A stretch of DNA of 64,000 nucleotides from a virus. Under the pieces are notes generated by a model. That model ran no database searches. It was not told where the DNA came from and saw only the letters and a program-made list of their open reading frames with translations. Positions within the stretch are counted from its first letter, which is position 1, and every line of letters begins with the position of its first letter. Made by a program: the position numbers and the translations under genes. Positions 1 through 64,000 of the stretch are shown here, in pieces. Location: IMG/VR virus record IMGVR_UViG_2162886007_000107, positions 172,431-236,430 of that record. One strand, given 5' to 3'.

Positions 1-2
1 GC

Positions 3-401
3 AACGCCATCCAGCGCCATATCGACAAGACTGTTAAAGGTCTGTCGAGAAGCGCACGGCGCTTTAAGCTGGATGGCTACGACGTACCTATTGTCAATGG
101 CAATTCCGTGTTCCGTAACGAACTGGGTGCGATCTTGGCAGTAGATGAGCCGTTCTCTGTGACGTACACCGATCACCGTGACGGACGGCAGTATTCACTG
201 CGTAGCAAAAAGGATGGTTTGCATGTAGGTGACATTGCCAAGCGCTTCGGTGGCGGTGGTCATGCTAACAGTGCGGCTTTCCGTATCCACATGGATGATG
301 ACCAATTCCATAACTCTCATCTGGAACTCTCTTCTACTCGGCACGTCAAGAACGGCAACGAGTGGGTCGAAGTTCCACGTTATGCAAAGAAGGATAGTTA
401 A
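3..401 (+). CDS. DHH/DHHA1-family phosphoesterase, C-terminal part (5' end outside window)
   Basis: The frame is open from base 3 with no start, so the gene begins upstream of the window. The visible 132 residues end with the DHHA1 signature: a YSLRS strand, then VGDIAKRFGGGGHANSAAF. In DHH phosphoesterases this glycine-rich GGGGH loop binds the substrate, while the catalytic DHH motif lies N-terminal, here outside the window. Members cleave short oligonucleotides (nanoRNase), cyclic dinucleotides or pAp. Which substrate applies cannot be told from the C-terminus. The next gene follows after 2 bases with a GTG start. A GTG at 108 is internal to the domain and is not a credible start. Confidence 0.85.
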   Translation, partial: NAIQRHIDKTVKGLSRSARRFKLDGYDVPIVNGNSVFRNELGAILAVDEPFSVTYTDHRDGRQYSLRSKKDGLHVGDIAKRFGGGGHANSAAFRIHMDDDQFHNSHLELSSTRHVKNGNEWVEVPRYAKKDS

Positions 402-403
402 TA

Positions 404-868
404 GTGAGAATGCGCTCCCCACGGTTAAATAAATCCTTGGAACTCGGGCGTAGTCGTATGCGAGAAGCCTTTGTTACGGAGGAAATGCAACTCCTTCGTA
501 CCAAGGCTTTTGAAAATCTGGAGACCCTCGGGTATTTTGACAAAGCCAACAAAGAGCTTCAAGGCTTTGAAGTAAGTATCCGTAATGAAATGTATGGGTT
601 TGATAACCCTACTGCTCCAGAGTTCATCAAGATTCGCGTTACTACTACCCAAGAACCATACCCGATGTTTGTAATCACGCGCGACGTGAAAATTACTGGT
701 AAACGCTTTGATCCAAACAAAGCACGCTTCCGGTTTTGCGCGGGTACCAAGAAGTGGTCGATCTTCAGCGAAAGCGCTGGGTATCCACTCCATGTGTCTG
801 TTTACAAGAAAGTATTGGAAACTCTCGTTGCCCACGATAAGGCACCTGTCAGGAGACCTGTTAAATGA
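404..868 (+). CDS. Hypothetical basic protein, 154 aa
   Basis: Unrecognised. The GTG start lies 2 bases after the DHH gene behind AAGGA; the ATG at 410 is an alternative. The first 25 residues are Arg-rich, a helical stretch follows (about 30-55), and the rest looks like alternating strands ending in a basic tail (PVRRPVK). The stop overlaps the next start as ATGA, so the two genes are probably translationally coupled. Confidence 0.85.
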   Translation: MRMRSPRLNKSLELGRSRMREAFVTEEMQLLRTKAFENLETLGYFDKANKELQGFEVSIRNEMYGFDNPTAPEFIKIRVTTTQEPYPMFVITRDVKITGKRFDPNKARFRFCAGTKKWSIFSESAGYPLHVSVYKKVLETLVAHDKAPVRRPVK

Positions 869-1242
869 CTTGCAATAACTGCGGCAATTGCAAATGTGAG
901 CCACAACCAACCCAGTACGAACTCGCCATGAACAAAGCTGGCGACGTCCTGGAGTACGCTCTGGATCATGTGGACCATCCACAGTTCGATCGTATCAAGT
1001 ACCCTAACCGTGTTTCGGTTGGTGGCTACTTCGCCGGTATCCACGAAGACGAGTTCTTCGGTCCCCGCATTTATCTGTGGGAAAGCGACAAGCCTGATGA
1101 AGATCCGATCGTGTACATCAACCGTACTGCGATGGGTCTGCACAACGTGGATGCTACTCCTCCAATGATCACCTCCAAGGAAATGAATGATCTGATGGCG
1201 CAGTTCAAAGACCTGCTCAACAAACACTTCTTCCAGGGGTGA
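865..1242 (+). CDS. Hypothetical protein with N-terminal Cys cluster, 125 aa
   Basis: Unrecognised. The start overlaps the preceding stop by 4 bases and has AGGAG upstream. Four cysteines at residues 3, 6, 9 and 11 (CxxCxxCxC) sit at the extreme N-terminus and could bind a metal or be oxidised. The remainder is acidic, with a beta-like central part and a C-terminal helix. No enzyme motif is visible. Confidence 0.88.
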   Translation: MTCNNCGNCKCEPQPTQYELAMNKAGDVLEYALDHVDHPQFDRIKYPNRVSVGGYFAGIHEDEFFGPRIYLWESDKPDEDPIVYINRTAMGLHNVDATPPMITSKEMNDLMAQFKDLLNKHFFQG

Positions 1243-1246
1243 TATC

Positions 1247-1966
1247 ATGAATCAGACTTCTCAAAACCTTTTTGATCGGATTGTTAACGTACTCGAATAT
1301 GCCTGGGTAGCTGCTCCAGGTATGGTACAAAAGACTTCCGTTACTAGTGCTACTTTTGTTTTCAAGAAAGATGGGGAATGGACGATCCACTATTACGAGT
1401 ACCCGCTTGTTATTGGCGCGCCCTTGTTCAGCATTTCCAAGAACGGCCTTCAAGCTGACTTGAATACGACTGACGCCATTGTCGAAAGTAAGCTTCGTAA
1501 TTTGCTACATCTTCTGCGCACCGAATACGGTAACCCGTTACAAGCTAAAATGGTGACGATCGATAATTTCGAAGCCCGAGGTATGGTATTACCACCGGGG
1601 GTTGAAAGTTCTATCCAACCAAACGAAATTCTCAGTGCGGTAAGTGAGCTGTATCACCGGATGTTGGAATCCCTTCGTGTTGCCAATGACTACTATGGCT
1701 TCACTGGTCGACTGGCTACTGTCAACGGAGTAATTGTAACTACTGGACAGAATCGTACTTATGGTAAGGAGTTCACTTTTGAATTTCCTGCCAAAGACGG
1801 GGTTCGATCATCCACGGTTAACCTCTATTCCACTGGGTTCACGTTCTACTCCGGTGAACAAAGAAACATACCGGATTGTGAAGCCATGTTGGTTAACCTC
1901 CGTGTTATCAGTAAGGCGGTAATCGAATCCCTCACTCCATCCGGCATCAGCCATTTGGCTAGCTAA
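1247..1966 (+). CDS. Hypothetical protein, two similar halves, 239 aa
   Basis: Unrecognised. Each half seems to contain a beta-rich stretch followed by a helix (about residues 25-85 and 150-230), suggesting an internal duplication, though identity is low. It starts 4 bases after the previous gene and is followed 9 bases later by the next, so it belongs to the 404-2659 operon. No signal peptide or membrane segment. Confidence 0.88.
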   Translation: MNQTSQNLFDRIVNVLEYAWVAAPGMVQKTSVTSATFVFKKDGEWTIHYYEYPLVIGAPLFSISKNGLQADLNTTDAIVESKLRNLLHLLRTEYGNPLQAKMVTIDNFEARGMVLPPGVESSIQPNEILSAVSELYHRMLESLRVANDYYGFTGRLATVNGVIVTTGQNRTYGKEFTFEFPAKDGVRSSTVNLYSTGFTFYSGEQRNIPDCEAMLVNLRVISKAVIESLTPSGISHLAS

Positions 1967-1975
1967 GGAATAAAC

Positions 1976-2659
1976 ATGAGTTCCATCCGTGACTGTATGA
2001 CTATAGCTGCTGATGTGGTATCGGTCTACAAGAAAATTCTGGATGTCAGTATAGGGGACGTACCTATTGGTTGCGTTTACGTAGCTGATGGTATCTACGC
2101 TTCCGTGCTGACCGATACCGAGCCGTATCGTGTTGCGTTCTATGACTTTACTGTTTCTCACGAACCGTTCTTTATTGTAGGTGAAAAGACCTACGATCCT
2201 CGTGCAGATGGTAAGGATGGGGTTTACTTCTATCCTTTTGTTGTAGAAGCTCTGTATGCGTTCCTACGTCTGTTCGTTTCACGCGATCAGGTCAGGCCAG
2301 TACAGAACCCTGACATCTGGGATTGGGATCGTTCTCCACGAGTGTTGGTTGCATTCCACCACATGTGGCGTCTCATGAAGAAGAGTTATCCGAAAAGCCA
2401 GGAGATTACCACGCGCGCTGATTACTTCGTTAAAGGCGAGTCAAGCATGTGTGTCTGGATATGGAACGACGAACTTCAAACGGTAACGGCCTTTTGGGGC
2501 GGTATTGATTTGAATGGTCAAACCCGCGGCTTGGGTATTACCTATGACGGTAAAGCTCTAAGCAATGTCCGTGCAGACTGGGGAATCCACCTTGACGGTA
2601 ATGACACTTTGTTCTGTAAGGCTATTGCACATATCCCGTTCAATCCAGCGTTGCAGTAA
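1976..2659 (+). CDS. Hypothetical protein, last gene of operon, 227 aa
   Basis: Unrecognised. ATG preceded by AAGGA. Aromatic-rich and beta-like, with tryptophan clusters around residues 102-125 and 160-172. As in the preceding gene, two beta-rich halves separated by a helix can be imagined, so the two may be distant relatives. A strong hairpin terminator follows 16 bases after the stop and closes the operon. Confidence 0.88.
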   Translation: MSSIRDCMTIAADVVSVYKKILDVSIGDVPIGCVYVADGIYASVLTDTEPYRVAFYDFTVSHEPFFIVGEKTYDPRADGKDGVYFYPFVVEALYAFLRLFVSRDQVRPVQNPDIWDWDRSPRVLVAFHHMWRLMKKSYPKSQEITTRADYFVKGESSMCVWIWNDELQTVTAFWGGIDLNGQTRGLGITYDGKALSNVRADWGIHLDGNDTLFCKAIAHIPFNPALQ

Positions 2660-2675
2660 TTTGTAAATCGTATAG

Positions 2676-2725
2676 CCTACCAGGGGTAATTCCCTGGTAG
2701 GTACACCCTTCTTTATTTTTTTGTT
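2676..2725 (+). terminator. Intrinsic terminator
   Basis: Perfect 10-bp stem CCTACCAGGG (2676-2685) and CCCTGGTAGG (2692-2701), 6-base loop, then a T-rich run at 2708-2722. Ends the operon closing at 2659. Confidence 0.85.
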
Positions 2726-2737
2726 CAAGGCCTCTTT

Positions 2738-3178
2738 ATGGATCGTGATTACAGCTACATACAGGTGTCTCTAAGAGACGATCTCGTACAGGACGTATAT
2801 AGCCAGCTCATTGAGATTGGCGTTGCTCCTAACGACAAGTACGACCTCCACACAACCATCATGTTTGATGAGCGTGATCTGGTTGCTCCTTTCTGTGAAT
2901 TGGAACCTAACAAGGAATTCGTTGCCAAGATCAACGGTATGGGTAAATTGGGGGATGCTTACGTATTCCACCTTTATAGTCCGCAACTGCACGAGGCTTT
3001 TACCAAGCTTACTGAAGCCGGCTACGAGCATTCGTACGGTACTCCGTTGTGGCATCTGTCTTTGGCATACAAGCTGGATGATTTCCAATACCTATCCATT
3101 GACCATGCATTTGCTCATTGGATGGGTCGTGAGATCGTGTTGCGCAATATGGCGTTTGGTTTTAAGAAGAATAAGTGA
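2738..3178 (+). CDS. 2H phosphoesterase, candidate Acb1-like anti-CBASS cyclic-nucleotide nuclease
   Basis: 146 residues with two H-x-[ST] motifs: H38-T-T40 in YDLHTTIMF and H106-L-S108 in WHLSLAY. Paired HxT/S motifs are the catalytic signature of 2H phosphoesterases (LigT/CPDase/Acb1 superfamily). Length and motif spacing (68 residues between histidines) are close to those of T4 Acb1, which hydrolyses cyclic di- and trinucleotide signals of CBASS defence. Other 2H enzymes open 2',3'-cyclic phosphates of RNA, so RNA repair is the alternative. It stands alone between a terminator upstream and the first early promoter downstream. The 2H fold is well supported; the anti-CBASS role is inference. 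Confidence 0.75.
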   Translation: MDRDYSYIQVSLRDDLVQDVYSQLIEIGVAPNDKYDLHTTIMFDERDLVAPFCELEPNKEFVAKINGMGKLGDAYVFHLYSPQLHEAFTKLTEAGYEHSYGTPLWHLSLAYKLDDFQYLSIDHAFAHWMGREIVLRNMAFGFKKNK

Positions 3179-3188
3179 GGCTGGAAAT

Positions 3189-3236
3189 TTAACTTCTAGG
3201 ATTAGACACGTCTATATTACTCCCGTGTATGAATGA
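3189..3236 (+). promoter_or_regulatory. Early promoter, TTAACTTCT-N15-TATATTAC type
   Basis: TTAACTTCT at 3189-3197, 15 bases, then TATATTAC at 3213-3220 and TCCCGTGTATGAATGA. One of nine plus-strand copies in this window. TATATTAC is the core of phiKZ early promoters. It reads into the gene at 3288. Confidence 0.8.
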
Positions 3237-3287
3237 CAAAGGTTTTTAATAATTGCCTTGTCTCAACTGATAGCCGCGGGAGGCTCC

Positions 3288-4403
3288 ATGTTTCAAATAG
3301 ACACGATCGTAGAAGCGGTAACCAAGCACTCCAAGGTCGAGGACGATCTGGCTGCGGCTATCGTTGGGTTCTATCTGCTGGACATCAAGTTCATTGCAGT
3401 AAACCAACGCAAGAAAGTTCTGGATGCGCTGAAAGAACGTTTGGGTAAAACCTGGACTATCAGCAAGATCCGTGGTGTCAATCCAAAGATCTTGGGTGAT
3501 CTGCAATTGCCATCGAAAGAACAACCGGTAACTGGCGATAACGTCAGCCCGACTCACAAAGTCGAGGTCACCCCAAATGCCGCTCTGCAATACGAGTGGC
3601 CAGAAGGGCAAGGTCCGACAGCCGTCCAACACCAAACCAACACCAACACCATTTCGCACTCCGAGGAAACCAGCATGACCAACACCGCCATCACTCTGAC
3701 CTCCGCCCCTGAAGTTATCCTGGCGCACGTCAAAGAAAACAAGAAGGCCATCAAGGCCCAGGTCGAAGATTTCAAAGAGCTGGTCGAATCCGACAAGAAG
3801 CGCAGCAAGGCCGTCCACAAGTGGATCGAAGCCGACGAAGATCGTGAAGAAGCCTGGAAAGCTTTCAACGCTCACCTCGACGGCGCGATCAAGGACAAAG
3901 ACACCCTGCTGATCACCTTCGTTCGTCTGAGCGAAAAGCCGAAGAAAGAATTCCGCAGCCTGGAAAAAGCCATGAAGTCCAAAGCGAAAGAAATCGCTGA
4001 AGCCTCGGGTGAAGGTCGCAAAGACGTCGCAACCAGCTTCGGCCTGGGCGCAATCGTCGGTGGTCTCGGCAACATGTTCATGAACGGTTTCACGCCTGGT
4101 GCGGCAGTGGGTACCGCAGTGGCCGCTGGCGGCTGCTACTACCTCGGCACCAAGATCGACGAGCAAGGCGACGACGACGGCATCGACAAGCGCGCTGGCG
4201 CCTTCCTGCTGGGCGGTGGTCTGGGCTACGGCGGTGCAGCTCTCGGCCGCATGGCTGAAGTGCATGTCATCGAACAATACGCCGAATGGTTCGGCGGCAA
4301 GGAAGACGGCGAAGTTTCCGACAGCGTGTCGGTAGTCATCCACAACAACAACCTTCCGGCCGATAGCACTCAGAACTCTCTGCGTGCTCTGGGTCTGATC
4401 TAA
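3288..4403 (+). CDS. Early protein with glycine-zipper membrane region, 371 aa
   Basis: Unrecognised. The ATG at 3288 has GGGAGG 5-10 bases upstream and is preferred to the in-frame TTG at 3258. Residues 1-75 look globular. A Thr/His/Pro-rich linker spans about 85-135, a charged Lys/Glu helical region 140-245, then two Gly/Ala-rich hydrophobic stretches (about 250-290 and 305-330) with GxxxG spacing typical of glycine-zipper membrane or pore segments. From about 3580 the gene uses C-ending codons far more than its neighbours, suggesting high expression, which fits a strong early promoter just upstream. A perfect palindromic terminator follows. A membrane-active early protein is a guess from composition only. 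Confidence 0.88.
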   Translation: MFQIDTIVEAVTKHSKVEDDLAAAIVGFYLLDIKFIAVNQRKKVLDALKERLGKTWTISKIRGVNPKILGDLQLPSKEQPVTGDNVSPTHKVEVTPNAALQYEWPEGQGPTAVQHQTNTNTISHSEETSMTNTAITLTSAPEVILAHVKENKKAIKAQVEDFKELVESDKKRSKAVHKWIEADEDREEAWKAFNAHLDGAIKDKDTLLITFVRLSEKPKKEFRSLEKAMKSKAKEIAEASGEGRKDVATSFGLGAIVGGLGNMFMNGFTPGAAVGTAVAAGGCYYLGTKIDEQGDDDGIDKRAGAFLLGGGLGYGGAALGRMAEVHVIEQYAEWFGGKEDGEVSDSVSVVIHNNNLPADSTQNSLRALGLI

Positions 4404-4410
4404 CCAGGTA

Positions 4411-4456
4411 TAGCAGAGTACCCCGTGGGGTACTCTGCTAGCACCCTTTTCTTTTT
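4411..4456 (+). terminator. Intrinsic terminator, 14-bp perfect palindrome
   Basis: TAGCAGAGTACCCC (4411-4424) pairs perfectly with 4427-4440 around a 2-base centre, followed by CCCTTTTCTTTTTT. Nearly the same stem recurs at 24170-24193. Confidence 0.9.
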
Positions 4457-4473
4457 TGCTGCGAGGTCTATTT

Positions 4474-4683
4474 ATGCAACATGTCGTTTTTGCAGTTCTC
4501 ACTGTTCTCGGTAGTGCAGCACCGCAAGCGCCACAAGTTACAACCTTCAGAACGGATGACTGTAAGGCAGGCATGGAACAAGTAGTTCGTAGCTACAGCC
4601 TGCAACAGTTTGTTCGTTCTTGGTCCGTTAAAAGCATGACTGCCGATAACGGTAAACTTCATTTGAAAGTCACTTGTAATTAG
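4474..4683 (+). CDS. Small possibly exported protein, 69 aa
   Basis: Unrecognised. ATG at 4474 preceded by GAGG and a T-rich spacer. The N-terminus MQHVVFAVLTVLGSAAPQA resembles a short signal peptide with possible cleavage after the AxA-like Ala residues, though it lacks a clear basic n-region. Two cysteines remain in the mature part (C30, C68), which could form a disulphide in the periplasm. It begins 34 bases after the terminator. Confidence 0.7.
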   Translation: MQHVVFAVLTVLGSAAPQAPQVTTFRTDDCKAGMEQVVRSYSLQQFVRSWSVKSMTADNGKLHLKVTCN

Positions 4684-4693
4684 AGGGTATCCA

Positions 4694-5344
4694 ATGGATC
4701 TGTTTAATGTTTTGACTGACGAGGATAAATGCAAATCCATCGTCAAGTACTTCATGCTCAACTTCCTGAAACAACCGTTCAACTATCGCCAAACAATCGC
4801 GCACAACAAATACCAGTTGGTGTTGGAATATTCCTGCACGTCGCGCGGTCCTAACTACGTCGTCGAGATTCTCAAGATGACTAGCGGCATGTTCACGCCT
4901 GGTCAGTTCAGTCCTGCTACTCAGCAGCGCATGGGCTTCCGTTACTTCCAGGATCGCGATGGTGTTCTGTCTTTGGGTCATGCCGAATGGCCAGAAGTTC
5001 TCGACGTTCTGGAAGACTTCCTGGTTAAGCAGTGCTGTGTCGTAGGTCCTTTGCAAGAGATCATTGCAGAGAAGACCAAAGACGCTACAGAAGCATCACA
5101 AGAGATCATCATCGGTGATGCGACCCTCTACGGAACTGTCGAGTACAATTCCAAAGAAGGCTACAGTCTTTATCTTGCAGGCGGAGATCCTTCTCGTCCA
5201 AGTGAAAAGATCATCATGAAAAGCATGGATACCAGTAAAGACGGTGTGCAATCAGGACTTGTGCGCGGTAACCTCAAGGAGCTGGCAGGGAAGATTTTCG
5301 ATATCCATAAGGACATCTGTAAACAACCCAAACGCGTGGAGTAA
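4694..5344 (+). CDS. Hypothetical protein, 216 aa
   Basis: Unrecognised. ATG after GAGGGTATCCA. An N-terminal helical part is followed by two beta-rich segments (about 30-95 and 135-190), each followed by a helix. No catalytic motif. First soluble gene of the 4474-6347 operon; the next gene starts 3 bases downstream. Confidence 0.87.
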   Translation: MDLFNVLTDEDKCKSIVKYFMLNFLKQPFNYRQTIAHNKYQLVLEYSCTSRGPNYVVEILKMTSGMFTPGQFSPATQQRMGFRYFQDRDGVLSLGHAEWPEVLDVLEDFLVKQCCVVGPLQEIIAEKTKDATEASQEIIIGDATLYGTVEYNSKEGYSLYLAGGDPSRPSEKIIMKSMDTSKDGVQSGLVRGNLKELAGKIFDIHKDICKQPKRVE

Positions 5345-5347
5345 ATC

Positions 5348-5650
5348 ATGCCAGAAAGATCTCAATCCTTTCGTCGCCCCTGGATCTTCAAATCAATCGA
5401 CGAGCCAGACATTAACTACGTCTGGTTAGCCGAATACATGGCTCAGCACAACCTGACAATGGAAGTTGCTTTGGAACACCTTTCGCACAAAATGCGAGAG
5501 TTCCTGGAGAAGGGTAAGGAAGTCCTGGAGCAACTGGACGGTAGTAATCCAGACCTGCTCAAGAACTGCGAGGTCTTTGTTGGTAGTTATCAACACGCTG
5601 TAGACTTCTACAGTCCCATTCCGTTGGTGCCGATTATAAAGGAAGAGTAA
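5348..5650 (+). CDS. WVxWY-module protein, tandem paralogue A, 100 aa
   Basis: Unrecognised family. It contains one copy of a short module seen across this window: VWLAEYMAQHN followed by a helix with regularly spaced Ala/Glu/His. Residues 24-95 align with the next gene (WLAEYM, EVALEH versus EVAMEH, and a C-terminal PLVP/PLVN segment), showing a tandem duplication. The stop shares a base with the following ATG (TAATG), implying coupled translation. Confidence 0.87.
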   Translation: MPERSQSFRRPWIFKSIDEPDINYVWLAEYMAQHNLTMEVALEHLSHKMREFLEKGKEVLEQLDGSNPDLLKNCEVFVGSYQHAVDFYSPIPLVPIIKEE

Positions 5651-6078
5651 TGTCGGATAAAGACAACAGCCTAGGCTTAGACGACTTTGGTGAGGACCCT
5701 CTTACCAAGCCGGAATTTCTTCGCAAGAAGACTGGTCCTCGTCCAATGCCATGGCTGACGTGGGATAACCCCAAAGTAAACCCCATGTGGTTGGCCGAGT
5801 ATATGCATCAACACGATCTCTCTTTAGAGGTGGCGATGGAGCATTGGGCTGTTCACATGGGGCGCTTCATAAAGCAGCTTACTAAAACGGTAGAGCTGGT
5901 TGAAAGTAGCGACGATAAAACCGTTAACGCCATAAAGGTATTTATCAAAGACCACAAACAAGTCGATGGCTTTTATGGTGAAATGCCTTTGGTTAATGTT
6001 CTCGTTAAGGGTAGCGAATGTCCTGTCCCGTTGAAAAAGAGCTTGCTGCCAGGTTCGAAAAACTCTTCAGAGACTTAG
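5650..6078 (+). CDS. WVxWY-module protein, tandem paralogue B, 142 aa
   Basis: Paralogue of the preceding gene, with a 40-residue N-terminal extension. Shared landmarks are NPMWLAEYMHQHDLSLEVAMEH (split here as NPMWLAEYM and EVAMEH) and a terminal FYGEMPLVNVL. The last 20 residues are out of the conserved part and overlap the start of the next gene by 61 bases, so the extension past the conserved core may be non-essential. Function unknown. Confidence 0.85.
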   Translation: MSDKDNSLGLDDFGEDPLTKPEFLRKKTGPRPMPWLTWDNPKVNPMWLAEYMHQHDLSLEVAMEHWAVHMGRFIKQLTKTVELVESSDDKTVNAIKVFIKDHKQVDGFYGEMPLVNVLVKGSECPVPLKKSLLPGSKNSSET

Positions 6079-6347
6079 ACCCCAAAAAGGTCGAAGACTT
6101 GATGGAAGAGTTGATTGATCACTACACCTACGGGAAGTATGGGTTGTCTGTGATCAGTGAGGTACGCAAAGTTAAGAAGTTCCAATCTTGCGTATCTATT
6201 CAACCTGTTGCTGAAAAGGCGATCCTCGTAAGCCCCTACGGATTCGAGATCACTTCCGTAACCCAACATCCAAAAGGTGGGGTCCAAGTTATCATGAAGG
6301 AGACTACTCGGAACGAACACATCCGTGAACAAAGCAGTCGAGGTTGA
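6018..6347 (+). CDS. Hypothetical protein, 109 aa
   Basis: Unrecognised. ATG at 6018 has AAGGG 6 bases upstream inside the preceding gene. A charged amphipathic N-terminal helix (residues 4-32) is followed by a beta-like region. An ATG at 6102 would avoid the 61-base overlap but would cut the helix. A terminator lies 12 bases after the stop. Confidence 0.75.
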   Translation: MSCPVEKELAARFEKLFRDLDPKKVEDLMEELIDHYTYGKYGLSVISEVRKVKKFQSCVSIQPVAEKAILVSPYGFEITSVTQHPKGGVQVIMKETTRNEHIREQSSRG

Positions 6348-6359
6348 GAGCAAGAACTA

Positions 6360-6405
6360 CTCCCTACTCCCCGCTAAGGGAGTAGGGAGGACTATTTGCT
6401 TTTAA
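6360..6405 (+). terminator. Intrinsic terminator
   Basis: Perfect 12-bp stem CTCCCTACTCCC (6360-6371) and 6378-6389 with a 6-base loop, followed by a moderately T-rich stretch that runs directly into a promoter element. Confidence 0.82.
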
Positions 6406-6435
6406 AAGAAACTCAAGCCTAAATTATTACGGTAA
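6396..6435 (+). promoter_or_regulatory. Early promoter, divergent copy
   Basis: TTGCTTTTA at 6396-6404, 15 bases, then CCTAAATTATTACGGTAAG. The core TAAATTAT (6420-6427) departs from TATATTAC at two or three positions but keeps the spacing and the downstream GGTA. Reads into 6457. Confidence 0.6.
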
Positions 6436-6456
6436 GAACATAACGGAATTTTAATA

Positions 6457-6897
6457 ATGACCATGAGTAAGCGGGACCAGTTATTCAATCAGGTGCTCGG
6501 TGATTTCAAAGAGTTTTTCAAAGTTCCTGTTCGTGATGGCATGGCTGACGCTCCTGTATTGAACGTTAGCAATAACAAGAAGTTTCCTAATCTTAACGGT
6601 CGTCATTTCCTGGCTGGTTATTCCACGCCCAATGATGTGAAGAACCGTGCAGAAGGCATTGCGTTTGTAGAGTACTTCCCTGACAGAATAGGGGTGCTCA
6701 ATGTGCAGTGCATTATTCATATCTCTCCAACATCCGTACCGTCTGATGTATTAGGCTGTGAGGCAGGGGAAGATTCGGATCTTACCATTGGTGAGTGTGT
6801 GGAGTTATTCCGCATCCTGGGGGATTTCCTCACCAATTGGAAAATGGAACGTGAGTTCCTTACATCGGCAATCCCTCCCACTACTACTAAACACTAA
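6457..6897 (+). CDS. 'L-GR-FVF' family protein 1, 146 aa
   Basis: First of four related proteins encoded between 6457 and 8619. Shared layout: an N-terminal helix beginning with a phenylalanine-rich stretch (FKEFFKV), a strand, then LNGRHFLAGYS, matching LSGRQFVFETR, LQGRDFVFSTA and LRGKSFMFAAM in the others, then two strands and a C-terminal helix. Function unknown. Start ATG at 6457 chosen over ATG 6463 because GGA lies 10 bases upstream. Being promoter-proximal it is probably early. Confidence 0.85.
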   Translation: MTMSKRDQLFNQVLGDFKEFFKVPVRDGMADAPVLNVSNNKKFPNLNGRHFLAGYSTPNDVKNRAEGIAFVEYFPDRIGVLNVQCIIHISPTSVPSDVLGCEAGEDSDLTIGECVELFRILGDFLTNWKMEREFLTSAIPPTTTKH

Positions 6898-6908
6898 GAG
6901 AGTTAATC

Positions 6909-7331
6909 ATGCAAAAGTCTATCGAAGTAACCCAAGAATTCACCTTCGCAGAAGTTTACCGCGACCTGGTCTGGTTCGGTAATGAGTTTCAAAAATGTGC
7001 GGCAGTGAAGTTCGAAGCGAGTGGTGATCCATCCATTCCCGCCGATCTGAGCGGCCGTCAGTTCGTGTTCGAAACCCGCGTCGGTACCAACCGTGCTACT
7101 GGTAAATCTCTTGCCGGCATCCTGATCTACGAGGTCAAAGTCGACGGTCAGGAAGGCGAATACTTTGCCAGTGTTTCTCGCGACCTGGATCTGACAGAAG
7201 ATCCTGAAGTTATCTTCGCTGATCCAGAGAATATGCTGACAGTAGAAAGTGTCGAAATGCTGCTGCTGGTGGTTCAGAAATCGGTAATCGAATTCCGCGG
7301 TGAACTCGACCAACCTAAGGTTGTTCATTAA
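6909..7331 (+). CDS. 'L-GR-FVF' family protein 2, 140 aa
   Basis: Second member: FAEVYRDLVWFG helix, LSGRQFVFETR core (about residues 47-57), GKSLAGILIYEV strand and a C-terminal helix (LTVESVEMLLLVVQKSVIEF). Acidic, no catalytic residues evident. ATG follows GAGAGTTAATC. The conserved core is likely structural rather than catalytic, because polar residues around it vary. Confidence 0.85.
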   Translation: MQKSIEVTQEFTFAEVYRDLVWFGNEFQKCAAVKFEASGDPSIPADLSGRQFVFETRVGTNRATGKSLAGILIYEVKVDGQEGEYFASVSRDLDLTEDPEVIFADPENMLTVESVEMLLLVVQKSVIEFRGELDQPKVVH

Positions 7332-7343
7332 GGAGGGGTAGTC

Positions 7344-7757
7344 GTGACTACTTCTGAACCTTTCATCGTGAAATACGCCAAGGACTTCAAACTTTGGCGT
7401 ATCCACAAAACGTTCCTGAATTTCGGCTTGGCTACTCGTACCAAGCCCGAGGTTCGCTTCATGAAGAACAATCAGACTCCAGCTATTCTTCAGGGTCGTG
7501 ATTTTGTCTTCAGTACTGCTGAGGGTCTTGACTCTCAGAATAATAATCGCCCAGTGATCGGTGTACAAATTACAGAACGTATCATGGGCATGGAAGTTGA
7601 TTTGTGCAAGGTTGTGCAGTTCAAAGACGACAGATCGTCACCTGCGGTTGTAATGTTACTCGGTGGTAACGTGTTGGAAGAAGCGTTCATTAAGGACGTT
7701 CTCAAAATTGCTGAAGCAGTTATCCGTAACCATCCGGACTACTTCGACCCTAATTAA
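7344..7757 (+). CDS. 'L-GR-FVF' family protein 3, 137 aa
   Basis: Third member: FKLWRIHKTFLNFG helix, LQGRDFVFSTA core (residues about 50-60), RPVIGVQITE strand and a closing helix (KDVLKIAEAVI). The start is GTG just before base 7345 with AAGGAGGGG about 8 bases upstream, an unusually strong ribosome binding site. Function unknown. Confidence 0.84.
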   Translation: MTTSEPFIVKYAKDFKLWRIHKTFLNFGLATRTKPEVRFMKNNQTPAILQGRDFVFSTAEGLDSQNNNRPVIGVQITERIMGMEVDLCKVVQFKDDRSSPAVVMLLGGNVLEEAFIKDVLKIAEAVIRNHPDYFDPN

Positions 7758-7768
7758 GGAAGTCACCC

Positions 7769-8203
7769 ATGAAAACCCCTTTCTACGTTATTCAAGCGGA
7801 ATCGCGTGCTCCTGGTGAAAGTGTTACCAAAGTCGGCTATCTGTACGTCGACTCCGAATGCGGTATCGTGTTTGCCGATCGTTTCAACAGCGGTGGTTGG
7901 TTCTACACCACCGAAGCCGCCATGCAGCGCTGGGATTTCATCATGAATGAAGAACCCACCAAGTACACCGCCGGCAGCCTCCCTGGCTATCAGTACGCCA
8001 TCCCTCACGTGTTGCGCAGCGCTGTTGGTGGTCGGATCGATGTAGACGGCCGCTACGAGTTCACGTTCAAGCTGATCGAAGTCATCGGTCCTAGCCTGGA
8101 CAAGATCGAAGTTACCGTGGTTCGTGAGGTGGAAGTTATCGCCATCCAGTTCCACAATGAGTACGACAAGAAACCGATCATCACCATCAACAACATCAAG
8201 TAA
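7769..8203 (+). CDS. Hypothetical protein, 144 aa
   Basis: Unrecognised and not evidently part of the flanking family. Predominantly beta: FYVIQAESRAP, VGYLYVDSECGIVFAD and a long C-terminal series of alternating strands (FKLIEVIG, KIEVTVVREVEVIAIQF). It uses C-ending codons more than its neighbours, suggesting higher expression. ATG preceded by AAGGAAG. Confidence 0.87.
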   Translation: MKTPFYVIQAESRAPGESVTKVGYLYVDSECGIVFADRFNSGGWFYTTEAAMQRWDFIMNEEPTKYTAGSLPGYQYAIPHVLRSAVGGRIDVDGRYEFTFKLIEVIGPSLDKIEVTVVREVEVIAIQFHNEYDKKPIITINNIK

Positions 8204-8211
8204 GGCTTGTC

Positions 8212-8619
8212 ATGGCTAAGGTATCGTTTAAAGAGATCCACACCAATCTGTCTACTTACATGGAAGCTCGTAAGGAATACCCTGTAGTTACTTTCGAAGA
8301 CAACGAAACTGTTCTTCGTCAGCTGCGTGGTAAAAGTTTCATGTTCGCTGCCATGAAAGGTGAGGACAAGCACAAGAAACCACAACTGGGGATCATGGTC
8401 GTAGAAAAGACCCCAGTTGGTGGTAATCCAGTCTGTGCACTCACTGCGGCCGATAAAGCCAAAGATCGTCGATTCAAAGTGCAGTTCCAAGGCAAACTGC
8501 TGCTGCTGGACGAGGAAGTCAACGTCCTTCTCCAGCAACTGGGTAACCGTATGAAGGCTGCGGCTCTTACCAGTAATCTGGCACAAGGAGCTTCTGATGG
8601 CTCGCAAACAACGCAATAA
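8212..8619 (+). CDS. 'L-GR-FVF' family protein 4, 135 aa
   Basis: Fourth member: FKEIHTNLSTYMEA helix, LRGKSFMFAAM core (residues about 39-49), KPQLGIMVVE strand and a C-terminal helix (LDEEVNVLLQQLGNRM). More basic than its paralogues. Its stop lies 23 bases inside the next gene. Confidence 0.85.
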   Translation: MAKVSFKEIHTNLSTYMEARKEYPVVTFEDNETVLRQLRGKSFMFAAMKGEDKHKKPQLGIMVVEKTPVGGNPVCALTAADKAKDRRFKVQFQGKLLLLDEEVNVLLQQLGNRMKAAALTSNLAQGASDGSQTTQ

Positions 8620-8857
8620 AGAACCGGCTATTACTCGTACTTGCCCAGACGGTACTCTCATTATTTCTCGTGAGTGGATTGGCTGGGTTGTTATCTCTGG
8701 GACTATTGGTCAGTATTCGGGTATTGAAAGTATCCTGGCCTACGCCACTCGTCGTCTCAATGAAGACGGCATTGCCCCAGAAGGCAAGTATGCTTTGGTT
8801 TCTTACGACGGTCGTGCGATCGTTACCTACGTAGATAAAGAGGGAGTTACACCGTGA
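8597..8857 (+). CDS. Hypothetical protein with WVxWY-like segment, 86 aa
   Basis: Unrecognised. ATG at 8597 has AAGGAG inside the preceding gene. After a basic N-terminus (MARKQRNK) comes ISREWIGWVVISG followed by a helix with Ala at regular spacing (SILAYATRRL). This resembles the WVxWY module of neighbouring genes and the ITQEWYDWFW segment of the next protein. It overlaps the next start as GTGA. Confidence 0.82.
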   Translation: MARKQRNKEPAITRTCPDGTLIISREWIGWVVISGTIGQYSGIESILAYATRRLNEDGIAPEGKYALVSYDGRAIVTYVDKEGVTP

Positions 8858-9939
8858 CCGCCAAAAAAGCTGCTCGTCGTAATGCTGCAAAAACCCTGGA
8901 TCAGATCAAAGAAGTTTTGTTTATGACTGGGTCTTCTGACGAACAAGTGTTGGAACACATTCGTCAGTTAGAGCATTACCATTTTTACTTGAAAGAACTT
9001 GGTACTGCTGTTGCCACAGATTTGTTTAACGAAAGTACTGTCGTAGGCCGCGCAGAGCTGTTGTTTGGTGACCAAGGTCCATTTAAAGCAATGGCATCTG
9101 GCAATGGTCGTAACCTGAGAATCACCGGCGGTATTCACGGAACTCGTGAACTGGTTAAGGGCTTTGTTCAAATTCTGTCTGAGCATGCGCTGGCAGAGGC
9201 TGAGAAGCCAAAAGACCTTTTCTACGATGCAGCGGATTTCATGATTCGCAACACGCCGTCTGATGATGCAAAGCCTCAGACACTCGGACAAAGGCTTTGG
9301 CTGCTTAATCAAAGCCAAGGAATGTTTGCGCTCATGCACAAGCATCCGTCCATCAGCAGTAATGGTCATGCTGTACTGCGCTTCATTCAAAATGTTGTGG
9401 AGCAGCAGGTCGAAGAAAACAAACAGCTGACCGGACAAATTGCCACGGCTTGTTTGGCATTGGGCCTCAACCCATCAGAACCCAACCGCCTACCAACGGC
9501 ATTGTCGAACCTCACCACTGCGTTGCGGTTACTCAAGCCATTTACTGGAGATCTGACTGCAGCAACAGCAACTTTGAAACCTGCTGAAAGGGTTCTTCCT
9601 GCTGAGCCTGCTGTAATGATGGAACCTTTGAGCGCTGGCTCTCATGGTGTGTTCAAGATCACCCAAGAGTGGTACGACTGGTTCTGGGCTATCGATGATC
9701 TGGATGAAAGCCTCAGCTCCAAGATTCTCGAACGCCAAGGTCGCATGCGTCAAGCCATCGACAAACGTGTCATTGAAAGAATGACGAGCAACAAAGATGG
9801 GTGGCCACGTAACCTTTCCTTGATGGTTAACTTCGAAAGCGAAAAAGCAATGGGTCGTCCTGTTGTTCTTTTCACCGCTCAGGTTAACGACCAGGTCAAT
9901 AAGAACTTTGGTCCGGCCGCTCTGCAACAACAATTTTAA
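8854..9939 (+). CDS. Hypothetical helical protein, 361 aa
   Basis: Unrecognised. GTG start after GAGGGAG. A basic N-terminus (AKKAARRNAAK) leads into a largely alpha-helical protein; residues 225-250 form an Ala/Thr/Pro-rich linker, after which ITQEWYDWFWAID begins a module like the WVxWY segments elsewhere. No nucleotide-binding or catalytic motif is visible. It may be a fusion of a unique helical domain with the shared module. Confidence 0.87.
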   Translation: MTAKKAARRNAAKTLDQIKEVLFMTGSSDEQVLEHIRQLEHYHFYLKELGTAVATDLFNESTVVGRAELLFGDQGPFKAMASGNGRNLRITGGIHGTRELVKGFVQILSEHALAEAEKPKDLFYDAADFMIRNTPSDDAKPQTLGQRLWLLNQSQGMFALMHKHPSISSNGHAVLRFIQNVVEQQVEENKQLTGQIATACLALGLNPSEPNRLPTALSNLTTALRLLKPFTGDLTAATATLKPAERVLPAEPAVMMEPLSAGSHGVFKITQEWYDWFWAIDDLDESLSSKILERQGRMRQAIDKRVIERMTSNKDGWPRNLSLMVNFESEKAMGRPVVLFTAQVNDQVNKNFGPAALQQQF

Positions 9940-9955
9940 TCATTAGGAGAATGAT

Positions 9956-10531
9956 GTGGATACCGTAACTCAAGAACTGCAAGCGATGTTGGCTAAGCCG
10001 AAAAAGAAATATGGCTTTCCTCCGTTCGTGCTGGATGAGTCCCTGTACCCTATCGAGCAAGAAAACCAGGTTATCGATTACTTCCGCGACAACTGGGTAG
10101 ATAACGATAAAAAGATTATCAAGATGGTGAAGCACGTTTACAACTCTGTGCCTCGCTTTATCCAGAAGTCTTTCCTGGACGTCATCTTGAAGGTAGCTGA
10201 CCCGAAAAAGATGTTGGTCTTCTACTTTACAGAGAAAGAGCGTTGGACAGAAATCATCAACCAGATGGTTGCTGAAGGTAACCACGGGGTTATCTACGAC
10301 GACCACAACGTTTACGGGTTTGTTGTAGAGACTCGTGAGAACTGGTTGAAGGAAGGCGACAAGTGGCACAAGGATGACGAACGTGAAATCATCAAGCGCT
10401 CCTACTACAAGTGGGCTCGTGAAAAAGGTCTTACTCATTTCAAGGGTAAGGTCATGATGTTTCACCACTTTGGTTTCTCGGGGATGTCTTACTTCTTCGA
10501 CCACAAAATCGACGATAGCGAAGGCTACTAA
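9956..10531 (+). CDS. Hypothetical charged protein, 191 aa
   Basis: Unrecognised. GTG at 9956 with AGGAG 6 bases upstream; the ATG at 9951 is out of frame. Rich in Lys, Asp, Phe and Tyr. The C-terminal half has a His cluster (KVMMFHHFGFSG), but there is no HExxH or HD pattern. It lies directly upstream of the ADP-ribosyltransferase-like gene and is probably co-translated with it (11 bases apart). Confidence 0.87.
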   Translation: MDTVTQELQAMLAKPKKKYGFPPFVLDESLYPIEQENQVIDYFRDNWVDNDKKIIKMVKHVYNSVPRFIQKSFLDVILKVADPKKMLVFYFTEKERWTEIINQMVAEGNHGVIYDDHNVYGFVVETRENWLKEGDKWHKDDEREIIKRSYYKWAREKGLTHFKGKVMMFHHFGFSGMSYFFDHKIDDSEGY

Positions 10532-10542
10532 GGAGAGCTTCT

Positions 10543-11136
10543 GTGACGTTCTATAAAGGTGGCGAGTTGTTACCCCTAACGTTGTATCGGGGAGAAGTAG
10601 ATCACCCCAGTGTCAGCAAGCCACACAGCTTCCCGCGTGCTTTGTACTTCGGTGACTTGGAAACAGCTCATGCTTATTCCGATTACCTGGAAAACTCGGG
10701 CGATTACAAGACCAGTCGTATCTATCCGGTACACATTGTTCTTAAACGCCCATTTATCAATCAACCGGAAGATCCGTTTCTGGATATGCCAGAGATTGTT
10801 AGTCGTCTTGGTCTGGAAGAAGCTCGTCGTATTGCTAAGCGCTTTGCTAAGTACATCGAAGAGACGGATCAATGGCGGTATCGTGTCAATTCAGAAGGTC
10901 GGTATGATGGGGTAGAACATTACCTTGCCTGTCCGCGTTCTGATGTAAACAATCTGTGTTTCCAGGCGTATCGATTCTTCGATAGCCAAATGGAAGTAAA
11001 TCGTTTGAGAAGGTTAGGGTATGACGGTGCGATCCATGCTGGTAGTGGAAGTGGAAGTGCCGGTAAACCCGAGTACTGCGTGTTCAACATCGAACAAGTC
11101 TTTTCCATACCCGGTCAGTCTTTTCTGAGTAAATGA
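10543..11136 (+). CDS. Candidate ADP-ribosyltransferase (ART-PolyVal-like fold), 197 aa
   Basis: The order of motifs matches small phage and polyvalent ADP-ribosyltransferases: LYRGE with Arg16 (NAD-binding R/H position), RALYFGDLETAHAYSDYL (33-50), a YPVHIVLKRPFI strand (61-72), LRRLGYDGAIH (155-165), and a terminal EYCVFNIEQV (177-186) where the Glu or the following strand holds the catalytic side. Such enzymes transfer ADP-ribose from NAD to a protein or nucleic acid; T4 Alt and ModA modify host RNA polymerase and other proteins. Target here unknown. GTG start with AAGGAG. The fold call rests on motif pattern only. Confidence 0.65.
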   Translation: MTFYKGGELLPLTLYRGEVDHPSVSKPHSFPRALYFGDLETAHAYSDYLENSGDYKTSRIYPVHIVLKRPFINQPEDPFLDMPEIVSRLGLEEARRIAKRFAKYIEETDQWRYRVNSEGRYDGVEHYLACPRSDVNNLCFQAYRFFDSQMEVNRLRRLGYDGAIHAGSGSGSAGKPEYCVFNIEQVFSIPGQSFLSK

Positions 11137-11495
11137 AAATGGCTAATGATGAGGTATATAAAGCGGGGCTTGACGAACCTTCCGTCTTTAGTGGTGATGG
11201 GGAGCAACCAGTCAGTATCCACTGGCTGGCCTGGTACGTCCGTAACAACCATGGGGCTAGCCTCATGGTAGCAATGATCGCTGGCAACAATCTGATCCGT
11301 CAGCTGTGTAGCGAGGGGCTTCGTGCAGTCTGTACCAATAGCGAACCTATCATGTTTGTAGAAGTGTTCATCAATGAGACAGCATTTAGTGTGCCTCGGA
11401 TGGAATGGGTTATCTGGTACGCCAATCTACACAAGGTTGGTTATACCAGCGCTAACTGGGCAGGAAAGCTTCAAAACTATATCACTAACAGGTAA
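11133..11495 (+). CDS. WVxWY-module protein, two copies, 120 aa
   Basis: Two copies of the recurring module: IHWLAWYVRNNHGAS with a following Ala-spaced helix (residues about 27-60), and MEWVIWYANLHKVGY (about 89-104). ATG overlaps the previous stop (ATGA); ATG at 11139 is an alternative start. Function unknown; the tryptophan pairs suggest a small binding or packing surface. Confidence 0.84.
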   Translation: MKMANDEVYKAGLDEPSVFSGDGEQPVSIHWLAWYVRNNHGASLMVAMIAGNNLIRQLCSEGLRAVCTNSEPIMFVEVFINETAFSVPRMEWVIWYANLHKVGYTSANWAGKLQNYITNR

Positions 11496-11514
11496 TCAAT
11501 AGGAGGTATCCAGG

Positions 11515-11991
11515 ATGGCTGGCTTTAGTTACATTCCTTTGATCAACGAACCGTGCATGTTTACCGGAGTACGTTTCCGCTTAAACAGGGATTGGGTTTT
11601 CTTCGTTAAACGGTTGGCGGCTGGTATCGCTGTAAACAAAGGTCAGGAAAAGTTTAATGAGAGTGTGAAAGCATTTGAAGAATTCTTTTCGCCAACCATC
11701 CTGGGCTTCAATCAAGACAAATCCCTGCGGTCTCAACACAACTTGCAACACCAACGGGATATGGCTCTCTTTGTGAACAACATGGAGCTGGTTAAGTCGG
11801 GGATGAATGTGATGCACAACATCCATCAAGAGTTGAAAGATGATTTGGATGAAGACGGGTTTGCACAACCAACTTCAATCCTGACCATGGACAAACTCAT
11901 CAGTATGCGTTGGGTGATGCATACTGCTCGCGTAGATCGCATGCTTCCTGAAGAAGCCTATGTGCTTGCTCAGGCTTTAACTAAATCTTAA
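11515..11991 (+). CDS. WVxWY-module-like protein, 158 aa
   Basis: Unrecognised. Strong AGGAGG. Two looser module copies: LNRDWVFFVKRLAAG (residues about 22-36) and ISMRWVMHTARVDRM near the C-terminus, each followed by a helix with Ala or Glu at fixed spacing. The middle is a long charged helical region. Shares its operon with the two-copy gene upstream. Confidence 0.84.
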   Translation: MAGFSYIPLINEPCMFTGVRFRLNRDWVFFVKRLAAGIAVNKGQEKFNESVKAFEEFFSPTILGFNQDKSLRSQHNLQHQRDMALFVNNMELVKSGMNVMHNIHQELKDDLDEDGFAQPTSILTMDKLISMRWVMHTARVDRMLPEEAYVLAQALTKS

Positions 11992-12006
11992 TTAGGGGTA
12001 ACAACC

Positions 12007-13305
12007 GTGTCTGATAAGAATGTAACGAATTCGAACGACCCTGTTGAAAAGATCGAATATTTCGAGGACAAGCTCCACAGTGAGCATCATGTCCACACTG
12101 GATTCGCCAGCATTGCCAAAGCAGCGGATAACTCGCTGTGTGAGCGTGAAGAACTCGCTCTGGGCGATATGTCCGACAACGACCTGGCAAAGGAAGTGCT
12201 CAAGCTGCAAGAGTACCTGCAACTTCCTAGCGGTATTTATTACGGTGAGCTGCTCAAGGCCATTGTTCACCGGCTGCGTTTCCTGAGCGGTCGTCTGCGC
12301 CACTATGAAGGCAAAGAAGTCTTCGACATGGAAGACCCAACTCCAAATTTGGATGCTGCAAGGAAACGAGTTCAGGATTACCTATCGGGCCTTCCCCCAA
12401 CAAACCTCAACGATATTCTTACTCACCCCGGTGGTGGTGATCCACAGCATTTGGTGGACACTGAAGTTGTTTTCAGCTCTCCTGCAATGGAAGCCTTTGT
12501 TCGTGACAATCCTCAGTTGTTGGAGGTTCGTCTTGGCAAGCTGCGGCCACAAGGTACTTTCCATGGTGGACTGTATTACGCGATAGGGAAACCTAATCTC
12601 GATTTCAATGGCGATGGTGAATTCACCATGCCTAAAGCCGGGGAGGATATTGGTCCTGAGTATAAATACGTTTCTGCTCAGTCCACGCTAAACATGTCTC
12701 CTGAATTGCAGAAACTGATTGCCGACTCAGCGCCAAAGTTTGATGGTTCTACTTTGCGTGATATCGGCACGTCACAGACTGTTCATGTTGAAGTCAGCGG
12801 CCCTGGCGCCGACGATCTGGTTCAGTCGGCTAACCTCAAAGACCAGCCTTATCTAGTAAAGGTTGGCACCATGTTGGCGTACACCCATCCAGTAGGCGGT
12901 CTTCTCGTGAGCGACAATTTCGAGAGGACTCGTCGTGACATTCGTAATACACTGGATGCGCAAGCCGACGTATACCGTCGCACCAAAACCATGTTTGATC
13001 GTCTGTGCTTCTTCCTGGGAATTCAGGATAAAGAAAACCTAGGGGCAATTGCTCACAAGTTAGTCGAGAAACACAACGCCACTGGTGAAGGAGTGTTCGT
13101 AGTACTTCGTGCGGCTGCGCTCATGGACGGTAAAGCATCTCTCGAAGAAGCTGATAAATGCTACTTTGAGTTGCGCGATCTGGTACTGGCTATCAATCCA
13201 GGTTACGGCAAAGAGCCTAAGTACGACGCCAAGAATAGCCACGAGAGTTTCTTCAAAACAATCGTGCTCCCTTTTCCTGAAACTGGTAACGAGGAGAAGC
13301 CATAA
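12007..13305 (+). CDS. Hypothetical protein, 432 aa
   Basis: Unrecognised. GTG start after AGGGG. The N-terminal 110 residues are helical and include LSGRLRHYEG, which resembles LSRRVAVLEG at a similar position in the protein starting at 44389, hinting at a shared helical domain. The centre is beta-like, and residues 300-390 are helical again. The stop overlaps the next ATG by one base (TAATG). Confidence 0.87.
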   Translation: MSDKNVTNSNDPVEKIEYFEDKLHSEHHVHTGFASIAKAADNSLCEREELALGDMSDNDLAKEVLKLQEYLQLPSGIYYGELLKAIVHRLRFLSGRLRHYEGKEVFDMEDPTPNLDAARKRVQDYLSGLPPTNLNDILTHPGGGDPQHLVDTEVVFSSPAMEAFVRDNPQLLEVRLGKLRPQGTFHGGLYYAIGKPNLDFNGDGEFTMPKAGEDIGPEYKYVSAQSTLNMSPELQKLIADSAPKFDGSTLRDIGTSQTVHVEVSGPGADDLVQSANLKDQPYLVKVGTMLAYTHPVGGLLVSDNFERTRRDIRNTLDAQADVYRRTKTMFDRLCFFLGIQDKENLGAIAHKLVEKHNATGEGVFVVLRAAALMDGKASLEEADKCYFELRDLVLAINPGYGKEPKYDAKNSHESFFKTIVLPFPETGNEEKP

Positions 13306-13655
13306 TGGCTGATATCAACCCTGCTGCTGAACTGCCAAAACGCAATGCGGTTGTTTATCCTGTGGGTCGTGATCCAGAAGGTAAGCAGATCTGGTCTGTA
13401 AGTGTTCTCGGTCATTGCACTCTCAACCGTGCTCTGATGACCGAGATCTCGGCAGACGCCTGCGGAGAAGTAGAAAACGTTGTTTGGGCTACCGAACCTC
13501 CTCTTGTTGATGGGACAACTCTCAACAAGGATTGGTTGGTATGGTGTATGTCTACTCACCACATTGGTGAAGACGAAGCCAGGCACGAAGGCCATCGTCG
13601 ATTGCAGTTCTTTCAGTTCTGCGCCATTGCACGAGAAAGAAGCAATGGACAGTAA
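13305..13655 (+). CDS. WVxWY-module protein, one copy, 116 aa
   Basis: The N-terminal 60 residues are beta-like (AVVYPVGRDPEGKQIWSVSVLG); the C-terminus holds one module copy, NKDWLVWCMSTHH, followed by EDEARHEGHRRL. Coupled to the gene on either side by overlaps. Function unknown. Confidence 0.83.
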   Translation: MADINPAAELPKRNAVVYPVGRDPEGKQIWSVSVLGHCTLNRALMTEISADACGEVENVVWATEPPLVDGTTLNKDWLVWCMSTHHIGEDEARHEGHRRLQFFQFCAIARERSNGQ

Positions 13656-13950
13656 AGAACCCACCTTGGAAGGTAGCCTTCGCGGTGGAATGAGTAAGTC
13701 CTGGGTGGAGTGGTATCGTGCTCAAGGCTACTCGTTATTGGAAGCTCGTGAAGAAGCCTTACGTCGCCTTGAACTTAAACGCGATAAAGCGGCTGAATTG
13801 GCTTCTAACAAACCGGAACCTTCCCTGCTCAATATTCATGGAAGAAAAAATCCGGAATGGGTGCGGTGGTATCGCGATAAAAATGGGGTAACTTTACTTG
13901 AGGCTTTGAATGCTCAGGTTAGTCGTATTTCTCAACTGAACAAGCAATAA
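13645..13950 (+). CDS. WVxWY-module protein, two clear copies, 101 aa
   Basis: The cleanest example of the module: SKSWVEWYRAQGYSLLEAREEA and NPEWVRWYRDKNGVTLLEALNA occur 55 residues apart. Each has Trp-Val-x-Trp-Tyr, a short loop, Leu-Leu-Glu-Ala and a helix. ATG at 13645 with GAGAAAG upstream, overlapping the previous gene by 11 bases. Upstream in-frame starts lie inside the previous gene and are unlikely. A terminator follows immediately. Confidence 0.83.
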   Translation: MDSKEPTLEGSLRGGMSKSWVEWYRAQGYSLLEAREEALRRLELKRDKAAELASNKPEPSLLNIHGRKNPEWVRWYRDKNGVTLLEALNAQVSRISQLNKQ

Positions 13951-13958
13951 ATATGCTG

Positions 13959-13995
13959 CTGTCAGGCTCCTCCGGGGGCCTGGCAGTCTTTTCTG
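13959..13995 (+). terminator. Intrinsic terminator
   Basis: Stem CTGTCAGGC (13959-13967) with GCCTGGCAG (13978-13986), one T-G pair, extended inside by CC/GG, then TCTTTTCTGTC. Separates the WVxWY operon from the membrane-protein operon. Confidence 0.8.
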
Positions 13996-14013
13996 TCAAA
14001 TGGGGGAATTGTT

Positions 14014-14574
14014 ATGCCGGATATGGTTAAAGGTGGGTTAATTGTTGCGTTTGCTGTTGGTCTGTTTTTCTTTTTCCGTTGGCTGATGAAACCGGAACCA
14101 GCGCTCAAGAAACGCGCTGAAGAATTCAATCGTCAATATGAGGAAGCCCAAGGCTACCCAACTGACGAACAACAACAACCGATCTACGACGAGCGTAAAG
14201 AAAAGGTTCGAGATCCAGTACCTGCTTTCCGTGAAGGTTATCCGCAACACCGTACTCGTTCCAACCCTCCTCCTCGCCCTAGTACTCCACCGCCACCTCC
14301 AGGTATGCGTGAAGGCAGTGGTCGTGAAGTACCTCTGACTTCTTCGCGTGATCGTGCTCGTGGTCTGCACCATCATCAACATTCTCGCGTATCCCATGAT
14401 GACAACATGGGTACCGGCGTAATGATGGGTATGATGTTATCCAGTAACAACCACAGCTCTCCTAGCCAGAGTGCGTGCTCTCCTTCACCTTCCTACGACC
14501 GCGACAGTCGTGCGGATGACAATCGTTGCGACGACAATAACAGCAGCTCTTCCAGCAACGATTCGAGTGATTAA
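14014..14574 (+). CDS. Single-span membrane protein with long low-complexity tail, 186 aa
   Basis: First gene of a ten-gene membrane operon. One hydrophobic segment at residues 6-24 follows MPDMVKGG; then a charged helix (25-70), a Pro-rich stretch (85-100, SNPPPRPSTPPPPPG), a His/Arg patch and a Ser/Asp-rich end (SSSSSNDSSD). By charge the tail is probably cytoplasmic, but topology is uncertain. No homologue recognised. ATG preceded by GGGGGAATTGTT. The low-complexity tail could be a disordered tether. Confidence 0.85.
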   Translation: MPDMVKGGLIVAFAVGLFFFFRWLMKPEPALKKRAEEFNRQYEEAQGYPTDEQQQPIYDERKEKVRDPVPAFREGYPQHRTRSNPPPRPSTPPPPPGMREGSGREVPLTSSRDRARGLHHHQHSRVSHDDNMGTGVMMGMMLSSNNHSSPSQSACSPSPSYDRDSRADDNRCDDNNSSSSSNDSSD

Positions 14575-14579
14575 CCGTC

Positions 14580-14849
14580 ATGGAAAACGATGAAGAGATT
14601 GAAAAGCTCCCGACTGCTGCTAAAGTAATTTTGTGGGTACTGTTTCTTTGTTTGTGCGTGGCTTTGCGTAGTTGTTACGTTGATGCCAGGAAAGTAGCCG
14701 ACGATCCCAATGTTGGGGTGGCTGCCGATCTGAAGCGTTTGAAGATGAGTACTTGTTCTAATGAGTACGACACTCCTCAATGCCGTGAAGATCAGGCTGC
14801 TCGTAGAGCCGAAGCTTACGAAAAAGACAAGCACTTAATGGATAAGTAA
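14580..14849 (+). CDS. Small membrane protein, C-x8-C family member 1, 89 aa
   Basis: An acidic N-terminus, one membrane span (13-31), then a soluble tail with C59-SNEYDTPQ-C68 and a charged helix. Five proteins in this operon share the pattern C-x-[GN]-x-[YFW]-x-T-x-x-C after a membrane span. A disulphide-closed hairpin on the periplasmic side is likely if the tail is outside. In this member the usual Gly is Asn. Function unknown. Confidence 0.85.
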   Translation: MENDEEIEKLPTAAKVILWVLFLCLCVALRSCYVDARKVADDPNVGVAADLKRLKMSTCSNEYDTPQCREDQAARRAEAYEKDKHLMDK

Positions 14850-14851
14850 TT

Positions 14852-15109
14852 ATGTGGGACAGCAGTGGAGGTGGTGGGGTGAGCAATTCAAGTAGGTTGA
14901 ACTGTAAAGAAGGACTCGGCCTTTTGGGTGTGTTTTCCTTTATCGGTGCAATAATTTATGGTGCCTGTTATTTGCAGGATATAGAAAACCAAGATCGTTG
15001 CATGGGTAAATACAACACCTCCGCTTGCTTTGAGCTTAAAGCTAAAGAAGCTAAAGCCAAAGAAGAATACCTGTTAAAGGTTGAGGGACTTCGTAATGGA
15101 AGTAGTTAA
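14852..15109 (+). CDS. Small membrane protein, C-x8-C family member 2, 85 aa
   Basis: A Gly/Ser-rich N-terminus, a membrane span at about 20-41, then C50-MGKYNTSA-C59 and a Lys/Glu/Ala-rich helix (FELKAKEAKAKEEYLLK). Starts 2 bases after its paralogue. ATG at 14852 lacks a strong Shine-Dalgarno sequence, suggesting coupling to the upstream gene. Confidence 0.83.
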   Translation: MWDSSGGGGVSNSSRLNCKEGLGLLGVFSFIGAIIYGACYLQDIENQDRCMGKYNTSACFELKAKEAKAKEEYLLKVEGLRNGSS

Positions 15110-15203
15110 AATTGTTTTTGCTGTGCTTCTGGTAGTTATGTTTGTGGACCTGGCAGTTGATAGTTTCCGGGAACATCCCACTTGTTGCGAAGAAGATGAT
15201 TAA
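15096..15203 (+). CDS. Very small membrane protein, 35 aa
   Basis: ATG at 15096 with GAGGGAC upstream, overlapping the previous gene by 14 bases and ending 9 bases before the next. One hydrophobic helix (residues 5-22, VKIVFAVLLVVMFVDLAV) then SFREHPTCCEEDD with an adjacent Cys pair and an acidic end. It lacks the C-x8-C motif. Support comes from the ribosome site, the exact fit between genes and the membrane-protein context. Confidence 0.68.
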   Translation: MEVVKIVFAVLLVVMFVDLAVDSFREHPTCCEEDD

Positions 15204-15212
15204 GGGGTAGCA

Positions 15213-15452
15213 ATGAAATCTCTGACTCAAGCATCGTTAAAAGACGGTGTGGTCGTATGTTTGAAAATGGTCGTTATGATTACAGCGGCTTTTGCAATTG
15301 TTTTTGGTGCCGAGCATCTGCGTGACCGTATCAAGGATCAACGCGGCGGGTTTAACGACCAGAACTGCGTGGGTAGTTTCAACACTATCCCTTGCCACCA
15401 GATGAAGATCAACCAGCTCCTCAAAGAGCGGGATCTAAAAGGAGTCCAGTAA
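15213..15452 (+). CDS. Small membrane protein, C-x8-C family member 3, 79 aa
   Basis: A membrane span at about 13-33, a charged linker, then C52-VGSFNTIP-C61 and HQMKINQLLKERDLK. Closest to member 4 (FKIDQLKLEQ after the second Cys). ATG preceded by AAGGGGTAGCA; the stop overlaps the next ATG by one base (TAATG). Confidence 0.85.
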   Translation: MKSLTQASLKDGVVVCLKMVVMITAAFAIVFGAEHLRDRIKDQRGGFNDQNCVGSFNTIPCHQMKINQLLKERDLKGVQ

Positions 15453-15733
15453 TGGGCGATTGGTTTAAAAACTGGTGTGGTATAAACAAACCTGTCGTAG
15501 TCGGCATTATTTGTGTCGTCGTGATCGGGGCACCCATTATGTATTGGGTATCTAAAGCAGTGGATAATTTCCAAGCTGCTAACCGGCAGATTATTGCGCG
15601 TAATAACGCAAGTAATTGCCAAGGACAGTGGCGCACTATCGAGTGCTATCAGTTCAAGATTGACCAGCTCAAACTGGAGCAATCCTACCAGGAGGTTCTC
15701 AATGCAAAACAACCTGGTAAAAGCGCCAATTGA
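15452..15733 (+). CDS. Small membrane protein, C-x8-C family member 4, 93 aa
   Basis: The ATG at 15452 shares its A with the previous stop; in-frame starts further upstream lie inside the previous gene. A membrane span at 14-35, a helical linker with NFQAANRQIIARNNAS, then C56-QGQWRTIE-C65 and FKIDQLKLEQSYQEV. It overlaps the next gene by 32 bases. Confidence 0.83.
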   Translation: MGDWFKNWCGINKPVVVGIICVVVIGAPIMYWVSKAVDNFQAANRQIIARNNASNCQGQWRTIECYQFKIDQLKLEQSYQEVLNAKQPGKSAN

Positions 15734-15989
15734 AGGTGAGTATTTAGCCAAGGGCGAGTATTGTCGTGACGAGGTCACCGTTGATATGGCTGACCTATTC
15801 CGAACTGTTATTGTCCATTCAGAAGAATCTTTCTGCCAATGGAAAAAGACAGAAAGCACACCTAAGCCTAAGCCCACTTTCATGAGTAAGGTAAAGGCAA
15901 ACCCTTGGCCGTATGTTTTGTTCTGCATGCAAATGTTCTGGCCAACTGTTTTAGTAGTCTGGTTAATCTTTCGACAGTTCTGGAGATAA
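15702..15989 (+). CDS. C-terminally anchored membrane protein, 95 aa
   Basis: ATG at 15702 with AGGAGG 7 bases upstream. Unlike its neighbours the single span is at the C-terminus (about 69-91, ending RQFWR), preceded by a Lys/Pro-rich linker (ESTPKPKPTF). The soluble N-domain has two cysteines (21 and 45) but not the C-x8-C motif. Tail-anchored topology would leave the N-domain cytoplasmic. No homologue recognised. Confidence 0.83.
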   Translation: MQNNLVKAPIEGEYLAKGEYCRDEVTVDMADLFRTVIVHSEESFCQWKKTESTPKPKPTFMSKVKANPWPYVLFCMQMFWPTVLVVWLIFRQFWR

Positions 15990-15991
15990 CT

Positions 15992-23004: not shown

Positions 23005-24156
23005 ATGAACTTTATTACCGATACTGATCCAAGCCAAACGTTTTCAATTGTTACCACTATCAATGGTAGCGCCCAAGACATCCAGCGTTGCAACCTGGAC
23101 CTGATCCCACTCGTTGAACATCTGCTCGACGGGTTCCGTGAAGAAACCTCCCTCCGCCACTTCGTGGATGTGCAGGATCGTTTCTTTGTTGCGATCGAGA
23201 ACTCCACCGGTTTGGCGGTCGCATTGCTGGTGTTGACGAAGGAGACTGTAAAGTTTCTTTACGTACACAAGCCTTACCGTCGCCAGGGCCTGGCCACCAA
23301 ACTGTACAAGGAAGCAGTCGAGTATGGTGAAAAACAACCATACTTTGTTTTCATGTACAACCCTGTGGTAAAGGAGGCCGGGAAGTTCTTGACCTCTATC
23401 GGCGCGCTGGATGCCTTTTTGCAAGATTCAGCAGAAGGTGTGTCAGGCGGGAAAGTTCTCGTCCATACCCGTCGTGTCTATCTGAAGCCTGGCGGCTTAC
23501 ATCAACCAAAACACAAGCCTTGGGAGTTGCACGGTCTTCCGGTTAATGTGCATTTGGAGTTTTCTAGCCAGACTACAACTAACCTGAACGTCAAAACCCA
23601 GCTGGCAGAAATGATCAAGCTGTTGAAAGAAGAGGTCGGTGACACTGAAGCTACCACTGAACAAAATTATATTTTGGCAGTGGAGTACCCGAGCAATACT
23701 CCGATCGGTTTCCTTACAGCAGAACAGTCTTTTGCCTGCCGACGGTTAACCGGTGTTTGGATCAAGCCGGAATATCGTCGTAAGAACATTGCAACTGTTT
23801 TGGTTGCAACTCTTATTTCGTATGGCACCCTGGACGACGCCACCATGGCTGCTGTCGGTGTAAACAATTTGGCAGCTCGTGAGTTCTTTGGGTATGTTGG
23901 ATTTGAGCCCACCAATCTCAGTCCAAATAAACAAGAACAGTTTTACAGAATGACCAATGGGGATCTGAAACGCCAAGAGTACCTTTGTAAAGATCGTCAA
24001 ACAATCATCGACTCCAAGAGCTACGTGTATTGGGACGGTCCTGAAGAAGTAACTCTTGACGGCAGTTACAACCTGACTGAACTGAAGGCGCTTGTTCGTT
24101 TCATCGAGAACGGTGGTCCTGGTAAGGGTCACAAGAAACACGAAGAAATCTTTTAA
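23005..24156 (+). CDS. Tandem double GNAT acetyltransferase, 383 aa
   Basis: Two GNAT domains. The first has VKFLYVHKPYRRQGLATKLY (83-101) as the acetyl-CoA pyrophosphate loop; the second has VWIKPEYRRKNIATVL (about 251-266), with Asn at the usual Gly, followed by ...VNNLAAREFFGYVGF, the typical C-terminal strand. The final 40 residues (YVYWDGPEEV, DGSYNLTELKAL) recur in weaker form in the next two GNAT genes. Such enzymes acetylate proteins, antibiotics or amines from acetyl-CoA; the substrate is unknown. The pyrophosphate loop of domain 1 is intact. Confidence 0.82.
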   Translation: MNFITDTDPSQTFSIVTTINGSAQDIQRCNLDLIPLVEHLLDGFREETSLRHFVDVQDRFFVAIENSTGLAVALLVLTKETVKFLYVHKPYRRQGLATKLYKEAVEYGEKQPYFVFMYNPVVKEAGKFLTSIGALDAFLQDSAEGVSGGKVLVHTRRVYLKPGGLHQPKHKPWELHGLPVNVHLEFSSQTTTNLNVKTQLAEMIKLLKEEVGDTEATTEQNYILAVEYPSNTPIGFLTAEQSFACRRLTGVWIKPEYRRKNIATVLVATLISYGTLDDATMAAVGVNNLAAREFFGYVGFEPTNLSPNKQEQFYRMTNGDLKRQEYLCKDRQTIIDSKSYVYWDGPEEVTLDGSYNLTELKALVRFIENGGPGKGHKKHEEIF

Positions 24157-24169
24157 TAAACCTTAATAG

Positions 24170-24200
24170 CAGAGTACCCCTAGGGGTACTCTGTTTCACT
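24170..24200 (+). terminator. Intrinsic terminator, near copy of the one at 4411
   Basis: CAGAGTACCCC (24170-24180) pairs with GGGGTACTCTG (24183-24193) around TA, followed by TTTCACTTT. The stem is the same as at 4413-4438 apart from the outer bases and loop. Confidence 0.82.
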
Positions 24201-24215
24201 TTGAGAGTATTTTTT

Positions 24216-24911
24216 ATGAACGGCGAAATCCCTAAAGACTATCTGGCTATTCCTTTGCAAGAAGGTCGTACTGTTCGCAGTATCAACGTTGCTGTTATCC
24301 AAAAGGATTTCGGTGACATGCTCAAAGAGCAGCGTTATACCAACATGCATCATGCTCTTGTTTCTTTGTTTGTAATGCGTAATCAAGAAGTAGCTCCGAG
24401 CAATGAAGTTTTTGTTATTAGCGCGCTGGAGCATTACATCAAACACACCACCCACATTTATTTGGCTTTGACCGAAGAGAATGTGGTTATCGGCTATGCC
24501 TTGGCCGATAAAGCTTACGTACATGACATTTTTGTCGCAAAAGAATATCGTCGTGATCGCATCGGCATTAGCCTGGTCAACATGATCATGCACAAAAACC
24601 AGGAAGCCGAATACGTCAACTTCCTCAGCAAACGGGAAAAGAAAGAGCCTTGCGAAAGTTACTTCTTCAGTAAGCTTGAGGCCAGTCACCCGCACTGTGG
24701 ATACAACAACGATCATTTCAAGCATTCGCATCAAGTGGTTAACCAGGTCGCTCGTCGGGAAAAGGCCCGCAAAGAAATCACCGGACGTTTGGCTGTATTG
24801 GCTGCAGATTACGAGGTTGTCCAAGGTAAGGTTAAACTGGATGGCCTATTTAGTGTCAAACAATTGCACCTGCTCGCTGAATTGGCCGAGCTTGAAGAAG
24901 GAACGCGTTAA
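24216..24911 (+). CDS. GNAT-family acetyltransferase, 231 aa
   Basis: Acetyl-CoA-binding segment YVHDIFVAKEYRRDRIGISLV around residues 101-121 (RRDRIG in place of RRxGxG). The C-terminus has a helical Lys-rich region (REKARKEITGR) and ends with DGLFSVKQLHLLAEL, matching the tails of the flanking GNAT genes. ATG 24216 preferred over TTG 24201. Substrate unknown. Confidence 0.78.
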   Translation: MNGEIPKDYLAIPLQEGRTVRSINVAVIQKDFGDMLKEQRYTNMHHALVSLFVMRNQEVAPSNEVFVISALEHYIKHTTHIYLALTEENVVIGYALADKAYVHDIFVAKEYRRDRIGISLVNMIMHKNQEAEYVNFLSKREKKEPCESYFFSKLEASHPHCGYNNDHFKHSHQVVNQVARREKARKEITGRLAVLAADYEVVQGKVKLDGLFSVKQLHLLAELAELEEGTR

Positions 24912-25549
24912 TGGAATTTAAACACTTCAAACGAATTAAAGATCTGGTCGATGGTGAACTAGCTTTCTCCAATGGGTGGATGGATTATCGTCAGAAGCTA
25001 ATGTGCTTTGTAACTCGGCATGATGGTCTGGATCCGATTGAAGATCACCAATATGCTACAAACTATTTTGGTCAACTAATCCGTGGTTACGATATCAAAG
25101 ACGTCGTAATTGCTCTGGACGATAACGACGAGATCATCGGGTTTATCTGGGGCGACAATGGCGACATTGGTTTGGTGAAGGTTCCCCTAGCTTTGCGTCG
25201 TAAGCAGATCGCTACCAAAATGCTTAAACTGTATTTGGAGAAGACCGAGCCAAAAGCCGGTAAGTACGAATACTACTCTCACTGGTTCCATGAAGATGTA
25301 GGCCTGGCCAAGCTTTTTCTTGCACAAGGGTTTACTATCACCAGTATCCATGATGTCCAGTCGCCCACGCTGACTCGCATCATTGCAACCAAAGCAGCTC
25401 CTGATGATTTTCATGAGAAGCGTTTGGATGCTGCTGATCGTGGATATGTTGACTTCCGTGAGGATTATGCGGTGGTTGATGGTCATTACACGTTGGATCA
25501 ACTGGAGTCTCTGCTCGTGCTTGCACGTAAGGAACTGAAAGGTGGTTAA
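24911..25549 (+). CDS. GNAT-family acetyltransferase, 212 aa
   Basis: GNAT signature: EIIGFIWGDNGD strand, VKVPLALRRKQIATKML loop and helix (about 88-104), then LAKLFLAQGFTITS. The loop RRKQIA lacks the usual first glycine. Ends with DGHYTLDQLESLLVLARKEL, the shared tail. Start overlaps the previous stop (TAATG). Confidence 0.8.
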   Translation: MEFKHFKRIKDLVDGELAFSNGWMDYRQKLMCFVTRHDGLDPIEDHQYATNYFGQLIRGYDIKDVVIALDDNDEIIGFIWGDNGDIGLVKVPLALRRKQIATKMLKLYLEKTEPKAGKYEYYSHWFHEDVGLAKLFLAQGFTITSIHDVQSPTLTRIIATKAAPDDFHEKRLDAADRGYVDFREDYAVVDGHYTLDQLESLLVLARKELKGG

Positions 25550-26075
25550 GAATAACCAGTGGTTGGGTTCGTATTACAAAGTTCGGATGTTTCACAAGGA
25601 CGCTCTGTGTGAACGCACAAAGCAATTACTTTGTAATGCGTGGAATGACCTTACCAAACACGAAATGCGTCTGGTACTGCGTCACGAAGCCATTGCAAAG
25701 GTCTTTGAGCAACATGTCGGGGAACATACTTCATTTGGTCGTGATTCAGAGAAGTTCCATGCTTATTTGGCAGATGTGGAGTGGGTTTACATTATTGAAC
25801 GGATAGGTGTTCCTGGTGTCAGTGCTTTCATGGCTGTTACCAAGGATCAACAAATCCTTTCTCTATTTGTGGCTCCTCCATACCGCGGGAAGAAGCTAGG
25901 GACGTATCTGGTAAACAACCATCTGGAGATCTTCGGCAAGCCGGTGTCGTTGCAGTGCTTTAAGTTTAATGAACTAGCTTTAAAGTTCTACTCGTTCATT
26001 GGCTTCAAAGCCAGCTATGTGGCTAGCCGTGAAAATAATGGTGATCTGTATGACACACTGGTTCGTATGGTTTAA
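25542..26075 (+). CDS. GNAT-family acetyltransferase, 177 aa
   Basis: Strong match to the GNAT core: ILSLFVAPPYRGKKLGTYLV (residues about 104-123) with intact RGKKLG, then LALKFYSFIGFKAS. GTG start overlaps the previous stop by 8 bases, with AAGGAA upstream. It lacks the shared C-terminal tail. The stop codon is part of the next early promoter's upstream box. Confidence 0.82.
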   Translation: MVKNNQWLGSYYKVRMFHKDALCERTKQLLCNAWNDLTKHEMRLVLRHEAIAKVFEQHVGEHTSFGRDSEKFHAYLADVEWVYIIERIGVPGVSAFMAVTKDQQILSLFVAPPYRGKKLGTYLVNNHLEIFGKPVSLQCFKFNELALKFYSFIGFKASYVASRENNGDLYDTLVRMV

Positions 26076-26116
26076 CTTCTAGGCGGTCTTAAGCCTATAT
26101 TACTCCGGTGTATCAA
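26072..26116 (+). promoter_or_regulatory. Early promoter, TTAACTTCT-N15-TATATTAC
   Basis: TTAACTTCT (26072-26080) overlaps the stop codon of the upstream gene; TATATTAC at 26096-26103, then TCCGGTGTATCAATGG. The 3' part can pair with 26141-26151, placing a hairpin in the leader. Drives 26162. Confidence 0.82.
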
Positions 26117-26151
26117 TGGAAAAAAGACATTCGGTCTGACTGATACATCGG
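26105..26151 (+). other. Leader hairpin downstream of early promoter
   Basis: CCGGTGTATCA (26105-26115) can pair with TGATACATCGG (26141-26151), one G-T pair, 25-base loop. It ends just where the GGAG of the 26162 gene begins, so it could affect translation or RNA stability. Confidence 0.5.
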
Positions 26152-26161
26152 AGTTTTCGAC

Positions 26162-26374
26162 ATGCTCTATCGACTGCAAATTTTGGCTTTACTGATGGTC
26201 CCCTTGTGCCTGTTTCTCGCAGGCTGCTGGCTCATCATCTGGGCTGCTAAACGGTATTACCCTGACTGCAAAGAGCGTCAGGTTTCCATCGCCATCATTC
26301 ACGGTGGTGTGGTCTTAGGCACATTTGGGCTTATGGGTCAAATCATGTATCACTTGCATGATCTTGATATGTAA
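26162..26374 (+). CDS. Small two-span membrane protein, 70 aa
   Basis: Spans at about 5-29 and 41-63 joined by KRYYPDCKERQ. The first span contains LAGCW, which resembles a lipobox, but the length and second span favour an integral membrane protein. GGAG upstream. Promoter-proximal, so likely early. No homologue recognised. Confidence 0.82.
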   Translation: MLYRLQILALLMVPLCLFLAGCWLIIWAAKRYYPDCKERQVSIAIIHGGVVLGTFGLMGQIMYHLHDLDM

Positions 26375-26416
26375 GCAGTAAACCAAACGTCGAAGATTCT
26401 GGTGGAACAGTTTTAC

Positions 26417-26448
26417 CGTATGCACTGGAACAGCTATCAGTGCATACG
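26417..26448 (+). terminator. Hairpin, possible terminator
   Basis: Perfect 11-bp stem CGTATGCACTG (26417-26427) and CAGTGCATACG (26438-26448), 10-base loop, then TTTACCTTTATTAC. The T-tract is weak; it may be a terminator or a structured leader for the gene at 26501. Confidence 0.6.
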
Positions 26449-26500
26449 TTTACCTTTATTACTAACGGCTAGCTATTTCGGCAGCCAAAGGAGATTTACC

Positions 26501-27091
26501 ATGACTCAACTTTTCTCTGATCGTAAATTCGTAGACACTTTCTCCACTCGCAATGTAGTGTTTGAAAGCTACGCCGGTTTCGACAAAGCAGGTGACTTGG
26601 TTCTGCGCACCTGCATGGAGTTCGCTCACAACGGCCGTATCAAACGCACCAAGGTCATCAAGACCGAAGGCATGAGCGTCCACGCTATCCACACCGCCGT
26701 TGGTGAGTATCAGGCTGAAGTCCTGGACATCATCAACGTTCTGGAAGACTACTGCTCCTGGGTCCGTTCTGGCAAGGTAGAAGTCTTCTCGGAATTCATC
26801 GGCACCGATGATAGCCCGCTGTATTTCCACGGCCACTGCACCAAAGGCTACCCATCCCTGTTCATCTTCGGTCAGGAACTGCACAGCCTAGAACTGTACG
26901 GCAAAGGCACTCTGAAATCTCAGGGCGAGAAAGTCCCTTACATCGAGCGTATCGAATCGCTCGCTGAGTGCTATCGTGAACACCTGAAATCGCTGGATGC
27001 CGTTCCGGCTAATGCTTTTAAAGGTGGTTACGTAGAACGTGTTTCCAAAGGTTCGGTAATTTCCATTGAACAGTATGCAACCGCACGATAA
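26501..27091 (+). CDS. Hypothetical protein, 196 aa
   Basis: Unrecognised. ATG 26501 has AAAGGAG; a GTG at 26402 in the same frame would run through the hairpin and is rejected. Mixed alpha/beta, with a C-ending codon preference indicating good expression. No catalytic motif. Twelve bases precede the exported protein gene. Confidence 0.86.
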   Translation: MTQLFSDRKFVDTFSTRNVVFESYAGFDKAGDLVLRTCMEFAHNGRIKRTKVIKTEGMSVHAIHTAVGEYQAEVLDIINVLEDYCSWVRSGKVEVFSEFIGTDDSPLYFHGHCTKGYPSLFIFGQELHSLELYGKGTLKSQGEKVPYIERIESLAECYREHLKSLDAVPANAFKGGYVERVSKGSVISIEQYATAR

Positions 27092-27103
27092 GGAAAAGCT
27101 TTA

Positions 27104-27571
27104 ATGAACAAGGTGTTCGCAGTAATTGTTTTTGCTTTGGCTGGTAATGCATTTGCCGGTAGTGCTAACACAATCACTTGTGCTCAGTACGGTTATACCA
27201 ACAACCCTGACAACTTTGCTGATATACCGGTTGCTGCAAAGCAATCGGTATTTAAGGTTAACGACCTTACCGTATCGTTGGATGGGAAAGTTTACAAAGT
27301 GATCGATCCAGAAATGGTCGGTCTGGAAGGCCTCGCTGTCGTTTACAAAGACAGTAAAAATAACCAACTCCTCTATCTTTATATGAACGATAATGGGGAG
27401 AAGGAAATCGGGGTTTCCAATATACCGGAAGATTCTGATACTTTCTTCGGAGATAAAGGTGTGTACAAGCAGTGCACACTTACCGAGGATAAAGAGGATG
27501 CTTCTACCGAATCGGTACTTAGAACTGCGGGAGGAAGAGTTTCGACTACTCTCCCGGTTTACAGTTTTTAA
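27104..27571 (+). CDS. Exported protein with signal peptide, 155 aa
   Basis: Signal peptide MNKVFAVIVFALAGNAFAGS with AFA cleavage near residue 18. The mature part has cysteines at about 26 and 125 and a beta-rich middle. Its design (short signal, one likely disulphide, strand-rich domain, about 140 residues) parallels the 22570 protein, though sequence similarity is low. Predicted periplasmic; role unknown. Confidence 0.84.
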   Translation: MNKVFAVIVFALAGNAFAGSANTITCAQYGYTNNPDNFADIPVAAKQSVFKVNDLTVSLDGKVYKVIDPEMVGLEGLAVVYKDSKNNQLLYLYMNDNGEKEIGVSNIPEDSDTFFGDKGVYKQCTLTEDKEDASTESVLRTAGGRVSTTLPVYSF

Positions 27572-27572
27572 A

Positions 27573-27722
27573 GTGAAAGTCATTAAGGGAGCCGGAGCAG
27601 TTATTGCTTGCGGTTCTCTTAATTTTTTTATTAAGTCTGGTCAAAATAACTTAAAGGTTGGCGAGAGTTTGAAGTTCCAAGGTGGACTACTCGTACCTAA
27701 AGACCAAGGGTTGTGGATATAG
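27573..27722 (+). CDS. Possible small protein, 49 aa
   Basis: A GTG at 27573, one base after the preceding stop, opens a 49-residue frame (KVIKGAGAVIACGSLNFFIK...). No Shine-Dalgarno sequence is evident, but the frame fills an otherwise empty 160-base gap in a very compact genome. The N-terminal half is mildly hydrophobic. Uncertain. Confidence 0.45.
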   Translation: MKVIKGAGAVIACGSLNFFIKSGQNNLKVGESLKFQGGLLVPKDQGLWI

Positions 27723-27731
27723 GAGCTTGTA

Positions 27732-28202
27732 ATGCGTGTTGAACACCTGATGTACGCGGACGACTTCAAACTCCTCCGTGGTCGGTTAAGCGTTGTTCAA
27801 GAAAAGGATCTTGATCCTCATATTGTCCCATTCTTAACCGCAGCAAATTGTTCCGACGAATTGGTTACCGTTTGGTCCTGTGAAGGTCACCGTGGTAGTC
27901 GTCGTTGGAACAAGGGTTACGTTATCCTGGGTGTTCGTGATCGTGACCATATGTACAAGTTGTATGACTTGGTTCGCCAAGAGTTTGGTGAAAGCCAACA
28001 CTTGGTCAGTTTGAATATGACCACCCGTCTTAACTTCGTCAAGGGCAAAAATCCCAAGACTGGGTTGCATGGCTGGTTTGCTGTTTGGATTCTAAACTGG
28101 AAGCATGATAAGAATGTTTCCAGAGAAAAAGGTTGGGAGCATTTAGAGGCTGCCGGGGTAAAGTTTATCGAATGGTTGCAAGGACCGAGGTTGATGACAT
28201 GA
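27732..28202 (+). CDS. Hypothetical protein with SCEGH motif, 156 aa
   Basis: Contains IVPFLTAANCSDELVTVWSCEGHRG (quoted in parts: IVPFLTAAN at about 32, VWSCEGH at about 47-53). A conserved [ST]-C-x-G-H after a T-x-x-S strand occurs in TYW3-like and several phage proteins, where the Cys/His are functionally important. No further call is justified. AGGAGC upstream of the ATG; the stop overlaps the next ATG. Confidence 0.83.
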   Translation: MRVEHLMYADDFKLLRGRLSVVQEKDLDPHIVPFLTAANCSDELVTVWSCEGHRGSRRWNKGYVILGVRDRDHMYKLYDLVRQEFGESQHLVSLNMTTRLNFVKGKNPKTGLHGWFAVWILNWKHDKNVSREKGWEHLEAAGVKFIEWLQGPRLMT

Positions 28203-28588
28203 GTGAAGTAGTCGAAAAAGAAGAAGTAAAAGAAGTCGACATTATCAAGGATTTTGTTGACTACGTCTTTGACACGACCAACATCTTTGATCGTGAGAAG
28301 TTTTTGGGTGGTCGTAACGTGACTGGTAATGCTTTCGGTAAAGAAGCTAACCTGCGTTACCAGTACTGCTCTGGTGGTTACTACGCCGAAGGTTGGGCTG
28401 GCAATATCAAGTTCCGTATCTACGGCTTGACCAGTCGTACTGTTACAACCTGGCGTTATCACGTCTGTCCGATTGATGACCAGATCAATGAAGAAGACAA
28501 TGAGTTCTGCTTCATCGGCCGGCGTAAAGAAATGTTGTTGGATGAACTCAAACGTCACGTCCTGGAAGACATCTGTCCGGACATTTAA
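28199..28588 (+). CDS. Soluble partner A of duplicated cassette, 129 aa
   Basis: ATG at 28199 overlaps the previous stop. An acidic N-terminus (EVVEKEEVKEVD), then DIIKDFVDYVFDTTN, a NAFGKEANLRY helix and a beta-rich C-terminal half. Aligns with the 28845 protein (DILERWVDFIRATDN, KIFGKQAAMH), so the two are paralogues. Each is followed by a small two-span membrane gene, indicating a duplicated two-gene unit. Function unknown. Confidence 0.83.
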   Translation: MSEVVEKEEVKEVDIIKDFVDYVFDTTNIFDREKFLGGRNVTGNAFGKEANLRYQYCSGGYYAEGWAGNIKFRIYGLTSRTVTTWRYHVCPIDDQINEEDNEFCFIGRRKEMLLDELKRHVLEDICPDI

Positions 28589-28600
28589 AGGAATAGCGTT

Positions 28601-28855
28601 GTGTCGTGGATTATTATTCAGACTATGCTGTGGTCAATCGTGTGGTACCTGTGGATTGTGCGCAGGGGCTATATCCAACACATGAGTGAAGTGCTTACAG
28701 ATACTTTCGAGTATCATGCTTTCCTGCTCAAAGAAAGTTACTGGCTTAAGTTGGTAACCAGCTTTGTGGCTGTTCTGTCGGTTTCAGATTTTGTAGTAAA
28801 GACCTGGAACCTTATTCAATACATCAAGTACTCGGGGTTACCTCATGTCTACTGA
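28601..28855 (+). CDS. Two-span membrane protein A of duplicated cassette, 84 aa
   Basis: GTG start. Spans at about 3-20 and 49-66; the segment between includes HMSEVLTDTFEYH. It overlaps the following gene by 11 bases. The position after a soluble paralogue and the two-span layout match the membrane gene at 29257. Confidence 0.78.
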   Translation: MSWIIIQTMLWSIVWYLWIVRRGYIQHMSEVLTDTFEYHAFLLKESYWLKLVTSFVAVLSVSDFVVKTWNLIQYIKYSGLPHVY

Positions 28856-29246
28856 ACATCAAAAACCTGTTCCAACTATGGAAGAGTATGACATCCTGGA
28901 ACGTTGGGTGGACTTCATCCGTGCTACCGATAACTACTGGGATCCAACTACGTTCGGCACCAAGGACAGCTACGGCAAGATCTTCGGCAAGCAGGCTGCC
29001 ATGCATACGGTCTTCTGCCTGGGTAATGCCTTCGCTGATATCCGTATGACTCGGGAACGCACTAATCCAGAAGTGGCTGAAGTGCGGGTGTTTGTGTTCT
29101 TCAACTCCCTCCAAAACTTCCAGGTCTACGTTGGCTACGGTTTTGCCAATGAAGAAGTGGTCGTCAACATGGAAAAGGCCTCGGCTACTTTCCAACCGTT
29201 CCAACACGCTCGCTTCATGGAGCACATGAAAGAACTGTTCGCATAA
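28845..29246 (+). CDS. Soluble partner B of duplicated cassette, 133 aa
   Basis: Paralogue of the 28199 protein: ERWVDFIRATDN at about 19-30 and GKIFGKQAAMHTVFC at about 45-60, followed by strands (EVRVFVFFNS). It uses more C-ending codons than its partner, hinting at higher expression. ATG preceded by CGGGGTTACCTC. Confidence 0.84.
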   Translation: MSTEHQKPVPTMEEYDILERWVDFIRATDNYWDPTTFGTKDSYGKIFGKQAAMHTVFCLGNAFADIRMTRERTNPEVAEVRVFVFFNSLQNFQVYVGYGFANEEVVVNMEKASATFQPFQHARFMEHMKELFA

Positions 29247-29256
29247 GGAGCGGGTG

Positions 29257-29511
29257 ATGGAGTGGTATTTCAAAGTACTGGCATTCGTGGTTGTTTACAT
29301 CTTGTTGTGGAAGTTCTTTTTCCATGCATTCGTTTCTGAGCTTATCGCCAATCAAAACGGCGGATTGTTGCAAGCTGGAATCATGAACAAATACGGTCTT
29401 CCGTTCAAAAAGACCAAACTGTTGTGGACCATGTATGGTTGCAACATTCTTTATGCGTTGTGCTGGATCTACATCGTGATCCTGGCCATCGTTATCATCT
29501 TCAAGTCTTAA
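29257..29511 (+). CDS. Two-span membrane protein B of duplicated cassette, 84 aa
   Basis: ATG 29257 with AAGGAG 6 bases upstream; GTG 29254 is directly in front but too close. Spans at about 5-26 and 62-82, with a polar loop containing NQNGGLLQAGIM. Exactly the same length as the 28601 membrane protein. Confidence 0.82.
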   Translation: MEWYFKVLAFVVVYILLWKFFFHAFVSELIANQNGGLLQAGIMNKYGLPFKKTKLLWTMYGCNILYALCWIYIVILAIVIIFKS

Positions 29512-29521
29512 AGGGGTTGCC

Positions 29522-29794
29522 GTGTCAACATTCAAGTTTCTCCAAAAGGTAAGTCAACCTGACTTCAAACAGATCACCGAGCAAATGCGCGGCGCTGGTC
29601 TGCACGTAATGCGGGACCCTAAACCAGGTGGTCTGAAGATGGATCATGTGGTCGGTCGCGTGTCGTCTGCGTTCAACCTGGGCAAAAAGGTTGAAGTAAC
29701 CGCCAACATTTTGTACGACCCTAAGGATGAGGTGAAACTCACCAAAGACGACGGTGTCTGGTATCTGGTGATCAAAACCAATTCCAACAAGTAA
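29522..29794 (+). CDS. Hypothetical small protein, 90 aa
   Basis: Unrecognised. GTG start behind AAAGGGG. Basic, with FKQITEQMRGAGLHV helix and C-terminal strands (VKLTKDDGVWYLVIKT). Last gene before a strong terminator. Confidence 0.82.
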   Translation: MSTFKFLQKVSQPDFKQITEQMRGAGLHVMRDPKPGGLKMDHVVGRVSSAFNLGKKVEVTANILYDPKDEVKLTKDDGVWYLVIKTNSNK

Positions 29795-29809
29795 CAACTA
29801 CGGTATCTT

Positions 29810-29855
29810 CTAACCCTTACCGCTATCGGTAAGGGTTAGTTTACCTAATTTTTGT
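29810..29855 (+). terminator. Intrinsic terminator
   Basis: Perfect 13-bp stem CTAACCCTTACCG (29810-29822) and 29827-29839, CTAT loop, then TTTACCTAATTTTTG. Confidence 0.88.
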
Positions 29856-29869
29856 TTGGGGAATTTTTT

Positions 29870-30517
29870 ATGTCATTAGGTAAGGAATACGAAGAAGGGA
29901 CTGTTGTATTCGATCCCTTAATGGTCGTAGGTAAAGATTTCGTATCAGGTAGTGGCATCGACACCCACTATTTTGATTACGCCTACACCGTCACCCCAGT
30001 AATGTCGCAAAAGAAACGCAAGAAAGGAGATCCCGAACATTTCAGATATGACTGGAACGGTTATCTCAACATCGGTTTGAAGTACCGGATTCATTTACAC
30101 AACATCGAACCTGATGTTGGACTGGTAGAGCAAGAAGCTAAGCTACAACTGCTTAAGGATACCTTAGACGAATTCTTGAAGGAATTCAGGGCTCGTCTGA
30201 AGACTCCTGGTAAGAAAGATCTGGTGGTTAAAAACTGGCTCAATCCAGAGACTAGCCGTTACACCAGTTTCGCTGCATACAACTTGGATAAGAATGGCAA
30301 TGGGTCTTTCAGTATTTCTGATTGCCATAAGAGCAACGTCATCTGGGTTTATACTGTGCGTGATGACAGTGGTAAAGTGCGTGGTGGACACTACAGCACT
30401 AAAGAAATCCAAACCCTAGAGGAAGTAAGCAAGGGTGTTGGTAAGAGTATCAGGGCGATACAGCAGCTGCGCAAGTTCTTTGAACGGGAAGTCCTGGACA
30501 GCCCTTCTGAGAAATAA
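29870..30517 (+). CDS. Hypothetical protein, 215 aa
   Basis: Unrecognised. ATG 29870 behind GGGGAATTTTTT; TTG 29852 is an alternative. N-terminal half beta-like (GTVVFDPLMVVGKDF), centre helical, and the end basic. Flanked by a terminator upstream and an early promoter downstream. Confidence 0.85.
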   Translation: MSLGKEYEEGTVVFDPLMVVGKDFVSGSGIDTHYFDYAYTVTPVMSQKKRKKGDPEHFRYDWNGYLNIGLKYRIHLHNIEPDVGLVEQEAKLQLLKDTLDEFLKEFRARLKTPGKKDLVVKNWLNPETSRYTSFAAYNLDKNGNGSFSISDCHKSNVIWVYTVRDDSGKVRGGHYSTKEIQTLEEVSKGVGKSIRAIQQLRKFFEREVLDSPSEK

Positions 30518-30525
30518 TTGAAACC

Positions 30526-30548
30526 TATATTACCTAGGTAGCTGTATC
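30526..30548 (+). promoter_or_regulatory. Early promoter, TATATTAC core without a clear upstream box
   Basis: AAACCTATATTACCTAGGTAGCTGTATCAACAG; core TATATTAC at 30526-30533. The 9 bases expected at 30502-30510 (CCCTTCTGA) match the upstream box poorly. Drives the chaperonin gene. Confidence 0.72.
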
Positions 30549-30575
30549 AACAGAATTTGTAACCGGAGTAATGTG

Positions 30576-32210
30576 ATGTCTGATAACACTTTGCAATTTA
30601 TCACTCTCGATGAAACCAAACGTCTGGCCGAAGATGTGGTCAATGACGTCGAGCGTGCCGTTGTCGCGACCATGGGTCCGAACGGTCGCTTGTCCGTAAT
30701 TACTGTGGGCACTACACCTAAAGTAACCAAAGACGGTGTAACCGTAGCAAAAGGTCTGAAGTTCAACGATCCACGCAAGGAACTGATCAACAAGATCATT
30801 ACCGAACCGGCGATCAAAACCGACGAAGAATGTGGTGATGGCACCACCACTACCATCATGTTGATGGCACAGTTCTTCCGTGTGTATCGGGCCTTCCCAA
30901 GCTACCGTCAGCACGCGTTCATCGATGAAGTTACCAAAGCCTGGATCGAAGAACTGCGTCGCCTGAGCATCCAGCTGGAAGTGGATGATCCACGTCTGAT
31001 GCAAATGGCTCTGACCTCTTCGAACAACGATGCGGAAATGAGTCGTATCGTAGTAGATCTGTACCGTGGCAGTAAGGAACACTTCCCATCGATCGAACTG
31101 GTTTACGGCGTGGAAGATACCGACCGTGTGATTCACACCGACGGTCTGCGCATGAACATGGAACTGAGCAATCCTCAGTATGCAGGTAACACTGCCGGCA
31201 CCCTGACTCTGGATAATTACATCCCAGTTCTGGTAGATGGTTTCATCAAACCAGAAAACGTTCAGGAGCTGATTAAGTTCTGTGGTGAGATGACCAATCT
31301 GCATGGTGACTCTCCAGTTACTGTTGTGATCATTGCTCGTGCGCTGGAAACCCAGATCGATGGTGCCATCCTGAAACTGAATGCTCAGTTGAGACAGGCT
31401 GGCAAGAAGATCAGTTTCGCTGGTGTACGTACCAACCTGGGTGGTTCTCTGGGTAGCAACATCATGCAGGACATGGCGTGCATGCTGAACTCCAGCATGG
31501 TCAGTGATCTGGATCAAGCTTGCAGTGTTACGTGGGAAGTCAACAATGACCAGTTGACCATCACCAACAACAAAGCAATCCTGATCCCAACTGAGAAAGC
31601 TGCCACTCGTATCGAAGAACGCGTGGAAGAAATCCGCAAGGTCCTCGAAAACTACGATGCTCGTACTCGTTGGAGTCGTCGTGCTCGTTTCGACGAAGAT
31701 CGTCTGCGTAACCTGACTGGTGAAGTTGTCAACCTGTGGGTTGGTGGTGAAACTCAGTCGGAAGTCAAAGAACGTCATGCACGTTTTGAAGACGTTATCA
31801 AAGCGGTCAAGAGCGGTCTGGTTAACGGCATCCTTCCAGGTTGCGGTATCAGCCTGATCGAGAGCCTGGAAGTAGCAGGGGCCAAGTTCCTGAAAGAAGA
31901 AATGTCTGAAGAAGACCGTAGCTTCAAAACCGAAATCATCGGTGCACTGGTAGAAGTTTCTCGTCACCAGTACAAGTACCTGATGGAAAAGGTTTCCGAT
32001 GTTTACATGCAACGGAACGAAGAAGGTCGTCTGATGGTAACCAACCTGGCCACTGGCGAAAATGGTTCTCCAGAATCGTTGGGTGTGTTCGACACTGCTT
32101 ATGCGTCGATCACTGCGCTGAAGGGCGGTTCTCAAACTGCCAAGATCGTAGCGACCCTCGACTCGGTAATCATCAGTGACAAACTGACAACTGTGGCCGT
32201 ACAAGGCTAA
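30576..32210 (+). CDS. Phage GroEL-like chaperonin, 544 aa
   Basis: Chaperonin landmarks line up with GroEL: MGPNG at 33-37, TKDGVTVAK at 51-59, GDGTTTT at 87-93 (ATP site, equivalent of D87), and ERHARFEDVI near 400-408, where D406 corresponds to the hydrolytic D398. PGCGISL follows. The C-terminal Gly-Gly-Met tail of bacterial GroEL is absent. Phage EL and OBP encode such chaperonins, which in EL acts without a separate co-chaperonin. No GroES-like gene was seen nearby. ATG 30576 chosen over GTG 30573. Codon use indicates strong expression. Confidence 0.93.
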   Translation: MSDNTLQFITLDETKRLAEDVVNDVERAVVATMGPNGRLSVITVGTTPKVTKDGVTVAKGLKFNDPRKELINKIITEPAIKTDEECGDGTTTTIMLMAQFFRVYRAFPSYRQHAFIDEVTKAWIEELRRLSIQLEVDDPRLMQMALTSSNNDAEMSRIVVDLYRGSKEHFPSIELVYGVEDTDRVIHTDGLRMNMELSNPQYAGNTAGTLTLDNYIPVLVDGFIKPENVQELIKFCGEMTNLHGDSPVTVVIIARALETQIDGAILKLNAQLRQAGKKISFAGVRTNLGGSLGSNIMQDMACMLNSSMVSDLDQACSVTWEVNNDQLTITNNKAILIPTEKAATRIEERVEEIRKVLENYDARTRWSRRARFDEDRLRNLTGEVVNLWVGGETQSEVKERHARFEDVIKAVKSGLVNGILPGCGISLIESLEVAGAKFLKEEMSEEDRSFKTEIIGALVEVSRHQYKYLMEKVSDVYMQRNEEGRLMVTNLATGENGSPESLGVFDTAYASITALKGGSQTAKIVATLDSVIISDKLTTVAVQG

Positions 32211-32221
32211 CTGGTAAAACA

Positions 32222-32264
32222 GCTGGGGAGGGAAACCTCCTCAGCCGTTAGGAGTTCTATTTTT
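32222..32264 (+). terminator. Intrinsic terminator
   Basis: Stem GCTGGGGAGG (32222-32231) with CCTCCTCAGC (32236-32245), GAAA tetraloop, one G-T pair. The T-tract at 32257-32264 lies 12 bases away, next to the start codon of the following gene. Confidence 0.75.
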
Positions 32265-32265
32265 T

Positions 32266-32481
32266 ATGACCGAAGGCATGCAAAGACTGTGGGCTCAAAA
32301 ACCCATGTTGCTTATGAGTCTTGTATTAGGGTTAGCGTTACCTAGCAAGGCTTTGATTATCTGGATTATAATTGCCTCGTTCTTTTTGTTGGCAACTAAA
32401 TTCAGCACCATCAATTCAATCTTGCTTACTTTTACCATTAACTTCTTGTTAGTGGCGTATTTCCCCGAATTTTACATCTGA
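32266..32481 (+). CDS. Small membrane protein, 71 aa
   Basis: Mostly hydrophobic, with two or three spans between residues 10 and 66 (LLMSLVLGLAL, IIWIIIASFFLLAT, ILLTFTINFLLVAYF). Start behind AGGAG with an 11-base T-rich spacer. Lies between the chaperonin and the virion-like gene. Function unknown; a holin-like role cannot be excluded, but there is no lysis context. Confidence 0.8.
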   Translation: MTEGMQRLWAQKPMLLMSLVLGLALPSKALIIWIIIASFFLLATKFSTINSILLTFTINFLLVAYFPEFYI

Positions 32482-32521
32482 TGCCTTAGGGATCTTATAG
32501 CTTAGCACCCGCAAGCTGCAA

Positions 32522-32532
32522 TTTCCCGGGAA
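32522..32532 (+). promoter_or_regulatory. TTTCCCGGGAA element before virion-like gene
   Basis: Palindrome TTTCCCGGGAA ends 9 bases before the ATG at 32542. The same TTTCCCGGGAAA palindrome lies 6 bases from the start of the paralogous gene on the other strand (60766-60777). Its GGGAA half may double as ribosome binding site. Confidence 0.45.
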
Positions 32533-32541
32533 GGTATGAGC

Positions 32542-33120
32542 ATGGCCGATAAACAACATATGGAATTGTTCTTTGATCGATTCCTCGAATTCAACCTCGA
32601 TCGATTCAAAGACGATCCAAAATGGTTGCCCAAGTTTACTGGGCTGACCTTCAACATGTTGACCATTTCGGATATCACTCCGATCATGGGCAATACCCGT
32701 CGCAACTCGGCAGTCTTCTCTGCTGCCCGTCGCTTCCGCGGTCTCAACCAGTCTTGGACTCCAGCCAAGGCCGAAACCGATCTGAAGCTGTACAAGCCAG
32801 TCACTCCTGATGCACTGCCAAGTGTCGACAAGCTCTCTGAGCAAGTTGAAGCTGGCGTGTACTTCTACGTTGACGGTCAAGACGTTAAAGTTGGTGTTGT
32901 AATTGCCAACGGCGTCGAAGCAGGTCAACAAGCCGCTGCTGTGGAATCCACCCTGCGTGCTGCTCTGGTCTACGACATCCCAACGGTTACCGTCGCTGGC
33001 GTTGGTAACAGCGTTGCACTGGTGGGCGACTCCTACGAGGGCTCCCTGGTCTGGGCAATCGGTCAGGAAGCTATCGAAGTCATCCCTGATACCGACTACG
33101 GTCAACTGGTAGGTAAATAA
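32542..33120 (+). CDS. Virion-type protein, paralogue of the 60187 gene, 192 aa
   Basis: N-terminus MADKQHMELFFDRFLEFN aligns with MAIPNRQLFLDRFIEYN of the 60187-60759 product (LDRF, E[FY]N, then GLTF/GLTL, TISD/TITN). Both continue with a beta-rich centre and a similar length (192 and 190). The second copy heads the tail-fibre block, so a structural role is likely. ATG 32542 chosen over ATG 32536 because GGGAAGG is then 8 bases away and the start matches the paralogue. C-ending codons imply high expression. Confidence 0.85.
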   Translation: MADKQHMELFFDRFLEFNLDRFKDDPKWLPKFTGLTFNMLTISDITPIMGNTRRNSAVFSAARRFRGLNQSWTPAKAETDLKLYKPVTPDALPSVDKLSEQVEAGVYFYVDGQDVKVGVVIANGVEAGQQAAAVESTLRAALVYDIPTVTVAGVGNSVALVGDSYEGSLVWAIGQEAIEVIPDTDYGQLVGK

Positions 33121-33130
33121 CAAGTAATCT

Positions 33131-33170
33131 CTTATCCCGGTCCCCAAAAGGACCGGGATAAGGGTTATGT
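33131..33170 (+). terminator. Intrinsic terminator
   Basis: Perfect 13-bp stem CTTATCCCGGTCC (33131-33143) and 33150-33162, 6-base loop, then GGTTATGTTTG. Strong stem, weak T-tract. Confidence 0.8.
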
Positions 33171-33238
33171 TTGCAATATCATAAATTATAACGAAGTAAG
33201 CTATATTTTTGTGCATCAACGCACTAAGGAATTTTGTT

Positions 33239-33781
33239 ATGGAAACTCTTCAGCAGTATTACGACCGCCATCGTCGTGCCTTGGATCAGAAGACCCTGGA
33301 GGTGTTCTTCTCAGGTACACGTTTCAACGATAGCGACATGGTTGATTTTGTGAATGCATTAGACTTGTTGGATGACATTACTCGTACCCAGTATTTCAAG
33401 TCTGATCGTTACCTGGAAACCCCTGATACTTACGTTTGCAGAGCCGAGTCTCATCGTCTCTTCAATCTGAAGAAGGGTCCGCTTCCTAGTTCGGTAAACA
33501 AGATCAAAAAGGTTGGACACCCTACTAATGGACTTATCAAAGAGTTTCTAGACGGTCCTTACGTCGGTTTGTTTTACCGCATGATGTACGAGATCAAAGA
33601 AAACCGCATTGATGTAATCTGTGATCTGAGGCCAGTTAGTGTTCGTCTCGATCCAGCCGCACCCCACCCGATGTATGGTGTTATTGAATACCTGGACGTC
33701 GAGAAGAAGAACTTGTTGAAGCTTCCCTTCTTTTTACACCGCCTAGGACCGGCAAACATGCAAGCTCGGACGGGGACTTAA
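33239..33781 (+). CDS. Hypothetical protein, possible paralogue of 33850 gene, 180 aa
   Basis: Unrecognised. ATG behind TAAGGA. Helical N-terminal half; GLIKEFLDGPYVGLFYRM followed by strands and a basic C-terminus. The next protein has DLIDEFFERKYLRLFNYV at the corresponding place, suggesting distant paralogy. The 117 bases between the terminator and this gene are A/T-rich, but no full promoter motif was found. The stop codon forms part of the next promoter. Confidence 0.84.
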   Translation: METLQQYYDRHRRALDQKTLEVFFSGTRFNDSDMVDFVNALDLLDDITRTQYFKSDRYLETPDTYVCRAESHRLFNLKKGPLPSSVNKIKKVGHPTNGLIKEFLDGPYVGLFYRMMYEIKENRIDVICDLRPVSVRLDPAAPHPMYGVIEYLDVEKKNLLKLPFFLHRLGPANMQARTGT

Positions 33782-33823
33782 CTTCTAAAGTTATTCAGCC
33801 CTACATTACTAGGGTAGCTGAAT
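33778..33823 (+). promoter_or_regulatory. Early promoter, TTAACTTCT-N15-TACATTAC
   Basis: TTAACTTCT (33778-33786) overlaps the upstream stop codon; TACATTAC at 33802-33809, then TAGGGTAGCTGAATGACA. Drives 33850. Confidence 0.78.
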
Positions 33824-33849
33824 GACAGCATTTCAAAGAGGTATCCGCT

Positions 33850-34404
33850 ATGAACGAGGCCATGAAAATGGAGGAGTCTTATGTAGACGCAGACACATTG
33901 GGTAATTACAGCTTAAACTACTTTAACGAAGTTCTATCTCCAGACTTCGTTAAAGAACTGATGGCGATCTTTGGTTTGAATGCCAAGCATCTCATCAAGG
34001 AATTCATCTTCGGGGTGGATATCCTGGTAGAGTTGGTAAATAGCCCAACCGTCCCAATGAAGCGTCTACTGAACAACAAAGACGTAACCGACGCTCTGGT
34101 CTTCAAGATGAAAGACCGAGCCTTCTCGGAAGGCAAGCCTGAGTATTACGGCTGCCAAGTCAACGCTTACGTTACCGATCTTATCGACGAGTTCTTTGAG
34201 CGCAAATATTTGCGTCTCTTCAACTATGTCCTCTCGGAGACTCGTCCTCATCTGGTAATCAAACTTGATGGCAGCGAATACCTGCTGACTATCAATAAAG
34301 CTTTGTCCCTGAGCACGCAACACTGCTCCGTGAATTTCAAGAACTTGGGAGATGGTGATCGACGGATCGTCATTCCTTTTAATACAAAACGGTTGACACA
34401 ATAG
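33850..34404 (+). CDS. Hypothetical protein, possible paralogue of 33239 gene, 184 aa
   Basis: Unrecognised. ATG at 33850 behind AGAGGT. Mostly helical up to residue 135, then strands (HLVIKLDGSEYLLTI, RRIVIPF). The C-terminal arrangement resembles the previous protein. Followed by a terminator. Confidence 0.85.
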   Translation: MNEAMKMEESYVDADTLGNYSLNYFNEVLSPDFVKELMAIFGLNAKHLIKEFIFGVDILVELVNSPTVPMKRLLNNKDVTDALVFKMKDRAFSEGKPEYYGCQVNAYVTDLIDEFFERKYLRLFNYVLSETRPHLVIKLDGSEYLLTINKALSLSTQHCSVNFKNLGDGDRRIVIPFNTKRLTQ

Positions 34405-34410
34405 GACTGT

Positions 34411-34445
34411 CCTGCTCGTCCTTAGGGGCGGGTAGGGCTTTATTT
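34411..34445 (+). terminator. Intrinsic terminator
   Basis: Eleven-base stem CCTGCTCGTCC (34411-34421) and GGGGCGGGTAGG region (34425-34435) including G-T pairs, TTA loop, then GCTTTATTT. Confidence 0.7.
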
Positions 34446-34464
34446 AACACGAGGAGAATGGTAA

Positions 34465-36837
34465 ATGTCTGAGCATGAATTTTTGGGTCACGGTGGTCAA
34501 GTGATGATGCGTAAAAACCTCACGGTTATTTTGACTGTTCGTGATGAAAGTTCCATGGGTCCCTTCAGTGAAAGTGAAGCGAAGGATCTGGCTGATTCGT
34601 TTAAAGTACTGGGGACGATGAAACAAGAAGAAGGTGTCTTTACCTTCGACATGGGCAAGTATGCTCGTGCAACGGATCACAAGCGCATCACTGAAGTGTT
34701 GGAAGCTTACTCCGTACGTCATCAGCGTCGAATGGTTTTCACCATGCGTTCGTCGGATGGTGAACTCGACGTCGCCAAGATCCTTCTAGAAAACAAGGAG
34801 GTCGATTCTGTCAGCATGATGGATCCTCGGCCACCTGAACTGAAGCCTGCTTCAGAAACGGTGGAAAGCACTGGCTTCATCGACGGCGTCTGGATTGCTG
34901 GTCGTAACAAAGCGGTTGCTGTTTATCTGATTGTTCCGGAAAGCCAAGACGTGTCTCTGAATTCGGAAGAGTTGATGGACGCCAACTTCATGGATTTCAA
35001 ACGGATCGATTCTCACCAGTTGTTCCTTACCTATCGTCGTTTGCAGGAAACTGCTTTCAATGATATCAAGCAACGAGTGGAATTGTTTAACCGGGGTACC
35101 GGCAATGTCGTTGTGGCCGACGTGAAGGTTCTCACTGCTGAAGAGATCGACTCTATTAATGAGAAGATTGCTCAGCGTGAAGCAATGCTGGAACGTGATC
35201 CTTTGCCAAAGGTGAATACATCCGTCCCCATGCCTCCTGTAAAGCCGCCTAAGCTCGAACTGGTTACTCGGGCTGCAGTACACCCAGATATGTTCAATCT
35301 TGACGTGAGCGTGATGCAGCGTGTCACAACAAAGGTTCTTGATGTAACCATCGGTGCTGATCGACCTTGGGGATCCGAATATCTGGCTACTGCAATTGAA
35401 ATGGAAGCTTGGCGTTTGGTCGCCCAAACCTTTCGTTCCATCCGTCAGCATCGATCTGCCACTCGTGTGCACAACAGCTTTACCGGCACTGGGATAATCA
35501 TGCTGGATGACTGCTGTGATGATCCGCACAAAATGCTGGAGACTCTTGACAAGATCAACAAAGAGTTTCCATGCAACATGCAGGTGAAGTTGTACGATCC
35601 GAACCTTATTCCGGTGAAGCCGATCGAACCTGGCGTTCGCATCATGAAGAACCACAAGGACATCAGTAACTATCGAGTGATGGCTCGTGTTACTGTAAAC
35701 GGTTTGGAAAAGTCAGAACGTGAGTTCTTCCAGCTGTTGTGTGCCGCTATGAACGGTACAGTTGTTTCGGCCAATGATTTTGAAATCGATTTGGGTGAAG
35801 CTCCTGATGAGTACACTTTGCGGGCTATTGTTGCCGGACTTATCCGAGTCAGCGATCTGCAAACAGGTAACGCGACCTACGACTACCGCTTCTACAAGAA
35901 GCATGTCTCTGATGGTACTGTTATCAAAGACGCAGTAACGTTCGACGAGGGCAAGAAAGTAGTACAGGCGACTATCCATGGTGAAATGACTACTGACATT
36001 GTTCAGAAGTTCAGTAAAGCCTTTCCTGTTACTGGTTCCTGGCTCAACTCCAATACCTTCCAGGTAGAGTGTGGTGAGCACGAAACTCCGTTTGAAGTGG
36101 CAGTTGCTTTGAACACCATGGTCAATGAAGTAAACAATGAGCGGCCTAAGGGATTCATCTCCCGCTTCTTGAGCAACCGTAATCCTCTGCGTCCACCACC
36201 ACGTCCTGGTAGCGCAGAACAAAAACGTCAGTCTGCTGTATGGGGGGCTGTGAACCAAAACTTCAACAACAATCTTGACGGAGCCATCTACGAACTGGAA
36301 AGGCAGATCGAAGAACGTCCACTGGAGAACATTCCAAAAGACGAACTGGCCAATGATCCTGCGATCAAAGCTCTGGGTGCTTTACGTTACACCAAGGCTG
36401 CTGCACGTAAACGAGTCATCAAAACTCGTCTGTGGCGATTCTTCATCGTTGCTCTGCTGATTGCTATCGGTGGTGCAATTTACCAATACAACGAGTACCT
36501 GTTTGACCGTGGTTATGCTACCTCGGTTCTGGATTGTTCGGTGCCTTATGGTAGCGATCGTTTAACCGGTAAACGCTACGTAACTAGCGAATACCGTTCT
36601 CTGTTTGGCGTACGTCTTTCCTTCGATAGCAATATCAAGGATGTGACGAAACTGGATCTGCCGAATGACAACATTATTCTGTTGGGTATCAACCCGAAGA
36701 ATAACAAGCCATGGCGAATGAATTTCGGTAAAGGTGAACAAGGCGCTCAGCCTTTGCAACCAACCGAGCAATACTGGTTCGTGGGTAACAAAGATGCCGC
36801 GACCGTTTCTTACTCCAACTTCTGCACTAAGGGCTAA
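34465..36837 (+). CDS. Large C-terminally anchored protein with internal repeats, 790 aa
   Basis: Unrecognised. At least three segments look like repeats of one alpha/beta unit of about 65 residues: NLTVILTVRDESSMG (from 18), YRVMARVTVNGLEKS (from about 404) and KKVVQATIHGEMTTD (from about 494), each followed by a helix and a strand. A charged Pro-rich linker precedes a single membrane span at about 657-676; the last 110 residues, including two cysteines, lie beyond it. Most of the protein would thus be on one side of the membrane with a small domain on the other. ATG after GAGGAG. Confidence 0.86.
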   Translation: MSEHEFLGHGGQVMMRKNLTVILTVRDESSMGPFSESEAKDLADSFKVLGTMKQEEGVFTFDMGKYARATDHKRITEVLEAYSVRHQRRMVFTMRSSDGELDVAKILLENKEVDSVSMMDPRPPELKPASETVESTGFIDGVWIAGRNKAVAVYLIVPESQDVSLNSEELMDANFMDFKRIDSHQLFLTYRRLQETAFNDIKQRVELFNRGTGNVVVADVKVLTAEEIDSINEKIAQREAMLERDPLPKVNTSVPMPPVKPPKLELVTRAAVHPDMFNLDVSVMQRVTTKVLDVTIGADRPWGSEYLATAIEMEAWRLVAQTFRSIRQHRSATRVHNSFTGTGIIMLDDCCDDPHKMLETLDKINKEFPCNMQVKLYDPNLIPVKPIEPGVRIMKNHKDISNYRVMARVTVNGLEKSEREFFQLLCAAMNGTVVSANDFEIDLGEAPDEYTLRAIVAGLIRVSDLQTGNATYDYRFYKKHVSDGTVIKDAVTFDEGKKVVQATIHGEMTTDIVQKFSKAFPVTGSWLNSNTFQVECGEHETPFEVAVALNTMVNEVNNERPKGFISRFLSNRNPLRPPPRPGSAEQKRQSAVWGAVNQNFNNNLDGAIYELERQIEERPLENIPKDELANDPAIKALGALRYTKAAARKRVIKTRLWRFFIVALLIAIGGAIYQYNEYLFDRGYATSVLDCSVPYGSDRLTGKRYVTSEYRSLFGVRLSFDSNIKDVTKLDLPNDNIILLGINPKNNKPWRMNFGKGEQGAQPLQPTEQYWFVGNKDAATVSYSNFCTKG

Positions 36838-36840
36838 ATC

Positions 36841-37611
36841 ATGAAATCTGTAAAAGCAGTTATTGTTGTTGATGCAATGCAATTTCCTGATCCTCTCTCC
36901 GGCCAGCACGGACCCATTGATTGCATGCAGTTCAAAGGTAACCCTCTCTGCACGCCGGTCGGCAAATTGCGTGTCTCAATGAGCCGTCCCCCAATCAACA
37001 TGATGCAGGGTCAGATGCACATGTATCAGGCTCAACATCATGGAGTTGATGCGTATCTGAGCATGCACAACCCAGGTATGTGGATGACCAAAGAAGGTCA
37101 ATTCTCTTTCAACTGTGTCGACGGCAATGCACTAACGGCAACCCTTCCACAGTTGCTGGAAAAGCTCAAAGAAAATCTGGGAGGTGGGGATGACGTAGAG
37201 ATCATTAACGCTCATCTCCATAACCCAGGCACCCTGATGCATCTGGCCGGTATCCCTCGTTACGACGTTCGTTTTGAAACGATACTGGGTCAAGCAGTCA
37301 AGATCGCTGCTTTTGACGAGCACGACTGGGGTGTTCTGGATTTGGCGACCCGGAACTGGTACGGGGTCAATCTGAAACGGCACGTGCCAGGTGTCTTCAC
37401 CATTGAAGAAGGGGCAAAGGATATCACCTTGCACATGGCCAACGTCAATGACATTGTGTGTCGTTTTAACAAGGCGGGGCATCTCGTCAATGTTTTCTAC
37501 AAAGACACTGAAGAGCCCGTGGAGTCCTTGCACCTGAACGTCAACAACCCATTCCTCGACCTCATCGAGTCTGATGGCGTCGCAATTACCACCACCACCG
37601 AACAAGAATAA
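36841..37611 (+). CDS. Hypothetical protein, 256 aa
   Basis: Unrecognised. Starts 3 bases after the 790-residue gene. Met/His-rich N-terminal third (MSRPPINMMQGQMHMYQAQHH), which might bind metal but shows no ordered motif. The rest is beta-like (GVLDLATRNWYGV, ITLHMANVNDIV). A terminator follows. Confidence 0.85.
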   Translation: MKSVKAVIVVDAMQFPDPLSGQHGPIDCMQFKGNPLCTPVGKLRVSMSRPPINMMQGQMHMYQAQHHGVDAYLSMHNPGMWMTKEGQFSFNCVDGNALTATLPQLLEKLKENLGGGDDVEIINAHLHNPGTLMHLAGIPRYDVRFETILGQAVKIAAFDEHDWGVLDLATRNWYGVNLKRHVPGVFTIEEGAKDITLHMANVNDIVCRFNKAGHLVNVFYKDTEEPVESLHLNVNNPFLDLIESDGVAITTTTEQE

Positions 37612-37620
37612 CCTGGCGAT

Positions 37621-37651
37621 AGCCCTGGAGTGACGCCCAGGGCTTTAAGGA
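37621..37651 (+). terminator. Short hairpin, possible terminator
   Basis: AGCCCTGG (37621-37628) with CCAGGGCT (37637-37644), then TTAAGGA. Short T-tract; the AAGGA is the ribosome site of the next gene. Confidence 0.6.
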
Positions 37652-37657
37652 ATGACC

Positions 37658-38146
37658 ATGAAAGAGCATTATGGGGCGGAGATTAAACAGCTTTTCGATC
37701 GGATCTATTTGATCGATGGGGATAAGCACTCTTTCTTTTATCACAAGAAAGATTTCCGAGTGCTCGGGCCAGATGATGTGGTTAGTGTTTACGATCTCGA
37801 ACATGTGACTCGTATCAACACTGGGCTGACTGATCAGCGTGCTCTTAACTACATTGTCGTGTTGGGGGATGATGAGTTCCAGTTCGTATTCATCAGCAAC
37901 AAGGTTAGTACTTGTGTTGTCCTGTTTTCTATCTTCAGTCCACAGGGCCACAAGATCATTCTGGATCAGGGAGTGTCTGAACCGATTCTGGGTCTTAGTT
38001 CGTTAGTGAACGTGACCGGTGAAAAGGTTAAGGCAGGGATGGGTAACTGGTCGCATATTCATGGGTATGCTTCTAAACTGTTGGCGGTTCATTGTGATCC
38101 CAGCAGGCCGTCTATTGTTAAGTCTATTTATCGTGATGGAGTATGA
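37658..38146 (+). CDS. Hypothetical protein, 162 aa
   Basis: Unrecognised. ATG 37658 gives proper spacing to AAGGA; ATG 37652 directly abuts it. Beta-rich, with YIVVLGDDEFQFVFIS at about 68-83. No catalytic residues evident. First of three soluble genes between two hairpins (37658-39245). Confidence 0.84.
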   Translation: MKEHYGAEIKQLFDRIYLIDGDKHSFFYHKKDFRVLGPDDVVSVYDLEHVTRINTGLTDQRALNYIVVLGDDEFQFVFISNKVSTCVVLFSIFSPQGHKIILDQGVSEPILGLSSLVNVTGEKVKAGMGNWSHIHGYASKLLAVHCDPSRPSIVKSIYRDGV

Positions 38147-38149
38147 TTC

Positions 38150-38608
38150 ATGCAAGAAGTCGTCGAAACACCAGACACCGAGGAAATGCTGAAACTTTGC
38201 ACAGCTCGTCCGTTTGTTAACCGCCTTACAGGTCTGCCGGTCTCTCCTAAAGAAGCCGACAAGCTCGGTCACATCGAAGGCCGACACACTCTGCGTCTGA
38301 TCGCACCATGCATTCCAACCTATCTGAAAAAGAAGGTTGTGTTCCTTGCAGTGTTCCAGGCGAAGAACTCCAAGTTCACTGTAATGAGCGATGGTCTCAT
38401 TACTTTGTACATTTACCTGGGTGCTCCTGAAGATGGGTATACGACAATGCGTATGCGCATTCGTGCCGGTTCTCGGGATGTAGAAGAAGCTCGTTATTTC
38501 TTCCTCAACAGACCAAGCATTTCGTCTCCGGCAATTGTGTCGTTGATGCGTAACAAGATGAAAGACATCGAAGAGATCCCTCTCTTGTATAGTTTTTCTG
38601 AACTGTAA
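38150..38608 (+). CDS. Hypothetical protein, 152 aa
   Basis: Unrecognised. Three bases after the previous gene. An acidic N-terminal helix, then strands (VVFLAVFQAKNSKFTVMSDGL) resembling in arrangement the central strands of its neighbours (LPMVVMSDGHH in the next protein). Basic C-terminus. Confidence 0.84.
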   Translation: MQEVVETPDTEEMLKLCTARPFVNRLTGLPVSPKEADKLGHIEGRHTLRLIAPCIPTYLKKKVVFLAVFQAKNSKFTVMSDGLITLYIYLGAPEDGYTTMRMRIRAGSRDVEEARYFFLNRPSISSPAIVSLMRNKMKDIEEIPLLYSFSEL

Positions 38609-38663
38609 CCACCATTCTTATTGGGGCAATTCGCCCTTTGACTTTCTTTAAGGAGAAATTCGC

Positions 38664-39245
38664 ATGTTGACTAAAGCCTTTGAGTTGAAAAAAGAATTCC
38701 CGTTTCCCTTCCGTGGCGGCAAGCTGCTGTTGGACAAACGCACGTTGGTGCCTACCAACCTTAACGTTGCTGTAGCCATCAACAATGATCTGGTTTACAC
38801 TTTGAAACCAGACTTGAAAGGCGAGATCACTCTGTACGGTATCACCTACGGTAACCAAGGGTTGCCTATGGTTGTCATGAGTGACGGTCATCACACCCGT
38901 TACTACTGGTTCAGTCGCAAACGCCATTACACCTACCTGGTCGAAAGCGGTAGCAATGATCTGGACGAAGCCTGGCTGAACCTGTTCAAATCCATCGTCA
39001 CCAACACTCGGTCGAAAGTGATCGACATGTACGAGATCATGCGGACATTCATTCGTGAATACTTCTGGACTCTCGGTGACAAGGAACTGCACCTTACATT
39101 GTCGACGAAACACAACGATGAATTGTTGTACATCGAAGTGGCCAAAGAACACGGCATGCGTCGGGCGATGTTCATTACTGTCAATGGCAAGAACCGGTTG
39201 GTAGATTTCAGCAAGCATCCATTGCTGGAAGTATTGGAGGCCTAA
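38664..39245 (+). CDS. Hypothetical protein, 193 aa
   Basis: Unrecognised. AAGGAG upstream of ATG. N-terminal half strand-rich with VVMSDGHHTRYYWFSRKRH; C-terminal half helical then strands (RRAMFITVNGKNRLV). Codon use suggests fair expression. A weak GGGC/GCCC hairpin lies just upstream in the 38609-38663 gap. Confidence 0.85.
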   Translation: MLTKAFELKKEFPFPFRGGKLLLDKRTLVPTNLNVAVAINNDLVYTLKPDLKGEITLYGITYGNQGLPMVVMSDGHHTRYYWFSRKRHYTYLVESGSNDLDEAWLNLFKSIVTNTRSKVIDMYEIMRTFIREYFWTLGDKELHLTLSTKHNDELLYIEVAKEHGMRRAMFITVNGKNRLVDFSKHPLLEVLEA

Positions 39246-39256
39246 GGGCTTTGACA

Positions 39257-39290
39257 GGGGTGGATTGTTCCGCCCCTTTTCTTATTTGAG
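39257..39290 (+). terminator. Intrinsic terminator
   Basis: GGGGTGG (39257-39263) with CCGCCCC (about 39270-39276), one G-T pair, followed by TTTTCTTATTT. Confidence 0.75.
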
Positions 39291-39299
39291 GGATTAAAC

Positions 39300-40634
39300 G
39301 TGTCTAAGAAACAAACTCCGTTGCAGGTTCCATACAGCGTGGCTAAAGCCTTGTTAGCAGTTCACCTCGCAGGAAAAGGGGTGGATGTACACAGTAAAGA
39401 TTTCGATAAAGAATACGGTCCGTCTATCATGAAGCTTTACGGTACGGATGAGCCGCCGGTCAACATGGATCACCTGGTCCGTCCTGATCTGAATGACGAA
39501 CAGTTCGACGAACTCATCCGCCAAAGTCGTAGCCTGCGCATGTGGGACAAGCTAAGGGAGATTAACGATAAGTCTCCTACCGGCACGGCGTACATGATGT
39601 ATACCGATGCAAACGGTCACCCTACCTGTGCTGGCAGGAATTGCGGCGAGTGCGCTTCTTGCTACGACAAGGAGCTTTCTTTTAATCCGGTAATCGTTGG
39701 GGGCAACATGGGACCTGTTGATTACTTGAATGGTCTGCACATGAGCGGTTCCGGCAAGACTGGGTTGCTTTCAGCATTCCACAGTGCCAAGCACATTCCG
39801 GACAATATCCCCTTGACCAGTCTGTGCAGAACCGGTGGCTTCCGTCGTGGTGAGTTTGCGACGATAAGCTCCCTTGGTTTCGGTCGTTTTGACAAGCCGA
39901 CTACCAGCCATATCGCCAATCTGGTTCGTTCCATGATTGACAAGAAACCTTTGTGGCACATTAGCCTGGAGAACACTCCTCGCGGGTTTGCCTATGACTT
40001 TGAAATGGATGTCCATACCCCATCACATCCGATAACGAAGATGGCAATGTGGGGTAACGGTCCTCTTCGGGCTTATCGCTCGCGTCCTGGTAATCCTCAT
40101 CGTCCTACTCTTTATCCGGAGCAGATATTCAATCTGAAGGAACTGGAAAGCAAATCCTACATCTCAGTTACCTATTACGGTGACATCGAAGTAGGTGGTA
40201 AAAAGGTTCCAGGCGTTAAAGGTGTTCCTGCAACACCACGCAATGGGTATCACGAATACTTTTACGCAGATAGCTTGTCCGACAGGACTCTTTATCGTAA
40301 GCATTATTACGCGCGTAATGGTGTTTCTGGTATGCATGGTCTGGACGCCGATTATTACGGCGAAAGCATGTTGCTCCGCCCTATCGGTCCACGTGACAGC
40401 CTGGGGTACCCGGTGCGTGAAGACTGGGCTGAAGAAGCCATCGACAAAATGATCTGGTTGCAGTTGAACAAAGATCACATCCCGCTGACTTTTGACCCGA
40501 CGTATGGTCATGTCCGAAGCATCACCAACATCGGTAAGCCTAAAGCTACCTGGCAAACCCGTCATATCAAAGAAACAGCGCGCGAGCGTCTGCGTCAAGC
40601 CACCTCGCCAGGGAAGGATAAGCGTGGGTATTGA
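39300..40634 (+). CDS. Degenerate RecA/DnaB-like fold with Cys4 cluster (tentative), 444 aa
   Basis: GTG start. Residues 107-121 hold HPTCAGRNCGECASC, a probable zinc site (C110, C115, C118, C121). Residues 178-185 TGGFRRGE, a hydrophobic strand FATISS and later LWHISLEN (218-225) follow the order of DnaB-type cores (GG-x-x-x-GE, strand, Walker A, ..., FSLE). The expected Walker A is GFGRFDKPT, with Arg for Lys and no GK[ST], so ATPase activity is doubtful. A separate SGSGKT at 149-154 lacks the first Gly of a P-loop. A modified replication-helicase relative or a chance resemblance are both open. Confidence 0.78.
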   Translation: MSKKQTPLQVPYSVAKALLAVHLAGKGVDVHSKDFDKEYGPSIMKLYGTDEPPVNMDHLVRPDLNDEQFDELIRQSRSLRMWDKLREINDKSPTGTAYMMYTDANGHPTCAGRNCGECASCYDKELSFNPVIVGGNMGPVDYLNGLHMSGSGKTGLLSAFHSAKHIPDNIPLTSLCRTGGFRRGEFATISSLGFGRFDKPTTSHIANLVRSMIDKKPLWHISLENTPRGFAYDFEMDVHTPSHPITKMAMWGNGPLRAYRSRPGNPHRPTLYPEQIFNLKELESKSYISVTYYGDIEVGGKKVPGVKGVPATPRNGYHEYFYADSLSDRTLYRKHYYARNGVSGMHGLDADYYGESMLLRPIGPRDSLGYPVREDWAEEAIDKMIWLQLNKDHIPLTFDPTYGHVRSITNIGKPKATWQTRHIKETARERLRQATSPGKDKRGY

Positions 40635-41262
40635 TTATTACGTACAAGACTTAGAGAACGGGGGGTACAAGTTGGACAGACGAATTGATGGAAATGCACA
40701 GCGTGTGTTTGATCACTCTTCGCGTTTTAGTTTTGCTGCGCGTCATGACGTGGGTTGGCCTTATCCACAGAGTCGTCTCATGCGAGACCTCAAATTCATG
40801 AAAGTCTTTGGTGGTTTCCAGAAATGTGAGACACCAATTACAGAAGGTTCTAATCCCTTCATACGCGTGGTCTACGTGCCTAAGCTTGCTCCGCTTATGG
40901 TGCTGGACAGAAAGATGTGTATCACTGTAGCCGGTCACAAGGTCTATGTTGGTTGGATTGCCCGTTTAGGCCAGAACATGTGGCGGGATATTTCCAACAG
41001 CATTAAGTCAGTGCATCACGCGATCAGAAACTTGGATAAAGATGGTTACCCACGAGATCCGGTTAATCGTAATACTGATCGTGCTGAATGGGTGGAGAAG
41101 GCCATGTACCAAATGGGGTTCTCTCGTTCCAACTACAAACCAACGTTTCAAGAACGGTTTCCATACGTCAACGTAGGAACCATCGGTCACCGGGATCATC
41201 CAAAAGCGTTGACCCCAAACACTATTAAAGCAACTATTAAGGAATTTCTGCATGACTTCTAA
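40624..41262 (+). CDS. Protein with C-terminal EF-Tu G1-like segment, 212 aa
   Basis: GTG 40624 with GGGAAGGA upstream overlaps the preceding gene by 11 bases and gives [13 protein letters not shown]; longer in-frame starts lie within that gene. Near the end, [20 protein letters not shown] (175-194) resembles the EF-Tu start region, [20 protein letters not shown], but the P-loop GKT is replaced by PKA, so GTP binding is not expected. The rest of the protein shows no GTPase motifs. It may mimic EF-Tu or have captured the segment. Confidence 0.8.
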   Translation: [212 protein letters not shown]

Positions 41263-42052
41263 AACTGATAATCTGTTGGGTCTGTTCACTATCTGCACTG
41301 GTTATGTGGCCCTGACCGGTAACTACCACAAAGACGACAACAAGACCGTCCAGGAATGGATCAACGGCTATCGCCATGCTCACGAAATCACTGCTGAAGA
41401 AAAAGCAGAGATGGTTGAACTCGACCAGGTCATCACCATCGATTTCTGGCTGGATCGTTTCGGTGAACGCTACACCTGCTTCGGTGGTTCGGTAGAAGCT
41501 GCTGCGGCTCGTGCTTTCGAACGTGCCAAAGTGCTGACCGAAAAAGCCGACTTCACCTTCGAGCTGGGCAAGATTAACCTGACCGAAGCAGTCGAACTGT
41601 TGGTCAAGATCTGTGCCAAGTCGGTGGATCTGGAATACAACCAGTACAAATCCACCAACTGGGGCTACCACGGCACGCAGGGCGAAGACCGTACTGCTGC
41701 CGATTACGTGGCGTTCCTGAAAGACACCAATCCGGAAGATTTCGTACCGGATATGGATGGTGACGTCGTCTTCACTCAGGAAGTTTGTGAGAAGATGATC
41801 GAGACTGGTGAAGTCTTCGAACTCCGCATCTATCCTCACACTACGATCGGTTCTTACTCTTACCTGCATCACGACATCGGCTTCATTGTCTATGGCGCTC
41901 TGGTAACGGTCAAAGACGAGAACCTTTTCAACGGTGGTGACGTCGAACAAAATCGCGCCCTCTCCCAGGCCATCCAAAACCTGGAAGTTAATCCAGCGAT
42001 CAATACAGTCGGGTTCGATAACGTTAACCTCAACGGCGGGTGGAAACCCTAA
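41252..42052 (+). CDS. Hypothetical acidic protein, well-expressed codon use, 266 aa
   Basis: Unrecognised. ATG overlaps the end of the previous gene by 11 bases, behind AAGGAA. Acidic; a helical N-terminal 110 residues, then a beta-rich part with SYSYLHHDIGFIVYG. Its preference for C-ending codons contrasts with its neighbours and suggests abundant product. The stop is followed at once by the next ATG. Confidence 0.88.
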   Translation: MTSKTDNLLGLFTICTGYVALTGNYHKDDNKTVQEWINGYRHAHEITAEEKAEMVELDQVITIDFWLDRFGERYTCFGGSVEAAAARAFERAKVLTEKADFTFELGKINLTEAVELLVKICAKSVDLEYNQYKSTNWGYHGTQGEDRTAADYVAFLKDTNPEDFVPDMDGDVVFTQEVCEKMIETGEVFELRIYPHTTIGSYSYLHHDIGFIVYGALVTVKDENLFNGGDVEQNRALSQAIQNLEVNPAINTVGFDNVNLNGGWKP

Positions 42053-42613
42053 ATGACGCTCCCCAACTTCAAGACTACAAAAGCGAAGCCGGGGCGGGCA
42101 GAGTTGTACCACATCTCGTTTAAGGATCGTTCCTTTGGCGGGATGTGGAGTCCTGATAACCCAGCAGGGTTTGATGAGTCGGAAGAAAGTTCTCCAGGGG
42201 TCGTGGGTGATCCCTCCTGGCCTTATGGGGAACCTAGCCTCCCTCGCATCAGTGTAGGTCCAACCATCGAACAATGTTTCCGTGGTGTGTTCCCCAATGT
42301 AGCGCAGTTCTTCGAGAAGAAGAATTATCCCTACATGCAGTTCAGTGTGTTCTCTCCTAAGTTTGTTGGTACTGAACGTATCATCACTCCGGAAGAACTC
42401 ACTAAGCACCGTATGGTTTGGGATGCGTGTGTCAATGATGAGCATTGCATCTTGGATGAAGTTTACATGGGCTACGTGGGCACTGTGATTGTGTATAACA
42501 CGAATAAGTCGCCTACCATGTATATCCATCCCTTCGGTGATGAAAAGCTTAAGCTGGAGAGTGTAGGGCCTGCTACCATCAAGTGGAAGTGGGAAACCAA
42601 ACTAGTTCCTTAA
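42053..42613 (+). CDS. Phage protein with LYHIS ... PRISVGPT motifs, 186 aa
   Basis: Motifs: LYHISFKD (19-26), a Trp/Pro-rich loop, LPRISVGPTIEQCFRGVFPN (about 63-82), and a later strand pair. An N-terminal YHxS strand followed by PRI-x-V-x-PT-x-x-x-C occurs in a family of small phage proteins; the arrangement faintly recalls ADP-ribosyltransferase folds, but no catalytic Glu can be assigned. Function left open. The TAA forms part of the following promoter. Confidence 0.8.
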   Translation: MTLPNFKTTKAKPGRAELYHISFKDRSFGGMWSPDNPAGFDESEESSPGVVGDPSWPYGEPSLPRISVGPTIEQCFRGVFPNVAQFFEKKNYPYMQFSVFSPKFVGTERIITPEELTKHRMVWDACVNDEHCILDEVYMGYVGTVIVYNTNKSPTMYIHPFGDEKLKLESVGPATIKWKWETKLVP

Positions 42614-42656
42614 CTTGAAGATGAAGTTGGGTCTATATTACCAGAGTGTATGAAGA
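42610..42656 (+). promoter_or_regulatory. Early promoter, TTAACTTGA-N15-TATATTAC
   Basis: TTAACTTGA (42610-42618) overlaps the upstream stop codon; TATATTAC at 42634-42641, then CAGAGTGTATGAAGAAACA. Drives 42688. Confidence 0.82.
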
Positions 42657-42687
42657 AACAACTTTTATTTTCCAAGGAGAAAGTGTC

Positions 42688-43260
42688 ATGGGTCTGGGTC
42701 CTGGCGTCGAACCTGATGCTAAAGAAGCATCTGAAAGTAATAACAAAAACATGTATCGCGATAAAGATGATCGCGATGGTGTTTCCAGCATCCTGTTGTC
42801 TGTTGGTCCGGAAGACGAAACCCAGATCATCAAGCGTGGTGCTCTGGCTGAAAAGCAATCCGGCCTGATTGAAATGGATAACCGCTACCTCGCTCAAGGC
42901 GTAGCAAAGCTGGCTGACTTCGGTAATGTCGGTCGCGATGTGGCAAACATGCTGCGTGTCGTAGCCGGTCGTCTAATTCTGGAAAGTGTCCCACGTGATT
43001 TGTGGCGTGAGTACATTCCAGAAGGTAGTGAAGCCAAGGCCTGGTCGCTGATCGAATACCGTTCTTTCGGCACTATCGCTCGCTACACCATTTTCAAACA
43101 AGGACCTGGCAACGATCGTCGTGATGAAGATTCGGTAATGCAGATCCTCATGATCAGTAGCTCTGGTCAATTGCTGGAACGTCAACACCTCACTGGTGGC
43201 AAGGCTGAAGAACATCGCAACTATCTTGACGCCTGGATGCACCAGCAGCGTAGTTGCTAA
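42688..43260 (+). CDS. Hypothetical early protein, 190 aa
   Basis: Unrecognised. ATG 42688 has AAGGAG 8 bases upstream; ATG 42646 in frame lies at the promoter and has no ribosome site. The first 45 residues are polar and probably disordered (EASESNNKN), followed by helices and a strand-rich part (WSLIEYRSFGTIARYTIF). First gene after a consensus early promoter. Confidence 0.87.
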   Translation: MGLGPGVEPDAKEASESNNKNMYRDKDDRDGVSSILLSVGPEDETQIIKRGALAEKQSGLIEMDNRYLAQGVAKLADFGNVGRDVANMLRVVAGRLILESVPRDLWREYIPEGSEAKAWSLIEYRSFGTIARYTIFKQGPGNDRRDEDSVMQILMISSSGQLLERQHLTGGKAEEHRNYLDAWMHQQRSC

Positions 43261-43283
43261 GTTTCAACTGTAATCTGTAATAC

Positions 43284-43316
43284 CTAAGGAGGAAATGATT
43301 TCTCCTTAGTTTCTCT
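43284..43316 (+). terminator. Intrinsic terminator
   Basis: CTAAGGAG (43284-43291) with CTCCTTAG (43302-43309); the inner GAAA/TTTC can extend the pairing. Followed by TTTCTCTTG. Confidence 0.72.
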
Positions 43317-43354
43317 TGTTGGATACACTTCTACTAGTAAAAAGGAATCTTTCC

Positions 43355-44305
43355 ATGTCCGCTGTTAAAGCCGCAGTCCCTGCTTCTTCCGTTACCGTCC
43401 AGAACAAGAAAGCGTTGCAGTTCGTTCTCGACACCGGTCCAAACGAAAAGAATCTGGAAGAACTCGGTATGAGCCGTGACTTCCAGCGTGATACCAAGAA
43501 CCGCATGATCGAGATCAACGTCCAGACCGGCCTGCCAGCCAAGCAAGGTCAAGACGTTCCGGTGCACGTCGTCTACCTCAACGGTCCGGTCATCGCTTAT
43601 GGTCTGATCTCCACTGTCGAAGATGGCTTCCGCCTGGCCACGATCTGCACCCAAGCCAGCACCACTTACATGGTCATGGTCGGCAAGAAGTGCTTCCACT
43701 TCGTCTACGACAAGACTGCTCGTTCGTGCCGTGAAGCGCTGGAAACCCTGTTCACCGAATGCCTGAATCGTGGTCCTCGTGGCTACGAAAACAACAACAC
43801 CATGATCCCGGACTTCTGGGACCGTCTGCTAACCCTGCTGATGCCTGAAGGCGGCATCCTGGAATTCGGTCTGTTCACTCGTGACAAAGACTACGTTCCT
43901 TCCCGTCTGTACTTCACCGTCGGTGCCAAAGACCACACCCTGTCGGTTGGCGGTCTGTGCTACAACCTGGTGTTCGACAAGTTCCCACGCGAGTCGATCA
44001 ACAAAGGTCTGAACAAGTGGAACGATCAGCAGAAGCAGGCTGGCAAAGCTGTGGGTGCTCGCGTTTCCCTGGGCGACCTCATCGTCCCAAAAGGCAACAA
44101 GGACAAAGCCAAACGTCCTGAAGCTATCGATCCTGCAAAGCTGGGTATCAAGCCGTGGGAAGAGCTGGTGAAAACCCACGAGCGTACTCCTGCTGAAATC
44201 GAAGGCGATCGCAAGCGTGCTCTGGCGGTACAAGCCAAGCGTGAAGCCAAAGGCGGTACCAAGCCTGCTGCAAAGCCTGAAGGCAAGGGCAAAGCCAAGA
44301 AGTAA
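43355..44305 (+). CDS. Highly expressed protein with basic Ala/Lys tail, 316 aa
   Basis: Unrecognised. ATG 43355 with AAAGGAA; the TTG frame at 43316 is upstream and unsupported. The globular part (1-235) is mixed; the last 45 residues are rich in Lys, Ala and Gly and end with GKGKAKK, a likely nucleic-acid-contacting or flexible tail. It has the strongest bias to C-ending codons in this part of the window, suggesting an abundant protein. Confidence 0.88.
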   Translation: MSAVKAAVPASSVTVQNKKALQFVLDTGPNEKNLEELGMSRDFQRDTKNRMIEINVQTGLPAKQGQDVPVHVVYLNGPVIAYGLISTVEDGFRLATICTQASTTYMVMVGKKCFHFVYDKTARSCREALETLFTECLNRGPRGYENNNTMIPDFWDRLLTLLMPEGGILEFGLFTRDKDYVPSRLYFTVGAKDHTLSVGGLCYNLVFDKFPRESINKGLNKWNDQQKQAGKAVGARVSLGDLIVPKGNKDKAKRPEAIDPAKLGIKPWEELVKTHERTPAEIEGDRKRALAVQAKREAKGGTKPAAKPEGKGKAKK

Positions 44306-44324
44306 GTAACAACGCTGCGCATAT

Positions 44325-44370
44325 CCTCCTAGTCCCTAAACAGGACTAGGAGGTTTTATTTCTTTTATTT
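44325..44370 (+). terminator. Intrinsic terminator
   Basis: Perfect 11-bp stem CCTCCTAGTCC (44325-44335) and 44343-44353, 7-base loop, then TTTTATTTCTTTTATTTG. Confidence 0.9.
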
Positions 44371-44388
44371 GTTTTAGGGGTAGTTGTT

Positions 44389-45294
44389 GTGTCTAAAGAA
44401 GAACGTCCTGCACCAGTAGATATGCTTTGGTTGGCCAATGGTGAAAAAGATCTGCATCCTCGTTATGTAGAGATTGGTCGTGAAGAACTGATGGGTGCTC
44501 ATCGCCTCAGTGATGATGAACTCGCCTGGCATCTGGCTATGATGTCAACTATTAGCGAGGCTGAAGATACTCAGCGCATGATGCAGTCTCATCGTACCGG
44601 TGGCGACTACATTAACAAAAGCACCCTGGGTGAAATGGGTAAAGACCGCATTCGTTGGTTGTCTCGTCGGGTGGCTGTGCTGGAAGGTCGGTATCCAGGC
44701 GTTCTCCCGCCAATCTCTGCCCAACCAGCACCGCCTGTTGCTCTGGACGATATCAAGATCGATCCTCCAGAGTTGGTTGCTGAAGCAGAGTTGGAATTCC
44801 ATCTGCCAAGACTGACTGCGGTATTGGGAATTACTCCGGATACTCCAAGCACGTCGGTTCCTCGGATCCTTCGTGAGAAGAAGTTCGGACTCAACCCGGT
44901 TAAAGTCGGTATTGTCTTTGGGCATCTGCTCAAGAGCAAATCGTCAGAGCGTTGGCATCTGTACGTGGAAATGGTTCGCGATCTCCTGAAGAACTACAAG
45001 CTTTATGTTCCATTCCGTGAAGACGAGTTCTCATTGATTCGTCATGAGCGCGGTGAACGTACTGTTCTCATCGGGAAGTCGCGTTACCTATCCAGCGGGT
45101 CCCACGTTATCCGGGAAACCCCTACCACTGGTTTCAGTCAACAGGCTATCGATCATGAAGCTGAGAAGATCTACAACTCCTGGAAAGAACAGGAAGGGTG
45201 GACTCCTTGGCAGAAAGGTGGTAACTCAACCAAACAAACCGAAGCCCGCCAACTAGCTCTCCAAGCACTGACCAAGGAACATAACGATGTCTAA
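44389..45294 (+). CDS. Hypothetical protein, GWxPW family, 301 aa
   Basis: Unrecognised. GTG start. The N-terminal 105 residues are helical with LSRRVAVLEG, similar to LSGRLRHYEG in the 12007 protein. A Pro-rich linker follows (about 108-125). The C-terminal part aligns with the next protein: LNPVKVGIVFGHLL versus LNPRHLSVLFDQRL, and EGWTPWQ versus LGWQPWV near the ends. The two are therefore tandem paralogues, this one with an extra N-domain. Confidence 0.85.
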   Translation: MSKEERPAPVDMLWLANGEKDLHPRYVEIGREELMGAHRLSDDELAWHLAMMSTISEAEDTQRMMQSHRTGGDYINKSTLGEMGKDRIRWLSRRVAVLEGRYPGVLPPISAQPAPPVALDDIKIDPPELVAEAELEFHLPRLTAVLGITPDTPSTSVPRILREKKFGLNPVKVGIVFGHLLKSKSSERWHLYVEMVRDLLKNYKLYVPFREDEFSLIRHERGERTVLIGKSRYLSSGSHVIRETPTTGFSQQAIDHEAEKIYNSWKEQEGWTPWQKGGNSTKQTEARQLALQALTKEHNDV

Positions 45295-45937
45295 TTCTTA
45301 CATTCCAGATTCTCCACAAGGCCACCTTGAATGGTCCGGGCAAAAGATCAAGAACCTGCTGGAAATCCATGATTACAGCAACACCAAGGCGATCATCAAA
45401 CAGTTGATTGTCAAAGACATCAACTTGAACCCTCGTCACCTTTCTGTCTTGTTTGACCAAAGACTTCCTCTTATCACCGATGGTGACCGTTTCACGGTAC
45501 TCAAAGAAGTGATGGAAAACCTGCGGTCTCAAGGCATCTACATTCCGTACATACTGGACAGCTACACCCTGAAAAACGGTGTTGGGTATATTGTCAAGTC
45601 CAGTCATCATATACTCGGCACTTTGCCTATTACCAAACACAACGCCCTGGATCTCTGGCGTTGGATGAAGTACGGTCAAAGCGTTCAGTCTCTTGTCGAA
45701 CGACATGAGAAGGTTGCGGCTATCGCCAAGGAAATCCATGCCGGCTGGAACCACCGCCTGGGTTGGCAACCGTGGGTTCCTACAACTATGGCGGAGGGTT
45801 ATCAGCTTTACGCAATTAACGCAGCCATGGATCAGATCGATCAAGAAGATCGTACCGAAATGAAATGGGACCAGGTAATGGAGTACGCCAAAAGCATGAT
45901 GGAGGGTAATCTTCCTCTGGAGCTTCCAAGTGCCTAG
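45287..45937 (+). CDS. Hypothetical protein, GWxPW family, 216 aa
   Basis: Paralogue of the C-terminal two thirds of the 44389 protein, including KEVMENLRSQGIYIPYILD (matching VRDLLKNYKLYVPFRED) and LGWQPWVP. Starts 8 bases inside the upstream gene. Function unknown. Confidence 0.85.
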   Translation: MSNSYIPDSPQGHLEWSGQKIKNLLEIHDYSNTKAIIKQLIVKDINLNPRHLSVLFDQRLPLITDGDRFTVLKEVMENLRSQGIYIPYILDSYTLKNGVGYIVKSSHHILGTLPITKHNALDLWRWMKYGQSVQSLVERHEKVAAIAKEIHAGWNHRLGWQPWVPTTMAEGYQLYAINAAMDQIDQEDRTEMKWDQVMEYAKSMMEGNLPLELPSA

Positions 45938-46361
45938 ACGTCCAACCAAGAACCCGGGTACTAATGAAAAGGTAGTCATCAGTAAAAAGCACGAGATGCT
46001 TGCACTGACCCTGTCTATCCTTCGTCTGTGCCCGCTGTACCTGTTTTATCGTTACGACCGTGCAAAGGTAGGTCTGGAATGGGATCGTCCCGCTAACACG
46101 GTTGTGGTGACTTACTGGTATAACGAAGTATTGATGTACCGGGTTAAAGCATACGTGCATCAAAATGCCGATAAAGAAAAGGTCGAAATCGATCTACGGC
46201 ATATGTACGTGCCTGACCACACGCCGGAAGAATTGGCGTTGTTAAAGGGCATGACTATTATCACGGCGTTCTACAACTTGATGGGGGTTATTACTCGCGT
46301 TACGTGGCAGAACAATCGTGAAGCTGAAGATACTGAAGATAGTTGTACTCGACAGTATTGA
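45930..46361 (+). CDS. Hypothetical basic protein, 143 aa
   Basis: Unrecognised. GTG start 8 bases inside the upstream gene. Lys/Arg-rich N-terminus (PRRPTKNPGTNEK), an aromatic stretch LCPLYLFYRYDRAKVG, beta strands, and an acidic C-terminus. Terminator follows. Confidence 0.8.
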   Translation: MPRRPTKNPGTNEKVVISKKHEMLALTLSILRLCPLYLFYRYDRAKVGLEWDRPANTVVVTYWYNEVLMYRVKAYVHQNADKEKVEIDLRHMYVPDHTPEELALLKGMTIITAFYNLMGVITRVTWQNNREAEDTEDSCTRQY

Positions 46362-46369
46362 TCGGTATA

Positions 46370-46412
46370 CTACCTCTACTCCCAAACGGGAGTAGAGGTA
46401 GGTCTTTTCCTT
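46370..46412 (+). terminator. Intrinsic terminator
   Basis: Perfect 14-bp stem CTACCTCTACTCCC (46370-46383) and 46388-46401, AAAC loop, then GTCTTTTCCTT. Confidence 0.88.
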
Positions 46413-46414
46413 AT

Positions 46415-46462
46415 TTAATTTCTGGGCCTTTTTAAACCTATATTACTTGGGTATATCAATAG
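46415..46462 (+). promoter_or_regulatory. Early promoter, TTAATTTCT-N15-TATATTAC
   Basis: TTAATTTCT (46415-46423), then AAACCTATATTACTTGGGTATATCAATAG with core 46439-46446. Directly follows a terminator and drives the metallopeptidase pair. Confidence 0.82.
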
Positions 46463-46504
46463 TAACAATGATTCATTCTGGATCATTAAACTAAGGGACT
46501 AAAA

Positions 46505-47017
46505 ATGAAACTGATTAACTCTGATCTGCGTACCTTCATCGATGCTTTCGGTATTGAAGGTGTTCGTCTGGTAGAAGCCTTCAATGTAGATATCTACATG
46601 CTGGATGATGCAACCGCCCAATCCTTGAACCTGGGTGAAGTTGGTGCGATGACTGCTGGTAACTGGTTCCGTAAAGACGGTGAAGCTGTTGCCATGATGT
46701 TCTTCAACATGGACCGCATTGCCGCATCGGTTGATCCACTGACCCGTCATATCAAAGGTTCGGTCTCCAAAATCTTCTGCTCCTACTTGGTGCATGAACT
46801 GACCCACGTTCAACAAATCATCGACGGTCGTATGAACCAGAAAGATGGTAAGTTGATCTGGGAAGGCAAGGTTTGGAAATTCAAGAACGATGGCTCGGCA
46901 GAGTACTACAACTACCCGTGGGAGCAGGAAGCCCACATGGCTCAGTTCACTTACCAGTGTGATGGTGATGTGAAAGCCGCTCGTAAAGCTCTGAACAAAC
47001 TGGCTAAAGCCGCTTAA
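46505..47017 (+). CDS. HExxH metallopeptidase-like protein 1, 170 aa
   Basis: Contains H97-E-L-T-H101 in YLVHELTHVQQ, the zinc-binding catalytic motif of zincins. Further on, LIWEGK and YPWEQEAH (137-144) provide acidic residues (E140 or E142) fit for a third zinc ligand. These elements recur in the next gene. The 41-45-residue spacing is compatible with gluzincin-like enzymes. Small phage zincins may cut host or phage proteins. Substrate unknown. ATG after AAGGGACTAAAA. First gene of an early operon. Confidence 0.78.
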   Translation: MKLINSDLRTFIDAFGIEGVRLVEAFNVDIYMLDDATAQSLNLGEVGAMTAGNWFRKDGEAVAMMFFNMDRIAASVDPLTRHIKGSVSKIFCSYLVHELTHVQQIIDGRMNQKDGKLIWEGKVWKFKNDGSAEYYNYPWEQEAHMAQFTYQCDGDVKAARKALNKLAKAA

Positions 47018-47027
47018 GGATAAGCAA

Positions 47028-47597
47028 ATGAAGTTTGAGAATTTCAACATTACTCTGTTCCGGGCAATGTTTGGTAGTGATGTTTATGACCTTGTTAAAC
47101 ACCTTGACTTTACGTTCAAGGTTACTAACAACCCAGTCAAAAATTTCAAGACCCTTAGTCCGGCGCATACCACTTGGTATGTCAACGAGGATGGCAAGAA
47201 CTGCATCATAGTTGAGTACAACATGCACCAGGTAATGGTGGCAGCCCAATTGGAGGGTCGCAGTAAAGGAGACTATTTGCGGGCATATCGCTGTGGTGTC
47301 TTTGCTCATGAACTCAAGCATGTGATTCAGATGTTGGATAGTCGTCTGTCAGGTAATAAGAAACACATTATCTGGGAAGGCAAGAAGTATCCAATGAAGC
47401 CAAGGAATCACTGGAAGTATTTGCAACAGCCTTGGGAGACTGAGGCTTTTGTAGCTGGGTACGTAATCACTTACGGGATCAGCGAGCAAGCAGCAATTAA
47501 ACTCTACCATGCAGCGGTCCACCGTGCGCGTCCTGCGTACATCGTTGTTTGGGATTGTCTTAAAGCCCTATTCGGGAAGGAACAGAAAAATGGCTAA
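47028..47597 (+). CDS. HExxH metallopeptidase-like protein 2, 189 aa
   Basis: Paralogue of the preceding protein: H94-E-L-K-H98 in FAHELKHVIQ, IIWEGKKYPM, and QPWETEAFVAG. All putative zinc residues are kept. It has an additional C-terminal basic/aromatic region (RARPAYIVVWDCLKALFG). Lower C-ending codon use than copy 1 suggests weaker expression. Ten bases from copy 1. Confidence 0.77.
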   Translation: MKFENFNITLFRAMFGSDVYDLVKHLDFTFKVTNNPVKNFKTLSPAHTTWYVNEDGKNCIIVEYNMHQVMVAAQLEGRSKGDYLRAYRCGVFAHELKHVIQMLDSRLSGNKKHIIWEGKKYPMKPRNHWKYLQQPWETEAFVAGYVITYGISEQAAIKLYHAAVHRARPAYIVVWDCLKALFGKEQKNG

Positions 47598-48057
47598 CGT
47601 AACTGGTTATCGCGCTACCACCACTTTCCGCTACTTGGATCAATCTGACTTCTGCGACCATGTTTCTCATGGCGATGTCAGCAATGCGGTTGGCGAGTTT
47701 TACGAAGACGATAGTTTCGGCCCAGTTGGTATTTATATCGTCTGTGCTGCTTGCCGTGATAAATGTTTGGAATCTCAGGGTAATGAACCTAAAGTTTGCC
47801 ACGACTGCCGTATGACTGTCTTGCATAAAGACACCATCACCTGGAAGTGGTATGACTTCGATTCCAGACAAGGTGACGAGCCGCTCGTGATCTGCAATGG
47901 TTGCTGTGTTCTCCCTACTCACATTGCGCGGGTAGATAACGACACTCGTAACTATCGCGAAGAAATGGGCTACGAAGATGAAGATGACCGCGATGACGAT
48001 GATCAAGATGATGATCGCGATCGTTTCGATGTAGAAGACGAGCTTCTCGGGATGTAA
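47590..48057 (+). CDS. Cys-rich protein with acidic tail, 155 aa
   Basis: ATG 47590 overlaps the previous gene by 8 bases. Cysteines occur as CAACRDKC (about 53-60), CHDC (about 70-73) and CNGCC (about 103-107), a spacing that could form one or two zinc-binding sites. Residues 125-150 are almost entirely Asp/Glu/Arg (DEDDRDDDDQDDDRDR), resembling nucleic-acid-mimicking or charged tails. Function unknown. Confidence 0.82.
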   Translation: MANVTGYRATTTFRYLDQSDFCDHVSHGDVSNAVGEFYEDDSFGPVGIYIVCAACRDKCLESQGNEPKVCHDCRMTVLHKDTITWKWYDFDSRQGDEPLVICNGCCVLPTHIARVDNDTRNYREEMGYEDEDDRDDDDQDDDRDRFDVEDELLGM

Positions 48058-48059
48058 CA

Positions 48060-48134
48060 ATGAAATACAAAAAGCCCGGCAAGTTAAAGCACTTGTACTT
48101 GTTGTTAAGAAGACTCTTTTCCAAAGATGCGTAA
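48060..48134 (+). CDS. Possible micro-protein, 24 aa
   Basis: ATG two bases after the previous stop opens MKYKKPGKLKHLYLLLRRLF..., a very basic, amphipathic peptide ending before the terminator. CGGGAT lies upstream. Too short for confidence, but the position is typical of this genome. Confidence 0.35.
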   Translation: MKYKKPGKLKHLYLLLRRLFSKDA

Positions 48135-48145
48135 TAAGGTTAATA

Positions 48146-48195
48146 CCTCCTATCTCCCAAGTGGGAGATAGGAGGATAACTTGTTTCTTTTTTTT
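48146..48195 (+). terminator. Terminator between convergent operons
   Basis: Perfect 13-bp stem CCTCCTATCTCCC (48146-48158) and 48163-48175, AAGT loop. The plus side is followed by TTGTTTCTTTTTTTT. The minus-strand fibre operon ends at 48199, so the hairpin may serve both. Confidence 0.88.
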
Positions 48196-48198
48196 GCT

Positions 48199-49536
48199 TT
48201 AGACTTCTTCGATGATTGGTCTCCAACCAGCGTAGGTTTGAGTGCCGTTTAAAGCAACATACCAGCCAGCCAAAAGTTGACGGTTACCTGCGTTGTCAGC
48301 ATCGTTGTAGCCACGAACCAAATGAGCACTGTTACCAGTGATAATTTCCTGACACCAGGTCATTACACCAGCGCCTGCTGAGGTAGCTTTACTGGTAGAA
48401 AGCCCCAGTTCAGCATCCGTGTAAGCAGCCCAACGTGGATAAGCTTGCACCTCTGGCTGATTCAACGATACACCGCCGTATACGGGGTATATGAGGTCGT
48501 TAAACGAACCACCTGTGGCAATGGTGCCATAACCAGCAGGCTCGCTAGCAGCGCCTGTAGGAAGCCTCAGGGTATGTGCTTTACCATTGATCTGGAACTG
48601 TGTCGTCCCTTTGGTAATACCCAAATTATTCATTGCTTCCCATGTCATGCCATGACGCAGAGCTTTCTTCGGCATGTACACAGTCTTGCCTTTATAACGA
48701 TACTTCAACCAGGTGGTGTTAGCATTCGTTACAGAACCAATGGAACCCATACCAACCAAGGACGTCAGTGCAGCAACAGTAATGAAGTCTGCTTCAGCTA
48801 CTTCCCCATAGAACAAATCTTCAGGAGGAAGTTCACCAATGAATTCCAACACAGGACGGAAGCCATAAACATCCAACGTACCTTGTCCGTTACCTTCACT
48901 AGCATTAGCGTCATTGATAATGGTGTGCCGGGCAATTGGATTAAGACTTGTGCCAGCAGAGTAATCCCAGCCACGAGCAGACAAAGCAGTAGTAATGCTG
49001 GTATGTTGGTTTTTACATACCGAGATCACACCTCTTTGTCCAATCAAGTTGGGCGCTGTTAGCAAACCTAGATCTCCTGCGGTGTAATACGACCACACAT
49101 CAGCAGAAGGACGATCGGGAGCAGAAAAAATTGGCCACAGATATTGATCCCACTCACCGCCACCGTTGTTGTTCAGGATGGAAGAGAAAGGGTCAATAGA
49201 CATACCAGACATCAGACGGACCTTGTAACCTAATCCGCCGATAAGAACTTGCTTACCTGTCAGCAAAGAAGCTGCCTTTAAAGCAGCGACTGTTGTGCCA
49301 TAACGCAATGGTTTACGTGCAATGTAAAACGTCTTGCCTGCATCGATGTATTTCAACCAACCAGCTTTATCGTTGATCGGTGTCCCAGAGGTCAAGTTTA
49401 ACAAACTAGCCAATGCAGGACCATCAATCAGATCATCAGAACTCACCCATCCTTGGAATGGTTTACCTGCCACTACGGCAGGAGGGACAAACGGGAGCAC
49501 TCCGGTACTCCCAACAGAAATCAATTGTTCTATCAT
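48199..49536 (-). CDS. Tail-fibre/adhesin with two GWRPVLEL-type domains, 445 aa
   Basis: Start ATG 49536 gives MIEQLISVGS, the start style of this block; a longer frame upstream is unsupported. Two homologous domains: the first with WLKYIDAGKTFYIARKPLRY and YGFRPVLEF, the second with WLKYRYKGKTVYMPKKALRH and the terminal AGWRPIIEEV. Each domain is about 200 residues, beta-rich and Gly/Asn-rich, as expected of a receptor-binding tail protein. Nine such domains occur in seven genes here. No enzyme motif. Confidence 0.85.
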   Translation of the reverse strand: MIEQLISVGSTGVLPFVPPAVVAGKPFQGWVSSDDLIDGPALASLLNLTSGTPINDKAGWLKYIDAGKTFYIARKPLRYGTTVAALKAASLLTGKQVLIGGLGYKVRLMSGMSIDPFSSILNNNGGGEWDQYLWPIFSAPDRPSADVWSYYTAGDLGLLTAPNLIGQRGVISVCKNQHTSITTALSARGWDYSAGTSLNPIARHTIINDANASEGNGQGTLDVYGFRPVLEFIGELPPEDLFYGEVAEADFITVAALTSLVGMGSIGSVTNANTTWLKYRYKGKTVYMPKKALRHGMTWEAMNNLGITKGTTQFQINGKAHTLRLPTGAASEPAGYGTIATGGSFNDLIYPVYGGVSLNQPEVQAYPRWAAYTDAELGLSTSKATSAGAGVMTWCQEIITGNSAHLVRGYNDADNAGNRQLLAGWYVALNGTQTYAGWRPIIEEV

Positions 49537-49546
49537 GAAATGGCAC

Positions 49547-50005
49547 CTATGCCGCCATAGCAACAGGCTTTGGCAAAGTTGGATTCTTAACGATACGGTA
49601 CACGTTAACACCGGCCATGATTACTTTCTTCTTCCATGGGGTTACTTCTAGCACATCCATTGACTCTTTCAAGATAGCGTCAATTTCTTTGCGTGTAACC
49701 GGTACTCTGGTTTCAACTCCATTTACCAACTCAATGATGTAGTAAGTAGTACAGAGCTTGTCATGCAAAGTGGTGCATTGAGTGTACTCGCCAATCGGAG
49801 GAAGCAACCACCACAGCCAACGTGGGATAGTAGCGCCATCCGTTTGAAAGCCTGTCTCAACAGTGACGTAGCGTTTGGAGTTCTCTACGCCAATGTAATA
49901 ATTAAACCCAGGAACAGTGTCCCAAAGATCCTTCTTATTAATCGCGCTCGCAAGTTTGTTGTAACGCAACTGCTCTTCAGCGCTAAACCGTGTGAATGCG
50001 CTCAT
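49547..50005 (-). CDS. DUF1353-family phage protein, 152 aa
   Basis: TDGATIPRWLWWLLPPIGEY followed by ...TLHDKLC, with C-terminal helices (RKEIDAILKESM, KKVIMAGVNVYRI), matches the DUF1353 pattern (DGAS/T-IP, then HD). The H-D pair is intact. The family is common beside phage structural genes; its role is unclear. ATG at 50005 chosen (ATG 50008 adjacent), with GGAG upstream. Confidence 0.78.
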   Translation of the reverse strand: MSAFTRFSAEEQLRYNKLASAINKKDLWDTVPGFNYYIGVENSKRYVTVETGFQTDGATIPRWLWWLLPPIGEYTQCTTLHDKLCTTYYIIELVNGVETRVPVTRKEIDAILKESMDVLEVTPWKKKVIMAGVNVYRIVKNPTLPKPVAMAA

Positions 50006-50031
50006 CATTAAGCTCCGTGCAAGTGTTCGGT

Positions 50032-50661
50032 CTATACCCAGGGCTGGTATCCAGAAACCCAGATAAGAAGAGGACGCCAACCGTTAGAAGCAAAGGTGGT
50101 ATCCATGTTCTGATTATAGAGCGTTGTGTATTCGCCCTTAACTCCACGCGTGTAATACTGGAATTGGTTGTAGGTTTCGGTAATGTAGTTACTGACACCC
50201 TGACCAGCCGTGTTTTCTGGACCTATACCAATATCGTCATAGCTAAGGTTTGCCCAGCGGATTGGTGGATTTTGCCCATTCTGCAATTTACCACCAACAA
50301 TGATGCCAGACATAATCCTCATCCAATCGCTAGTATTGCCGTCTAAACCAGTAAAAGCCTTAATCATCCAGACACCACCCGCAATGTTCACATTCTTGCC
50401 GTACAGCAAGTTAGCGCTTTGCATGGTGCGATAAGAAACAGAATGGCGCAAAGGTTTCTGAGGAATGGCGTAAACGGTGTTGCCCTCGCGAAGAATCATC
50501 CATTGGATGCTGTCTCCTCCAGGCATTAACGTCCCCATCGACCCGGCACCTACAAGTGTGGACAAAGCAGACGCAGTAATAAAGTCGGCTGGATCAACTT
50601 GTACAAAAATTGGTTTGGGAGGAGTACCCTCAGTTGGGTTACTTATTAGCGCTTCGATCAC
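50032..50661 (-). CDS. Tail-fibre protein, single GWRPVLEL-type domain, 209 aa
   Basis: GTG start, MIEALISNPTEG, AAGGAG upstream. One domain: FITASALSTLVGAGSMG, VYAIPQKPLRHSVSYRTM, and the end SNGWRPLLIWVSGYQPWV, which extends past the usual terminus. The shortest member of the family. Confidence 0.83.
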   Translation of the reverse strand: MIEALISNPTEGTPPKPIFVQVDPADFITASALSTLVGAGSMGTLMPGGDSIQWMILREGNTVYAIPQKPLRHSVSYRTMQSANLLYGKNVNIAGGVWMIKAFTGLDGNTSDWMRIMSGIIVGGKLQNGQNPPIRWANLSYDDIGIGPENTAGQGVSNYITETYNQFQYYTRGVKGEYTTLYNQNMDTTFASNGWRPLLIWVSGYQPWV

Positions 50662-50684
50662 GGTAAAACTCCTTCAGGACTATC

Positions 50685-50703
50685 CTCCCCCAACTAGGGG
50701 GAG
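50685..50703 (-). terminator. Hairpin between minus-strand genes
   Basis: CTCCCCC (50685-50691) pairs with GGGGGAG (50697-50703), 5-base loop. Located after the DUF4376-like gene in the direction of transcription; no T-tract. Confidence 0.5.
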
Positions 50704-50729
50704 AATAACCTGTTTACTTAAGCGCTTTA

Positions 50730-51386
50730 TTACGCGGTGAAGAAATCTTCTTCTGTTGGCAGGGTCGGAAGTTCTTCAATGGTGGTGGCGTCACGAGCAG
50801 CGTCTTTCACGTCCCAAGTTTTCTTGTAGCCAAGGTTAGCAGCAGTAAATGCGGCGTTAGCCACTTCTACCATTTCAGCTGCACTGATGTCTACCACAAC
50901 GTTTTCATAGACGCGGAACGAGAAGGTTTGTTCGACGTTTGCTTCCACCATTTCTTTAGCAATGATGCGCAACCCAGTCAAGTTAGCGCGGTCGGCATTG
51001 CGAATCTGAACGTGATAAACGTTCTCGCCGAAAGTGTGAGGGAAGCCACGATCGAACATAGCGATACGCATGGTTTCAGCCTGAGTCTGCAACAGAGCTT
51101 TAGCGGTAGCCAGTTTCTCGGCCATCTCGACTTCACTGAAAGTACGAGAAATCCAAGTCTGACGCCATTCGCCATTAACTTCTTCAGGTGGGCCTTCAGT
51201 TACAACATCATTCACTGGAGGAGAAACTTCGGTCACAACTTCCAAGCCGAACTCGATCAGAATTTCAGCAGTGCTGGTTGGACCAAAAGAAGTATTCGGT
51301 GCAAAGGCCGACAGATCGGTCAGGAACAACGGATACGTGCCGGATTCAGAATGGATCAGGCGGGTTTGACGGGTTACTGTGGTCAT
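50730..51386 (-). CDS. DUF4376-like tail-associated protein, 218 aa
   Basis: Contains EWRQTWISRTFSEVEMAEKL, then a helix, a FGENVYHVQIRNADRANLTGLR segment (quoted in part: VYHVQIRNADR) and a C-terminal helix. This order is typical of DUF4376-type proteins that accompany phage tail fibres. A role in fibre assembly is inferred from family and position. Higher C-ending codon use than the neighbouring fibre genes. Confidence 0.72.
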   Translation of the reverse strand: MTTVTRQTRLIHSESGTYPLFLTDLSAFAPNTSFGPTSTAEILIEFGLEVVTEVSPPVNDVVTEGPPEEVNGEWRQTWISRTFSEVEMAEKLATAKALLQTQAETMRIAMFDRGFPHTFGENVYHVQIRNADRANLTGLRIIAKEMVEANVEQTFSFRVYENVVVDISAAEMVEVANAAFTAANLGYKKTWDVKDAARDATTIEELPTLPTEEDFFTA

Positions 51387-51398
51387 GAATTGTTCTCC

Positions 51399-52304
51399 TT
51401 ACAGAACTAGTTCAAAGAGTGGACGCCAGCCGTGTTGAGGGTGTACTGCGGCTGTAGTCAGGCTGACGTTAAGCAAATCGGGGTTTGTCCCGCTACCACG
51501 GTTAATGCAAGTACTGGTTTGCAAGTCTGTGGAGAAGGTAATCCATCCGGCGTTAGCAATGTCATCCATTTGCCGGATACCCAATGTATCTGGATATGCG
51601 CGTGCTTGGAAAACATAAGGAAGAATCAGATCGTATTCGCCACCAACCTGATCAGCTGCCGCACCACTGGTACTGGACATTACTGCACGAGACGTAGGTA
51701 CTCGCATGATGAAAGAATGGTCACCCTTCGTTACTCCTTTGGCTTGAGGGATAGTACCAAAGGTAGTTTTAGCGTAGGGAGCCCAATCCGCACTTGGGAA
51801 GTTACCGTAGATCACACCGGCACGATACAACAGCTCCCAGGTCAGGTTGGTATAGATAGCCTGGCTTGCGATAAAGAGGATCTTCCCTTTATACACAAAC
51901 TTAAACCAACCTAGGTTAACGTCGGTGTTCTCGGTAGCAGAGCTAGGAATAGTTCCGACAAAGTTTTTACACTCTTGGGTCGTGAACAAATCAGACATTG
52001 CAAGTTTGCCGAAATAACCGAAGTTCCAATCACCACGATTAAGTACCTGAGGTCCCGGACCGGTGTATGGCATGTAAGCCAATGCCTTGTTTGGTGTCAA
52101 AGCTACGTCGGTTCCTTTACGAGAAGCTACGCGATAGTAGTACAGCTGATTACGTACCGCGGTATCGTCTGTGTAGGTCAGAGTGCCGCCGGGAACGACT
52201 ACCAATGGAGCTGGTAACGCGCCATCAGCAATCGGCGAAGCAGACCGATAGATCGTGTAATCATCAGCCGCATTTGAATCGGTCCAATCAATTTTGACGG
52301 GCAT
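51399..52304 (-). CDS. Tail-fibre protein, FN3-like N-domain plus GWRPVLEL-type domain, 301 aa
   Basis: Residues 1-80 look like a fibronectin-III-type domain (KIDWTDSNAADDYTIYRS, LTYTDDTA, YYYRVAS). The rest is the family domain, with DWNFGYFGKLAMSDLF, KGKILFIASQAIYTNLTW and HGWRPLFELVL at the end. The FN3-like part may act as spacer. One of three consecutive genes with this layout. Confidence 0.84.
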   Translation of the reverse strand: MPVKIDWTDSNAADDYTIYRSASPIADGALPAPLVVVPGGTLTYTDDTAVRNQLYYYRVASRKGTDVALTPNKALAYMPYTGPGPQVLNRGDWNFGYFGKLAMSDLFTTQECKNFVGTIPSSATENTDVNLGWFKFVYKGKILFIASQAIYTNLTWELLYRAGVIYGNFPSADWAPYAKTTFGTIPQAKGVTKGDHSFIMRVPTSRAVMSSTSGAAADQVGGEYDLILPYVFQARAYPDTLGIRQMDDIANAGWITFSTDLQTSTCINRGSGTNPDLLNVSLTTAAVHPQHGWRPLFELVL

Positions 52305-52315
52305 TTAACCCTCCG

Positions 52316-53269
52316 TTAAGCAGGAATGTATTCAAGAACAGGCACCCAGCTAACCCAAGCTCCAGAAGCCGCACCAGTAATGGCCCGGGGGAACACATCA
52401 GACCAGTTGGCGTTACTAACCGACCAGTTGTTAGTAGTGTTGAAATGCTGGGTAGCCATTAATGGATAAGGAACACCAGAAGCATCGCCCCATTTAAAAG
52501 GCTGTAGTAAAGGGACGTCAGCAGCAAGAATAGACGTGGTCATAGAGCACATCAACTCACACCACTCGCTTCCTTTAAACGTGCTACGATCAGGAACGTT
52601 TTGATCCGTTGCCAAAGTACTGTTTTTAGGAATACGTACCAAGAAACTATCGCTACCGACGGTGACGACCTTTTTCTGGTTAACTGGGGCCGAGATAACA
52701 GGACTGGCTCCAACCGTTGTCAGGTTAAATGGAGCAGCCCCTGGGCCATCAACACCGTAAACCAATCCCAAGTTATAAATCTGAGACCAGGTGGAAGTGC
52801 CTGCTACGGAGAACGTGTTGTTGGGGAAAAACAAGATTTTGCCATTAAAGACAAACTTGTACCAACCGGTCATTGTGCCATCGGCCGGAGCAGATCCCAG
52901 CTGATTACTGGCATTTACTGCTGTACGCAATCCAGAGATAGTAAACAGCTGGGCAGCGGGCACAAAGCCCATATACCCAGCATTCCAGTTACCGCGCAAT
53001 ACGGTATTGCCGCCTGGCCCTGTCTTGGAGAAGTTTCCGTACAACATGCACTGACTGTATTGAGTATTGGACCCGGCCTTAACGGCCTCAACCATGTAAT
53101 ACCGAGTGCTTCGATCTGGGACCGTAGTGTCGGTATACGTGACGGCTGTTGGATCCAACACCGCTTTGGTGCCTGGCAATGTTGCTGGAGTGAACGCCGT
53201 ATCGGACCAGTAGATCGTCAACGTGTCAGGAAGGCTGGACATTGCAGGCCAATCAATTTTGATAGACAT
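52316..53269 (-). CDS. Tail-fibre protein, FN3-like N-domain plus GWRPVLEL-type domain, 317 aa
   Basis: Same architecture as its neighbours: KIDWPAMSSLPDTLTIYWS N-domain, then NWNAGYMGFVPAAQLF, NGKILFFPNNTFSVAGTSTW and a divergent end SWVPVLEYIPA. Divergence is greatest in loops between conserved strands, as expected if the loops contact receptors. ATG behind AAGGAGAT on the minus strand. Confidence 0.84.
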   Translation of the reverse strand: MSIKIDWPAMSSLPDTLTIYWSDTAFTPATLPGTKAVLDPTAVTYTDTTVPDRSTRYYMVEAVKAGSNTQYSQCMLYGNFSKTGPGGNTVLRGNWNAGYMGFVPAAQLFTISGLRTAVNASNQLGSAPADGTMTGWYKFVFNGKILFFPNNTFSVAGTSTWSQIYNLGLVYGVDGPGAAPFNLTTVGASPVISAPVNQKKVVTVGSDSFLVRIPKNSTLATDQNVPDRSTFKGSEWCELMCSMTTSILAADVPLLQPFKWGDASGVPYPLMATQHFNTTNNWSVSNANWSDVFPRAITGAASGAWVSWVPVLEYIPA

Positions 53270-53278
53270 GGAATCTCC

Positions 53279-54229
53279 TTAGCTTTCGATCAATTCCAGT
53301 ACTGGCCACCAGCCGTAGAGTACACCGTTCCAGGTGGCCGCAGCTCGGTTGGCAGGACCGGTACGGTTAGCAGTACCGTTACCACGAACCAAGTTGTTGG
53401 CGGAGTTACCAGCGGCAATACGTTCTTGAACGACACTGCCAGAAGTCACGCCAGTGGAGGACATGAACAGGTCGGCTACAGTAGCTTGTTGAACGTTAGC
53501 CATTCGTTGCAGATCTGGGCAATACATCGACAATGGATAGACAATGTCATTCCATTCGTTAGGCCACAATTCAGTAGGCTCGGTAACGCTTGGTGTAACA
53601 GGATAACGTGCCAAAGTATCGTCAAAGCCAGTCATGCAGCGCACACGGTAGAGTTCACCGCCAATGGTTACCTTAGCACTTTGGTTAACGTTAGCCCCGG
53701 CGTTAGTTGGGCCAGGACCATCAACACCGTAAACCAGCCCGAGGTCATAAAGAGTTTTCCAACCAATGTTACCGCAGATAGGACCATTAGGAACGTACAA
53801 CACTTTCCCGTTACGAATCCATTTATGCCACAAAGGACCTGGTTGGTTAACTACACCAATGGTCAGACCTACAGCAGTACGCAGATCAGTGGTATTGATA
53901 AACTCGCCAGAGGTCAGTGTACCAAAGTAACCATAATTGAAATCACCAATCTGCAAACTAACAGGCCCAGCACCTTTACGAGGGACAGCCCGAATAGGGA
54001 TGTTGTCGGTGCTTTGTTTATCGCCGTTGCTATTGATGGTGGTTTCAAACACGTAGTAGTACAACGTGTCGCGAACAGTGGTAGTGTCGGTGTAAGTGGT
54101 TTCGTTATTGGTCAATGTCGCAATGGGGTTAGCGAGATTAGAACGATCCAATTTACTGGTACCACGATAGATCTTGGTGGTGAATGTACCTGGAGCATTC
54201 AGGTTAGTCCACTGAAGAATCGTATCCAT
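53279..54229 (-). CDS. Tail-fibre protein, FN3-like N-domain plus GWRPVLEL-type domain, 316 aa
   Basis: N-domain with LQWTNLNAPGTFTTKIYRG and YYYVFET; then DFNYGYFGTLTSGEF, NGKVLYVPNGPICGN, LVYGVDGPGPTNAG and the end YGWWPVLELIES. LVYGVDGPG also occurs in the 52316 protein, so these two are especially close. Start behind GGAAGTAA. Confidence 0.84.
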   Translation of the reverse strand: MDTILQWTNLNAPGTFTTKIYRGTSKLDRSNLANPIATLTNNETTYTDTTTVRDTLYYYVFETTINSNGDKQSTDNIPIRAVPRKGAGPVSLQIGDFNYGYFGTLTSGEFINTTDLRTAVGLTIGVVNQPGPLWHKWIRNGKVLYVPNGPICGNIGWKTLYDLGLVYGVDGPGPTNAGANVNQSAKVTIGGELYRVRCMTGFDDTLARYPVTPSVTEPTELWPNEWNDIVYPLSMYCPDLQRMANVQQATVADLFMSSTGVTSGSVVQERIAAGNSANNLVRGNGTANRTGPANRAAATWNGVLYGWWPVLELIES

Positions 54230-54241
54230 TATTTACTTCCT

Positions 54242-55246
54242 TTAAGCGACATACGAGCCGGTGATAGTAAAAGCCTTAAGGCCCGGAGACTCCGCGGTAC
54301 CTCTAGGTGCCGATGGTTTAAGAGCCTGATTAACAAAACTGTAAGTCGGGTTAGGTAGCTGATAAGGCCAAGTTTTTTGTCTTGGAGCTGCCGGTTTTTG
54401 AGCCGGGCTACCTGTCCACTGCCGAACATCATTAATGACTGGAGCAAAAGGACCTGGGGTTCTGTACAACAGGGTATATGGATCTTTAGCCTCTGTATCA
54501 GGAATCAGCTCCAGCACTGGACGCCAGTAATGGCCACTAATGCCTGATACTCGATCTGTTTTAAGGATCGTTCTGTAAGCACCCATGATCACACCACTAG
54601 CGCCATCACCACGTACGTTACACTGGTTAACGTTGTTGGACATGGTTTCCATGGTAACGGAGTCAGGGCTAGACTGACTCCACCCTAAGGCGTTATAGGA
54701 CATTGTAGCAAACTTTGGGGTAATGTTGCCATCAAGCGAAATACTGCAACGACCCAGCAATTGACTCCATTCACCCGTGTAGTCCCCGACGTTTGCAGGG
54801 GCAACAGGATCAGCAGCGTAACCTCTAACTAGTCGAGGTTTTAATACCCAGAGTTTTTCACCCTCATATTTAGGCATCTGAATGAACTGATGCTTAGGAG
54901 TGGCCAGAGGGTATTTGCCGTTATCGCGCGTCCCATACACCATACCAGCAGCATACAGGTCAGCCCAGGACACGTTACTGCGGAAAGGTCGTTTAGCAAT
55001 GAAGATGACCTTGCCGTTCCAGATGAATTTAAGCCAGTGGTTAGCACCAGGGACCAAGTCTGGGTGGTCGGTACCTTGATACATACCACCCGCACCAGCC
55101 ACCTGGGAAATGCCAAACAGTTGAGTGTCCGTCACTTCACCAAAGTAACCCAGGTTCTGATCACCGCTAAGCAGTGCTTTTGGTCCAGGACCTGAGTTAC
55201 CGATGTAAATAGCTTTACTACCTGTAGTAAGTAGTTGCTCAATCAT
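54242..55246 (-). CDS. Tail-fibre protein, GWRPVLEL-type domain with Pro-rich C-terminal extension, 334 aa
   Basis: MIEQLLTTGS start. Domain marks are QNLGYFGEVTDTQLF, NGKVIFIAKRPFRSNVSW, GMVYG and HYWRPVLELIPD at about residue 245. A further 85 residues, rich in Pro and aromatic residues (PAQKPAAPRQKTWPYQLP), follow and are unique to this member. The extension might bind a partner or be a transferred end. Confidence 0.83.
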   Translation of the reverse strand: MIEQLLTTGSKAIYIGNSGPGPKALLSGDQNLGYFGEVTDTQLFGISQVAGAGGMYQGTDHPDLVPGANHWLKFIWNGKVIFIAKRPFRSNVSWADLYAAGMVYGTRDNGKYPLATPKHQFIQMPKYEGEKLWVLKPRLVRGYAADPVAPANVGDYTGEWSQLLGRCSISLDGNITPKFATMSYNALGWSQSSPDSVTMETMSNNVNQCNVRGDGASGVIMGAYRTILKTDRVSGISGHYWRPVLELIPDTEAKDPYTLLYRTPGPFAPVINDVRQWTGSPAQKPAAPRQKTWPYQLPNPTYSFVNQALKPSAPRGTAESPGLKAFTITGSYVA

Positions 55247-55259
55247 GTTGTTCCCTCCA

Positions 55260-56516
55260 TTAAGGGACTAATTCGAGTACCGGTCTCCAGCCATAACCAG
55301 CATGAGTGGTGTTAGCGATCTGGTACCATACGCCAAGGAATCCAGGATAACCGCGTGTCAACCATCCACCATTAGCACTGTTGGCTTCTTGGCACAAGGT
55401 CAGCTCGCCGTTGCCTGTACTACCAGTCCAACCAACATCAGTATTGGTAAGAGAGTCCCAACGATCAGCAGCTTGTCCCGAATAGTTGACAGTAACGCGG
55501 GAGAAGTAACTGTTATATTCACCACCAGCCGTAGCGCCTGGGTTAGAGGTCGCGCCTGTCATTAAACGAACTTTGTAGTTAAGCCCACCAATGTTAACAA
55601 CCTTCGTACCGTTAACAGCGCCAACGGCATTCAGTTGCTCATATGTAATCGCACCGAAGAAAGGAGTCTTGGCAATGTAGAACGTTTTGCCGTTGTCAAC
55701 AAACTTCAGCCAACCACCGTCCGGTTGGATAGATACTTTACCGGTGTTAGTAACACCAAGAAGGTTGTACAACGCCAGACCACCAATTAAGTTAGCTGCC
55801 GTTACTACACCTCTATAAGGAGATGGAGGAATGGTAGATTTCTTAACAAGTACTGGACGCCAACCGTAATACGTCTGCGGGTTATTAGGCGGCATGTTCC
55901 AGATACCCATGATAGGGTGGTTACCACTGGAATTCTGCCAGTCATTGCCTCGCAAACAATAACCGTTAGCTAAAGTCTCGGCGCAAATAGTGAAAACACC
56001 ATCGCCAAGGTCGGCTCCTCCTGGAGCACCAAGTCCTAACATTGTTCTTGTGTAGTTACCCCAAATGGGGGCTCCACTAATGCCACCACGGTCAGAGTTA
56101 TCATAGATCGCATACATGTAGCGATTCCACTCACCCCCAGCGTTGGACGGCACTGCATTTGCAGAAGAAGAAATTGCACCTGTCATCATTCGACAGATGT
56201 AAACCTCCCCTCTGATAGTAATCTCTTTGGCACCATTGTTGGTGGCCTGCATGATTTGTTCGTAAGTAGTCGCGTAACGAATCGGCTTCTTAGCGATAAG
56301 CAGTTCTAGTCCGCTGTCTTCAATGAAATGAAGCCAACCACCATCCCTATTCATTGTTGCGCCGGGAGTTAACCCGATAAGTGTAGCGAGGGCATCACCA
56401 TAAATAAAGTCAGCTGACTTTGTTATTCCTTTAAACGGAGTCCCTTCCGGAAAAGGTATGTCGGAATTGTCATCAGCTCCCTGTTTATATCCGGTCCCAA
56501 TCAGAGCTTCGATCAT
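55260..56516 (-). CDS. Tail-fibre protein with two GWRPVLEL-type domains, 418 aa
   Basis: MIEALIGTG start. Domain 1: WLHFIEDSGLELLIAKKPIRY, ICRMMTGA, GEWNRYMYAI and YYGWRPVLVKK. Domain 2: WLKFVDNGKTFYIAKTPFFG, YKVRLMTGA, GGEYNSYF and YGWRPVLELVP. The two domains are clearly homologous. It resembles the 48199 protein in having two domains and no FN3-like part. Confidence 0.85.
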   Translation of the reverse strand: MIEALIGTGYKQGADDNSDIPFPEGTPFKGITKSADFIYGDALATLIGLTPGATMNRDGGWLHFIEDSGLELLIAKKPIRYATTYEQIMQATNNGAKEITIRGEVYICRMMTGAISSSANAVPSNAGGEWNRYMYAIYDNSDRGGISGAPIWGNYTRTMLGLGAPGGADLGDGVFTICAETLANGYCLRGNDWQNSSGNHPIMGIWNMPPNNPQTYYGWRPVLVKKSTIPPSPYRGVVTAANLIGGLALYNLLGVTNTGKVSIQPDGGWLKFVDNGKTFYIAKTPFFGAITYEQLNAVGAVNGTKVVNIGGLNYKVRLMTGATSNPGATAGGEYNSYFSRVTVNYSGQAADRWDSLTNTDVGWTGSTGNGELTLCQEANSANGGWLTRGYPGFLGVWYQIANTTHAGYGWRPVLELVP

Positions 56517-56549
56517 CTTGTGATCCTTTAAAGGAAGAAACGAACACTA

Positions 56550-56573
56550 GGAACCTCCCCGTAAGGAGGTCCC
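56550..56573 (-). terminator. Hairpin after the long fibre gene
   Basis: GGAACCTCC (56550-56558) pairs with GGAGGTCCC (56565-56573), one mismatch. On the minus strand it lies after the stop at 56587 and is followed by a T-containing stretch. Confidence 0.6.
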
Positions 56574-56586
56574 TGTGTCCATGAGG

Positions 56587-64000: not shown

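Follow-up and report, generated by a model that had tools for sequence, protein, structure and literature searches.

Nine domains of very likely C-type-lectin fold in seven adjacent genes of an EL-like jumbophage are candidate binding modules of the virion

The initial annotation of this DNA described an expanded receptor-binding domain with nine copies in seven genes, and the expansion is confirmed here: open reading frames and HMM searches agree on nine homologous domains of about 200 residues in seven adjacent genes on the minus strand, at positions 48199-56516 of the window (the whole stretch of 64,000 nucleotides that was analysed). On balance, we favour the reading that these domains are binding modules of C-type-lectin fold (FGE/Mtd type) that are built into the virion, exchangeable, present several to a particle and probably associated with the head. 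Each gene would specify one surface protein consisting of a short N-terminal docking element and one or two lectin-fold heads, the docking element being an M-x-E-x-L-L peptide for A, B, F and G and, for C, D and E, an FN3 module. The heads would contact glycans or proteins of the host or the environment, and the presence of several paralogues in each particle would allow one virion to show several specificities. The diversity of these proteins would arise by gene duplication and by exchange of whole genes between phages at fixed slots, involving neither a retroelement nor recombination between copies.

The architectural variants that had been described are also borne out. Two domains are found in the products of gene A (55260..56516 (-), 418 aa, putative CLec-fold domains at residues 25-228 and 231-418, N-terminus MIEALI) and gene G (48199..49536 (-), 445 aa, domains at 24-235 and 239-445), the latter resembling Noxifer gp079 and most likely starting at the ATG at 49536, behind an SD sequence, rather than at the GTG at 49611. 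Gene F (50032..50661 (-), 209 aa), which starts with GTG, encodes one plain domain (15-204), and in gene B (54242..55246 (-), 334 aa, resembling SPN3US gp145/148/151) a single domain (31-250) is followed by a Pro-rich C-terminal extension. The remaining three genes place an FN3 or FN3-like module before the domain: C (53279..54229 (-), 316 aa, FN3, domain 98-316, resembling SPN3US gp149/152/146), D (52316..53269 (-), 317 aa, FN3-like, domain 96-317, resembling gp150/147) and E (51399..52304 (-), 301 aa, FN3-like, domain 94-301, resembling gp153/150).

Two other genes, assigned by Pfam, lie within the cluster: a DUF4376 gene (50730..51386 (-)), kept there in every EL-like relative examined, and a DUF1353 gene (49547..50023 (-)), whose product has weak similarity to SPN3US gp157 (E 1e-4). 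Upstream, a 1193-aa collagen-like/tail-fibre family protein (phrog_3904; 56587..60168 (-)) directly precedes gene A in EL-like relatives, and beyond it lies a small protein (60187..60759 (-)) whose domain corresponds to the N-terminal part of phrog_21620, where it forms one chain with a CLec domain. The window holds two paralogous small proteins of this kind (phrog_18233), at 32536-33120 (+) and 60187-60759 (-), and the fusion of the phrog_18233 domain to a lectin-fold domain in phrog_21620 hints at an adaptor role. Separately, two adjacent paralogous genes at 46505-47017 and 47028-47597 (24% identity, phrog_10499) carry the HExxH-like motifs HELTH and HELKH, and their products are possibly metalloprotease-like.

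An HMM seeded from the nine window copies and broadened with relatives finds all nine in the window with i-E values of 1e-37 to 1e-67, and a broader profile over the whole 236,430-base contig gives nine matches, all in the cluster and none elsewhere. Pairwise identity among the paralogues is 16-40%, indicating that the copies are old. Yet each of the seven finds the same set of independent PHROG families, phrog_1062, 3589, 16120 and 21620, which puts their homology beyond chance; the phrog_1062 matches (E 1.7e-14 to 1e-131, seven of seven proteins) assign them to the phiKZ gp83 family. Pfam holds no recognised match for the domain family, and the PSA_CBD and ETX_MTX2 matches were disregarded, their scores being far under the cut-off. 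Near the C-terminus of the domain, the alignment contains invariant R-G and W-x-P-x-x-E columns.

The domains very likely adopt the C-type-lectin/FGE fold, a call that draws on the consistency of the structural matches obtained for protein A together with these invariant C-terminal columns, and not on one strong score. The best model obtained was the AlphaFold2 model of protein A (pLDDT 85.8), built from 19 sequences, its own and related ones. In Foldseek against the PDB the top matches, at E about 0.1, were PvdO, formylglycine-generating enzyme and TvpA, a DGR protein. With VIA-align, nearly every row above Z 4.5 was a protein of C-type-lectin/FGE fold (PvdO 7.2, TvpA 6.9, Mtd variants 6.0-6.6, CEL-IV 5.7, TaqVP 5.6, and also EgtB and FGE); every score was under 8 and no single one is decisive. 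Both domains of A reach this fold separately, and we take the R-G and W-x-P-x-x-E columns to match its C-terminal motif. In the gene C model, the N-terminal part matches the FN3 domain 1k85 (Foldseek prob 0.97, TMt 0.57), and D and E can be aligned with C across this part; the loops of the model are of low confidence and it gave no lectin match of its own. A sequence-profile search of PDB chains with the family found nothing, and hhalign of the family profile against the Mtd sequence was null (prob 1.3%). That sequence methods are blind to the fold can explain why a survey of 224 jumbophage genomes reported FGS/C-type-lectin domains to be absent (PMC7824862).

A DGR origin of the cluster was considered and rejected. 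No reverse transcriptase (PF00078) was found in the window contig, which is possibly incomplete, or in 19 related records, in a search whose control worked; these 20 records include eight named phages with complete genomes and Noxifer as filed in IMG/VR. On the records searched, then, the cluster is not read as a DGR. A search for a TR/VR repeat pair, which covered positions 47000-61000, gave no repeat longer than 40 nt there.

With 63% identity to the enzyme of Pseudomonas phage EL and 55.6% to that of Erwinia phage RisingSun, the DNA polymerase marks this as a giant phage (jumbophage) of the Pseudomonas EL type. Searches of IMG/VR gave ten related contigs via A and five loci via C, mostly on shared contigs, and 118 phage records contain relatives of gene C, with as many as eight loci in a genome. 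In EL-like phages the cluster runs from the small protein through the fibre-family protein, genes A to E in turn and DUF4376 to the F slot, DUF1353 and the G slot; one relative (L022) is without B-E. In Noxifer, A and G adjoin each other between an RNAP beta gene and DNA polymerase, and B-C-D-E stand at a separate locus adjoining a tail-fibre gene, from which it follows that the window cluster unites two sets. The number of domain copies is 1 in EL, 2 in Psa21, 3 in 201phi2-1 and D6, 8 in PhiPA3, RVTF4 and Noxifer, 9 in PA1C, SPN3US and the window phage, and 4-8 in the EL-like IMG/VR relatives.

Where these proteins sit in the particle can be judged from SPN3US, in which gp145-153 are arranged in tandem as three triads, each repeating the architectures seen in B, C and D/E. 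The domain HMM matches gp145-153 at 9e-15 to 1e-26, and the single window proteins B, C, D and E match triad members with E down to 7e-33, so that by homology and by the same order of gene types B-E belong to SPN3US paralog family B; for A and F, SPN3US gives no match, and for G a weak one only. The triads, tandem repeats of a B-C-E cassette, lie at L046:11827-40347 (106.8-135.3 kb), where a separate family with a phrog_1037 N-terminal domain gives 17 matches. Gene numbers in the SPN3US paper equal 266 minus the RefSeq tag, a mapping that we inferred and that fits the 17-gene run. Mass spectrometry identified all of the roughly 20 members of family B (gp83, 138-154, 161 and 237) both in virions and in tailless particles, and the SPN3US authors found no function for the family (PMC5694885). 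The results for a further tailless mutant, 255(am107), differed in three proteins only, among them gp237, which was reassigned to the tail (PMC10052503). The weak relative of the DUF1353 neighbour, gp157, is also a head protein (PMC5694885).

By homology to these head proteins, the likeliest site of attachment for at least B-E in the window phage is the head (or neck) rather than the tail tip. The SPN3US evidence is that of a single distant phage and places the proteins in the head without distinguishing outside from inside; the low-abundance members could belong to the neck. The receptor toolbox of the initial annotation survives in part: the modelled fold, with its resemblance to Mtd and TvpA, would suit a binding protein, but tail receptor-binding is not the default, since tailless mutants of SPN3US retain the homologues of B-E in their heads. 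The proposal of several paralogues in one virion gains support from relatives, in that 201phi2-1 gp452 and gp456 are both annotated as virion proteins confirmed by mass spectrometry and SPN3US gp145-153 come from a family of which every member was seen in the virion (PMC5694885).

The strongest rival, although we regard it as rather improbable, is that the SPN3US head location is not transferable and that the window proteins are tail receptor-binding proteins at the fibre tips or baseplate. A tail-fibre-family gene precedes the cluster in all EL-like relatives, the clusters of Noxifer and SPN3US likewise lie beside or near a tail-fibre or tail protein gene, Mtd itself is a tail protein, and the exchange pattern described below is host-range-like. 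What speaks for the head instead is that SPN3US gp138-154 are kept in two kinds of tailless heads, from which the fibre or baseplate candidates gp168-170 are lost or strongly reduced (PMC5694885, PMC10052503).

A head location would also fit proteins that lie inside the head, are ejected with the DNA and act in the host cell, but we consider this very unlikely. Architectures of FN3, lectin-fold and Kelch domains are typical of outward binding proteins, and outward display of the window proteins is what we would expect. Giant-phage heads do contain many ejected proteins (PMC5694885); the nine processed SPN3US head proteins, however, are listed apart from family B (PMC10052503 Table 3), which neither excludes nor supports internal maturation.

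Turning to selection, genes A to E, gene G and the relatives' F-slot protein give dN/dS values of 0.04-0.10, which are rough owing to high dS; the F copy itself is known only from the window and is left out of this set. The open reading frames of the cluster are intact in relatives, and every copy tested is under purifying selection, so a situation in which one copy is used and the others decay fails on sequence. These data also bear on the idea, raised by the initial annotation, that the cluster is an archive for recombination, here taken as silent cassettes that recombine into one expressed gene. The tandem arrangement of the paralogues would suit such an archive, yet most copies are preceded by an SD-like sequence and start codon, all are intact and, where testable, under purifying selection, long DNA repeats are absent from the cluster region, and the signature of mosaicism is confined to two phages: of 1615 pieces of 40 residues, 24 were clearly nearer another paralogue, all from the divergent L017 and L021, for which orthology is loose. 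No such piece was seen in six close relatives, where gene conversion among paralogues thus left no signal and the anticipated swaps among copies did not appear. We find the archive scarcely credible. Two alleles of D (L015/L023 versus the rest, around residues 235-275) looked swap-like at first; the polymerase tree, however, has L015 as the sister of L023, and vertical descent explains the pattern.

What does exchange is whole genes. Between the window and Noxifer (gp078), A is about 63-64% identical but the DNA polymerase only 29%; L021 and a second gene of L022 share 68% identity against 28% for the polymerase; and conversely L016 and L022 share 46% in A against 92%. For A, the grouping of the polymerase tree is rejected in AU tests (p 1.4e-6 and 1.7e-47). 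As L022 carries two A-type genes, part of this conflict could be paralogue sorting; the Noxifer and L021 cases need transfer, and hence whole genes moved between deep lineages. The sequence comparisons thus show whole genes swapped between distant phages at fixed slots, with no exchange among copies in the close relatives.

The slots themselves accept different occupants. A lectin-fold protein fills the F slot of the window phage, where L015, L016 and L025 have an unrelated protein of 241 aa; the G slot of L025 holds a Kelch-only protein; and among orthologues of A or G a Kelch C-terminus is present in some and absent in others. By eye, the 241-aa protein resembled a jelly-roll, a candidate we dropped, as no search backs any fold for it. 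The usual place of G yielded no G gene in L014; a single-domain copy stands there instead on the opposite strand (L014:16188-16883), an arrangement suggesting that the G slot also changes by inversion or replacement.

Slot occupants share the N-terminus M-x-E-x-(L/M)-(L/I/M), and 38 of the 40 proteins have glutamate as their third residue. Among the 135 SD-preceded open reading frames of the window, M-x-E-x-L-L occurs in three, exactly A, B and G; the peptide-bearing starts are at 56516, 55246, 50661 and 49536 (A, B, F and G), and C, D and E are without it. Two more such starts in the contig were set aside, one in an apparent antisense frame and one in a 34-codon frame. The peptide is also seen on unrelated bodies, a Kelch protein and one of unassigned fold (L025:14815-15750 and L015:16717-17439). 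We infer that M-x-E-x-L-L is a candidate virion docking tag.

These observations bear on a purely structural role, in which the copies would decorate the capsid or neck without binding anything, cementing or stabilising the large head, and their variability would be neutral drift. Several of the families are classed as head and packaging by PHROG, and gp141 of family B is present in more than 300 copies per capsid (PMC5694885). We nevertheless judge such a role unlikely, as copy number in relatives spans 1 to 9, the same peptide precedes Kelch and other unrelated bodies in the slots, and exchange between deep lineages would be odd for cement.

If the lectin-fold proteins are surface binders on the head, a broader and more tentative proposal can be made, namely that jumbophage heads may bear a multi-specific coat of static C-type-lectin-fold adhesins, with a portable N-terminal docking peptide plugging unrelated bodies into the same slots, traded between genera. 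Such a coat would be the duplication-and-exchange counterpart of DGR tropism switching, on the head and not the tail, and the pluggable bodies would comprise lectin-fold pairs, Kelch propellers and a third fold. The binding-module reading would join two gaps, the fold missed in the 224-genome survey (PMC7824862) and the SPN3US head family for which its authors found no function (PMC5694885), part of which would gain a fold already known from a phage receptor binder. With a related gene A exchanged between deep lineages, the role of giant-phage head paralogues becomes testable as surface binding.

Among known systems, the closest arrangement is that of SPN3US family B (gp145-gp153), which has the same triads of domain, FN3 plus domain and FN3 plus domain, nine copies and HMM E values to 1e-26. 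Its B-type genes carry a phrog_1037 N-terminal domain of about 150 aa, whereas the window genes carry the short M-x-E-x-L-L peptide instead, and the window contig has one weak phrog_1037 match only. Direct homologues of A and G are phiKZ gp83, EL gp155, 201phi2-1 gp452 and gp456 and PhiPA3 gp080-083, virion proteins of which some have Kelch C-termini; in most phiKZ-like relatives examined the phiKZ gp83 family lies between RNAP beta and DNA polymerase, and EL has one copy against nine in the window phage. The fold of the A model resembles that of Mtd, a surface binding protein and tropism determinant of Bordetella phage BPP-1, and those of TvpA and TaqVP (Z 5.6-6.9), but compared with Mtd and the DGR variable proteins there is no detectable sequence similarity and no reverse transcriptase, and many static genes stand in place of one hypermutated gene. 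Tentaclins also join a C-lec domain to Ig-like modules and are proposed receptor binders; they have the C-lec domain N-terminal to Ig-like anchors and can be DGR targets (PMC10743442), whereas in the window FN3 comes first and no DGR was found. Although T4 Hoc is a single gene without lectin-fold heads, unlike the window cluster, it too is an Ig-like string displayed on the capsid and proposed to sense the environment (PMC10385173), which would make it a likeness of role only.
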